From positions 1 through 45,822 of the forward strand of contig DATCRI010000047.1 in the NCBI GenBank assembly GCA_036569045.1: DNA of 45,822 nucleotides. The letters run 5' to 3'. Source of the stretch: Chthoniobacterales bacterium. Its GTDB lineage: Bacteria; Verrucomicrobiota; Verrucomicrobiia; Chthoniobacterales; JAATET01. Shown one piece after another: positions 1-45,822 of this stretch (within the stretch, counting starts at the first letter, position 1; each line of letters starts with the position of its first letter). Position numbers and translations under genes: made by a program. The notes under the pieces are model-generated. The model was not told the DNA's origin and did not search any database. It saw only the letters and a program-made list of their open reading frames with translations.

Positions 1-1033
1 AGGCGTCCGTGATCGAGACGCCGTATTTCAACCCCGCCGGGCCGCCTTCGGAAGGCTGGGCGCCGAGGTGAATGTTGCTCTCGAGCATGGCGCCGATGAT
101 GGCGTTGTCGCTCTCGCGCTGGGCGAGCACGCTTTCCCAGACGAGGTGCTGGCGGAGCGGATCCTTGCCGGAGTTCGCATGGCTGCAATCGATCATGATC
201 GCGTCGGGCATGCCGGCCTTGCGGAGCTTTTCGACGGCGGTAGCGACGTGGTGCGCCTCGTAGTTCGCGCCGTCGCGGCCGCCGCGGAGGACGACGTGAC
301 AATGCGGGTTGCCGGTCGTTTTCACGATGCTCGTGGAGCCATCCTGATCGATGCCGAGGAAGCTGTGCGGCGTGCGCGAGGACTTCATCGCGTCGATCGC
401 CGTCTGCACGCTGCCGTCGGTGCCGTTCTTGAAGCCGACCGGCATGGAGAGACCGCTGGCGAGTTCGCGATGCGTCTGCGACTCCGTCGTGCGGGCGCCG
501 ATGGCGGACCACGAAATGAGATCCGCGATGTATTGCGGAATAATGGGGTCGAGGAATTCGGTGGCGGCGGGCAGGCCGAGCGCGGTGATGTCGAGCAGGA
601 GCTTGCGGGCGAGGGCGAGGCCGTGCGCGAGGTCGCAGGAGTCGTCGAGGTGCGGATCGTTGATGAGGCCCTTCCATCCAACGGTCGTGCGGGGCTTTTC
701 GAAATAGACCCGCATCACGATCTCGTAACGATCGGCGAGTTCCGTGCGCAGGGTGGCGAGGCGGCGGGCGTAGTCCAGGGCGGCCTCGGGATCGTGAATG
801 GAGCAGGGGCCGACGACGACGAGCAGGCGGGAATCCTCGCGCTGGAGAATGCGGCGGGCGGCGTTGCGGCCGGCGAGCACGGTCTGCAGCGAGGCGTCGG
901 AGGCAGGGAGCTGCTCCTTGATCTGCGTGGGCGTAATGAGGCGCGTAAGCCCGCGGACGCGCAAGTTTTCCACGCGATCGGCGGCGCCGGCCTGGGCGCT
1001 GGCGGTCGCATGGTCAGTGAGGCTGGTGGTCAT
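1..1033 (-). CDS. aroG: 3-deoxy-7-phosphoheptulonate (DAHP) synthase, class I, C-terminus cut by window edge
   Basis: Condenses phosphoenolpyruvate with erythrose 4-phosphate, the first step of the shikimate pathway, in the cytoplasm. Translating the minus strand from the ATG at 1033 gives about 344 residues, almost the whole of a roughly 350-residue class I (AroF/G/H) enzyme. GPCSIHD lies at residues 75-81 and [15 protein letters not shown] at 113-127; further on are [15 protein letters not shown] and [10 protein letters not shown], all hallmark active-site segments of this family. The reading frame stays open to base 1, so the stop codon lies outside the window. The gene is divergent from the ABC transporter, with a 115-base gap. 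The symbol stands for the AroF/G/H family; feedback specificity (Phe, Tyr or Trp) cannot be told from what is visible. Confidence 0.96.
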
Positions 1034-1148
1034 AAAAAGCCCGTCACTATTCCGTGGAATCGCGTTTCGCGCAATCCTCCACTTGTAAATCCCCGCCGAC
1101 TGGCAAATTCTTTGCGGGCGGTTTTTAGGCCGTGCTATCGTCCAACCC

Positions 1149-4100
1149 GTGGAAGTCACTGCCAAGGCCCCCCAGAAACCGCTGCACAGCTGGCTCGAGG
1201 GAGTTTTCCGTTTCGTCACCCGCACCCGCACGGGCACCCGGCACCTGTTCCGGCGCCTCATGCGGAAGCCGCGCACGGTTTCCGAGAGCCCGAACCTGCT
1301 GCCGACGCTCATCAAGGTGCTGGCGGCCTTCGCGCGTTCCGAGAGCGAGGTGCTCGAGGAGGAAATCGACTCCAGCCTCGGCTTCCTGCGCTACGACTAT
1401 CCAGACGCGATCTACTCCGAGCTGCGCAAGCTCTTCCGCGACGCGCTCCACGAGCAGCAGGATCTCAACGCCATCGCGCAGAAGCTGGCGAACCAGCTCA
1501 GCGACGACCGCAAGATTCTTCTCGGCGTCCAGCTCTACGATCTCATCTCGAAGGCCGGCCTCAAGCAGGAGCAGGTGATCGCCTACTACTCGTTCATGTC
1601 GCAGCTCGGCATGGCGGCGCAGGCGATCGACATCGTTTACCAGCTCAATGCGAACGAGCAGGGCGACGCGCAGATTTATCAGCAGGGCGCTTCGCCGCTG
1701 GAGGCCGTGAGCTTCGGTGCGCCGGGGAAATCCGACGTGACGGTGAAGGAGTTCCGCGACGACGAGCGCCTGCTCGCCTACCGCTACCACGAGCTCATCA
1801 TCCTCAAGAACATGAGCGGGCGGAACCTCATCGTGCAGGGCCGTCTCCTCAAGCCGAACGACTTCTGCCGCCTCTATCCGGGCCAGCGAATCATCGTCGA
1901 CGAACAGGTCATCGCTCATCAGGAACTCGTCTTCTACTTCAATGCCAAGAAGAACGTCTCGCTGCCCCAGCTTTATGTGGCGGTGAACGATGACGACGAG
2001 GTCCGCCTCGAAAAAAACAAGACCCGCGACAGCTGCCTCGAGGTGACGTTCGGTCTCAAGGTCAAGGTGCGTGCGCTCCGCAATGTGGATGCCGTGCTGA
2101 ATGGCGTGCGCCTCACGTCGGGGACGGTCGTCGATGCCTCGCTCGAAGATCGCATCATTTTCCATGACGACAGCGAGCTCGAGATCGACGATCTCCGCCG
2201 CCGCGCGCGTTCCTACGGCGGGCGTTTTCAGCTCAAGGCCTCGAAGTCCGAATACCTCGTCTCGAACAATCCCGGCCTTCTCAACGAAGGCGATATCCTG
2301 CTCTCGCCCGGCACCGGCGGCGACGTCCTGCTGAAGATTTACTGCGATTACGACCGTAAGGTCGGCCGCGTCGAGGTGCTCCAGGCCGATCGGCCGATTC
2401 TCGTGCGTGGCAACCCCGTGCGCAATTTCACGACGCTCGCCGACGGCGACACCATCCGCGTGGATGCCGGGCAGGTGCTTCGCTGCAACTTCGCCGAGCG
2501 GCTCATCGAGGAGGAGCGAAACATCATCCGCACCATGGAGGTGCGCGACGTCACCTGCCGGTTCCGGAACAACGACATCGCGCTCGACGGCCTGTCTTTC
2601 ACGGTGCAGCGCGGCGAAATGGTCTGCGTGATGGGCGCGAGTGGCTGCGGCAAGAGCACGCTCATGCGCATGCTCTCGGGGCAGTTTCCGCCTTCGCACG
2701 GCGAGTTGCTCTTCAACGGCCGTTCGCTCTATGCGAACTACGAAACGCTGCGTCGCTACGTCACCTACGTGCCGCAGTATGACGCTTTCGACGAGCAGCT
2801 GACCATCGAGGAGAATCTCGATTTCGCTGCCGCGATCCGCACGCCGCATCTGTCCCGGCGCGAGCGCCTGCGTCGGATCGACGGCAAGCTCGCGGAGCTT
2901 GGCCTGAACGAACGCCGCGACAGCGTCGTCGGCAGCGCGCAGAAGAAGACGCTCTCCGGCGGCGAGCGCAAGCGCCTGAACATCGGCCTCGATATGATCA
3001 GTTCGGCGGACATCTTCCTGTTCGACGAGCCGACCTCCGGCCTGTCCTCGAAGGATTCCGAGCACGTCATCGAGATCATTCGCGGCATGTCGCACAACAA
3101 GATCGTGCTCGTGACGATCCACCAGCCGACCTCGCGCATCTTCTCGATGTTTCACAAGGCGCTGCTGCTCGATAAGGGCGGCAAGATCGTCTTCTTCGGC
3201 ACGCCGCACGAGATGCTCCAATACTTCGCCGACGCCGAGCACGTGCAGCACTACGGCACCGCGCTCGGAAAAACCGATGTCGGCGACACGGCGCGGCCCG
3301 AGTTCATCTTCGACGTCATGGAGACGCCGCTGCGCGACCTCTCCGGCGACATCATTTTCGAGGAAAACAGCCGCGGCCAGCTCGTGCCGGCGCGGCGGTA
3401 TTCCCCGGACTACTGGCGCGACAAATACGAGGCCTACCGCCTCGTGAAGGACGTGCGCGCCACGCCCGTCGCCCGGGACCCCGCCGCCGTCACCTCGGTG
3501 AATTCGGCGCCGCCGCCGTTTCAAAAACGCCGCGAGGCCATCCGCTGGCGCGAGGAATGGAGCCAGTTTGCCACGCTTCTCCAGCGCGCCTTCATCAGCA
3601 AATTCCGCAACCGCGCGAATCTCCTCACGACGATCGTTGAGGCGCCGTTGCTCGCATTGCTCATCGGCGCCGTGCTGCGCTACAGCGAAGGCGGCACCTA
3701 CGATTTTGCCTCCGCCTACCACATTCCGACCTACCTGTTTCTTGCGCTCGTGGTCGCGATGTTCCTCGGCCTGACCAATAGCGTCGACGACATCATTCGC
3801 GACCGCGCCATCCTTCTGCGGGAGCGCAATCTCAATGTCCGGCTCGGTTACTACGTCACGGCAAAGGCGCTCACGCTGACGCTGTTTGCGATCATCCAAT
3901 GCGCGGCATTTGTGATCCTCGGGAATTGGCTGCTCTCGGTCCGCGGCATGTTCTGGATCGATTTCGTGGCGATGATCCTCACGGCCGTGAGCGGCATCGC
4001 CATCGGCCTCATCATTTCCGCCATCGTGCCGGAGGGAAAGACCGCCGTGAACATCATCCCGGCGGTGCTCATTCCGCAGATCATCCTTGGTGGTGCGCTC

Positions 4101-4772
4101 ATCAAATACGAGGAGATGAATCGCAACCTCGACTTCGTCTACACGGTGCAGACGTGGTTCACGAATCATCCCGAGAGCGCGCTTCCGCCGCGCAGCGACC
4201 TGCAGGTGCCGTTGATCTGCGAATTCATGCCGATGCGCTGGTCCTACGAAGCGCTCATCTACGCCCAGGCAAAGCTGAACCCGCTCACCCGCCGACAGGA
4301 GCAGATCCAGAGGGAAATTTCGGCCCTCGCCGCGAAGCGCGCCGCCAGCGAAGCCGAGGAGCAGCGTCTCGACGACCTCAAGGAACTGCTCGCGCTCGTC
4401 TCCGGCCTCCAGGGCAAGTCCCCGGGCGAGATCGACCGCGCTCTCGGGATGATCGACCGCGTCATCCACGGCGGCCCCTATGATCCCAAGGCCATCGGCG
4501 CGCACTCCGGCCCGATCACCGCCGAGCAGATCTACGTGAACCAGAAGGTCACCGATCTCGTGTCGAAGGCCGAGATGGAGCAGCTCGATTACCGCCTTGA
4601 TGAAGGGCGCAAAAAGCACCTCAACGTCTTCTTTGGCCCGATCAAGCAATACTTCGGCATTCGCGCCAGCGTTCTGCTCTTCAATACCGGCATCCTCCTC
4701 GTCACGACACTCGCCGGCTTCTTCGCGCTCTATTTCATCCTGCGCTACCAGATTTCCGTGCGCGGACCGTAG
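1149..4772 (+). CDS. TerB-like / FHA-like / ABCG-type ABC transporter fusion protein
   Basis: A 1207-residue protein joining regulatory domains, an ATPase and a membrane domain in one chain. Residues about 55-170 are helical and resemble TerB. Residues about 300-480 look like two beta-rich FHA-like or ring-binding modules. The ATPase has Walker [10 protein letters not shown] (496-504), signature LSGGERKR (602-609) and Walker B IFLFDE (622-627) with EPTSGLSS, the pattern of ABCG/White half-transporters. From about residue 823 an ABC-2 membrane domain follows, with five hydrophobic segments, a charged helical insert and a last segment near the C-terminus. The start is GTG with no evident Shine-Dalgarno sequence; no in-frame ATG precedes conserved sequence. 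The substrate is unknown. In this architecture the domains before the ATPase are usually thought to sense or recruit partners. Confidence 0.9.
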
Positions 4773-4797
4773 AAACCTCCGCGAGCCGCTTTCTTTT

Positions 4798-5613
4798 ATG
4801 ATTCCACTCGAAGACGCCTACAACGACGTGCTGGGCAAAGCCCTGCGCGGCACCGGGAAAACGCCCGCGGACATCTCCGCCGCCAGTGGCGTCTCCGTCG
4901 AACAGATGCGCGCCGTGATCGATGGTGCATTCGATGCCACGGTCGTGCGGGCGATTGCCGCTCCGCTCGGCCTCGCTCCGGATCGCCTCGTTGCCCTGGG
5001 CGAGGGGAGCTACAGGCCGGCTCCGGTCGAGGTCGAGGGTTTGAAGCAATACAACACGCCCTTCGACGACATGCTGGTGAATGCCTTCCTCGTCTGGAAT
5101 GCCGCCTCCGGATCCGCCGCGATGTTCGACACCGGCTCGGACGTCAGCGAACCGCTCGCTGACGCGGCGAAGCTGGGCGTGCGCATCGAGCAGGTCTTCA
5201 TCACCCATTCGCACGGCGACCACATCTACGATCTCGATCGTCTTCTCGAGAAAACCGGCGCCCGGGCATTTACCCCGGTTGGCGAGGAAGTCACCGGCGC
5301 GGAAACCTTCGCCCCCGGCCAATCCTTCTCGATCGGCAGACTCACCATCGAAACACGGCTCACCTGCGGGCACGCCCGCGGAGGCGTCACCTATGTCGTG
5401 CGAGGACTCGCGCAATCGGTCGCAATCTGTGGCGACGCGATGTTTGCCGGTTCGATGGGCGGCGGCATGGTTTCGTATGCCGACGCGCTCCGCACGAACC
5501 GCGAGGCCATTCTCTCCCTGCCGGCGGAAACCGTTCTTGCTCCCGGCCACGGTCCGCTCACCACCGTCGGCGAACAGCGCCGGCACAACCCCTTTTTTCC
5601 GGAAGCGTTATGA
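4798..5613 (+). CDS. Metallo-beta-lactamase-fold hydrolase with N-terminal HTH-like segment
   Basis: Encodes 271 residues. The metal-binding HSHGDH motif is at residues 137-142. Later metal-ligand candidates are the His of GHARGG, the Asp of CGDAMFAGSMG and the His of APGHGPLTT, the order seen in glyoxalase II-like MBL hydrolases. The first 70 residues, before the beta-lactamase fold, contain ISAASGVSVEQMRAVIDG followed by a Leu/Ala-rich helix, which looks like a small XRE-type helix-turn-helix; that assignment is inference. The start chosen is the ATG 25 bases after the ABC transporter stop; the frame is open further upstream, but that would run inside the transporter. The stop overlaps the next gene's ATG (ATGA), so translation is probably coupled. 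The substrate is unknown. Confidence 0.88.
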   Translation: MIPLEDAYNDVLGKALRGTGKTPADISAASGVSVEQMRAVIDGAFDATVVRAIAAPLGLAPDRLVALGEGSYRPAPVEVEGLKQYNTPFDDMLVNAFLVWNAASGSAAMFDTGSDVSEPLADAAKLGVRIEQVFITHSHGDHIYDLDRLLEKTGARAFTPVGEEVTGAETFAPGQSFSIGRLTIETRLTCGHARGGVTYVVRGLAQSVAICGDAMFAGSMGGGMVSYADALRTNREAILSLPAETVLAPGHGPLTTVGEQRRHNPFFPEAL

Positions 5614-6524
5614 GTATTCGTATGGGAATCGTCGGCGTCGGCCGCATGGGCGCCAACATGGCCCGCCGCCTGAAAGACGTGGATTACGAGGTCAGCGCCG
5701 TCTTCGACGTTCACGGGCCCAGCGCTGCGACCCTGGCCGAAGAACTCGGGTGCCTTCACGCGCCCACGCTCGCCGCAGTCACCGCGGCCAGTGACGTCAT
5801 TTTCACCGTCGTGACCGACGACGCGGCCATGCGCACAATTTTCTCGGGAGGTCCGGATTCGTTGCTCCAGGGCGCCGCCGGAAGGACCTTCGTGAATTTT
5901 GCCACGGTCACGCCGGCCGTGCATCTCGAAGTCGAGGCGCTGGCTGACCGCGTGGGCGCTCGCACGCTGGAGGCCTGCATGGCCTCGAGCATCACCCAGG
6001 CCCGGGAGGGCACGCTCTACCTGATGGTCGGCGGCAATTCGGCGACCTTCGAAACGGTGCGTCCCATCCTTGAAAAACTCAGCGCATCCCTTCGCTACAT
6101 CGGGCCCACCGGATCCGCGGCAAAGGTGAAGGCGCTCGTGAACATGGTGATGAACATCAACACCGCCGGCCTCGCGGAGGGGCTCGCCCTCGGCGACGCG
6201 CTCGGGCTCGACCTCACGATGCTGCGCGAGGTTTTCAGCCAGACCGGCGCGAATTCCCAGGTGCTCAAAACGGATGGGGAGGACATGCAGAACCGCGACC
6301 ACGCCTGCTTTTTCTCCGCCGGGCACGCCGCCAAGGACTCCGGCATTGCCCTCGAACTGGCCCGCGAAGCCGGCGTCATCACGCCACTCGCCGAGGCGAC
6401 CAAGGCCCAATACGACGCCATGGTCGCCGCCAACCTGGGCGAACTCGACAAATCCGGGATCGCCGAGCTGACCTTCAAATCCCGCCGGCCCCAGGCGTTG
6501 GAAGGTTCAGGAAGCGGCGGTTGA
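5610..6524 (+). CDS. NAD(P)-dependent beta-hydroxyacid dehydrogenase (3-hydroxyisobutyrate dehydrogenase family)
   Basis: Encodes 304 residues, the usual family length. The Rossmann dinucleotide motif G-V-G-R-M-G is at residues 9-14, followed by the substrate-binding region and the GSAAKVKALVNMVMN segment, which holds the catalytic Lys of this superfamily. These enzymes oxidise a beta-hydroxyacid, or run in reverse as glyoxylate or succinic semialdehyde reductases; the exact substrate cannot be read from the sequence. The ATG overlaps the stop of the MBL hydrolase gene, so the two probably act in one route, for example thioester or lactone hydrolysis followed by oxidation (inference). A second in-frame ATG at 5622 is possible. 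The last 18 bases overlap the 3' end of the convergent epsI-like gene. Confidence 0.9.
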   Translation: MSIRMGIVGVGRMGANMARRLKDVDYEVSAVFDVHGPSAATLAEELGCLHAPTLAAVTAASDVIFTVVTDDAAMRTIFSGGPDSLLQGAAGRTFVNFATVTPAVHLEVEALADRVGARTLEACMASSITQAREGTLYLMVGGNSATFETVRPILEKLSASLRYIGPTGSAAKVKALVNMVMNINTAGLAEGLALGDALGLDLTMLREVFSQTGANSQVLKTDGEDMQNRDHACFFSAGHAAKDSGIALELAREAGVITPLAEATKAQYDAMVAANLGELDKSGIAELTFKSRRPQALEGSGSGG

Positions 6525-7274
6525 TCCCGCTCCGGCTGCTGGCGGCGATGAGGCCTTCATTTCCCGATATTGAAAAGCGGGCACGCTTTCCCGAATGAAA
6601 TCCTCGATCAGTTTGAGAGTTTCGGCGCGATTGCGGCCGCCAGGGGCCCAACCTTCGAGGACCGGAGACATGACGATTACGTAGGCCCATCGATTGGCCT
6701 TGTTATGGAGCAGGAGGTCCAGGTTTGTCCGCAGCACGCGTTCGAGGTGGTAGGGAGTTTCCCGGTCGGCGCTGACGAACCAGTAAGCATAAAGAGCGTT
6801 CAACTCCCGGCCTTTGTCCGCGGGCCCAGAGGGACGCGCAATGTCGAGCACCATGACGGGCATCAGGGCTCCTGACTTGAGCGGCACTTTCACCACCTCG
6901 CCGGCCCGGACCCGCCAGCCTTGGCCGGGCAGGCAAATTTCGGGACGATGAATGCTTCGCCGATCCGCTCCGCTAAGCACGATCTGGAGATTGACGCTGT
7001 CGGCGGCGCCGCCGGTATATAGTTTTTTGACGATTTCCGTATCTTCGGGAAGCATCACCTTCTCTCCTTCCGAGATCGGCTGATCCTTGCCGGCGAATCC
7101 CAGGATCGTGGCGGGTAGCTGCATTTTCACACCGGGTTGCTCGATCTCCGGGGGAGGCGGCCCCCAGACGCAGATGAAGAAAACCACGGCCGCCAATGCG
7201 CCAAAGGCAAGATACTTAACGACCGGACGGGAAACGCGAGGATGGGTGTCTCTAAGAGCAGTTTCGCCGGACAT
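6507..7274 (-). CDS. epsI: Exosortase-associated protein EpsI (DUF3485 family)
   Basis: Encodes 255 residues with one N-terminal membrane segment (residues about 20-41) followed by a periplasmic domain. The region around ICLPGQGWRV, with preceding RSIHRPE, is the signature of EpsI/DUF3485 proteins, which accompany exosortases. It lies 9 bases downstream of the exosortase gene in the same direction, so the two form an operon. EpsI proteins are thought to help exosortase-dependent sorting or exopolysaccharide production, but no biochemical activity is established. The C-terminal tail is Ser/Ala/Gly-rich, and its coding sequence overlaps the 3' end of the convergent dehydrogenase gene by 18 bases. 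Confidence 0.88.
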   Translation of the reverse strand: MSGETALRDTHPRVSRPVVKYLAFGALAAVVFFICVWGPPPPEIEQPGVKMQLPATILGFAGKDQPISEGEKVMLPEDTEIVKKLYTGGAADSVNLQIVLSGADRRSIHRPEICLPGQGWRVRAGEVVKVPLKSGALMPVMVLDIARPSGPADKGRELNALYAYWFVSADRETPYHLERVLRTNLDLLLHNKANRWAYVIVMSPVLEGWAPGGRNRAETLKLIEDFIRESVPAFQYREMKASSPPAAGAGSTAAS

Positions 7275-7283
7275 AAGTTGGGA

Positions 7284-8318
7284 TCAATAGAGATCAGGCG
7301 AAAGCGAGTCGCGCTCGCGCCTCGGTTTTATTGCGCCGATTTCGGGGGCGTTTTGCGCAAAACCTCGCACTCTCCGCACGAAAGCGTGGATTTCACCAGA
7401 CTTGAGTTGGAGCAGCGAGGCCACGCCAAACATACCGCCGAGGGCGATCACGAAGACAACGTAGCCGGCCAGAAGGTGGAAAATTGTCGGGTTCTCCAGA
7501 GTGCCGATTGCGACTTTGGGACCCAGAACAATCGTGCCGAGCGTGAGGCACAAAATCCGCGCGAGATTTCCGGCAACGGCCAGCGGAACCGAAGCGAGAA
7601 ACAACAGGCCACGCTGCCACGGCGTTTTCAACACGAAGCAGCCGTAAAGCGCCGAGATCATCATCAGGGCGAAAAGTGAGCGGATCCCGCTGCAAGGGTC
7701 CGCCACATCCACGGCAAATGCGCCCCCCGCGGCCATGCCCATCTCGGGACGGGCGGCCGAAACAATGGCGGTGCCTTGCTGCACGGCGTCCACGCCGAGA
7801 ACCTGCAAGGTGAGCACACTCGCGTTCGACATCAAAAGACGCAGCGGAAACGTGATCAGGCCGTCCAAAAAGGGCATCGGCCAGGCGAACACGAGAAATG
7901 CCAGCGGAAACGTGAGCGCCCGCAGCCATGCCCAACCCAGCAGCCAAAGCACTGCCGAGGCAAAGTAGAGCTGGATCGAAAAAAAGCCGATATACTGGTT
8001 GTCCACCCGACGTCCCGCCCAAAAAACGACGAGTGCAAAGGCGAAGGCGAGAACCCCGGGCCACCATCCGGTGATGGGCAGCGTCGCAAGTTGTCGCCGT
8101 CTCGTGTAAATGATGAATGCCGACAGGACCGGCACGAGCATGCCGTGCTGGAAATCGGGAAACCTGGTCCACATCACCCACAACGCTCCAAAGACAGAGG
8201 TGAGGTGCATGAGATGACTGTGGGTGTATGGCACCACGCCATACAGCAGCACGAAGGCAGATCCCACGAGCAAGCCCATTGGGAGAAGCTGCTTTGCTGG
8301 GGAGGAATCCAAGGTCAT
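7284..8318 (-). CDS. Exosortase (XrtA/EpsH-like transmembrane transpeptidase)
   Basis: A 344-residue inner-membrane protein with about eight hydrophobic segments. The three catalytic residues expected of exosortases are present: Cys209 in ADPCSGIRS, Arg254 in NLARIL and His281 in FHLLAGY. Exosortases cleave and probably transfer proteins with a C-terminal PEP-CTERM type sorting tag, and they sit in exopolysaccharide clusters, as here. Co-transcribed with epsI and divergent from the membrane glycosyltransferase gene at 8415. No protein in this window ends with an obvious PEP-CTERM tag, so the substrates must be encoded elsewhere. The subtype (XrtA, B, C or D) cannot be fixed by eye. Confidence 0.93.
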   Translation of the reverse strand: MTLDSSPAKQLLPMGLLVGSAFVLLYGVVPYTHSHLMHLTSVFGALWVMWTRFPDFQHGMLVPVLSAFIIYTRRRQLATLPITGWWPGVLAFAFALVVFWAGRRVDNQYIGFFSIQLYFASAVLWLLGWAWLRALTFPLAFLVFAWPMPFLDGLITFPLRLLMSNASVLTLQVLGVDAVQQGTAIVSAARPEMGMAAGGAFAVDVADPCSGIRSLFALMMISALYGCFVLKTPWQRGLLFLASVPLAVAGNLARILCLTLGTIVLGPKVAIGTLENPTIFHLLAGYVVFVIALGGMFGVASLLQLKSGEIHAFVRRVRGFAQNAPEIGAIKPRRERDSLSPDLY

Positions 8319-8414
8319 CCGAAAGAGTATCGGTAATTTACAAGCGGCTGCAAGGCCGTGAATGCGAGGCTTTTTGGACTTTCATGCAGGGGCCGGGAAC
8401 CGCATCTTTTCGCG

Positions 8415-9671
8415 ATGTCCGCCCTCCGCTCGCTTTCGGCATCGTCCAGATTATCCGACTCTGCGTTTCGCGCGGCGGCGACCCTTTTTGTGGCGGCATT
8501 CCTGGCAATCTCGGCAATCCTGAGTTTTCGACACCAAGGCGGGATCGTTTTTCCGGATGAGCACGAATATTACGAGCTGGCCGAAAACCTTGTAAAATAC
8601 CGCATGCTCACATGGGACGGTATTACGCCGACGGCCGCGCGCCCGCCCGGCTTTGTGTTCTGGCTTGCGATCGGCAAGGCGATTGGCCTTGGATGGAGTG
8701 CGCTGGTCTGGCTGAACGCGCTGCTCGTGACGGCGGGGCTCTGGGTGCTGACCGGCGCCTGGTTTTCGGCCTCGAGACTCTGGGCTGGTCGGGCCGTGGT
8801 GTTTGCCCTGTTGTTCTGTTATCCGGTTTCTCTTTACGTCACTTCCACGCTGTATCCCCAGGCTTTCTGCCTCGCGCTGATCGCGTTCTCGCTGGCGCTG
8901 ATGATGAAAGGCAAAGTCTGGGCCGGGGCCTTGGCAGGCGGGCTCATGGCTTGGTGTGTGCTGGCTGCGCCAATTTACGCGCCATGGGCGGGAATCGCCG
9001 TCCTGATCTCGATTTTTCACTGGCGCTTGCGGGGTTTCGTCTCCGCGGGAACCTTCGTTCTGCTTTTTGCCGTCGTGATCGCGGCGTGGGGCATTCGGAA
9101 TGAGACGGTGCTGGGGAGATTTGTGCCCTTTTCGACCAATAGCGGATTCAATCTCTTGATCGGAAATTGCGAGACCACCCGCCCGAACGCGGGGCTGAAT
9201 ATCGACGTCACAAAATACACGAACGAAGTTCTCGCCCGTAAACTGGGGGAGGCTGATGCCGATGCCTTTTACGCCCGGGCTGCCAGGGAATGGATTGCCC
9301 AAAACCCCGCAGCGGCAGTCTCCCTGTATTTCCAAAAGGTTCTGAACTACTTCAACTTTCGCAACGAGCTCGTTACGGCTTCCGCCGCGTCGCCAGCCCG
9401 CGACGCTGTGATGTTTCTCACGTATTATGCGCTGCTGGCCCTTCTGCTCGCGCGCATTGTCTTCGGGAGAGCAAGCAATCCCCTCGAATGGCGCGATTGG
9501 CTGATCCTGGGAGGCTATCTGGCCTGCGCCCTGTTTACTTCGATCGCAACCACTCGGATTCGTTACCGCATCCCCAACGACATCCTCGCGATGCTCGTCG
9601 CGGCGCCGTTCGTGGCGGATCTGGCCCGGTTCGCGTTCGACCGGACGGCAGCACGGTTTCTTCGGAAATAA
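8415..9671 (+). CDS. Membrane glycosyltransferase, GT39/ArnT-like
   Basis: Encodes 418 residues from the chosen ATG; an in-frame GTG at 8358 would add 19 residues, but the ATG fits the membrane topology better. The first hydrophobic helix is followed by a loop with PDEHEYYELAENL and TAARPPGF, the acidic loop and Arg-Pro-Pro-Gly segment typical of polyprenyl-phosphate-sugar dependent (GT-C fold) transferases. About nine more hydrophobic segments follow. It would move a sugar from a polyprenyl phosphate carrier to a glycan or protein on the periplasmic side. It is divergent from the exosortase gene and sits 27 bases before a WecG/TagA glycosyltransferase gene, so the two are probably co-transcribed. 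Confidence 0.8.
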   Translation: MSALRSLSASSRLSDSAFRAAATLFVAAFLAISAILSFRHQGGIVFPDEHEYYELAENLVKYRMLTWDGITPTAARPPGFVFWLAIGKAIGLGWSALVWLNALLVTAGLWVLTGAWFSASRLWAGRAVVFALLFCYPVSLYVTSTLYPQAFCLALIAFSLALMMKGKVWAGALAGGLMAWCVLAAPIYAPWAGIAVLISIFHWRLRGFVSAGTFVLLFAVVIAAWGIRNETVLGRFVPFSTNSGFNLLIGNCETTRPNAGLNIDVTKYTNEVLARKLGEADADAFYARAAREWIAQNPAAAVSLYFQKVLNYFNFRNELVTASAASPARDAVMFLTYYALLALLLARIVFGRASNPLEWRDWLILGGYLACALFTSIATTRIRYRIPNDILAMLVAAPFVADLARFAFDRTAARFLRK

Positions 9672-9698
9672 CCACCCGCGCCGATCCCTTTATCTGCG

Positions 9699-10466
9699 AT
9701 GACTCCACAGCCAGATTTCCGTGAAAGAGTCGAATGGCTGGGGCCCGTGCGATGTCACGACATTTCCCGGGAGGAATTGATCCGGGAACTGGTCCGCTCC
9801 GGGGATCGCGGGGCGCCGCCGCGCTTATTCTTCAACCTCAACGCGCATGCGCTGAATCTGGCCCTGAAAAACTCCGCGTTTGCGGCGGCGTTGAATCGCG
9901 CGGAGGTGACGTTCTGCGACGGCTTCGGCGTGCTTTTGCTGGCTCGCATTTTCGGAGATGGGCGGCTGCGCCACAGAATGACGCCGCCGGATTTCGTGCA
10001 AGAGATTTACAGACGTTTCCACGAAGACGGGAAACGGATTTTCCTGGTGGGCGACGAGCCCGCAAACGTGGAAACCTACGCCCGGAGCGTGGAGGCGAAA
10101 TTTCCGAAGCTGATTGCCGGCTGGCACGACGGATTCTTTGAACCGGGAAGCTCCGCGGAGAGCGCCCTGATCGAAAAGATCCGGGCGGAGAAGCCGCACC
10201 TGCTTTTACTGGGGATGGGAATGCCCCGGCAGGAGCTGTGGGCGGACGTCCACCAAGAGCGGCTCTTTTGCAAAGGCATCCTGACGGTGGGTGCGCTGTT
10301 TTCGTGGGGAATATCCACTCGTCGGCGCGGGCCGCGCTGGGCTACCGACCGCGGACTCGAATGGTTGTTTCGTCTCTTTCTGGAGCCGAGCCGGGTGTGG
10401 AAGCGCTATTTGATCGGGCTTCCGGAGGTGGTCTTCCGGTTGTTGCTAGCATCCCGTCGCGATTGA
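9699..10466 (+). CDS. WecG/TagA/CpsF family glycosyltransferase
   Basis: Encodes 255 residues, the normal length for GT26 enzymes. Recognisable segments are FFNLNAHALNLALKN, VTFCDGFGVLLLAR, RMTPPDFVQEI, FLVGDEPANVE and LLLGMGMPRQELW, in the order seen in TagA and WecG. Family members add the second sugar (ManNAc or ManNAcA) to an undecaprenyl-diphosphate-linked primer at the cytoplasmic face of the membrane. The C-terminal helix RGLEWLFRLFLEPSRVWKRY is probably the membrane-associating appendage known from this family. It follows the GT39-like gene closely and ends 29 bases before the convergent GT4 gene. No matching initiating phosphoglycosyltransferase (WcaJ/WbaP/WecA type) is visible in the window. 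Confidence 0.92.
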   Translation: MTPQPDFRERVEWLGPVRCHDISREELIRELVRSGDRGAPPRLFFNLNAHALNLALKNSAFAAALNRAEVTFCDGFGVLLLARIFGDGRLRHRMTPPDFVQEIYRRFHEDGKRIFLVGDEPANVETYARSVEAKFPKLIAGWHDGFFEPGSSAESALIEKIRAEKPHLLLLGMGMPRQELWADVHQERLFCKGILTVGALFSWGISTRRRGPRWATDRGLEWLFRLFLEPSRVWKRYLIGLPEVVFRLLLASRRD

Positions 10467-10495
10467 GAACCGGAGGCATGGTCCGAGGCGCCCGT

Positions 10496-11782
10496 TCAAA
10501 CGGTTTTCAGATTTCGGGCCAGGGAATCCAGAAACGCCGGCAGCGAATATCGCTCCAGAAAACTTTGGCGAAGTTGCGCGAAGTCGGAAAAATCCATCGC
10601 CGCTTTCAACTGCCTGGAAAGATCCTCCGAATTTTCGGGAATCGATAGCGACGGAAGATCCCGTCGAAGAATGTCTGAAGTTCCGCGCCATTTGGTGGCG
10701 ATCACCGGCAAGCCGAATGAAAGGGCTTCCACCATTACGAGTCCGAAGGTTTCGGGCTGAAAAAACGTTGGAAAAATCAGGGCGTCACATTCGGCAAGGA
10801 GGACGGCTTTCCGCTCGGAGTCGACATGCCCGACATACATAAAAGGGGAGTGGTTGCTCACGTTTTCGAGGGAGTTCGCCCGTCGGTGAAACTCGGCTCG
10901 CTCCGACTCATTCTGGAACTTTCCTGCAATGACCATTCGCACGCGAAGATTCGCTCGTTGTCGAACCAGGTCTTGATTGACCGTTTCAACGGCGTCCATG
11001 GCGACGAAGAGCCCTTTTTCCCGCGTGCAGTGGGAGAGGAAAAGAAGATCAAAGGTGGGCGCGTCTCGTGAAACGGACTGGGGGTGGCCTTCGGACGACG
11101 GGATTGCCTTTTCCTGGCGATCCCTGAGTCGGGCAAGCCGCCTTTCGAGCACCAACGGGAAACGATCGCCGCATTGATCGGGAATCCCGTTGGGAACGAC
11201 CACCGTTTGTTTCGGAGCGAGAGCCTCGGCGTCGGACACGTTGTAGTCCGTGAGTGCGATGGAGAGATCGCAGCCTCGATACGACAAACGCGTGAGGTAT
11301 CGAGCGAAAGGGTCGAAGATTCCGAAAAGAATGGGCGGCGGACAGGTTTTGTATCCTTCCCCGCCGGGGCTTTCCACGAGCGATCTCGCCCAGAAGCCAA
11401 CGCCAAAAGCATGCCAGTGAAGGACGACCTTCTTGAAGAAAGGCCGAAGGGCGGCAAGGACCAGCCAGTCTCTGATGATCGCTGAAGCTTTCGCCGGGGC
11501 GGGCACGTAATACAGCGTGTCGATTCCGAATTCCTTTCGAAGTTGCAGTGCCTCCCGACAGGCGTTGCACAGGCGTTTGAGCTTCGAGCCACGCAGGCTT
11601 CCGATGTCCTCCAGATCGTCGGAAAGCTGAACGTTGACGTGGTAACATTCGATTCCGTATTCGGCGGCAGGCACTGCGCTCGGCAACTTTTGATCGCCGC
11701 CAAAACCCTCGAGCATCAGCTGCACCATGTAGCTCTGGCCGTGATGCGGCGGGGGCGTGTGGGCGAAGACCAATAGCTTCAT
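10496..11782 (-). CDS. Glycosyltransferase family 4
   Basis: Encodes 428 residues from the ATG at 11782, which overlaps the stop of the upstream GT9 gene (ATGA). The start region MKLLVFAHTPPPHHGQSYM has the glycine-loop pattern of GT4 N-terminal domains. In the C-terminal domain LLFLSHCTREKGLFVAMDAV is the donor-binding strand, and the segment from PETFGLVMVEALSFGLPVIA to the GTSDIL that follows is the E-x7-E nucleotide-sugar motif of retaining GT-B enzymes. It probably adds one sugar to the lipid-linked repeat unit at the cytoplasmic face of the membrane. It is the last gene of the nine-gene leftward operon. Donor and acceptor cannot be told. Confidence 0.88.
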   Translation of the reverse strand: MKLLVFAHTPPPHHGQSYMVQLMLEGFGGDQKLPSAVPAAEYGIECYHVNVQLSDDLEDIGSLRGSKLKRLCNACREALQLRKEFGIDTLYYVPAPAKASAIIRDWLVLAALRPFFKKVVLHWHAFGVGFWARSLVESPGGEGYKTCPPPILFGIFDPFARYLTRLSYRGCDLSIALTDYNVSDAEALAPKQTVVVPNGIPDQCGDRFPLVLERRLARLRDRQEKAIPSSEGHPQSVSRDAPTFDLLFLSHCTREKGLFVAMDAVETVNQDLVRQRANLRVRMVIAGKFQNESERAEFHRRANSLENVSNHSPFMYVGHVDSERKAVLLAECDALIFPTFFQPETFGLVMVEALSFGLPVIATKWRGTSDILRRDLPSLSIPENSEDLSRQLKAAMDFSDFAQLRQSFLERYSLPAFLDSLARNLKTV

Positions 11783-12804
11783 GATTTGAAGGGCTTGTTT
11801 ATCCATTCGATCGCCATGCGAGCAACGTCTTCCACGCTCCAGGATTTCATGCAGCCGAGAGGGAATTCTGGATTGGTGCAGTGATTGAGCGGTCCGCTGG
11901 AGGGATCACAGCCGATGCACGGGAGGGATTCCTTTCGGAGAAGGAGAAAGCGATCTTTGTTCCAATAGGGATTCCAGATTGGATGACTCGGACCGCAGAA
12001 AATCAGAGACGGCACTCCCAAAGCGCTCGCCAGGTGCATGGGGCCGGAATTGTTGCCAATGAAGACGCGAGAGGCCGCGAGACTGCTCACGAGACTTGAA
12101 AGATCGGGAGTGCGGATAACTTCGACAGTCGAACCCGCAAAGTCGGGAAGGGGGATTTCGCTTTCAAGCCAACCCACCCGGAACGATCGGGATAGCTGTT
12201 TCGCGAGGAGAAAAAATCTCTCCGGAAGCCATCGTTGGTATTCCAGACTTGCTCCTGGATGGATCAGAAAATCGAAGCTCCTAGCGGCCGATTCCTTCAG
12301 AAGATGAGAGACATCTGGAGGTGGTGGGAGGTCTGGCCAGGGGCGCCCGAGATTGGCCGCTAGTCGACACCCGAGAGCCCACGCTCGTTCGGCGGCGGGC
12401 AGGTTATCCTCATAGGAAATCAGATCGGTCACCGAACCCGGAACCTTGAGGAAATGGGGTCGACTCCCGATTCGATGAGGAATTCCGGAAGCTAGGGCGA
12501 GAAGATGGGCGGTATTCCCCTGATCGTGAGGAATAAGGCAATGGGTCGCTCCAATCCGACGGACCCGCGAGACGAGGGGAAGGATTTTAAGCGGATTCTT
12601 CCAAGCGGCATTGAACTCGGGCCGGGAAATGATCTTGCGAGTCACTCCGGGCAAATTCGAATCGTAAAGCGGCTCCGCGAGGGGAGTTGTCCACAGCTCG
12701 ATCGAGGAGAACATCTGCGATCGTGCCAACTCCTGAACAAGCGGCAGAAATACCACGTTGTCCCCGAGTTGAATGACCTTGAAAATCAGAAGGCGAGATC
12801 CCAT
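11779..12804 (-). CDS. Glycosyltransferase family 9 (heptosyltransferase-like)
   Basis: Encodes 341 residues. The N-terminus LLIFKVIQLGDNVVFLPLV and the C-terminal DFLIHPGASLEYQRWLPERF and GNNSGPMHLASALGVPSLIF are the standard ADP-heptose:LPS heptosyltransferase motifs. A Cys-rich stretch near the C-terminus (CIGCD, then HCTN and GCMKS) resembles the CxxC pattern seen in some GT9 members. It may use heptose or another sugar in exopolysaccharide or LPS assembly. The gene lies 12 bases after the GT2 gene and overlaps the following GT4 gene by 4 bases, so it is well inside the operon. Confidence 0.88.
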   Translation of the reverse strand: MGSRLLIFKVIQLGDNVVFLPLVQELARSQMFSSIELWTTPLAEPLYDSNLPGVTRKIISRPEFNAAWKNPLKILPLVSRVRRIGATHCLIPHDQGNTAHLLALASGIPHRIGSRPHFLKVPGSVTDLISYEDNLPAAERAWALGCRLAANLGRPWPDLPPPPDVSHLLKESAARSFDFLIHPGASLEYQRWLPERFFLLAKQLSRSFRVGWLESEIPLPDFAGSTVEVIRTPDLSSLVSSLAASRVFIGNNSGPMHLASALGVPSLIFCGPSHPIWNPYWNKDRFLLLRKESLPCIGCDPSSGPLNHCTNPEFPLGCMKSWSVEDVARMAIEWINKPFKS

Positions 12805-12816
12805 GCGGCACTCAGA

Positions 12817-13731
12817 TTAGTTCCGGACGGACGGACGTTTGACGGATCGGCGCAAAGTTCGCAACGCCCCGCGCCCGAAAACGGCCGAGATCGCCCACAT
12901 TACGAAAAATCGAGCATAGGGCCACAATGCGAGAACGGAACCCCATCCCCATCCCCAGTGCTTTCGAAAAAAGTGCGCCCGGGTAGGCCAATACAGCAGG
13001 GACTTGGGGCTGCGCATCCCGGCGAAAAGCGTCCGAAACGGAAGGGGGCTTTCTGTCCAGCTTCCAAGCGTTGCGGTTTCGTTCGCTTCGTTGTCGCAGA
13101 TCAAAAAATTGAGAATCACGCTTTTGAAACCCGCAGCGCGAATGCGAAGGGCATAGTCGGCATCCGCCCAGTTATGAAAAAGTCGGGGATCCATTTCACC
13201 GACGGCTTCGACGATGTGCCGAGGAAAGGCCACGCAGTTTCCTCCGAACGAATCAATTTTGACGATTGATGAGGAGTCCGGGGCGACTTGGCAGAGTCCC
13301 CAAGCGGTCCTGATCCATCCTCCATAAAAAAATCCGGATGGAGCCACCGAAAGGGCTGAGGCGACACATCGATTCTTAAGCGCATACGCACGAAGCGCCT
13401 GGAGAACACCCGGGCGCGGGCGGCAATCATTGTTGAGCCAGATCAGACAAGGCGTTCCCGGGTCGGCAATCCTCATGCCCAGGCGCATCGCCCCCCCCCA
13501 CCACAGGTTTCCATCTCCCGACACAATTTTTATCTGAGGCCAGATTTTCTCCACCTCCTCGACGGTCTTGTCGCTCGATCCGTCATCGACGAGGATGATT
13601 TCGGCCCAGTCGAGGACGCCCTCCCTGGCAAGATTATCCAGACAGCGGAGGGTGATGTCTTTTCGGTCATACGTGGCGATAACAATGGACGCCTCATAGG
13701 GGAAATTTTTAAGATCCACTTTTGACGGCAA
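12817..13731 (-). CDS. Glycosyltransferase family 2
   Basis: Encodes about 304 residues. SIVIATYDRKDITLRCLDNL followed by EIILVDDGSSDKTVEEV is the GT-A fold nucleotide-binding start, and IWLNNDCRPRPG carries a DxD-like metal site. The C-terminal third includes hydrophobic helices that may lie on the membrane. No ATG is available near the N-terminus: candidate starts are TTG at 13731, overlapping the upstream methyltransferase gene by 23 bases, or GTG at 13719. A run of nine G in the coding strand (+ strand C at 13491-13499) encodes Trp-Gly-Gly-Ala and could slip. The sugar specificity is unknown. Confidence 0.88.
   Translation of the reverse strand: MPSKVDLKNFPYEASIVIATYDRKDITLRCLDNLAREGVLDWAEIILVDDGSSDKTVEEVEKIWPQIKIVSGDGNLWWGGAMRLGMRIADPGTPCLIWLNNDCRPRPGVLQALRAYALKNRCVASALSVAPSGFFYGGWIRTAWGLCQVAPDSSSIVKIDSFGGNCVAFPRHIVEAVGEMDPRLFHNWADADYALRIRAAGFKSVILNFLICDNEANETATLGSWTESPLPFRTLFAGMRSPKSLLYWPTRAHFFRKHWGWGWGSVLALWPYARFFVMWAISAVFGRGALRTLRRSVKRPSVRN
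13491..13499. repeat. Homopolymer tract C9 (G9 on coding strand) in GT2 gene
   Basis: Nine consecutive C on the + strand inside the GT2 coding sequence, about 80 codons from its start. Gain or loss of one base would truncate the enzyme early, so this is a possible contingency tract. Confidence 0.9.
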
Positions 13732-14479
13732 TAAAAACAGCCTGGGTATTTTGCCAATTCAAGAGTTTCGAGAGGGCCGCGCCAATGCCTTCCCAAATTT
13801 GCCCTCCTAAAAGAGTCGCGGGAATTCCCATCCCCAAACCCAGCCCCTGAGTGAGCAAGCGATTTGTGGACTCGTTCGCATAGAAAGGTTGGACGCGGTA
13901 GCTCCAAGGGTCTCGCTCCTCATAGTCTCGGAGAGAAAGATTAGCATTGGCAACCCAGCCCGATACCATGTCCCGGTCGACTTTCCAAAAGTGGTGCGCA
14001 TTGTCTTCCAATTCATTGATTGGAACGAGCCCGAGAAAGCAGCCTCCGGGGGCAAGGGTCTTTCGCAAAACTTTTAGAAATGCGACCGGATCGGGAAGAT
14101 GCTCGAGAACGTGGCTACAGATGACCAGATCGTAAGTTTGCTGAAGCAGTGGATGGTCCTGCCACGAATCGACATCGATAACCTGCATATTCACATGCCT
14201 GTGACCTCGATTTTGAAGCATCTGCTGGACCTCTTCAACGGTCACAGGATCCTGCTCCACGCCGTAGAGTTCGGCTGAGAACGGGAGATAGCGAAAAAAA
14301 GTGCCTGCTCCGAATCCGTAATCCAAAATCCGTCGATTTTGGAGTTCGATTCGATTCTTCTTCAAAATCTGAAGCGCGGGGAGAACCTTGCCCATTCGCA
14401 TGTAGGACATGTGATGGAGGGAGCTTTGGCGCCCCCGATAGCAGGTTTCGAAGAGTTCCTGGGAAGGGGGAGGATTCAT
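13709..14479 (-). CDS. Class I SAM-dependent methyltransferase
   Basis: Encodes 256 residues. The SAM-binding loop is ILDYGFGAGTFFRYLP, motif II lies around YGVEQDP, and YDLVICSHVLEHLPDPVAFL with LAPGGCFLGLVP matches the Methyltransf_11/23 pattern. It probably methylates a sugar or a lipid-linked glycan intermediate, given its place between a polymerase and a GT2 gene; the acceptor is unknown. ATG start at 14479, 49 bases after the polymerase gene stop; the 3' end overlaps the TTG start of the GT2 gene by 23 bases. Confidence 0.88.
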   Translation of the reverse strand: MNPPPSQELFETCYRGRQSSLHHMSYMRMGKVLPALQILKKNRIELQNRRILDYGFGAGTFFRYLPFSAELYGVEQDPVTVEEVQQMLQNRGHRHVNMQVIDVDSWQDHPLLQQTYDLVICSHVLEHLPDPVAFLKVLRKTLAPGGCFLGLVPINELEDNAHHFWKVDRDMVSGWVANANLSLRDYEERDPWSYRVQPFYANESTNRLLTQGLGLGMGIPATLLGGQIWEGIGAALSKLLNWQNTQAVFIAVKSGS

Positions 14480-14528
14480 AAGATTACCCCGTGGCGAACC
14501 CGGTTAGCAGGAAAGCGTTCGACCCGGT

Positions 14529-16028
14529 TCATGTCGCTTCGAGCTCGTAATCGAAAACCTTTTCGGACTCCTCCTCAATTCGACCCGAGACAGTTGCCTG
14601 CTCCCGCCGGGCTAACTCCAGCAGACACATCGCGATGACGAAGAACGGAAAAATACGGTCAAAAAAACCAGTATACCAGAATGGAGGGTTTGCGGTGAGG
14701 AACATGATCGCGATCCACAATTGCCAGGGGCGCGCATTCTCGCGATTTCTCAGAATAACGAACGCATTCCAGATCCCTCGAAGGCATCCAGCGACGAAAA
14801 AGAGCGTTCCTACTACGCCGACGAAATCCAAGGTGCTCACCAAGCCCGAGTGGTAGTTTTGAATCGCCACGAAATATTGAATGTTGAGCGTAGGGTCGTT
14901 CATCATCCATTGCATGGCATCGATGCGTTCGTCGTAGGCAAGGCCGCGGCCGAGCAACCATGTCTCGGGAAAAATTCGGGCAAAATAATAGTCTCGAATT
15001 TGCGCGCGCCAGGCAAAGCCACCATCCGCATCATCTTTGGTGCGCCAGTCCCAGTCACCGGGCAGCCACGAAAGAGCGCGTTGCATGGGAAGGGGGAGTT
15101 CGGCGACCTGCTGGTGAATGAAAACCAGAGTGCCTATCCCCAGAAGTCCGCACAGGCACACCAGAAGGAAAGTGGCCTTCGACCGCGCATACGCTGCGAT
15201 AAGGGTGCCTAGGGCAATTTGGGCTACGTAGGCGCGATATCCTGAGAGCGCTGCGAGGAGAGCTCCCATCAAGGTTCCGCCAGCTTGGGTTAACAGTCGC
15301 CGAAGATGTGGTGCTCGCTGGCAGGCGAAATAACTTAGGCTAAGAAAGGCGATTCCGAGACCCAGCTCACGAAGGCCCGCAATCCGGATCATGGAAAGTT
15401 GCGCCCCTTGGAAGGCCGCCATCAACTCAAAGTTCTGATCGTTGTAAATAAAGAATGTAATCGGCAAGGCGGACGGAATAGCCAGGTTGATCAGATCGAA
15501 TCCAGCCGTGATGATTCCCGGCACCACGCCGATCCACGGAAGAAGGGGAAGCTTGCTCAGATCCAGTTTGCCTGACAGCAGGAGATAGCTGAGGCCAAGA
15601 GATGCGATCGAGAGCACGGCCAATCGTCGGCCGACACTTTCTCCGATGCCAACGAGGGCCGGAAATCCGTGGAAAAAGAGGACGACGGTGAATCCGGTGA
15701 TGCATATGAAAGTCCATTTGCCTTCGATCTGGCCGAACAATCCTCCGTGGAAAGGAACGGTCAGGCACCAGCGAATGATAAGTGCCAAGGCGAAAATTTC
15801 CCAATAGCCGACTCCCAGGCCGGTTCGTCCGGTCAGCAAGCTACAGACAATGCAGATGATCACCAGCCAGGAGGGAAAGGAGGACGTGATGGCGAGCAGG
15901 ACGATCCCGGCAAGCACAAAGACCGGCATCATGGAGTCGGAGGTCAAAAGCGGCCCCATGGCCAGCGCGAAAATGCACGCGGCGGCGATGACGGCTCCTC
16001 GAATGAATGAAGTGAAATTGATGTTCAC
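14529..16028 (-). CDS. Wzy-like O-antigen/exopolysaccharide polymerase (multi-pass membrane protein)
   Basis: A 499-residue integral membrane protein with at least ten hydrophobic segments and a large polar loop (about residues 310-410) that includes WLLGRGLAYDER and NYHSGLVSTLDFVG. That layout, with a His-containing periplasmic loop followed by a helix, is what O-antigen polymerases and ligases show; sequence similarity in this family is always weak. It would join repeat units on undecaprenyl diphosphate in the periplasm. The start is GTG, overlapping the stop of the upstream GT9 gene (GTGA). A second candidate polymerase/ligase is encoded at 20914-22962, so this one is more likely Wzy and the other a ligase, or the reverse. 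Confidence 0.75.
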   Translation of the reverse strand: MNINFTSFIRGAVIAAACIFALAMGPLLTSDSMMPVFVLAGIVLLAITSSFPSWLVIICIVCSLLTGRTGLGVGYWEIFALALIIRWCLTVPFHGGLFGQIEGKWTFICITGFTVVLFFHGFPALVGIGESVGRRLAVLSIASLGLSYLLLSGKLDLSKLPLLPWIGVVPGIITAGFDLINLAIPSALPITFFIYNDQNFELMAAFQGAQLSMIRIAGLRELGLGIAFLSLSYFACQRAPHLRRLLTQAGGTLMGALLAALSGYRAYVAQIALGTLIAAYARSKATFLLVCLCGLLGIGTLVFIHQQVAELPLPMQRALSWLPGDWDWRTKDDADGGFAWRAQIRDYYFARIFPETWLLGRGLAYDERIDAMQWMMNDPTLNIQYFVAIQNYHSGLVSTLDFVGVVGTLFFVAGCLRGIWNAFVILRNRENARPWQLWIAIMFLTANPPFWYTGFFDRIFPFFVIAMCLLELARREQATVSGRIEEESEKVFDYELEAT

Positions 16029-17224
16029 GAAGCGACTGTAGGGAACGGGTGGGGGGGGAAAGATTCAAGAGTTGATTGAATCACCTCGATGATCCGCGAA
16101 GGCGCGATCTCCGTGATGCATTTAGCCTCATCGAAAATGCATTTCCAATTGCAGTGATAACAAGGAAGGGGCCGATCGATCCAGTGCTGACGCGGGGGAG
16201 AACCCCATGGGGCGAAAATTCCGTGATGCCCCCCCCCGAGAATGAAGATGCCGGCCTTGTCGAGTGCGATGGCCAGGTGGGCTGGTCCCGATTCCATCGA
16301 AAGAACCATCCGGGAACCGGCGATCAGCTTCGCTGCGCATTCGATATTTGGCGTGATGGACATGAGCACAGAACAGCCCGGTTGGTCAGCAAGCGAATCA
16401 ACCAACGACATCGCGGCGGCTTCGTCCGCGTTGCCCGCACAAAATCGGATAGCCGTGAAATTCATCTGTCTGGCCGCGCGGAGCACGTCAAGCAGGCGAT
16501 CCGGCGGATAATTTCGGACGAAGTCGCTCCCGTAGGGAAAAACCAGCAGCTCCCCGTTGTCACGGGTTGGAAAAGTCGTCAGTTTGGGGGCGATTTCCTG
16601 AGGCGAGCATGGTTGTCCCATCAGAAGAGACGCAACCCGGGCATGCGCCTCCAGTTCGAGGGGGGTGTCTTTCACGTCGACGGGATACGACGCCGAAATA
16701 ACCCTTCTCCAAGGATATTGTGGCGGCTTGGCCGGCATCAGCGGGCAATCGTCAAGCAGGATGATCGTAGCCGGTGAGAGCCAGGCAAGAAGCAGTTCGT
16801 GCACAACGAATCGTTGGTGTCGTAAGCAAGCGACTTGTCGACCGCGCAGAGGAAGAAGCCTTTTTCGGAGGGCAAATAAGACTTGGAGAAAGTGGGGAAC
16901 GTTCTGACTATCGTCGTAAATTTCACTGACAATCAGGGGGAGTTCCGGAAATTCGCGAGCCGCCAGCGATCGGGAAACTTCAGAAACAATGAGGGTCGCA
17001 GGAGCCTTCAACGTCTCCCGGGACCAGCGATCCAGGCGGCGAATGCAGCCCGTCGCCAATATGAAATCGCCCAGGCGATCAGGTTTGAAGATGATCAATC
17101 CTCCGGAAACCGGCGTTTGCGTCGTTACTGCCAGTCTTTGCAGAATTCGAAGAGTTTTCCGCATGAGCCACTGGCGAAGATCGGCTTTCATTTTCGCCAA
17201 GTATTCTAGGAAGGATGCTTGCAC
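16025..17224 (-). CDS. Glycosyltransferase family 9 (heptosyltransferase-like), second copy
   Basis: Encodes 399 residues from GTG at 17224; an in-frame ATG at 17191 would remove 11 residues and is equally possible. GLIIFKPDRLGDFILATGCI at the N-terminal Rossmann domain and MESGPAHLAIALDKAGIFIL in the C-terminal domain are GT9 motifs, with GGGHHGIFAPWG after them. It is distinct from the other GT9 protein of the operon and has a long middle section. Two homopolymer tracts lie in the gene: G9 on the coding strand at 16229-16237 and C8 near the 3' end at 16051-16058. Translation overlaps the next gene by 4 bases. Sugar unknown. Confidence 0.84.
   Translation of the reverse strand: MQASFLEYLAKMKADLRQWLMRKTLRILQRLAVTTQTPVSGGLIIFKPDRLGDFILATGCIRRLDRWSRETLKAPATLIVSEVSRSLAAREFPELPLIVSEIYDDSQNVPHFLQVLFALRKRLLPLRGRQVACLRHQRFVVHELLLAWLSPATIILLDDCPLMPAKPPQYPWRRVISASYPVDVKDTPLELEAHARVASLLMGQPCSPQEIAPKLTTFPTRDNGELLVFPYGSDFVRNYPPDRLLDVLRAARQMNFTAIRFCAGNADEAAAMSLVDSLADQPGCSVLMSITPNIECAAKLIAGSRMVLSMESGPAHLAIALDKAGIFILGGGHHGIFAPWGSPPRQHWIDRPLPCYHCNWKCIFDEAKCITEIAPSRIIEVIQSTLESFPPHPFPTVAS
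16051..16058. repeat. Homopolymer tract G8 near the 3' end of the second GT9 gene
   Basis: Eight consecutive G on the + strand, encoding the Pro-rich tail of the GT9 enzyme. A frame change here would alter only the last residues and the overlap with the polymerase gene start. Confidence 0.9.
16229..16237. repeat. Homopolymer tract C9 (G9 on coding strand) in the second GT9 gene
   Basis: Nine consecutive C on the + strand, encoding the Gly-Gly-Gly of GIFILGGGHHG in the donor-site loop. Slippage would truncate the enzyme in its C-terminal domain. Confidence 0.9.
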
Positions 17225-17296
17225 GAGCCGTTAGGAAATTTGCCGGCGGCGGCGCCTTCTCGTGAGCGATCCGAGCTGGTGTCGCAAAGTCATCCG

Positions 17297-18244
17297 TCAA
17301 GGTAATCTCCGAATGACACATCGATTCCTCTCCGAGATGCGAAACTTATCATGGACATCCCGGTCTATCGAAGCGAATGCAATGACATCCCAATAAAGTG
17401 ATTGAATAGAGTTTAAGTGATAGGAAACGAGGTCTCGAAAACCGTCTTGTTGATCCCGATCGAGCGAAATGAGAAAATTACCAAAATTATCATAAATCAT
17501 GAACTGCTCATAGTTAAGCGAAACCAGAAAATCGAGAAGCGCATGGGCGTCTTCCCCTTGCTGGCCAAGCAACTTGGGGTCGACTTCAAAAAGCAGCACG
17601 GGTTGAGTTCGCGTGAGATAATCCCTGGCCGAACGGAGAACCGTCCCGTCAAATCCGTCCGTGTCGACCTTCAGAAATTTGGCATCCGCGAATTCGGGGA
17701 ATTTTTTCAAAATTGTTTGCATTGTTGCCAAGGGAAGCGAGTGATCGGCATTCCGGTTTCGACGGATGGACGCGCTCCCCGGAGTGTGTTCAATTTCAAA
17801 AGCGACCGCGCCGTTCTCCATTCCAACAAAGGTTTCCGCTAGTTGAATGGTTCCCAATCGAGAAAGGTTCCGCTTGAGATACGGGAGGATTCGGGGATTA
17901 CCTTCGATGCACAAAACGGGAATATCGGTCTCAGCTTTTGCCAATGCCGCAGTGTCGCCGATATTCGCTCCGACATCAATCATCCGAAGATCGGGATATT
18001 TTTTCCGAAGGCTCGCCACTAGTGGCGTGATTTGCCGATCGTAAAGGGGAAAGATTTCCAAATTGATCGGGAGCGGATGAGAAAGCGGGAGGCTAAGCGT
18101 GACATTAGCAATCTCGCGACTCACGGCGGGATCCCACCAGCGCGTCAGCCACCTTTTTGAACGACCGAATGCGCTGCGGACCTCTTCCCCGACCTTTGCT
18201 CGGCGAAGAAAAAGTTCCAGATTGCTGATTTGCTGGGCAATCAT
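17297..18244 (-). CDS. FkbM family methyltransferase
   Basis: Encodes 315 residues. MIDVGANIGDTAALA (SAM loop, D90 to G96) followed by PVLCIEGNPRILPYLKRNL and, later, KFLKVDTDGFDGTVLRSA with VLLFEVDP form the typical FkbM set. FkbM proteins O-methylate sugars or polyketides; in polysaccharide clusters they are taken to modify glycan residues. The ATG overlaps the stop of the flippase gene (ATGA). Base composition is clearly AT-richer than flanking genes: I count 24 G+C in the 60 bases 17401-17460. It is followed by a 72-base gap before the second GT9 gene. Confidence 0.87.
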   Translation of the reverse strand: MIAQQISNLELFLRRAKVGEEVRSAFGRSKRWLTRWWDPAVSREIANVTLSLPLSHPLPINLEIFPLYDRQITPLVASLRKKYPDLRMIDVGANIGDTAALAKAETDIPVLCIEGNPRILPYLKRNLSRLGTIQLAETFVGMENGAVAFEIEHTPGSASIRRNRNADHSLPLATMQTILKKFPEFADAKFLKVDTDGFDGTVLRSARDYLTRTQPVLLFEVDPKLLGQQGEDAHALLDFLVSLNYEQFMIYDNFGNFLISLDRDQQDGFRDLVSYHLNSIQSLYWDVIAFASIDRDVHDKFRISERNRCVIRRLP

Positions 18245-19596
18245 TTTTTAAAAGGAGAGTTTTTGGCGAGGGCCAAGCAGACATCGACGCTATTTGCCGG
18301 AAGGACAATCACCAGATAGCTAAGACACATGCTCATGACGACCCCGGACGCCCCGAAGTATTTCGCGGCAATCGGCATGGCAACTACCGTCGCAACCATG
18401 TTTAGAGATCCGTAAACGAGGACACCTTTCAGGCGGCTCAATCCGTTGAGGAGATAGGCCATGGGAACTCCAATTCCGGTGAGAAAGAGCCAAGCGGAAA
18501 ACCAGTTGATGAGCGCAGGACTGGGAAGTTCGGAGGAAGAGCCCGTCCAAAATTCGATGAGCGCGGATCCAAATTGGGAGAATCCGAGCGCCGCCAGCGC
18601 GAAAATGGCAACTGACCCTCCGAGGCTTATTCCAAAGGCCATTCGAATCCATTTGATGTCCCCGGATTGATGAGCTTCGGAGTAGGCTGGCCAAACCGGG
18701 GTCAGGGCAATTGTTTGAATCTGCTGGAGAACGCCAACCACCCGTTGGCACAAATTAAATGGCGTGACGGCCGCCGCTCCCAGGGAATTGGAAACAATTA
18801 GCTGAGGAGCAAAGGCAAGCACCGACGCTCCGATTTGAGGAATGAGAAATTGCCAGCCCAAATGCGCGAGAGATCGCAGTTCCATGAGAGAAAACATACT
18901 CCGCTGAGGACGAACAAATGGAAAAACACGATGCATCCAGAGGTAAGACGCCAGATGCACCAAGGGGGTGGCGATTGCAATCAGGCCAATAAAAAACAAA
19001 AAATCGAGTTTGAGTCTGGCACAGAAGAGGATGGCGACAATGGTCCAGATGGAAATAGTCAAATTGATAATTCCCTGTAGCCAGCCTTGTTGAATTCCTG
19101 CGAGTAGCCTCGGTATCGTGGAAAGCGGAAGCCCCATGGCAAACCCAATGACGAGCAGAACGAGGGCGAACGAAGTCTGAGAGCGTAGCGCAGGGGTGTT
19201 AACGTGGAATAGGCTCGCCCAGTTGAAAAAAGGAACAACCATCCACGAAATCAGGAAGACAAGTGCTCCCACTCCGGCCAGAACAATGGTTGCAGTCCAG
19301 AAAACGCGATTTATTTGGTATTCATCATTACGGGCAAAGGCCCCCGCGATTCGATTCTGCATGCCGTTGGTGATTCCAAAGTCCGCGAACGACAGCAGGG
19401 CCACCGTGGCTGTGAGAGTCACCCACAACCCGAAACCCTCTTCGCCAAAGGCGTGAATGGCAATCGGCACCTGAGCCACGGATAAGAACATCGAAACAGC
19501 CTTGGTGCTGCCAGTGCTCCAGATTGCCAATATCAACCTTCGGGTTCGTCGTCCCGCCCGGGTCTTTGCAAACAGGCTCGAAGTGATGGACTTCAT
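18241..19596 (-). CDS. Wzx-like polysaccharide flippase (MATE/MOP superfamily)
   Basis: A 451-residue membrane protein with about twelve hydrophobic segments. The N-terminal segments include FGEEGFGLWVTLTATVALLS and FADFGITNGMQNRIAGA, which match the start of Wzx/RfbX-type polysaccharide transporters. It would move undecaprenyl-linked repeat units across the inner membrane. The start is ATG at 19596, 3 bases after the previous gene, and the stop overlaps the FkbM gene. It is the only flippase in the window, which supports a Wzx/Wzy-dependent route rather than an ABC-dependent one. Confidence 0.87.
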   Translation of the reverse strand: MKSITSSLFAKTRAGRRTRRLILAIWSTGSTKAVSMFLSVAQVPIAIHAFGEEGFGLWVTLTATVALLSFADFGITNGMQNRIAGAFARNDEYQINRVFWTATIVLAGVGALVFLISWMVVPFFNWASLFHVNTPALRSQTSFALVLLVIGFAMGLPLSTIPRLLAGIQQGWLQGIINLTISIWTIVAILFCARLKLDFLFFIGLIAIATPLVHLASYLWMHRVFPFVRPQRSMFSLMELRSLAHLGWQFLIPQIGASVLAFAPQLIVSNSLGAAAVTPFNLCQRVVGVLQQIQTIALTPVWPAYSEAHQSGDIKWIRMAFGISLGGSVAIFALAALGFSQFGSALIEFWTGSSSELPSPALINWFSAWLFLTGIGVPMAYLLNGLSRLKGVLVYGSLNMVATVVAMPIAAKYFGASGVVMSMCLSYLVIVLPANSVDVCLALAKNSPFKK

Positions 19597-19599
19597 GCG

Positions 19600-20583
19600 T
19601 CAGGCTGAGTCTGGCCTCTCCAACCAGAGAGGCAAATCAGCCAGTTTTAAAACGGTGCCGTTTTCCACGTCGACGACAGGAAGTGAAGCAATGAGTTCCA
19701 TGCTCTCAAGCGCATTCAAATAATCTAATTTTCCTTCGGTGTTTCTCGATTGTCTTGAAGGGGTCAGAACAAACCCCTCCTCGGCGGAAAGAGTGCGAAA
19801 ATCCCTAGAAACGTCTCGACGAACAAAAAAGGCATTGGACCCCATTCGATTGCATCCGACGAAGACATAACCTTTCTTCTGGGCGAGATGGCACAGAGCG
19901 TTGAGGGAACATCCGAAATAGAGATTCGAATAATGCGCGTGAACTCGTTGGAATTTTGAATTATATGGAATTGATATTTTCGCAGTGGGACCAAACAGGG
20001 AGTTATATTCACAGATGACAATCCATGGCTGGAAATCAATTGCTTCCCAGACCCAGTAGTCATTTCCATCGATATCGATGCTGAGAAGCCCGGCCTCGCG
20101 AAAACCCTCGAGAGCGGGCATGATGTTGTCTCGATCGATGAAGAGTTGTCGGGCTTGCAAATTCCGTTGCCAATAGATCTTGCTGGATCGAATTCGCGCG
20201 ATCTGCGCTTCGGAGCCGTCAATGATCAATCCCTGCCAGTAGTCCGAGAGAAGAAGATAGCGAGTGTTTGCCTCGGTGTAATCCTCCACTCCGAATTCGA
20301 TGAAAATTTCGGGAATGCATGGGAGATGGCGAACGAGGTTTTGAATGATGCCATCTTCTCCAGCCTGGGAGAAAACACTCATCTCGTGTGCCGCGAGCGG
20401 CTGGGCAGGGAGATGGGAGAGTTGCTCAAGACGACAGGCCGCGGTGAGGAGGAGTTGAGCATGCTGAGGGGAAACGAGCGCTTCGATTCCCAGCAAGGGT
20501 TCGAGGAGATGTCGAATCGCCTCCGAAGGGCCGAACGCTCGGGCGTGGGCGGCGAACGCCTTTAGGCGATCTCGTAACGACAT
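19600..20583 (-). CDS. Uncharacterised protein of polysaccharide clusters, distantly FkbM-like
   Basis: Encodes 327 residues with no signal peptide or membrane segment. The segment VFSQAGEDGIIQNLVRHL followed by EIFIEFGVEDYTEANTRYLL and LIIDGSEAQIARIR resembles the nucleotide-binding start of a class I methyltransferase, and GLLSIDIDGNDYWVWEAI resembles the acidic motif of FkbM proteins (KVDTDGFD in the neighbour at 17297). It may therefore be a SAM-dependent methyltransferase or a degenerate relative; this is inference from motif order. It is the first gene of the leftward nine-gene operon, and its promoter should lie in the 330-base gap to the right. Confidence 0.7.
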   Translation of the reverse strand: MSLRDRLKAFAAHARAFGPSEAIRHLLEPLLGIEALVSPQHAQLLLTAACRLEQLSHLPAQPLAAHEMSVFSQAGEDGIIQNLVRHLPCIPEIFIEFGVEDYTEANTRYLLLSDYWQGLIIDGSEAQIARIRSSKIYWQRNLQARQLFIDRDNIMPALEGFREAGLLSIDIDGNDYWVWEAIDFQPWIVICEYNSLFGPTAKISIPYNSKFQRVHAHYSNLYFGCSLNALCHLAQKKGYVFVGCNRMGSNAFFVRRDVSRDFRTLSAEEGFVLTPSRQSRNTEGKLDYLNALESMELIASLPVVDVENGTVLKLADLPLWLERPDSA

Positions 20584-20913
20584 GACAATGACATGGGAAG
20601 GTGGGTGAAGCCGGCGAGGATCGCCTTGGGTGCAGTTTCACTGCTTGGCATGAGAAGGTTCTTTAGAAAAGAACTTCTTTGAGCGCGGCTTGCCTGATGA
20701 TGGATCGAGCGGAGGAAAAGATTGCGACAGCCGATAGAAGGACCGATTGGAGGGCAAGAGGCTCGCTTCGTCGGGGACTTCCCGATGAATGCACATCGCC
20801 TCGACTTTTCGCGGTCAGTGGTAACAAGTAGGGGATAATTCCGAATGATGTCTGGTAAAAATTTTCGTGCATGACTGCATGGGGCTTACGAGAGTATCGC
20901 GCTCCTCCCGTCC
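20584..20913. other. Divergent intergenic region between the two exopolysaccharide operons
   Basis: A 330-base gap between the leftward glycosyltransferase operon and the rightward export operon, so it should hold both promoters. I see no convincing consensus promoter, operator or RNA gene. An imperfect hairpin (GGTTCTTT...AAAGAACT) lies near 20656-20680. Short open frames here lack coding bias. Confidence 0.5.
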
Positions 20914-22962
20914 ATGAGGTTTCTCTGCGCTCTCTTTCTTGGTCTGGCAATTGTTGCCGCACAGGTATTGCACGGTGGCCTGCAATGGCCCGCGTTTCTC
21001 CTGCCTTCGAGCGTGCTTTTGATTCTCGCGGGAGTGATGACCCTTTTCGCGGTGGTAAGAAATCGAGCCCCGGCGGCTCCGGGGGCGGTGATCGGGGTCG
21101 CTGTCTTTGCTGGCTACGTGATCTGGAGGTGCGTGCACGGCCTGGATCTTTACCTGAGTCGGGTCGAGCTGCAGCAGACCCTCCTTGGGGCGCTGGCCTT
21201 TTTCGTCGCCAGCAGTGGGCTGGGGGATGCGCGGTCGCGATTTGCCTTTCTGGGAATCCTGCTCGTCGCGGCGACCGGGCAGGCCATTCTTGGATTCGTG
21301 CAATTCTCGCTCGGTGGATTCTCGGCTCCGCTTGGCTGGTTTTCTCTGAACCTGAAAGCCGAATATGCCGGGCGATTCCTCACCCGATCCCACGGGCTGT
21401 TCATCAATCCCAACCATTTCGCGTGGTTCGAAACCTGGGCTGCGTTGTTTTGCGTGGCGCTCGCGTGCTGGGCCCGCACCGGCGTGGTGATGCGCATTCT
21501 TCTGGGGTATCTGGCACTGATGTTTCTTGTGGCGGGCGTGCTCTCGGGCAGCCGCGGCGGAATGGCCGCGCTGATGGCGGGCTTGATCACCTTCGGGCTC
21601 GCGAGCGGCGCGGCGGTGTGCTTGACAATTCGCCGCGGGGGGCTGCCGATCGTCCTTGGAGTGGGCGCCCTGCTTGCCGTATGCGCTGGCGCGATTTTCA
21701 CGGTGTATTCCGGGAATTGGGTGGCCCAGGCCCGCGTTGATTCCCTCCAGAGCGTCGATGTGCGCGAATACTACCTGAGGGAAGCCTTTCGCCTGTTTCA
21801 GACCTTTCCGTTGCTGGGAGCCGGACCGGAAGCCTTCCGCTACGCGGCGCGGTTGTATCGGGTGGATCAGGACAACCTCTCGGGCGATGCGCTTTTCGCC
21901 CATGACGACTGGTTGCAAACGCTCACGGAATATGGCGTCGTCGGGTTCGGGCTCGCCTTGCTCGCGGTCGCGATTCTTCTCGGCGGCGGCCTGGTTCGGT
22001 TTCTGCAAACCGTGCGGTTGCGGGCGCTCGGCGGAGATCGGCCGTTCAGCAATTCCGGGGCGATCCTCCTCGGGGCGCTGTCGGCCACTGTGGCGTTCTG
22101 CGTGCACAGCCTGACTGATTTCAATCTCCACATTCCCGCAAATGCGATGCTGGCCGGCGCCACGCTGGGACTTCTGGCCAGCACGCTTCCCGGGGAGCGC
22201 AAGGGCGCGGCGCGGCTGCCGGTCGTGATTCTGCGAGTTCTGGGAGGAGTGGGGACGGCGACGCTGGTCGGTGCACTGGCACTAATGACGTGGCAACACG
22301 GCCCCGCGGATTACCAGAGCCTCGCCGCGGCAAATGCGTTTGCGGTCGGCAACGTGAAGACCGCCCTGGCCCACACGGAGCGTGGCCTGCGGTGGCAGCC
22401 GGACGATGCGGCGCTACTGGCGACGAAAGGCCGCGCGCTCTACGCTTTCGAATCTGCCCAAAGCTTCGAGGGGACGAACGCGCTTTCCGAGGAAGCGGTG
22501 ATGGCACAGGCCGCAAAGGAGGAAGCCCTCGAAGCGCAGAAGGGCGACGCCGCTGACGACGAGGAGGAAGCAGAAGAGGAGGAGAACGTGCCGGCGATCA
22601 AGGAGTTGACGCCGGAAGAGCGCCGGAAGCTTTACCAGTCTTCCGCCGATGCCTTCGCCGCAGCCCAGAAGCAGCAGCCCGCGGAGCGCGCCTTTTATGT
22701 CGAACGGGGCAAGGCGCTGGCCGAGACCGGCGCGGAGGCAGAGGCCGTGCGCCAGTATCTTGCCGCCATCGAGCTCGATCCGCGCGCGGATTTCACCTAC
22801 GGCGCCCTGGGGGACTACTTTTACGAGAAAGATCAACTTCCGCGCGCCCTCCGCATCTTCACCCTTGGAGCGCCCCTGATGTGGGAAGGGTATTGCGCGA
22901 CCCGGGAGAAGGACGTGGCGGAAGAACTTTTCCCGCCTCCCGATGCAGGAGATTCCCAATGA
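20914..22962 (+). CDS. O-antigen ligase/polymerase domain protein with C-terminal TPR domain
   Basis: Encodes 682 residues. The first 450 or so hold about eleven hydrophobic segments. HGLFINPNHFAWFETWAALF and, in the main periplasmic loop, FAHDDWLQTLTEYGVVGFGL are the motifs of the Wzy_C/WaaL superfamily. After the membrane part come TPR-like helices (around LAHTERGLRWQPDDAALLAT), an acidic linker rich in Asp/Glu (DDEEEAEEEE), and a last TPR pair (AVRQYLAAIELDPRADFTYG). This fused layout is common in exosortase-linked exopolysaccharide clusters. It either polymerises the glycan or ligates it to an acceptor. The stop overlaps the ATG of the beta-barrel gene, so the two are coupled. Confidence 0.82.
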   Translation: MRFLCALFLGLAIVAAQVLHGGLQWPAFLLPSSVLLILAGVMTLFAVVRNRAPAAPGAVIGVAVFAGYVIWRCVHGLDLYLSRVELQQTLLGALAFFVASSGLGDARSRFAFLGILLVAATGQAILGFVQFSLGGFSAPLGWFSLNLKAEYAGRFLTRSHGLFINPNHFAWFETWAALFCVALACWARTGVVMRILLGYLALMFLVAGVLSGSRGGMAALMAGLITFGLASGAAVCLTIRRGGLPIVLGVGALLAVCAGAIFTVYSGNWVAQARVDSLQSVDVREYYLREAFRLFQTFPLLGAGPEAFRYAARLYRVDQDNLSGDALFAHDDWLQTLTEYGVVGFGLALLAVAILLGGGLVRFLQTVRLRALGGDRPFSNSGAILLGALSATVAFCVHSLTDFNLHIPANAMLAGATLGLLASTLPGERKGAARLPVVILRVLGGVGTATLVGALALMTWQHGPADYQSLAAANAFAVGNVKTALAHTERGLRWQPDDAALLATKGRALYAFESAQSFEGTNALSEEAVMAQAAKEEALEAQKGDAADDEEEAEEEENVPAIKELTPEERRKLYQSSADAFAAAQKQQPAERAFYVERGKALAETGAEAEAVRQYLAAIELDPRADFTYGALGDYFYEKDQLPRALRIFTLGAPLMWEGYCATREKDVAEELFPPPDAGDSQ

Positions 22963-24386
22963 TCATCCACGCTTCTCAACGGGTGCTTGGTCTTGCCTTC
23001 GCCTTCGGCATTTTGGGCTGGGGATTATTCCTGGCGCCAATTTCCGCTCCGGCCGCGGAGACGTCTTCTACCCTCATGCTCGAGAGTGTTCCCGCAGAGC
23101 CGTTCGCGGATGCCGCTGACGAAACGGATGCGGAGCCCGTCCCGACGCCTTCGTCTGCGACCGGCAGTTCCGCGACGGAGAAGCCAATGGACCTGCTGAG
23201 TCCTCCGCCAGTCACGGAGCGAGAGTCCCCCCTCGTATCACTCTGGGATTTCGTGACGCAGGCGTTCGAACTGAGTGGTCCTGGGGATCCCAATCACCCT
23301 GACAGGCTGCGACTCACCATCGCCACGAATGTCGGTTACGACGACAACGTCCTGACGACCAAAAACGACCCCATTGCCAGCGGCACGGCTGGCCTGAACG
23401 GGACGATCTCCTACAACCTGGGCTCGGAGCGCCTGAAGATCGCCAGCTCGCTCGCGCTGGGGACCACCTATTACGATAACCGGCCCGGCGACAGCACCGA
23501 TTACAACGGCACTTTTGGCGGGCAGATTTCGTATTACGCGACCAGACGGCTTCTCCTCTCGGGCAATTTCTCGATTTCCTATCTTTCCCAGCCGAATCCG
23601 ACCCTCATTGGCGGTGTCTCCCGGTTTCAGGGTGACTACTGGGCAGCGAACATCGGTATCGACATCAGTTACAACATCCGCCCCCGGTTGTCGGCCCGGC
23701 TGGGATTCAGCTTCAGCGGCATCCAATATACCGATGAAGTCATCAACCAAGGCTCCGGATTTTATCAACAAACCTACCGGATCGGGCTCGATTACCTCGT
23801 CTCTCCGCGGGTGACCCTCACGACGGAATATCGCTATAGCCCGCTTTCGTATTACGAAGCCGATCAGGATTCGACCGGTCACATCCTGACTGTCGGCTTC
23901 ATCACGTCGATCACCCCAAAATTGAAATGGACGCTTCAGGGCGGCGTGGAGGCGCGACAGCTTCAGAATGAGACCCAGGGTGGCTCCTCGGAGTATCTCG
24001 GGCCCTTCCTGGAAACGGATCTCGCATACACCTTCGCGCCGAACTCGTCCCTGGTGGGCACCCTGCGCTACGGCACTGAGCCTTCCGGGGTGGCGGGCAT
24101 CTCGGTGCGCGAGACATTGCGCGGCAGCCTTGGGATCGCCTACGCATTCACCGGCCGGCTCACTGGCAGCCTGTCGCTGTCCTATCAGCATGACAATTAC
24201 GATCAGCCCGGCGACCAGAGCGATTTCGCCCAGCAATTTACCACGGCCTCCGTCGGACTGGCATTCCGCATCAACCCAGCGATCTCCGTGAACGCCAATT
24301 ACACGCGTTCTGCGGTGCAGTCGGATTTCGAAGCCGATGAATATACCCGGGGCGTCACGACTCTCGGCTTGGAAATCATTTTTTAG
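22959..24386 (+). CDS. Outer-membrane beta-barrel protein of exopolysaccharide cluster (BBP2-like)
   Basis: Encodes 475 residues from the ATG that overlaps the previous stop. It has a signal peptide with likely cleavage after SAPAA (about residue 33). A Pro/Ala/Ser-rich stretch to about residue 100 comes next, then a long series of alternating hydrophobic and polar strands (for example LRLTIATNVGYDDNVLTT and LTGSLSLSYQHDNYDQPG), ending in LGLEIIF with a C-terminal Phe as BAM substrates have. The VGYDDNVL start of the barrel is typical of the outer-membrane proteins found beside Wzc/Wza in exosortase loci. It probably forms or supports the export pore; this is inference from context. Confidence 0.83.
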   Translation: MIIHASQRVLGLAFAFGILGWGLFLAPISAPAAETSSTLMLESVPAEPFADAADETDAEPVPTPSSATGSSATEKPMDLLSPPPVTERESPLVSLWDFVTQAFELSGPGDPNHPDRLRLTIATNVGYDDNVLTTKNDPIASGTAGLNGTISYNLGSERLKIASSLALGTTYYDNRPGDSTDYNGTFGGQISYYATRRLLLSGNFSISYLSQPNPTLIGGVSRFQGDYWAANIGIDISYNIRPRLSARLGFSFSGIQYTDEVINQGSGFYQQTYRIGLDYLVSPRVTLTTEYRYSPLSYYEADQDSTGHILTVGFITSITPKLKWTLQGGVEARQLQNETQGGSSEYLGPFLETDLAYTFAPNSSLVGTLRYGTEPSGVAGISVRETLRGSLGIAYAFTGRLTGSLSLSYQHDNYDQPGDQSDFAQQFTTASVGLAFRINPAISVNANYTRSAVQSDFEADEYTRGVTTLGLEIIF

Positions 24387-24470
24387 AATCTAGGTTATCC
24401 CGCTCTCCCCTTGGTCCGATTGACAATCGACATCGCCGCACGTAACGCTGACACTCCCGTTTTTTCTGCA

Positions 24471-26630
24471 ATGAACGAACCTCCCGCAAACAAGCTGCAC
24501 CTTCTCGACTACCTGCGCGTCGTGCGAGTGCGCTGGCCGATCATGCTGGTGATCTTTCTTCTGGTCGTCACGACGACCGTGGTCATCACCTTGCTTTTGC
24601 CGAAGCAATACGAGTCAACGGCGCTGATCCAGGTTCAGGAAAACAGCAACTTCGAGATCTTCCAGCAAGGTGGCATGCGCGGGGGAACGGACCCCCGCTT
24701 CACGAGCACGCAGTTCGAGATTCTCCAGAGCAAGGAGGTCCTCAATCCCGTCATCGAAAAGCTCGATCTGGCCAAGAAATGGGAGGAGCGATACGAGATC
24801 AAATCCAAGGAACTCGTCTACAGGAAGCTCAAGCGGATGATGTCTCTCAAGGAGGAGCGCAATACCGATCTCATTTCCATTTCCATCCTGAGCCCCAGCA
24901 AGGAGGAGGCCGCCGACATCGCCAACAGCCTCGCCGAATCCTATCAGCAGGCGCGCATTCGGGAGCAGCAATCCTGGGTCAGCAAATCTCTCTCCACTCT
25001 CGAAGCCGAGGTCGAGAAACAGCGCGACAAGACGGAGAAGCTCCGCGGGATCGCGGCTGATTTGCGCGTGAAGTCTCAGATCAACGACCTCAACCCCGAG
25101 AGCGTCGAGGATCCCATGCAGGCCAACGAGCGCGTGCTCATGAGCGTGGAAGAAGAGGTGAGCACGCAGCGCCTGAAAACAGCAGCATGGGCGGCCAAAT
25201 ACGACCAGATTTCCAAGATGTCGGACGACCAGATCATGGCCAGCATCGCCACGCTGGAAGTGGAGGACGACACGATCAAGACAATCCTGCCCCTCTATCA
25301 GGAGGCCTCTTCCGAAGAAGCGCGTCTGATCAAGGGCGGTTACGGCGCCGAACATCCCATGGTGAAGGCGCAGACCGCCAAGAAGGATACCTACTGGAAA
25401 CAGCTTTCCGGAAGAATCGAAGGCCTGCGCACTGCGCTGCTGGCTCGCCTGAACACGGAAAAGGACTCGTTGAAGAATCTCGAGGAAAAGCTCGCCGAGA
25501 GCCGCGAGGAACAACAGGAGTCCAAAACGAAGGCGAGTTCCTATTACGAGGCGAAGAACAATTACATCCAGTCGAAGAAGGTTCTCGAGGCTGCGGAAAC
25601 ACGGTTCTGGACCGAGATGATGCAGCGCAGCATGCCGCTGAATCCGGCCATCATCTGGGAACGCGCGGAGCAGGCGGAGTTTCCGGCACGGCCCCGAGTC
25701 GCCCTGAACGTCGCGCTAGGAATTGTCTTCGGCCTGATGCTCGGCTTCGGCGTCGCGTTCTTCATCGAGTATCTCGACACCAGCGTGAAGACAATGGAGG
25801 ACATCGAGACATATTTCGGCCTCCCGGTCCTCGCGGTCGTGCCGCGTGGCGTGGGCGTGCTAATGGATCTTCCGCCCGGGGCGCCCGATGCCGAACCCTA
25901 TCGAATCCTGCGCACGAACGTGGAGTTCAACCGGAAGCACGCGGACGCGAAGGTGATGACGATGGTCAGCGGCGGCCCGGGCGAAGGCAAGTCGACCACG
26001 CTCGTGAACCTTGCCTACACGTTCGCGCAGTCGGGATTGAAGACGATCGTCGTCGACGCGGATCTGCGCCGCCCGACTCAGCACAAGATCTTTGGCGTCA
26101 ACAACGCGAAGGGGCTGACCGACTATCTCTCGAAAGGCGTGCCGATCGACGAGCTCATCCTTTCGACAAAGGTCGAGGGGCTGAGCATGGTGCCCAGCGG
26201 CAAGCTGCCGGCCGGGGCGATCGCGATGCTGAATTCTCGCCGCATGGTCGCGCTCATCAGCGAACTCAAGACGAAGTTCGACATGATCCTGATCGATGCG
26301 CCGCCGATTCTGGGCGTGAGCGATTCGTCGGTCATCGTTCGTGCGGTGGAACTCACAATTATCGTGATCCAGCATCGTCGCTTCCCGCGGTCCATGCTGC
26401 TTCGCGTAAAGAACGGGGTGATCAACGCCGGGGGCAACCTGCTCGGCGCGGTGCTCAATCAGGTCGATGTCCGACTCGACCAATACTACCAGTATCAGAC
26501 CAATTACTACGGCTACCACGAGGATGCCGAAAAGGAGGCCAGGCAGACTGCCAAGGCCGCCAAGAATGTCACGCCGCCGCTGGCTGTCGCGAGCAAGTCC
26601 GCCCGCCCCAGTTCCCGTGACGAATACTGA
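24471..26630 (+). CDS. Polysaccharide co-polymerase / tyrosine autokinase (Wzc-like)
   Basis: Encodes 719 residues from the ATG at 24471; an in-frame TTG at 24411 would add 20 residues but lacks support. The N-terminal Wzz domain has a first membrane segment (WPIMLVIFLLVVTTTVVITL) and a periplasmic coiled-coil region of about 370 residues. A second membrane segment before the kinase (LNVALGIVFGLMLGFGVAFF) is preceded by a Pro-rich motif. The cytoplasmic BY-kinase has Walker A GGPGEGKST (501-509), Walker A' TIVVDADLRRPTQ and Walker B MILID (605-609). A C-terminal Tyr cluster (QYYQYQTNYYGYHE) is the autophosphorylation tail. It controls chain length and export with the Wza-like protein encoded 13 bases downstream. 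No Wzb-type phosphatase gene is visible. Confidence 0.94.
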   Translation: MNEPPANKLHLLDYLRVVRVRWPIMLVIFLLVVTTTVVITLLLPKQYESTALIQVQENSNFEIFQQGGMRGGTDPRFTSTQFEILQSKEVLNPVIEKLDLAKKWEERYEIKSKELVYRKLKRMMSLKEERNTDLISISILSPSKEEAADIANSLAESYQQARIREQQSWVSKSLSTLEAEVEKQRDKTEKLRGIAADLRVKSQINDLNPESVEDPMQANERVLMSVEEEVSTQRLKTAAWAAKYDQISKMSDDQIMASIATLEVEDDTIKTILPLYQEASSEEARLIKGGYGAEHPMVKAQTAKKDTYWKQLSGRIEGLRTALLARLNTEKDSLKNLEEKLAESREEQQESKTKASSYYEAKNNYIQSKKVLEAAETRFWTEMMQRSMPLNPAIIWERAEQAEFPARPRVALNVALGIVFGLMLGFGVAFFIEYLDTSVKTMEDIETYFGLPVLAVVPRGVGVLMDLPPGAPDAEPYRILRTNVEFNRKHADAKVMTMVSGGPGEGKSTTLVNLAYTFAQSGLKTIVVDADLRRPTQHKIFGVNNAKGLTDYLSKGVPIDELILSTKVEGLSMVPSGKLPAGAIAMLNSRRMVALISELKTKFDMILIDAPPILGVSDSSVIVRAVELTIIVIQHRRFPRSMLLRVKNGVINAGGNLLGAVLNQVDVRLDQYYQYQTNYYGYHEDAEKEARQTAKAAKNVTPPLAVASKSARPSSRDEY

Positions 26631-26643
26631 GGCTTCTTCACTT

Positions 26644-27267
26644 ATGCATTTCCGTTTTGTTTCGGCCTCGTTTTGCGCGGCCCTGCTCCTCCTCGCCGGC
26701 TGCGCCACCAAGAGCAACCCGGATGTTCCGACCCTCGCTGCGATGGCCGAAGATTCCGACAATCAGCTCAACGACGCCATTCGGTTGCGCGCCGGTGATT
26801 CGATCGACATCCGTCTCGGCGGCGTCCCCCGGGAGGAGATCGAGCAAGTCTCCGGATCCTACACGGTCGATACCGAAGGCTACGTGAACGTGCCGCAGGT
26901 CGGCCGAATCGAAGGCGCCGGACTCACGCAGCAGGAGCTCCAATCCGCGATCGAAAACGCTTTCAAAGGCAAGGGCGTCTATACGAATCCGACTGTGACG
27001 GTGAGCGTGCCGCTGATGGCTCGCTTTGTGAATGTCGGGGGCGAGGTGCGTCTGCCGCAACGCGTGCAATACACGCCCGACCTCACCGTGCTCGCCGCCA
27101 TCACGGCCGCGGGCGGCTTTACCGAATATGCCTCGCAGAGCCGCGTGCGGCTTTATCGCGGCATGGAAGTCGTGCAGGTCGACATGCGCAAGATTCGCCG
27201 CGACCCGGGTAACGACATTCCGCTTCAGCCCGGCGACACGATCGAAGTGATGCGCAGCTTCTTCTGA
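26644..27267 (+). CDS. Polysaccharide export lipoprotein (Wza/GumB-like)
   Basis: Encodes 207 residues. The start is the ATG at 26644, which gives a lipoprotein signal peptide with lipobox LLAGC and lipidated Cys20. Then comes the Poly_export domain (LRAGDSIDIRLGGVPREEIE to GYVNVPQVGRIEGAGLTQQE) and one SLBB domain (FVNVGGEVRLPQRVQYTPDL). It is short for the Wza family (E. coli Wza has about 380 residues), and it has one SLBB repeat and no visible C-terminal amphipathic pore helix. The neighbouring beta-barrel protein may therefore supply the outer-membrane channel. It is the last gene of the rightward operon; pgsA converges with 3 bases between the stops. Confidence 0.93.
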   Translation: MHFRFVSASFCAALLLLAGCATKSNPDVPTLAAMAEDSDNQLNDAIRLRAGDSIDIRLGGVPREEIEQVSGSYTVDTEGYVNVPQVGRIEGAGLTQQELQSAIENAFKGKGVYTNPTVTVSVPLMARFVNVGGEVRLPQRVQYTPDLTVLAAITAAGGFTEYASQSRVRLYRGMEVVQVDMRKIRRDPGNDIPLQPGDTIEVMRSFF

Positions 27268-27270
27268 GGC

Positions 27271-27840
27271 CTACGCGTTCTCGATGAGCGCCCGGTTTTT
27301 CCAGAAATAGCCCATCCCGGAATAGACGGTCAGCACAGTGGTGATCGTCACCATTACCGGGCCGACCGAGCTCCACGCGACGGGCACCCAGGCGAGACGA
27401 CTGGAGCTCCAGTCACTCAACGCCAGCAGCAGCAGGAAGAAAATGATCGTGGCCATCTGCCACGCGGTCTTGTGCTTGCCGAGTTTTTCGGCCGGGAGCA
27501 CCACGCCCTTTGCTCCGGCAAGCAGGCGCAGACCGGTGATAAGGAACTCGCGCGCGATGATAATGATGACTACCCATCCGGGCATGGCTCCGAAGGGGAG
27601 GAGGCAGATGAACGCCGCCGCCGTGAGAATCTTGTCAGCGAGGGGATCCATCAACTTTCCGAAATCGGTAATCAGTCCGTGACGGCGCGCGATCACGCCA
27701 TCGAGGTAATCGGTAATGGTCGCGATGAGAAAGAGGACCAAGGCCGCCGTGTGACTGAAGGGAAATTTCACCGACAGGCACGCCACGAAAAAGACGCTCA
27801 ACACAAGGCGACCGACGGTGAGTTGGTTCGGCAGATTCAT
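27271..27840 (-). CDS. pgsA: CDP-diacylglycerol-glycerol-3-phosphate 3-phosphatidyltransferase
   Basis: Encodes 189 residues, the usual length. It makes phosphatidylglycerol phosphate from CDP-diacylglycerol and glycerol 3-phosphate in the inner membrane. The CDP-alcohol phosphotransferase motif is complete: D47 G48, A51 R52, G61, D65 and D69, with the fixed spacing DG-x2-AR-x8-G-x3-D-x3-D. The N-terminal NLPNQLTVGRL is also typical of PgsA. About five membrane helices are present. The gene is convergent with the export lipoprotein gene and divergent from gnd, with a 205-base intergenic region. Confidence 0.95.
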   Translation of the reverse strand: MNLPNQLTVGRLVLSVFFVACLSVKFPFSHTAALVLFLIATITDYLDGVIARRHGLITDFGKLMDPLADKILTAAAFICLLPFGAMPGWVVIIIIAREFLITGLRLLAGAKGVVLPAEKLGKHKTAWQMATIIFFLLLLALSDWSSSRLAWVPVAWSSVGPVMVTITTVLTVYSGMGYFWKNRALIENA

Positions 27841-28045
27841 GGTGCGGTGGAGTATCTAGACAACCTCACGCGTCGGGGCAGCGCAAGGTTCCCGCGAAGA
27901 AAAGACCGCGAGGATTCGCCGCGAAATGAAGCGGCTTCATGAACTCGACCTGAAGATACCATCGTTCCTCGCGGTTTTCGCGAAATGCCGATTGCCGGTC
28001 GCGGGACGGAGAAGATACGATCGCGGTTTCTCAGCTTCTACAATC

Positions 28046-29500
28046 ATGAGCAACTCCGATATCGGTCTAATTGGCCTCGCCGTCATGGGCGAGAATCTCG
28101 TCCTCAACATGGAGAGCAAGGGCTTCTCCGTCAGTGTTTACAACCGCACCACCGCGGTTACCGAGAAGTTTGCCGAAGGCCGCGCGAAGGGTAAAAACAT
28201 CCTGCCGACGAAGACGCTCGAAGAATTCGTCGCCTCGCTCAAGCGCCCCCGCCGCGCGATGATCATGGTGAAGGCCGGCGGCCCGGTTGACGCCGTCATC
28301 GACCAGCTCATCCCGCTCCTCGAGGAAGGAGACATCATCATCGACGGCGGCAACTCGCTCTGGACCGATACCCAGCGCCGCGAGAAGGCCCTCAAGGAAA
28401 AGGGCCTTCATTACGTCGGCACCGGCGTCTCCGGCGGTGAGGAAGGCGCGCTCAAGGGCCCGTCGATCATGCCCGGCGGCTCGAAGGAGTCGTGGGACGC
28501 CCTCGGCCCGATCTTCCAGAAAATCTCCGCCCACGTGGACGGCGAGCCCTGCTGCCGCCACATGGGTCCCGACGGCGCCGGCCACTACGTGAAGATGGTC
28601 CACAACGGCATCGAATACGGCGACATGCAGCTCATCTGCGAGGCCTACGCGATCCTCAAGGCGACGATCAACCCGACCGCCGACGAGTTCCACGAGATCT
28701 TCGCCGAGTGGAACAAGGGTGAACTCAACAGCTACCTCATCGAGATCACCGAGCAGATCTTCGCGAAGAAGGACGAGGAGACTGGCACGCCGATCGTCGA
28801 CCTCATCCTCGACAAGGCCGGCCAGAAGGGCACTGGCAAGTGGACCGTCGGCAATGCCGTCGAGCACGGTGTCGTCCTCTCGACCGTGAACGCCGCCGTG
28901 GAGGCCCGCATCCTCTCGTCGATGAAGGCGAAGCGCGTCGCTGCGAGCAAGATCCTCCCCAGCTGGACCGGCACGCCTTACACCGGCGACCGCCAGGCGA
29001 TCATCGACGCCGTCCGCGACGCACTCTATGCGAGCAAGATCGTGAGCTACGCGCAGGGTCTCGACCTCCTCGGCACCGCCAGCAAGTTCTACGACTGGAA
29101 TCTGAACTTCGGCGACATCGCCACGATCTGGCGCGGCGGCTGCATCATCCGGGCGGCCTTCCTCAACCGCATCAAGGAAGCCTACGAGACGAACCCCGGC
29201 CTCGAGAATCTCATGCTGGCGCCGTTCTTCACCGACGTCTTCGCCAAGTCGCAGGCCGGCTGGCGCAAGGCCATCTGCGCCGCCGTCGAGGCTGGCGTGG
29301 CGGCCCCCGCGTTCACCGCGAGCCTTGGCTACTACGACAGCTACCGCACCGAGCGCCTGCCCTCGAACCTGCTCCAGGCCCAGCGCGACTTTTTCGGCGC
29401 GCATACCTACGAGCGTGTGGACAAGCCGGCCGGCGAGTTCTTCCACACGAACTGGACGGGCCAGGGCGGCTCGACAACGTCGAACAGCTACAACGCCTGA
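28046..29500 (+). CDS. gnd: 6-phosphogluconate dehydrogenase, decarboxylating
   Basis: Encodes 484 residues, normal for the long form of the enzyme. It oxidatively decarboxylates 6-phosphogluconate to ribulose 5-phosphate with NADP+ in the pentose phosphate pathway. The N-terminal dinucleotide fold starts IGLIGLAVMGENLVLNME. GGNSLWTDT and GVSGGEEGALKGPSIMPGG are substrate-binding loops. Catalytic Lys183 and Glu190 sit in HYVKMVHNGIEYGDMQL at the same numbers as in the sheep enzyme. The C-terminal RRDFFGAHTYER-like segment is present (QRDFFGAHTYERV). The ATG at 28046 gives the standard N-terminus; an upstream in-frame start is not supported. A strong terminator follows at 29555. Confidence 0.97.
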   Translation: MSNSDIGLIGLAVMGENLVLNMESKGFSVSVYNRTTAVTEKFAEGRAKGKNILPTKTLEEFVASLKRPRRAMIMVKAGGPVDAVIDQLIPLLEEGDIIIDGGNSLWTDTQRREKALKEKGLHYVGTGVSGGEEGALKGPSIMPGGSKESWDALGPIFQKISAHVDGEPCCRHMGPDGAGHYVKMVHNGIEYGDMQLICEAYAILKATINPTADEFHEIFAEWNKGELNSYLIEITEQIFAKKDEETGTPIVDLILDKAGQKGTGKWTVGNAVEHGVVLSTVNAAVEARILSSMKAKRVAASKILPSWTGTPYTGDRQAIIDAVRDALYASKIVSYAQGLDLLGTASKFYDWNLNFGDIATIWRGGCIIRAAFLNRIKEAYETNPGLENLMLAPFFTDVFAKSQAGWRKAICAAVEAGVAAPAFTASLGYYDSYRTERLPSNLLQAQRDFFGAHTYERVDKPAGEFFHTNWTGQGGSTTSNSYNA

Positions 29501-29554
29501 TTTCTTGCTCTCTCGCTGCGAGGAGAATGCGCACGAATCGAGCAAGTGTTTCCG

Positions 29555-29590
29555 GACCGCGAGGAACTTTTCCTCGCGGTCTTTTCTTTT
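29555..29590 (+). terminator. Rho-independent terminator after gnd
   Basis: An 11-bp perfect stem (GACCGCGAGGA with TCCTCGCGGTC), a 5-base loop ACTTT and a following TTTTCTTTT. It lies 54 bases after the gnd stop and ends gnd transcription before the beta-helix gene. Confidence 0.93.
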
Positions 29591-29648
29591 GCAGTGCGCT
29601 CCGAATACCGCGCTTGGCGAAAGCGGAAAATCACGCGACTTTTCGCGC

Positions 29649-31283
29649 GTGGCAATTCTTCAGCGATCAAGATTTTCCCTCGTCGAGGTCGCGCTCTCTC
29701 TAGCAATTATCTGCGTCCTCGGGATTTCCAAATCGTTTGGAGCCACCCTTTGGGTTGACCAAAGCTTCCAAGACACCGAATCCAAGGGAACACGAGGAGA
29801 GATCTTTCGCACCATTCAGGCAGGGGCCGATCGTGCCAAGCCGGGCGATACCGTCATCGTCAAATCCGGCGTATATCGAGAAAGTATTCGACTTAAGCAT
29901 GGGGGGAATGCCGGTCAGCCGATCCGGTTTCATGCACAGGGAGCAGTGATCGTTGACGGAGCGGACATCATTGCTCCGCAGAAATTTCGAGAAGTCACCT
30001 CGGAAGAGGAAAGACGATCCGGAGTGCGCGTCTGGCGCTGGGACGGTTACCAGGCTCGGTTCCGACTGAGTCCGGGAGGGACGGCGGAGAACGACGCCAC
30101 TCGGGACGGTTGGGCAAGTCTGGGACCAGCGGGGGTCGAGCAGATCGAAAGATACGCTCGCGCAGACATGCTGTGGATTGACTCCCGGCTGGCGTCAGAA
30201 GTGCGACAACGCGGGGCGCTTAAACCATCGCAATTTTGGGTCGAGGTCGATGGCGCGGCAAAAGGGCTCTATCTCGCGCTGGCGGAGGACGATCTTCCCG
30301 AGAATCACGTGATCGAAGTTTCGGTTCGCGAAGTTCTTTTGAGTGGCCAGGTTTCTCATATCATCGTTGAAGGGTTTCACTTCACCCGAGCTTCGAACTG
30401 GTGGGATTCCGGCGCAATTACGCTACCAGACAACGCGAACGACTGGACGATCACCGGGAATCGCATCGATTGGAACAGCTGGAGCGGGCTGCATTTGCAC
30501 GGAACCGGTCATCGGATAATCGGGAACGATTTTTGCGACAACGGCGCGCAGGGGCTTTCCGGGGCGAACGTTTCAAACGTCCTCTTCGAACGAAACCAGA
30601 CATCTCGAAACAATTGGAAAAAATTTCGATGGGAGTTTCAGGGCGGTGGAATGAAGCTCTGCTGGGCGAAGGGAATCCGCGTAATCGATCATGTAGCCGG
30701 GGAAAACCTCGGCCCGGGAATCTGGTTCGATATAGACTGCGAAAATATTTCGGTGGAGCGCAGTCGCGTTCATCACAACACCTACGCGGGAATTTTTTTC
30801 GAACTGGCAACCGGGGGCGCCGTGGTGCGGGACAACTATTGTTATGCGAATGACGGAGCCGGAATTTTTGTCGCGGAATCTCGAGACGTGAAAGTGGAGC
30901 ACAATCTCCTGTTCTCGAACAAAAGGGGGCTGGAGCTTCGAAATATCGTCCGCGACGTATCTACTCAGGACGTGCAAATTCATGACAATTTTTTCGTGGA
31001 TAATGGCATCGGGGTTTTTGCTCCTGACGATCTGGTCGCATTGAGAACCAATCGGAACCTCGACTCTTCCCGGAATCTCTTCTGGGGAAATCTCGCATGG
31101 GGCACATATTCGGCGCGGCCATGGTGGGACTTCTCCAAATATATTTCTCAACCCACAACAGGACTTCGTTCCTTCGATCTGGAGGCAACTACGAAAGAAT
31201 TGGGATTCGAGAAGGATTCCGTGATCCGAAATCCTCACTTCGACCCCGTGCTGAAAGCAACTTATGAGCTTGTCTGGCCTTAG
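29649..31283 (+). CDS. Secreted right-handed beta-helix (pectate-lyase/DUF1565-like) protein
   Basis: Encodes about 544 residues from the GTG at 29649, the only start that keeps a membrane-targeting N-terminus; no ATG is suitable. Residues 1-31 contain FSLVEVALSLAIICVLG and then SKSFGA, which can act as a signal peptide but look like a type IV pseudopilin start. The mature part begins TLWVDQSFQDTES; GEIFRTIQAGADRAKPGDTV and VIVKSGVYRESIRL are the usual opening of DUF1565/beta-helix proteins. Parallel beta-helix rungs follow (NDWTITGNRIDWNSWSGLHL, VVRDNYCYANDGAGIFVAES, VEHNLLFSNKRGLELRN). The fold suggests polysaccharide binding, lyase or epimerase activity. Composition is AT-richer than in neighbours (26 G+C in 31141-31200). 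No catalytic residues can be assigned. Confidence 0.78.
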   Translation: MAILQRSRFSLVEVALSLAIICVLGISKSFGATLWVDQSFQDTESKGTRGEIFRTIQAGADRAKPGDTVIVKSGVYRESIRLKHGGNAGQPIRFHAQGAVIVDGADIIAPQKFREVTSEEERRSGVRVWRWDGYQARFRLSPGGTAENDATRDGWASLGPAGVEQIERYARADMLWIDSRLASEVRQRGALKPSQFWVEVDGAAKGLYLALAEDDLPENHVIEVSVREVLLSGQVSHIIVEGFHFTRASNWWDSGAITLPDNANDWTITGNRIDWNSWSGLHLHGTGHRIIGNDFCDNGAQGLSGANVSNVLFERNQTSRNNWKKFRWEFQGGGMKLCWAKGIRVIDHVAGENLGPGIWFDIDCENISVERSRVHHNTYAGIFFELATGGAVVRDNYCYANDGAGIFVAESRDVKVEHNLLFSNKRGLELRNIVRDVSTQDVQIHDNFFVDNGIGVFAPDDLVALRTNRNLDSSRNLFWGNLAWGTYSARPWWDFSKYISQPTTGLRSFDLEATTKELGFEKDSVIRNPHFDPVLKATYELVWP

Positions 31284-31484
31284 AGAGTCAGGTTCCTCCC
31301 CACGGAAATCAGCCGAAAGCGATGACGGTGTTACGTGGGCTTGCCCGACCTGTGAGGTGTGCCCTTTTGTAGCCAACGGCCAGCGCCTGACTCTGTCCGC
31401 TGGGCGTTGTGACGCGCACGGTAAAAATATTCGGGGCCGCGGGGGATTCGTTTCTCGCGGCCTCGAACCGTTTCGGGCGAAGCC

Positions 31485-32315
31485 CTATTCCAGCACTGGC
31501 TCGTGGAACGGACTCGAGAGAACGGGGACGAAAGTGATGCGGAAGGTGTGGGCGGGCTCCCAGCGGTTGTCGTTGAGGGCAGTGAAGTCGTATTCGAGCA
31601 TTACCTTCACCGGCAGCGACCCGAGGTGAACGATCCTGGCGACATCGAGGCCGACGGGAATCGTCCATCCGCCGGAGCCGTTGCGTTTCCAATTGTATTC
31701 GACAACGGGGCGGCCGATGCCGACCTGGGCGCCGTCGCCGAAGAAATACTGCGCGGTGTATTGGATCTGGAGCGAGCCGGCGGGGTCGCCCGGGCCGGAG
31801 GTCGTCCAGCCGGATTTTATGATGGCGGCGGTGAGAAAGGTCGGCGCGCGCCAGCCGAGGACGCCGCCGCCGCCGAACTGCCACTGGCTCGGGGCGAGAC
31901 GGGTGTCGGTCGCGGCGGGCAGGGAGGCGTAGGGTCCGAGTGCCCAGGTGAAGCCGAACTCGCGATGGACGGGGCTGAGCGCGGCAAGATAGGAAAAACT
32001 CGTGATCCCCGTGATCTGCGCGCCGCTGGGGGTGCCTTCCGAGTTCAGGACGAGCTCGGGAAAATTCAACACGCGCCAGCTGCGGGTCAGCGTGACGGGA
32101 AGGGTGGGCTGAAACTCGAGGGTGAAGCGATTGGCCTGCGCGAAGGGGGGGGCGGGCGTGGTCGAGAACTCCGCATCGGTGAAGAGCGCCCAGAGGTCCG
32201 AGGTCGGATCGCTTGTGGCCCGGGCGAGGGCGGTGTTCGACATTTCGGATTGCGCGAAGGCGGCCGAAATCGTGCCGAGGAAAAGTGCGGCGATGCCGGG
32301 GAGGCGGACGTTCAT
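31485..32315 (-). CDS. Secreted protein of unknown function, probable beta-barrel
   Basis: Encodes 276 residues with a signal peptide, likely cleaved after ISAAFA (about residue 21). The mature part has many short alternating strands (FTLEFQPTLPVTLTRSWRVL, FGFTWALGPYASLPA, VMLEYDFTAL) and ends in a Pro/Val-rich tail; this resembles small outer-membrane transporter-like barrels. I do not recognise the family with certainty. Its ATG overlaps the stop of the histone-deacetylase-family gene, so it is translated with that gene. It contains a C8 tract on the coding strand (+ strand G8 at 32145-32152). Confidence 0.72.
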   Translation of the reverse strand: MNVRLPGIAALFLGTISAAFAQSEMSNTALARATSDPTSDLWALFTDAEFSTTPAPPFAQANRFTLEFQPTLPVTLTRSWRVLNFPELVLNSEGTPSGAQITGITSFSYLAALSPVHREFGFTWALGPYASLPAATDTRLAPSQWQFGGGGVLGWRAPTFLTAAIIKSGWTTSGPGDPAGSLQIQYTAQYFFGDGAQVGIGRPVVEYNWKRNGSGGWTIPVGLDVARIVHLGSLPVKVMLEYDFTALNDNRWEPAHTFRITFVPVLSSPFHEPVLE

Positions 32316-33238
32316 GCCGCGAAGACCTCGGCGCAGGCGCGGGCGGTATTCACGTGGACGGCGGCGACTTTCGATGTGTCGGGCGTGTATCCGCCGGCGA
32401 GGACCCAGGCGACGGGGAGGCCGGCGTCCCGGGCGAACTCGAAGACGCGGCGGTCGCGGGCCATGAGGTCCTCGGCACCGAGGTCGAGCGGGGAATAGGG
32501 ATCGTCGCGCAGGGGATCGGCCCCGGCCTGATAAAGCAGGATGTCCGGCCGACCACCTTCGAGCAGACGCGGGAGCTGCGCCTCGAGGATGGCGAGCATT
32601 TCATCGCCGCGACAGCCGTTCGGAAGAACTGCCGACGCGTGGTTGTCGCCCTCCGGATGGCGCACGGTTGCCACATCGGCATAGGGCACGTTCTGCCAGT
32701 AATCGTTCCCGTAGATCGAGAGGGCGAACATCCAGTCGCGGCTCTCGGCGAGCGAGGCCGTGCCGTTGCCGTAATGGAGGTCCATGTCGAGCACGGCCGC
32801 CCGCCGGATGCGACCGCGGGCCCGCAGTTTTTCCAACGCAACGACGAGGCCATTGAACGTGCAAAAGCCTTCGCCGTGATCGGCGCACGAGTGGTGGAAT
32901 CCACTGGCGAGGGCGGCGGAAACCCGCGTCTCGAGCGCGGCAAAGGCTGCGGCGTAAACTCCGCCGCTGGTCAGGAGCACCGATCGAAAAAGCTCCGGCG
33001 ACCACGGGAATTTCTGAGACTCGGCAAGGGTGCGCGGCTCGCCGGTCCGCACGGCCTCGATGTATTCGACGGAATGGACGTGTCGGAGATCGTCGATCGT
33101 GACGGGCGCCGGCTCGTGCAGGTCGAGGCCCGGCTCGTTGCGCAGGGCCTCCGCGACGAGGCGGAACTTGCGAATCGGCATGATGTGCTCGCCAATCGGC
33201 GCCTCGTAGCCGGGATGAAAATAAATCGGGATGCTCAC
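32312..33238 (-). CDS. Histone deacetylase/acetylpolyamine amidohydrolase family protein
   Basis: Encodes 308 residues of the arginase-deacetylase fold. His115-His116 in SGFHHSCADHGEGFCTFN are the catalytic pair, and the zinc ligands Asp153 and His155 lie in LDMDLHYGNGT; a further Asp is in YQAGADPLRDDP, and AGGYTPD is the C-terminal glycine loop. Bacterial members remove acetyl groups from polyamines, small amides or acetyl-lysine. Stop and start codons overlap with both neighbours, so it is coupled to a GNAT-like gene upstream and a secreted protein gene downstream. A GNAT and a deacetylase next to each other suggest opposing steps on one substrate (inference). Confidence 0.92.
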   Translation of the reverse strand: MSIPIYFHPGYEAPIGEHIMPIRKFRLVAEALRNEPGLDLHEPAPVTIDDLRHVHSVEYIEAVRTGEPRTLAESQKFPWSPELFRSVLLTSGGVYAAAFAALETRVSAALASGFHHSCADHGEGFCTFNGLVVALEKLRARGRIRRAAVLDMDLHYGNGTASLAESRDWMFALSIYGNDYWQNVPYADVATVRHPEGDNHASAVLPNGCRGDEMLAILEAQLPRLLEGGRPDILLYQAGADPLRDDPYSPLDLGAEDLMARDRRVFEFARDAGLPVAWVLAGGYTPDTSKVAAVHVNTARACAEVFAA

Positions 33239-34071
33239 GTCGTGGGGAGAATGAGGGGAATCGGGGCGGCGCCTTTGCCGAGGCGATCGAGATTGGCGAA
33301 CAGGGGGGCCATGTCCGCCGCGCGAAATTCGACCGCATACATTCGGTAGAGACTCTCGACGATCCCGCGCACTTCGTCGGTCGCGATGGATTCCCGGGCC
33401 TCGTTGCCAACGAACCGCACGAGCAGCGAAAGCGGCACCGGACGGGGACCGCCGGAAGCATCGATCTCCGCGGGCGAGCGAAAGTCGGGTTGGAGATAGG
33501 GGAGTGCATCGGGCGCGATCTTCCTGTAGCCGGCGCGTTCGTAAGCGGTGAGGCGAATGGTGCGCGGTTCGTTGGTCGGATCGGCGAACTCCATCTCGGC
33601 GACGAGGACGATCGGGCCGTTACTCGGGATTCCGGCGGCTTCGGCGCAGGCGCGAGCGGTGCCGGCGGGCAGGGCGCGCAGCCAGCCGGCGATGCCGCAA
33701 CGGCGCCATTCGGACGCGACGAGGTTGTGCGAGAGATGGACGACGGCAAGGGGAAAGCCGGGGCGCACAATGGCCGTGTGATCGCGCACGGCGACGAATT
33801 GCCCACCGTGCGTGACCAGCAGGAGCTCGTAAAGCAGGGCGCAGCCGTTCACGGGCTGGTGCGGATCCCATTTGAGCCGGCGCTCCAGCACGTCGACCTG
33901 TTCCATTTCGCCGGCGGCGCCGAATTCCTGCCAGAGGGCGTCGTAGGCCGTGCGGAAATGCGGATCGGCGACCGAGCGAATGCGGTGAAGTTCAAACCCG
34001 GTCCAGTCGCGCGTCGCGCACTTCGCGTCTCCCGGGGCAAGATCGGCGGGATTCATCCACGGCTGGAGCAT
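33235..34071 (-). CDS. GNAT-like acetyltransferase domain protein
   Basis: Encodes 278 residues. VVHLSHNLVASEWRRCGIAG followed by WLRALPAGTARACAEAAG resembles motif A (acetyl-CoA pyrophosphate loop R-x-x-G-x-A/G) of GNAT enzymes; TAYERAGYRKI resembles the motif B end. The assignment is moderate, as the protein is longer than a single GNAT domain and the C-terminal 90 residues are unassigned. The start ATG is at 34071, 32 bases after the alpha/beta hydrolase stop, and its own stop overlaps the deacetylase ATG (ATGA). Substrate unknown. Confidence 0.72.
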   Translation of the reverse strand: MLQPWMNPADLAPGDAKCATRDWTGFELHRIRSVADPHFRTAYDALWQEFGAAGEMEQVDVLERRLKWDPHQPVNGCALLYELLLVTHGGQFVAVRDHTAIVRPGFPLAVVHLSHNLVASEWRRCGIAGWLRALPAGTARACAEAAGIPSNGPIVLVAEMEFADPTNEPRTIRLTAYERAGYRKIAPDALPYLQPDFRSPAEIDASGGPRPVPLSLLVRFVGNEARESIATDEVRGIVESLYRMYAVEFRAADMAPLFANLDRLGKGAAPIPLILPTT

Positions 34072-34103
34072 GCCGCGATTTTAGGCCCGGCGGGGAGGCG
34101 GGG

Positions 34104-35093
34104 TCATTTCAATTCCTCGTCGATCCACTCGAGAAGCTGCGGATAGACAAGATCGATGCGGGCGCCCGGCTGGGCGGGATCGACGGAATCGTGCGGCACC
34201 TGCCAGTCCGCCGGGAATTCGCGCGACTCTGCGCGGTTCTTCCACAAGGCGCCCAGTTCGCGGACGCGGGGCAGGCTGATGGCCGTGTCCGCCGGGCTGG
34301 TGACGAGGAGAATGTGCGGCGCGGCCGGCGGAGACTTCCGGGCGAGCGCAAAGACGTCGAGGCCGAGCGCCATCACCTCGCCGATGGAGTGCGTGGCAAA
34401 GCGCGGATAGCTGTAGGGGCTGCCGGGCAGATCGGCCTTCACCCGCGGATCCCACCAGATGAAGCCATTCGGCACTCGGCGCAGGAAATTCGCAAGCGGC
34501 GAGATTCCCCAATCGGGCAATCCGATCGGCGCGAAAAATGGAGCGATGGCGACCACGAGGGACACGTCGGAACGCGTCTGCGCGATCCAGGCGGCGCTCA
34601 CTCCGCTCACCGACAGACCGATGACGATGACGCGCTCGCCGTAGCCCTGGGCAAGGTCGACGGCCTCGCCGGCGGAGTCGACAAGATCCTGAGCCGTCAG
34701 CAGGGCGGAGTCCGTCGTGAGGCGATCGCGGAGGCCATGATGCGGAAGCCGCAGCATGAGGACATTCGCGCCGCGGGCGTAAAGCTGGTCGGCGAGTTTG
34801 CGGAATTGCGCGGGACAGTTCGTGAGGCCGTGCAGGAGCACGTAGGCGTCGCGGGTGCGCTGCCCGTGATCGAGCACAAGGCTCCGGCATTCCTCGCGGA
34901 CCTCGGGAGGTGGATTCGCCAGGCGCTCGGCGACGCGGGCCCGGGCGGCGGCGTAGTCGGGAAATGGTTTTCCGGCGGGAGGAGAGACGGACCGGGCCGG
35001 CCAGAAGGCGATGATGGCTACCACAAGGAGCAGCAGCGCGAGAACGATCCGCCCGATCCGGGGACGGCGTCTAGGAGAGTGGCTGCCTCGCAT
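34104..35093 (-). CDS. Membrane-anchored alpha/beta hydrolase
   Basis: Encodes 329 residues. A basic start is followed by one membrane segment (residues 14-30, IGRIVLALLLLVVAIIAFW), then a hydrolase domain. YVLLHGLTNCPAQF has the oxyanion HGL; GLSVSG (159-164) is the nucleophile elbow with Ser161, as GLSMGG in carboxylesterases; the Asp of LLVTSPADT and the His of VPHDSVDP complete the triad. It is an esterase or lipase-like enzyme of unknown substrate. The only reasonable start, ATG at 35093, lies inside the 3' end of the tRNA-Gln gene on the same strand (14 bases of overlap); the next GTG at 35024 would cut into the membrane helix. Confidence 0.82.
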   Translation of the reverse strand: MRGSHSPRRRPRIGRIVLALLLLVVAIIAFWPARSVSPPAGKPFPDYAAARARVAERLANPPPEVREECRSLVLDHGQRTRDAYVLLHGLTNCPAQFRKLADQLYARGANVLMLRLPHHGLRDRLTTDSALLTAQDLVDSAGEAVDLAQGYGERVIVIGLSVSGVSAAWIAQTRSDVSLVVAIAPFFAPIGLPDWGISPLANFLRRVPNGFIWWDPRVKADLPGSPYSYPRFATHSIGEVMALGLDVFALARKSPPAAPHILLVTSPADTAISLPRVRELGALWKNRAESREFPADWQVPHDSVDPAQPGARIDLVYPQLLEWIDEELK

Positions 35094-35153
35094 AGATTCG
35101 AACTATGACAAACAGATCCAGAATCTGCAGTGCTACCATTACACCACGAGGCA
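35080..35153 (-). tRNA. tRNA-Gln (anticodon CTG)
   Basis: The reverse strand folds as a full cloverleaf. The acceptor is TGCCTCG with CGAGGCA (U1-A72 pair as in bacterial tRNA-Gln). The D arm is GTGTAATGGTAGCAC. The anticodon stem is GCAGA with TCTGT (G-U/C-G type closing) around loop TTCTGGA, anticodon CTG. The T arm is CATAG-TTCGAAT-CTATG. Discriminator G73 and an encoded CCA end at 35080. The gene overlaps the first 14 bases of the hydrolase reading frame on the same strand. Confidence 0.96.
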
Positions 35154-35271
35154 ATGAACTTTGCGTCGCGCAAAGCGGACGGTGACTATCCCCGGCCCGC
35201 CGTCGAAACTCAACTCCTTTTCTCGCAAAAATGCAGGTCGCTTTGTTTTCCGCCTGTGCTACGGAAGTCGG

Positions 35272-35739
35272 ATGCTTCGACGTTGTGCGATCTTTGGTGC
35301 GTTGGCGGGTCTGTTGATGGGGGGTGGTTGCTCGAGCATGGGCGGAGGAATGCCGAATGGGCAGGCGCAGGTGATGGTGACGGGCGTGAGCGAGGCCCAG
35401 ATCGAGACGAAGGCCGAGGATGTCTTCCTGCGGCATGGGTTTGATTTCAAGGGGGCGGGCAGTGGGCGCATCGAGTTCGAGCGCGCGGGCGGCACGATCA
35501 ACAATCTGCTCTACGGCAACTGGCAGGAAAACGACGTCACGACGAAGGTCACGGTGTTCGTCATTCCGAAGGGACCGGGGACTTACGCGCTGCGCGCGCG
35601 TTCCGTCGGCGTGCGCCACACGTTTGGCGCGGATTCGGATACCGAGATGTTCGACGTGCAGGGATCGCGCTACGGCGTGATCCTCAAGAAGATCGCGAAG
35701 GAACTGGCCGAGGAGAACGGCGAAAGCCCGCCGCGCTAG
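35272..35739 (+). CDS. Small lipoprotein of unknown function
   Basis: Encodes 155 residues from the ATG at 35272. The N-terminus MLRRCAIFGALAGLLMGGGC is a lipoprotein signal peptide with lipobox MGGGC, Cys20. The mature domain (ITVG-like strands around VMVTGVSEAQIETKAEDVFL, GRIEFERAGGTINNLLYGNW and KVTVFVIPKGPGTYALRARS) looks like a single small alpha/beta domain of a family often found as uncharacterised bacterial lipoproteins. It stands alone, divergent from the tRNA, with its stop 2 bases from that of the convergent manC gene. Function unknown. Confidence 0.82.
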   Translation: MLRRCAIFGALAGLLMGGGCSSMGGGMPNGQAQVMVTGVSEAQIETKAEDVFLRHGFDFKGAGSGRIEFERAGGTINNLLYGNWQENDVTTKVTVFVIPKGPGTYALRARSVGVRHTFGADSDTEMFDVQGSRYGVILKKIAKELAEENGESPPR

Positions 35740-35741
35740 CG

Positions 35742-36800
35742 TCAGCGCAGCTCCTCGGGCAGCAGCGGCTGGAGGTTCTTGATGCGCTGCACGTCGTTGC
35801 GGTGGCAGACGAGCACGGCATCGTCGGTCTCCACGACCACGAGATCGCTCACGCCGCAGAGCGCGACGGTGCGGGAGTTCGAAATGATGATGTTGTTGTG
35901 GGCGTCGAGCACGGCGCTGGGGCCGTTGATCGTATTGTTCGCCTTGTCCTTGCCGAGATGGGTGGGCAGCGCGGTCCAGGTGCCGACATCGTCCCAGTCG
36001 AACTCCGCCTGGATGGCGAGCACGCTCTCGGCCTGCTCCATGATCGCGTAGTCGACGGAAATCTTCGGGAGTTTCTCGAATGTCTCGGCGAGATACGCGG
36101 TCGGGTCGCCGGCCGGGAAATCGAGAATGAACTTCGCGAGATCCGGTTGCAGGCGCTCGCATTCGGCCACGAAGCTGGCTGCCCGCCAGAGGAACATGCC
36201 GGCATTCCAGCCGTAGTTGCCGCTGGCGACGTATTCCTCGGCGGTGTCGACGTCGGGTTTCTCCACGAAGCGCTCGACCGCCTTGATCTGGCTGCCTTCG
36301 GGGGCGGGTGACAGTTCCTCGCCGAGCTTGAGATAGCCGTAGCCGGTGGCGGCGAAGGTGGGCGGAATCGAAAACGTGAGCAGCGCGGAATCATCGTCGA
36401 CGGTCTGCGCGGCGTCACGGAGCTGGCGCTGGTAAGTGAGCGTGTCGTGAATCACGGAGTCCGCCGGCAGCAGCGCGCAGATCGCGTCGGGGTTGCGGGC
36501 GCGGGCGAAGCCGGTGGCGCAGGCGGCGGCGGGCGCCGTGTCGCGCTTGGCGGGTTCGGCGAGGAATTGCGAGGCGGGCAGGGACGGGACGGCTTCCCGG
36601 CAGGCTTCGATCTGGTCCTTGTTCGTGAGGACGAAGACGCGCTCGGCGGACGCGACGCCGATGGCGCGCAGGACGGCCTCTTCAAGAAGCGTGCGCTTGC
36701 TCACGAGCCGGAGCAGGTGCTTCGGCGTGCGTTTGCGGCTCATCGGCCAGAAGCGTTCGCCGGTGCCGCCGGCCATGATGAAGATGAAGAGATTGTCCAT
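35742..36800 (-). CDS. manC: Mannose-1-phosphate guanylyltransferase
   Basis: Encodes 352 residues. It makes GDP-mannose from mannose 1-phosphate and GTP, a donor for exopolysaccharide synthesis. FIMAGGTGERFWPMSRKRTP (residues 7-26) is the nucleotidyltransferase signature; FVEKPDVDTAEEYVASGNYG and WNAGMFLWRA mark the mannose-1-phosphate site; EFDWDDVGTWTAL is the family's third conserved segment. It lacks the C-terminal mannose-6-phosphate isomerase domain of bifunctional ManC enzymes. The gene lies 19 bases after valS on the same strand, so it is probably co-transcribed with that housekeeping gene rather than with the exopolysaccharide cluster. Confidence 0.94.
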   Translation of the reverse strand: MDNLFIFIMAGGTGERFWPMSRKRTPKHLLRLVSKRTLLEEAVLRAIGVASAERVFVLTNKDQIEACREAVPSLPASQFLAEPAKRDTAPAAACATGFARARNPDAICALLPADSVIHDTLTYQRQLRDAAQTVDDDSALLTFSIPPTFAATGYGYLKLGEELSPAPEGSQIKAVERFVEKPDVDTAEEYVASGNYGWNAGMFLWRAASFVAECERLQPDLAKFILDFPAGDPTAYLAETFEKLPKISVDYAIMEQAESVLAIQAEFDWDDVGTWTALPTHLGKDKANNTINGPSAVLDAHNNIIISNSRTVALCGVSDLVVVETDDAVLVCHRNDVQRIKNLQPLLPEELR

Positions 36801-36819
36801 TTGTTCGTGTGAAGGATTA

Positions 36820-39399
36820 TCAGCCGAGAGCGGCGCGAGCCTTGGTAATCGCGTCGAGGCGATCTTCCCAGTTTTTTTGTCGTTCGCGGTGCTCCTCGAC
36901 GACGGCGGCCGGCGCGTTCTGGACGAAGGTTTCGCTCGAGAGCTTGGCCTTCACCTTTGCGATCTCGCCCTCGATCCTGCCGAGCTCCGTCTGCAGGCGC
37001 TTGCGCTCGGAATCGGCGTCGATCACGCCCTCGAGCGGCAGGAAGATATCGCCGATGGGGGTCACGCAAATCGCCGCGCCGGCGGGCGCCGTCTCCACGA
37101 GGTCGAGCGGCTCGGCATTGAGGAGGATCTTCAGCACGGCGTGCTCGCCGGCGACCCAGGGCGCGGCGGGGCGCAGAGCCCACGCAAATCTCCGGTTCGG
37201 CGGCAGGTTGTAGGTCGAGCGGAGATTGCGAGCCTGGGCCACAGCCGCGTGGAGGGCGTCGGCATTCGCGTTGCCATGCACGCCGGTGGCGGCGGGCCAG
37301 GGGGCGAACTGGATCGTCTCCGTGCCGAAGCCGAGGCTGTGCCAGAGCTCCTCGGTGAGGAACGGGCAGTAGGGATGCAGCAGGCGCAGCACGCGGCCGA
37401 GCGTGTAGTCGATCGCGGCGAGCGTGCCGGCCTTGCGGGCGGTGTCCTCGCCATAGAAATCGGCCTTCGCGACCTCGATGAACTTGTCGCAGAATTCGCC
37501 CCAGACGAAGTCGTAGAGCGCCTGCGCGACCTCGTTGAACCGATACGCGCGATAGCCTTCCTCGACGCGGGCAATCGTGGCGTCGAGCTTGTGGAGGAGG
37601 TCCTCGGCGAAGATCGAGAGCGCGTGCGCGGCGGGGTCGGCCTCGGGATCGATCGCGCCCTGCATCGTGCGGAAGCGGCAGGCGTTCCACAGCTTGTTGC
37701 AGAAGTTGCGGCCCTCCACGACGACCTGCTCGTCGAACTTGATGTCCTGCCCCTGCGGCGCGATGCGCATGAGGCCGAAGCGGAGCCCATCCGCGCCGAA
37801 TTTCGCGATGAGGTCGAGCGGGTCGGGCGAGTTGCCGAGCGATTTGGACATCTTGCGGCCCGCCTTGTCGCGGATGATGCCCGTGAAGAACACGTCTCGG
37901 AAGGGAATCTCGCCGGTGTATTCGAGGCCGGCCATGATCATGCGGGCGACCCAGAAGAAAATGATGTCCGGCCCGGTGACGAGCACGCTGGTCGGGTAGA
38001 ACTTCGCGCGCGTCGCGTCGTCCATCGTGTCGTGCGCCCACAGCCACGAGGAGAACCATGTGTCGAGCACGTCGGGATCCTGTTCCCAGCCGTCGCCGGG
38101 CGACTCGACCTGGCAGCACACCTCGTCGCCGCGCGTCCAGACGGGCACTCGGTGGCCCCACCAGAGCTGGCGCGAGATGCACCAGTCCTGGATGTTTTCG
38201 AGCCAGTAGTCGTAGACCTTCTCCCAGCGGTCGGGGAAGAAACGGATGAGCCCGTCGCGCACGGCGGCGCGGGCCTCGACGGTCCTTGGGTATTTGAGGA
38301 ACCACTGCTCGCTCAGTCGCGGCTCGATCGGCACGTCAGCGCGCTCGCTGTAGCCCACGTTGTTCTGGTAGGGCTCCTCCTTCACGAGAAGCTCCAGTTC
38401 GGCGAGCAACTCCACGGCGCGTTTGCGGGCGGCGAAGCGATCCAGGCCGGACAGATCCGCGCCGGCGAGATCGTTCATCGTGCCGTCGGGATTCATCACG
38501 TCGATCACCTCCAGGCCGTGGCGGGCGCCAATCTCGTTATCCACCTTGTCGTGGGCGGGCGTCACCTTCAGCACACCGGTGCCGAACTCGAAGTCCACGG
38601 CCTCGTCCGCGACGATCGGGATGGCCGCCTCGTTCTCGAGGGGCAGGGGACGCCGCACGGTCTTGCCGATGAGGTGCGCGTAACGCGGGTCCTTCGGGTT
38701 CACCGCCACGCCCGTGTCGCCGGGGATGGTCTCCGGCCGCGTGGTCGCGATTTCCAGGAACGTGCCGGGCTGCTCGATGACCTCGACTTGGAAATGCACG
38801 AGCGTGCCCTTCTGCGATTTCGGGATGACCTCCTCGTCGCTGAGCGCCGTGAGCGAGGCCGGGCACCAGTTCACCATCCGCTTCCCGCGGTAGATCTGGC
38901 CCTTCTTATAAAGATCGACGAAGACCTCCTGCACCTTCGCGGCGTAGGCGGCGTCCATCGTGAAGCGCTCCCGCTCCCAGTCGCACGAGCAGCCGAGCTT
39001 CTTGAGCTGGTTGATGATGATGCCGCCGTGCTTGTCCTTCCACTCCCACACCCGGGCGAGGAACTCCTCGCGGCCGAGGTCGTGCCTCGTCTTCTGCTCG
39101 GTCTTGCGCAGCGTGCGCTCGACGACGGTCTGCGTCGCGATGCCGGCGTGGTCCGTGCCCGGCAGCCACAGCACCTCGTGGCCCTGCATGCGCGCGCGAC
39201 GGGCGAGGATGTCCTGGATCGTGTTGTTGAGAACGTGGCCGAGCGTGAGGACGCCGGTGACGTTCGGCGGCGGAATGACGATGGAAAACGCGGGCTTCGG
39301 CGAATGCGGATCGGCGTGGAAGACGCCCGATTCGAGCCAGCGGGGATACCACTTCTCTTCAACCGCCGTCGGCTCGTAACTCTTGGAAATCTCGACCAT
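36820..39399 (-). CDS. valS: Valyl-tRNA synthetase
   Basis: Encodes 859 residues from the ATG at 39399, which gives the standard N-terminus (MVEISKSYEPTAVEEKWYPR); the frame is open further upstream, but that stretch has no homology features and overlaps the divergent gene's leader. Class I signature: IPPPNVTGVLTLGHVLNN (HIGH motif as LTLGH, residues 51-55) and KMSKS at 516-520. The editing (CP1) domain is present (TTRPETIPGDTGVAVNP). The anticodon-binding domain and the C-terminal coiled coil typical of ValRS (SERKRLQTELGRIEGEIAKV) follow. It charges tRNA-Val in the cytoplasm. manC lies directly downstream. Confidence 0.97.
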   Translation of the reverse strand: MVEISKSYEPTAVEEKWYPRWLESGVFHADPHSPKPAFSIVIPPPNVTGVLTLGHVLNNTIQDILARRARMQGHEVLWLPGTDHAGIATQTVVERTLRKTEQKTRHDLGREEFLARVWEWKDKHGGIIINQLKKLGCSCDWERERFTMDAAYAAKVQEVFVDLYKKGQIYRGKRMVNWCPASLTALSDEEVIPKSQKGTLVHFQVEVIEQPGTFLEIATTRPETIPGDTGVAVNPKDPRYAHLIGKTVRRPLPLENEAAIPIVADEAVDFEFGTGVLKVTPAHDKVDNEIGARHGLEVIDVMNPDGTMNDLAGADLSGLDRFAARKRAVELLAELELLVKEEPYQNNVGYSERADVPIEPRLSEQWFLKYPRTVEARAAVRDGLIRFFPDRWEKVYDYWLENIQDWCISRQLWWGHRVPVWTRGDEVCCQVESPGDGWEQDPDVLDTWFSSWLWAHDTMDDATRAKFYPTSVLVTGPDIIFFWVARMIMAGLEYTGEIPFRDVFFTGIIRDKAGRKMSKSLGNSPDPLDLIAKFGADGLRFGLMRIAPQGQDIKFDEQVVVEGRNFCNKLWNACRFRTMQGAIDPEADPAAHALSIFAEDLLHKLDATIARVEEGYRAYRFNEVAQALYDFVWGEFCDKFIEVAKADFYGEDTARKAGTLAAIDYTLGRVLRLLHPYCPFLTEELWHSLGFGTETIQFAPWPAATGVHGNANADALHAAVAQARNLRSTYNLPPNRRFAWALRPAAPWVAGEHAVLKILLNAEPLDLVETAPAGAAICVTPIGDIFLPLEGVIDADSERKRLQTELGRIEGEIAKVKAKLSSETFVQNAPAAVVEEHRERQKNWEDRLDAITKARAALG

Positions 39400-39556
39400 G
39401 GAACCGAGCACTGTGCGGCAGGAAGCCGGGGCCGTGCAAGTGATCTGTCTGGCCGTTCCTGCCGCCCACGCCCCGTCCTCCTTCCGCCGAGTCCTCCGCG
39501 CAAACCCCAGAAACCCCTTGCGCCGCGCCGCCCTCGTTCCCACCTTGTCACCCCGC

Positions 39557-41005
39557 ATGTGCCGTCGTTGTCCAGGGCTCCCCGCCATTCTGCTGTCCAT
39601 CCTGCTCGTCCGCTTTGCCGCGGCCGCGCCGGCGACCACTGCGCCCGCGAATACCTGGCACATCGTGAAGATGGACCAGCGGAACTACGTCCCCGTCGCC
39701 GACGTCGCCCGCTTCTACCGCATGGTCCGGCTCACGGCCGACGCCAAGAAATTCCGCATCACCTCCGTCAACCGCGTCATCGAGGGCACGGCCGGCACCA
39801 GCGAAGTCCGCATCAACGGCGTCAAATACGTCACCTGCTTCCCGCTGCGCACCCGCGGCGACACCGTCTACCTCTCCGCGATGGACGTCACCAAGATCAT
39901 CGAGCCGCTCATGCGCCCCGGCAAGATCAAGGGCGTGGATCCCATCCGCACCATCGTGCTCGACGCCGGCCACGGCGGCCACGACAGCGGCGCCGTCGGC
40001 CGCTACGGCCGCGAGAAGGATTACACCCTCGATGTCGTCCTCCGCGCCCGCGCCCTGCTGCTCCAGGCCGGCTTTCAGGTGAAAATGACCCGCGCCCGCG
40101 ACGTCTTCATCCCGCTCGAGGAACGCGCCGCCTTCGCCAACAAACAAAAGGGCGCCCTCTTCGTCAGCGTCCACTTCAACAAGAGCAACTCCGGCGGCAC
40201 CGGCATCGAGACCTACGCGCTCGCCCCCCGCGGCGTCCCCTCGATGGACGAGGCCAGCCTGCGCTACAGCGACTTCCGGCAAAACCCCGGCAACGCCCGC
40301 GACGGGGAAAACATCGCCCTCGCCGCCGCCATCCATTCGAACATGGTCCGCTACCTCCCGCTGCCCGACCGCGGCATCAAGCGTGCCCGCTTCGTCGTCA
40401 TCAAGAACATCACCATTCCCGGCGTCCTCATCGAAGGCGGCTTCGTCGACAACCCCCTCGACTCCCGCTACATCGCGCTGCCCGCCTACCGCCAGCGCAT
40501 TGCCCAGGCCATCGTCGAGGCCGCCAAGGCCTACACCCGCACCATCACCGGCGCCGCTCCCCAGCCCAGCGCCGTCATCACCGTCGGTCCCGACCCGAAC
40601 GCCCCCGCCCAGCCCACTCCCACGCCAGCCCCGCCCGAGCCACTCACCCTCGAGCAGACCCTCGACGAAGCCGACAAGGCCCAGACCGGGAAAGCCGCGG
40701 CAACGCCCGGCCCCACCGCCATGCCGGCCTCGACGCGCCCGCCCTACCGTCCCAGCGGCAGCCCCGCCAACGACGCAAAGCCCGCCTTCAACCCCGGCAA
40801 TCCCGCCTTCGGCCGCCTTCCGGCCCCCTTCGACCACTGGAGCGTCCCGCCCACGCCAGTCCCGTTCACCACGGTCAATCCCGCCGCTCCCGCCGACATC
40901 TCGCCACCCGCCCCGCGACCGGACGCCGAAAAGCCCTCCGCCGCGAAAGACACGAAGGACGACCCCAAAGCCAAACCGGCCGCGGATGAATCCACGGAAC
41001 CCTAG
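39557..41005 (+). CDS. Secreted N-acetylmuramoyl-L-alanine amidase (Amidase_3) with long Pro-rich tail
   Basis: Encodes 482 residues from the ATG at 39557, which gives a clean signal peptide (CPGLPAILLSILLVRFAAAA); the frame is open upstream but that part has no signal-like sequence. Zinc/catalytic residues of Amidase_3 are present: His139 in DAGHGGHD, Glu153 in YGREKDYTL, His206 in FVSVHFNKS and Glu293 in VLIEGGFVDNPLD. A small domain (residues about 40-130, NYVPVADVARFYRMVRLTAD) before the catalytic part resembles an AMIN/copper-amine-oxidase-like N-domain. From about residue 330 the sequence is low-complexity Pro/Ala/Thr, which may cross or bind the wall. It cleaves the amide between MurNAc and the stem peptide in the periplasm. 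Confidence 0.93.
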   Translation: MCRRCPGLPAILLSILLVRFAAAAPATTAPANTWHIVKMDQRNYVPVADVARFYRMVRLTADAKKFRITSVNRVIEGTAGTSEVRINGVKYVTCFPLRTRGDTVYLSAMDVTKIIEPLMRPGKIKGVDPIRTIVLDAGHGGHDSGAVGRYGREKDYTLDVVLRARALLLQAGFQVKMTRARDVFIPLEERAAFANKQKGALFVSVHFNKSNSGGTGIETYALAPRGVPSMDEASLRYSDFRQNPGNARDGENIALAAAIHSNMVRYLPLPDRGIKRARFVVIKNITIPGVLIEGGFVDNPLDSRYIALPAYRQRIAQAIVEAAKAYTRTITGAAPQPSAVITVGPDPNAPAQPTPTPAPPEPLTLEQTLDEADKAQTGKAAATPGPTAMPASTRPPYRPSGSPANDAKPAFNPGNPAFGRLPAPFDHWSVPPTPVPFTTVNPAAPADISPPAPRPDAEKPSAAKDTKDDPKAKPAADESTEP

Positions 41006-41275
41006 GCTGGCTCGCGGCGAGCACCCGTCTCGGCGACCAGTCACGGCAATCTCTCCTCTCCCCCCCGTGGCTTCGCCCTCCGCACCGGTCTTCTCTGTCT
41101 CCTCACTTCGCCCGATGGAAATAGGGAGACCGATGGATGGGGGCCAGAAAGACAGGCGAAATATGGCATCGACACCTCCCCATCTTTCTCATAAGGCTCC
41201 GGGGTCGCGTGCGGCCAGTTGTCTCGTGAAGTCGGCGTGGCAAATCATTCCAACCACGAAGAAAGCTCCACTCGC

Positions 41276-41635
41276 ATGTCCGACCTCACCGACGCCGATA
41301 AGAAATCCTTCATCGACAAGATCATCGCCAGCCTCGGCTCGAACGCCGCCGCGCTCACGGCCGCCGGCTTCGATCCCGCGACCCGCATTACCAACCTCAA
41401 AAACGGCGTCACCTCCGTGACGAACGACGAAGGCCTCGTCGCCCAGCTCGACGTCGCTCTTGCCTCCGCCGTGGCTACCCGCCGCACCGACCTCGAAAAC
41501 AACTACGCCCTCGCCAGCGCCACGGTAAACCTCGTCGAAGGCGTCCTCGGCAAGGACGCTCCGCTCGTGCGCGACCTGCGCCAGATCCGCAGCGGCTTCT
41601 CGCAGGAAGCCAAGCCCGTCCCGGCGGTCAAATAA
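41276..41635 (+). CDS. Small uncharacterised helical protein beside 21-bp repeats
   Basis: Encodes 119 residues with no signal peptide or membrane segment; predominantly helical by eye (DKKSFIDKIIASLGSNAAAL, LVAQLDVALASAVATRRTDL). GC-rich third positions and an ATG after a 270-base gap support a real gene. I do not recognise the family. After its TAA stop at 41633 the same reading frame stays open to 42115 through the tandem repeat block. No partner genes suggest a function; the intervening gap from the amidase gene holds no clear feature. Confidence 0.72.
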   Translation: MSDLTDADKKSFIDKIIASLGSNAAALTAAGFDPATRITNLKNGVTSVTNDEGLVAQLDVALASAVATRRTDLENNYALASATVNLVEGVLGKDAPLVRDLRQIRSGFSQEAKPVPAVK

Positions 41636-41654
41636 GCCTCATCCGCGCGGCGGG

Positions 41655-41927
41655 ACGACGCGCGGCGCCACCCCGGCGACTTCCGTCGTTCCGCCCGCGA
41701 CCTGTTCCGTTTGCCCTCCGACATGTCCCGTCCCGCAAACGACCAAAGTCGTCTCCTCGACGCCCCGTTCCGCCCGACTCACGACCCAAGTCGCCGCCTC
41801 GCCGGGAGAGGTCGCCGGCCTCGCGACATCCGTCGTTTGCCCTGCGCCCCTGATCGTCGAAGCAACGACGCGCGTCGTTTCGCAAACGACCCTGGTCGTC
41901 TGGCAAATCAGCCAGAACATCAGCAAG
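41655..41927. repeat. 21-bp tandem repeat array, 13 units, with palindrome in most units
   Basis: Units start at 41655 and every 21 bases to 41907 without slipping. Each has the form (A/G)CGAC-N4-GTCGT/C followed by a 7-base spacer. Clear palindromic units: 41676, 41739, 41781, 41823, 41865 (ACGACGCGCGTCGT, fully palindromic) and 41886 (ACGACCCTGGTCGT). Units at 41760, 41802, 41844 and 41907 are degenerate. Since 21 is a multiple of three, all frames read as heptads on both strands; for example, the + strand gives DQSRLLD, DPSRRLA, DARRFAN, DPGRLAN. Confidence 0.88.
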
Positions 41928-41955
41928 TTACGAAATTCCCCAAAGCCCGAAAAAC

Positions 41956-41990
41956 AAACGAGCGGAGCTGTGAAGCCCCGCTCGTTTTGA
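41956..41990. terminator. Bidirectional terminator between the repeat array and the cas9 region
   Basis: A 10-bp perfect stem (AAACGAGCGG with CCGCTCGTTT), a 12-base loop and T-rich sequence on both sides (CTCGTTTTGA on the + strand; CTCGTTTGTTTTT on the - strand). It would insulate the cas9 locus from the upstream gene. Confidence 0.8.
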
Positions 41991-42121
41991 AAGAAAACGC
42001 TTTTGAGCACGATGTATCCGCCTGGCGGATAGGGAAGCGGCTTGCGCTATCTAACTTTGTCTTGAATCCGAAGGAAGCTACGCACATCGGACTGAACTGG
42101 AGCAAGGGAAAATAAAAATAC

Positions 42122-42152
42122 TTTACAAAAAATTAACTAAATGCCATATAGC
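42122..42152 (+). promoter_or_regulatory. Promoter candidate for the ncRNA upstream of cas9
   Basis: An AT-rich island (about 42107-42152) in otherwise GC-rich sequence. TTTACA at 42122-42127 is a good -35 hexamer. TATAGC at 42147-42152 (19-base spacing) or CATATA at 42145-42150 (17-base spacing) is a fair -10. Transcription would begin near 42157, just before the hairpin-rich RNA. Confidence 0.55.
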
Positions 42153-42156
42153 CCTC

Positions 42157-42304
42157 GCTTAAGCGACGCTGCCTTGGCCGATCAAAACCTGTCCAAAGGG
42201 TTCCCGGGGCCAAGGCAGCGCTCTGAGCGCGAAAGCATTCTAAATGCGCTTTGCCTATTGAGATCCGTGTCACGAGGAGCAGTGTCACTGCTCCTCGTGA
42301 TTTT
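42157..42304 (+). ncRNA. Candidate tracrRNA upstream of cas9
   Basis: About 148 bases between a promoter-like AT-rich block and a terminator, immediately before cas9. The predicted structure from the sequence is: a 13-bp perfect hairpin (42167-42179 with 42208-42220), a 5-bp hairpin GCGCT-CTG-AGCGC (42218-42230, competing at its edge with the first), an imperfect hairpin GCATT-CTA-AATGC (42235-42247), and the terminator stem (42270-42300). The segment 42167-42188 ends in GATCAAAAC, so its complement would begin GTTTTGATCGG; type II repeats often begin GTTTTA/G, which makes this the best anti-repeat candidate. No CRISPR repeat is available in the window to prove pairing, so the role is inferred from position and structure. 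Confidence 0.6.
42270..42304 (+). terminator. Terminator hairpin of the candidate tracrRNA, 6 bases before the cas9 start
   Basis: A 12-bp perfect stem (TCACGAGGAGCA with TGCTCCTCGTGA), a 7-base loop GTGTCAC that can itself add pairs, then TTTT. The next start codon (42311) follows after only six bases. Confidence 0.9.
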
Positions 42305-42310
42305 CGAGCT

Positions 42311-45300
42311 ATGAACAACTCCCTCCACTTTGCCTTCGACATTGGCCATAGCAGCATCGGCTGGGCTGTGCTCCGTAGCCTCGATGCCCACGATGCGAAC
42401 CTTCTTGGTTGCGGCGCGGTGATTTTCCAAGCGGACGATTGTCTTGCCTCCGAACGGCGAGGCTTTCGTCGCCAGCGTCGGCACGTCCGGGCCACGCGGT
42501 TGCGCATTGCTCGATTGAAAAGCCTTCTGTCGCATCTCGGAGTTCTTTCCGAAACGGAGCTGAATGCGGTCACTTCGTCGAGTCCGTGGCTGCTCGCTGC
42601 ACGCGTGCTGCGGGGCGGGCCTTCGCTTTCGTGGCGGGAACTCTGGGATGTGCTGCGCTGGTATGCGCATAACCGCGGCTACGATGGCAACAAGGCCTGG
42701 AGCCGGCAGGAAATCGACGCGGCGGCGGAAAGGGAGGATGCCGAGAAGGTGCAGAATGCGCGCACGCTACTAGACCAATACGGCACACGCTCCATGGCCG
42801 AGACCTGGTGTGCGGTGTGCGGGCTCGATCCGCTGGGAACGAGGGCGTCGTGCGCGCTGCCCGGCGACAAGCGGCCGAAGGCGCTCAATGCAGCCTTTCC
42901 GCGTGAGATCGTGGAGGGGGAGGTCGCCCGCGTGCTTCGGTCACACATCGGCGTGCTGCCTGGAGTCGACGAGTCGCTTGTCTCGGCCGTGATGACGGAC
43001 TGGACGGCGTTGGCCTGTCCGGCGATCCGCTTGCCACTGCGGTATCGAGGCGGCCTGCTTTTCGGGCAACTCGTTCCGCGGTTCGAGAATCGAATCATTG
43101 CCCGCTGCCCCATTGCCTACGAGGCCATCTATCGATCCGTGCTCGACGATACGGGCGACATCGCCGCGGCAAAGGCGGCGGCGGACAAGCAGGCGAAGGT
43201 GCCGGCCGCGAATTGCCCCGAGTTTTTTCGCTATCGGTGGGCCATGCAGGTGGCAAACGTGCTCCTCACCACGCCCGGCGGCATGCGGCGACTCACCGCC
43301 GAGCAGCGCCGGGCTCTCGACGAGACGATGCGCGACCGCGGGGGAATGACTCGCGGGGAATTCAAGGACGCCGTGCGGGCGCTCACCGGCGGAGCGCCCG
43401 ATAATCTCGACCAGATGCTTCTTCACGAGGACGCCGACAAGGCGCTCGTGCTCGATCCCGTCCGGCGCGCGATGCGGCGCAAGGAGGTGGCGTCGCTGCT
43501 CGACACGCAGCCAGAGCGCCTGCTCAAGCGGGCGGCCGGCCAAATGCGGCGAGGAAAACGGCTCACGCTGGGTGCGATCCGCGTCTGGGCGGGAGAGGAC
43601 GGAGGGGCCTTCGACGCGGAGGTGGAGCGTCAGCTCGATGCGGCCAATACGAAACGCGGGCGCAAGACCGCGCCGCCGACGCGCGAGGGACTGCTTTCCA
43701 CGGAGCTGCGGGTGGAGTTTCCCGGCGGCCGCGCGCCGCACAGCCGCGAGGTGATGCGTGCCGTGGCCGATTTTGTTTTTGCGGGCGAGGGGCATCCTGC
43801 CGAGGAAGGCGGCCCGCTTTTCCGCAGCGAAGCCATTCGCAAGGCTCAGCTCCAGCGGGCCATCGACGAGCAGACGAACAACCATCTCGTGCGCCACCGT
43901 CTGCGCATTCTGGAGCGGCTCCATCGCGATCTGCTCGCGACGTATGCGAAGGGTGAAGACGTCACCCGGGTGACGATCGAGGTGAATCGGGATCTGCGAG
44001 AACTCTCTGGAAAAAAGGCGAAGGAGATCGCGCAGGACATCGGCTTGCGCCTCAGCAATTTCAAGAGCGTTGCCGCGAAGTTGGAGCGGGAGCTGGTCGG
44101 GAAGGGGATCGCGATCACCCCCGGGCTCATTCGCAAGGCGCGCGTGGCCGAGGATCTGGGCTGGACGTGCCCCTACACCGGACAAACCTACGACGTGCTC
44201 GACCTCGTGCATCGTCGCGTGGACAAGGACCACATCATTCCCCGCAGCGTGCGGCCGAGCGACGGACTCGACGCACTCGTCATTACCTTCAGCGAGGTGA
44301 ACCGCATGAAAGGCAAGCGCACGGCCGTGAAGTTCATCGAGGAAGACGGCGGAAAAGCGGTCGAGGGCCGGCCGCAACTGACGCTGCGCACGCCGGGTCT
44401 CTACTCGGAGGCGATCAGGAAGCTGGAAACCTTCAAAGGCCATGAGGATGACAAACGCCGGAAGCGGAATCGTCGGCGTCTGCTCGAGCTGCGCGACTAC
44501 GTCGAAAAGGAGTTCGTGCCACGCGACCTCACGCAAACCTCGCAGCTCGTGCGCCTGGGCGCGCAGATTCTGGAGCGGGAATACGAGGGGCGGGAGATGA
44601 AACCGGTGATCACTTCGCTGCCGGGAAGCGTGACGGGTGCGGTGCGGCGGTCATGGGATTTGCTCGGCTGTCTCGGCGCGGCGAATCCTCTGGTGATGGA
44701 CCCCGCGACCAACGAACCGCGCACGAAGACGGAGATTCGCGATATCACGCATCTTCATCACGCGCTCGATGCCTGCACGCTCGCCTTCACCTCGCTCGTG
44801 CTGCCCGGAAAAGGACGCGACGGCAGCGCGTGGGAATTGCTGGTGCGGAGGAGATTGAATGCCGAGCAGCAGACGAAGGCTCGGGAGTTATTCAAGAACT
44901 GCGTGGAATTCGAGAAGGATGGCACGCTACGCCTCATCGATCTTCCGAAGGCGTTCAAGGAACAGATTCGACAGCGCATTGCCGAGCGGCGGGTCGTGCA
45001 GCATCTGCCCTCCGACATGTCCGGCCTGCGCGCGGAACTCAATGCGTGGCGAGTTGTCAACTCGATGCCGGATGAAGATGGAAAACTTCTCCTTCGCCAG
45101 CGCATTCGTCAGCCCGACGGCAGGCGTCCGTTCAAAGAGCGCCGTGAGAAGCCTGAAAAGCTCGTTGGCCTGCGTCCCGGGAAGCTGCAAAAGCTCAAAG
45201 GCGCACTCGTGATCGGCGATAACTACGGCCTCGCACTGGACCCCGAGCCAACAATCATTCCTTTTCACAAGGTCTGGAATCGTCTGCGGGAGCTTCGAGA

Positions 45301-45571
45301 AAAGAACGGCGGCAAGCCGGTGAGAGTGCTGCGCAACGGAATGCTCATCGAGGTGCCGTCCGGTCGTTACGCTGGAGCTTGGAAGATATTTTCCGTCAAG
45401 AACAACACCTCGGGAATCGCGGTCGATATGGCGCGACCGGATGTCGTGCGTCCCATGAACAAGACGGAAAATAGTCGCATCAACGTGCTCCTCGCCTCGC
45501 TGCTTCGAGACGGGATGAAACTTCAACCTGTATCGCTCTGCGGAATTGCTCCGAAATCTGAGGCGGTGTAA
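42311..45571 (+). CDS. cas9: Compact divergent Cas9 (type II, II-C-like) RNA-guided nuclease
   Basis: Encodes 1086 residues, in the compact size range. RuvC-I FAFDIGHSSIGWAVL carries Asp10. An Arg-rich bridge helix covers about 49-70 (ERRGFRRQRRHVRATRLRIA), and the conserved WYAHNRGYDGN is at 117-127. RuvC-II VTRVTIEVNRDL carries Glu557. The HNH domain has CPYTGQTYDVLDL and DKDHIIPRS with His641, then Asn664 in SEVNRMKGKRTA. RuvC-III THLHHALDACTLAF carries His817 and Asp820. The C-terminal 200 residues should be the PAM-interacting part. All catalytic residues are intact, so it should cut both DNA strands. The HNH sequence differs from the better-known II-C enzymes (EIDHALPFSR type). The ATG at 42311 gives the standard N-terminus; an upstream TTG lies inside the ncRNA. 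No Shine-Dalgarno sequence is evident. No cas1, cas2 or array is in the window. Confidence 0.95.
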   Translation: MNNSLHFAFDIGHSSIGWAVLRSLDAHDANLLGCGAVIFQADDCLASERRGFRRQRRHVRATRLRIARLKSLLSHLGVLSETELNAVTSSSPWLLAARVLRGGPSLSWRELWDVLRWYAHNRGYDGNKAWSRQEIDAAAEREDAEKVQNARTLLDQYGTRSMAETWCAVCGLDPLGTRASCALPGDKRPKALNAAFPREIVEGEVARVLRSHIGVLPGVDESLVSAVMTDWTALACPAIRLPLRYRGGLLFGQLVPRFENRIIARCPIAYEAIYRSVLDDTGDIAAAKAAADKQAKVPAANCPEFFRYRWAMQVANVLLTTPGGMRRLTAEQRRALDETMRDRGGMTRGEFKDAVRALTGGAPDNLDQMLLHEDADKALVLDPVRRAMRRKEVASLLDTQPERLLKRAAGQMRRGKRLTLGAIRVWAGEDGGAFDAEVERQLDAANTKRGRKTAPPTREGLLSTELRVEFPGGRAPHSREVMRAVADFVFAGEGHPAEEGGPLFRSEAIRKAQLQRAIDEQTNNHLVRHRLRILERLHRDLLATYAKGEDVTRVTIEVNRDLRELSGKKAKEIAQDIGLRLSNFKSVAAKLERELVGKGIAITPGLIRKARVAEDLGWTCPYTGQTYDVLDLVHRRVDKDHIIPRSVRPSDGLDALVITFSEVNRMKGKRTAVKFIEEDGGKAVEGRPQLTLRTPGLYSEAIRKLETFKGHEDDKRRKRNRRRLLELRDYVEKEFVPRDLTQTSQLVRLGAQILEREYEGREMKPVITSLPGSVTGAVRRSWDLLGCLGAANPLVMDPATNEPRTKTEIRDITHLHHALDACTLAFTSLVLPGKGRDGSAWELLVRRRLNAEQQTKARELFKNCVEFEKDGTLRLIDLPKAFKEQIRQRIAERRVVQHLPSDMSGLRAELNAWRVVNSMPDEDGKLLLRQRIRQPDGRRPFKERREKPEKLVGLRPGKLQKLKGALVIGDNYGLALDPEPTIIPFHKVWNRLRELREKNGGKPVRVLRNGMLIEVPSGRYAGAWKIFSVKNNTSGIAVDMARPDVVRPMNKTENSRINVLLASLLRDGMKLQPVSLCGIAPKSEAV

Positions 45572-45581
45572 CTTATGGCCG

Positions 45582-45818
45582 ATGAAACTCCGGTTGGATT
45601 TGCTGAAGGAGCTGACCGCTCAGGACATCCTGGAGGAAGCGGCGGCGAACCAGCACCGTTACAAAGCCGAGCCCACTTTCTCGAAAACTGGGACTGGGCA
45701 TCTCTCACCGCGATCAATCGAGGACTCTGTGCGCGAGGCGGCGCGCAGCACGGCCTTGGGCGAGAAACTCACGAAGCGGTTGCCCGAGAGTGGGAACAAA
45801 AGCGGCGGGAAGAGCTAA
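45582..45818 (+). CDS. Small uncharacterised protein directly downstream of cas9
   Basis: Encodes 78 residues starting 10 bases after the cas9 stop. It is highly charged, with a helical first half (LDLLKELTAQDILEEAAA) and a basic tail (GNKSGGKS). Third-position G+C is high, as in true genes here, which supports this frame. A different frame, open from an ATG at 45575 to the window end, has poorer codon bias and a Gly-rich composition, so I prefer this one. It matches no Cas protein I recognise (not Cas1, Cas2, Csn2 or Cas4). Possible co-transcription with cas9 makes it worth noting; no function can be given. Confidence 0.55.
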   Translation: MKLRLDLLKELTAQDILEEAAANQHRYKAEPTFSKTGTGHLSPRSIEDSVREAARSTALGEKLTKRLPESGNKSGGKS

Positions 45819-45822
45819 GCCT

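What the first reader, a model, noticed from the sequence alone, without database searches (positions are those of the whole stretch)
42311..45571. Compact, divergent Cas9 with complete catalytic set but no adaptation genes in view
The sequence shows all RuvC (D10, E557, H817/D820) and HNH (H641, N664) residues in 1086 aa. The HNH core (VDKDHIIPRS...LDALVITFSEVNRMKGKRT) is unlike the IDHALPFS/IEHILPFSRT pattern of the well-known II-C proteins, so it may belong to a poorly described branch. Cas1/Cas2 are not upstream; the upstream neighbours are a repeat array and housekeeping genes. Either the array and cas1/cas2 follow the right edge, or this is a stand-alone effector.
Basis: partly seen in the sequence, partly recalled or inferred. 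Interest (0 to 1): 0.8.

Follow-up and report, generated by a model that had tools for sequence, protein, structure and literature searches.

The report
Complete type II-C CRISPR-Cas9 locus, split
The window ends inside an ordinary CRISPR-Cas9 immune locus of a Verrucomicrobia bacterium: the "missing" spacer-acquisition genes and repeat array lie on the next contig, so this is a divergent new member of a known system and not a stand-alone Cas9.

Summary
The Cas9 is real and its catalytic residues are as described, but it is not a stand-alone effector. The window is one whole contig, and Cas9 stops 251 nt before its end. Another contig of the same genome (4,779 nt), read in reverse, overlaps the window's end by 11 nt, continues an open frame across the seam, and carries cas1, cas2 and four 36-nt repeats with three 30-nt spacers. 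A same-genus genome has the same order unbroken. A tracrRNA with its own terminator lies on the minus strand just upstream of cas9; its place is conserved in some 45 relatives and its helices covary. This is the three-gene type II-C layout. Cas9 is about 20-24% identical to solved II-C enzymes and sits in a well-supported Verrucomicrobiota clade (35-76% identity) that probably includes Akkermansia muciniphila, whose II-C locus is published as canonical. Verdict: new member of a known kind. Two side leads are worth more than the finding: an uncharacterised overlapping gene pair directly upstream of cas1 in loci of three CRISPR kinds, and a possible crRNA-like regulatory element in the cas9 leader. 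Neither is proven.

The parts
42311..45571 (+). cas9, 1086 aa, RuvC D10/E557/H817/D820 and HNH H641/N664 intact
41956..42079 (-). tracrRNA (5' end not mapped): anti-repeat at 42054-42069, hairpins, intrinsic terminator 41987-41956
   Evidence: same position in about 45 relatives; 13 of 23 pairs with two-sided changes
45575..45822 (+). start of OrfX (207 aa once joined to contig C1), between cas9 and cas1; runs off the window
45582..45818 (+). OrfA, 78 aa, overlaps OrfX in another frame
   Evidence: codon-position variability
45812..45822 (+). GAGCTAAGCCT, 11-nt exact overlap with the end of contig G000:C1 (reverse strand), which carries the rest of OrfX, cas1, cas2 and the array
42224..42300 (+). 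possible crRNA-like element: 24-nt guide, repeat-like GCTTTGCCTATTGAGATCC (42248-42266), then a GC-rich hairpin just before cas9
   Evidence: hypothesis only

Best explanation
This is the effector end of a complete type II-C CRISPR-Cas locus of a Verrucomicrobiota bacterium. Order: tracrRNA (minus strand) - cas9 - OrfA/OrfX - cas1 - cas2 - array of 4 repeats and 3 spacers. The contig break falls inside OrfX. Inferred mechanism, as in other II-C systems: Cas1-Cas2 insert 30-bp spacers; the array, read opposite to cas9, gives crRNAs that begin GCTTTGCC...; these pair with the tracrRNA anti-repeat; Cas9 with the dual RNA binds matching DNA beside a PAM and cuts it with HNH and RuvC. Shown here: gene content, gene order, catalytic residues, array, tracrRNA and its covariation. 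Inferred: expression, RNA processing, PAM and cleavage.
For: cas1 (type II profile TIGR03639, 148 bits) and cas2 on contig C1 of the same genome. Array at C1:2876-3109. The window's end and C1 (reverse) share 11 nt and one open frame crosses the seam; the same-genus genome G001 has cas9-OrfX-cas1-cas2-array on one contig, OrfX 57% identical along all 207 aa. Relatives with an intact flank have cas9-cas1-cas2, mostly followed by an array with the shared repeat end GGATTCAAGGCAAAGC or a close variant. tracrRNA. Cas9 over its whole length: Foldseek against SaCas9, Nme1Cas9, ThermoCas9 and AceCas9 at E about 1e-18. II-C is defined by the three-gene operon, with the array transcribed opposite to it (PMC3936727).
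Against: The join rests on 11 nt, a shared frame and synteny; no read evidence was available. The genome is in 91 contigs. The array is short (3 spacers) and none of the three spacer stretches searched (24-25 nt) matched viral contigs, so recent activity is not shown. The Cas9 model is poor (pTM 0.41).
Confidence: 0.95

Rival explanations
1. Stand-alone Cas9 (isolated effector without adaptation genes), using guides from elsewhere or serving another role.
For: No cas1, cas2 or array in the 45.8-kb window.
Against: The window is a whole contig ending 251 nt after cas9; the genome's only detected cas1 and cas2 sit on the contig whose end joins it; relatives have the operon intact.
Confidence: 0.02
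2. A degenerate or decaying II-C locus: genes still present but immunity no longer used.
For: Only 3 spacers, without viral matches. The same-genus relative G001 has a Cas9 without its first ~106 residues and no tracrRNA upstream; other relatives keep fragments: G138 (cas9 N-terminus), G033 (cas1-cas2 without cas9).
Against: In the window cas9, tracrRNA, cas1, cas2 and all four 36-nt repeats are intact.
Confidence: 0.15
3. A compact type II-D (Cas9d) or another new subtype.
For: Weak NCBIfam Cas9d match, 100.6 bits; a long-stemmed clade of its own.
Against: Far below the Cas9d cut-off of 375 bits while TIGR01865 passes; the published Cas9d is 747 aa (PMC11706934, abstract) against 1086 here; full II-C operon.
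Confidence: 0.03

Closest known systems
Akkermansia muciniphila type II-C locus (probable: genomes G322/G235, loci L083/L089)
   Same: Same Cas9 clade at about 35-38% identity, same cas9-cas1-cas2 order, same tracrRNA position and anti-repeat; published as canonical II-C (PMC8278651, PMC9241678)
   Different: No OrfA/OrfX between cas9 and cas1. The identification of G322 as A. muciniphila rests on its 2,664,102-bp single contig and my memory of that genome's size.
Cerasicoccus II-C loci (L020, L021)
   Same: cas9-cas1-cas2-array, repeat end GGATTCAAGGCAAAGC, tracrRNA upstream on the opposite strand; Cas9 41-44% identical
   Different: cas1 follows cas9 directly, no OrfA/OrfX
Nme1Cas9 and ThermoCas9 (solved II-C enzymes)
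   Same: Same domain order, catalytic residues and three-gene operon type
   Different: About 19-24% identity over the aligned parts; separate branch in the tree
CreR crRNA-like autoregulators (type I and V-A, PMC12737573)
   Same: The cas9 leader holds a repeat-like stretch with an upstream guide and a hairpin; 8 guide bases match the upstream region
   Different: Not reported for type II in that review; significance here is marginal (shuffle frequency 0.017)

Membership tests
Type II-C CRISPR-Cas | Cas9 with RuvC and HNH nuclease motifs | tested here: met
Type II-C CRISPR-Cas | cas1 and cas2 in one operon with cas9, in the three-gene layout | tested here: met
   across a contig join supported by 11 nt, a shared frame and G001 synteny; an extra OrfA/OrfX lies between cas9 and cas1
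Type II-C CRISPR-Cas | no csn2 or cas4 in the operon | tested here: met
   The only extra gene, OrfX, matches no Csn2 or Cas4 family
Type II-C CRISPR-Cas | CRISPR array beside the operon, transcribed opposite to it | tested here: met
   4 repeats of 36 nt; direction inferred from the orientation of the tracrRNA anti-repeat, not measured
Type II-C CRISPR-Cas | tracrRNA complementary to the repeat | tested here: met
Type II-C CRISPR-Cas | RNA-guided, PAM-dependent cleavage | not testable with these tools
   needs biochemistry; no protospacer found
Type II-D (Cas9d) | Cas9d profile match above cut-off | tested here: not met
   100.6 bits against cut-off 375
Stand-alone Cas9 | no adaptation genes or array in the genome | tested here: not met
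CreR-like crRNA-like regulator | repeat-like element whose guide partly matches the cas promoter | tested here: inconclusive
   window: 8-nt seed match, shuffle 0.017; L021: 9-nt seed and 18 of 24, shuffle 0.001; absent in the other relatives scanned except L093, which looks like a duplication

The most novel reading that the evidence does not exclude
The OrfA/OrfX overlapping gene pair between cas9 and cas1 is an unrecognised accessory module tied to CRISPR adaptation or to keeping cas1 loci (for example a toxin-antitoxin-like guard). It has no match in Pfam, NCBIfam, PADLOC or PHROGs, yet it lies directly upstream of cas1 in five genomes with three kinds of cas1: II-C (window genome, G001, G033 without cas9), I-E (G088, where cas6e would be expected) and a Cas4/Cas1-type gene (G475).
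Probability: 0.2. Interest if true: 0.65.

Novelty: new member of a known kind. Interest (0 to 1): 0.33.

Why it matters
It closes the question raised: the lone Cas9 is a contig-edge artefact, and the system is a full II-C locus. It also gives a coherent Verrucomicrobiota Cas9 branch with a mapped tracrRNA and repeat, far from the enzymes studied so far, which is what is needed to rebuild and test its guide RNA. If the OrfA/OrfX link to cas1 is functional, it would add an unknown gene family to CRISPR adaptation or locus maintenance.

Tried and rejected
The Cas9 fold from 7 sequences was poor (pTM 0.41); it is used only for whole-length Foldseek matches, not for the PAM-interacting domain. The OrfX fold from one sequence was useless (pTM 0.27). 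Rfam at gathering thresholds gave only a tRNA in the window. Three spacer searches in viral contigs found nothing, and a 48-repeat array of a relative against phages gave one non-significant match (E = 1), so no PAM could be inferred. No Cas9 relative on plasmids; no OrfX relative in viral contigs. A first tracrRNA idea, with cas9-sense transcription, was dropped because only the minus-strand reading puts the anti-repeat before a terminator. The repeat-like stretch before cas9 in L093 was rejected as a crRNA-like case: it follows a partial copy of the cas9 start and shows no seed match. The library held no paper on Verrucomicrobia Cas9 as such; two key classification papers were not held.

Full report
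Observation. The ORF at 42311-45571 is a genuine full-length Cas9 of 1086 aa. It passes TIGR01865 (185.7 bits, cut-off 100) and has Pfam HNH_4 and RuvC_III.

The missing genes. The window is the whole of contig C47 of a 3.43-Mb, 91-contig genome. Searching that genome for Cas1 and Cas2 finds one of each, both on the minus strand of C1, a 4,779-nt contig. The reverse strand of C1 starts with GAGCTAAGCCT, the last 11 nt of the window (visible), and the reading frame open at the window's end continues through the seam to a 207-aa product, OrfX. In the same-genus genome G001 the order cas9-OrfX-cas1-cas2-array is on one contig, and OrfX is 57% identical along its whole length, across the seam. Cas1 matches the type II profile TIGR03639 (148 bits, cut-off 120). 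After cas2 come four copies of a 36-nt repeat, GCTTTGCCTTGAATCCACTTTCAGGCCCGGCAAACT, with three 30-nt spacers. The "stand-alone effector" reading is therefore rejected.

tracrRNA. On the minus strand upstream of cas9 lies an anti-repeat (+ strand ACTTTGTCTTGAATCC, 42054-42069), then hairpins and an intrinsic terminator (41987-41956). In about 45 related loci the anti-repeat sits at the same place, mostly 40-140 nt before cas9. In a 10-sequence alignment the consensus structure has 13 of 23 pairs with two-sided changes and 90% of cells paired, against 76% in shuffles and 41-54% when the pairing is slid. The structure was derived from the same alignment, so the slid control leans in its favour. 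Repeat and anti-repeat pair strongly (-19.6 kcal/mol).

Placement. Full-length relatives occur across the phylum at 35-76% identity; Cas9 of any kind is above the family cut-off in 77 of 388 phylum genomes. In a quick maximum-likelihood tree the window protein falls in a 23-member Verrucomicrobiota clade (SH-aLRT 100, stem 1.45), separate from the branch with Nme1Cas9, ThermoCas9 (9ar4) and 21dz. The PDB rows are partial and the root is for drawing only, so the deeper order is unsure. Identity to the solved enzymes is 19-24% over the aligned parts. Two members, L083 and L089, probably come from Akkermansia muciniphila; this rests on a 2,664,102-bp single contig and my memory. Two papers describe its II-C locus, one calling the structure canonical (PMC8278651, PMC9241678). 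The Cas9 model is weak (pTM 0.41), but Foldseek aligns it along its length to SaCas9, Nme1Cas9, ThermoCas9 and AceCas9.

Mechanism. PMC3936727 defines II-C by a three-gene operon with the array transcribed opposite to it; both hold here, the second by inference from the tracrRNA. The best explanation is ordinary II-C adaptive immunity. Expression, PAM and cleavage are inferred. Spacer stretches of 24-25 nt had no exact match in viral contigs.

Side lead 1: OrfA/OrfX. Two overlapping frames start 7 nt apart just after cas9. Codon-position variability shows the OrfA frame constrained in the first ~120 nt and the OrfX frame from about 135 nt on. No library names them, apart from a sub-threshold SH3-like hint. 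Homologues occur in 22 of 213 genomes of the order and 55 of 384 of the class. Most checked neighbourhoods have no cas gene, but five have OrfX directly upstream of cas1: the window genome, G001, G033 (OrfX-cas1-cas2, no cas9), G088 (cas7e-cas5e-OrfX-cas1e) and G475 (OrfX, then a broken Cas4/Cas1-type cas1). The neighbour check used a few Cas1 queries, so five is a lower bound. The three II-C cases may share descent. Whether this is function or a passenger module in a permissive site is open; in G451 the cas9-cas1 gap of about 725 nt seems to hold a Phd/VapC-like pair on the other strand (read by eye).

Side lead 2: a crRNA-like element. Between tracrRNA and cas9 the window has a repeat-like stretch (42248-42266) followed by a hairpin. 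The eight guide bases next to it recur upstream, ending at about 42144 (1.7% of shuffled guides do as well). Cerasicoccus maritimus (L021) has a clearer case: 18 of 24 bases with a 9-nt seed against a TATAAA-containing stretch (0.1% of shuffles). No sigma-70 promoter was called in the window region, and nearly all other relatives lack the element. The review PMC12737573 places such CreR RNAs in types I and V-A.

Noticed in passing
window 45575-45822 and L024 (contig C1) 4393-4779 (-): OrfA/OrfX, an overlapping gene pair of unknown family between cas9 and cas1; homologues lie directly upstream of cas1 in five genomes with three kinds of cas1, and elsewhere in non-cas contexts.
   Followed up: partly
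window 42224-42300; L021 7879-7950: Repeat-like stretch plus hairpin just before cas9, with a guide partly matching the upstream region; possible crRNA-like autoregulator in a type II-C system.
   Followed up: partly
L107 (G088:C152) 601-4504: Type I-E operon cas7e-cas5e-OrfX-cas1e with OrfX where cas6e would be expected; repeats follow near the contig end.
   Followed up: partly
L091 5310-6030 (G451): The gap between cas9 and cas1 appears to encode a Phd/VapC-like toxin-antitoxin pair on the opposite strand (read by eye).
   Followed up: no
L025 (G001) about 10373-13507: The same-genus cas9 lacks its first ~106 residues, with a DNA polymerase I-like gene directly upstream and no tracrRNA in view; deletion or misassembly.
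   Followed up: no
L030 (G138), reverse strand, near 9276-9647; L108 (G033): Locus remnants: a cas9 N-terminal fragment with a tracrRNA anti-repeat in G138; OrfX-cas1-cas2 with a single repeat remnant and no cas9 in G033.
   Followed up: partly
window 41650-41905: Imperfect repeats with start-to-start spacings in multiples of 21 nt and GACNNNNGTC-like palindromes; not a CRISPR array. Either a heptad-repeat frame on the minus strand or an intergenic repeat.
   Followed up: partly
L093 1767-2065 (reverse strand of the fetched locus): Tracr anti-repeat followed by a partial copy of the cas9 start and then a second repeat-like stretch before the intact cas9: looks like a local duplication.
   Followed up: no
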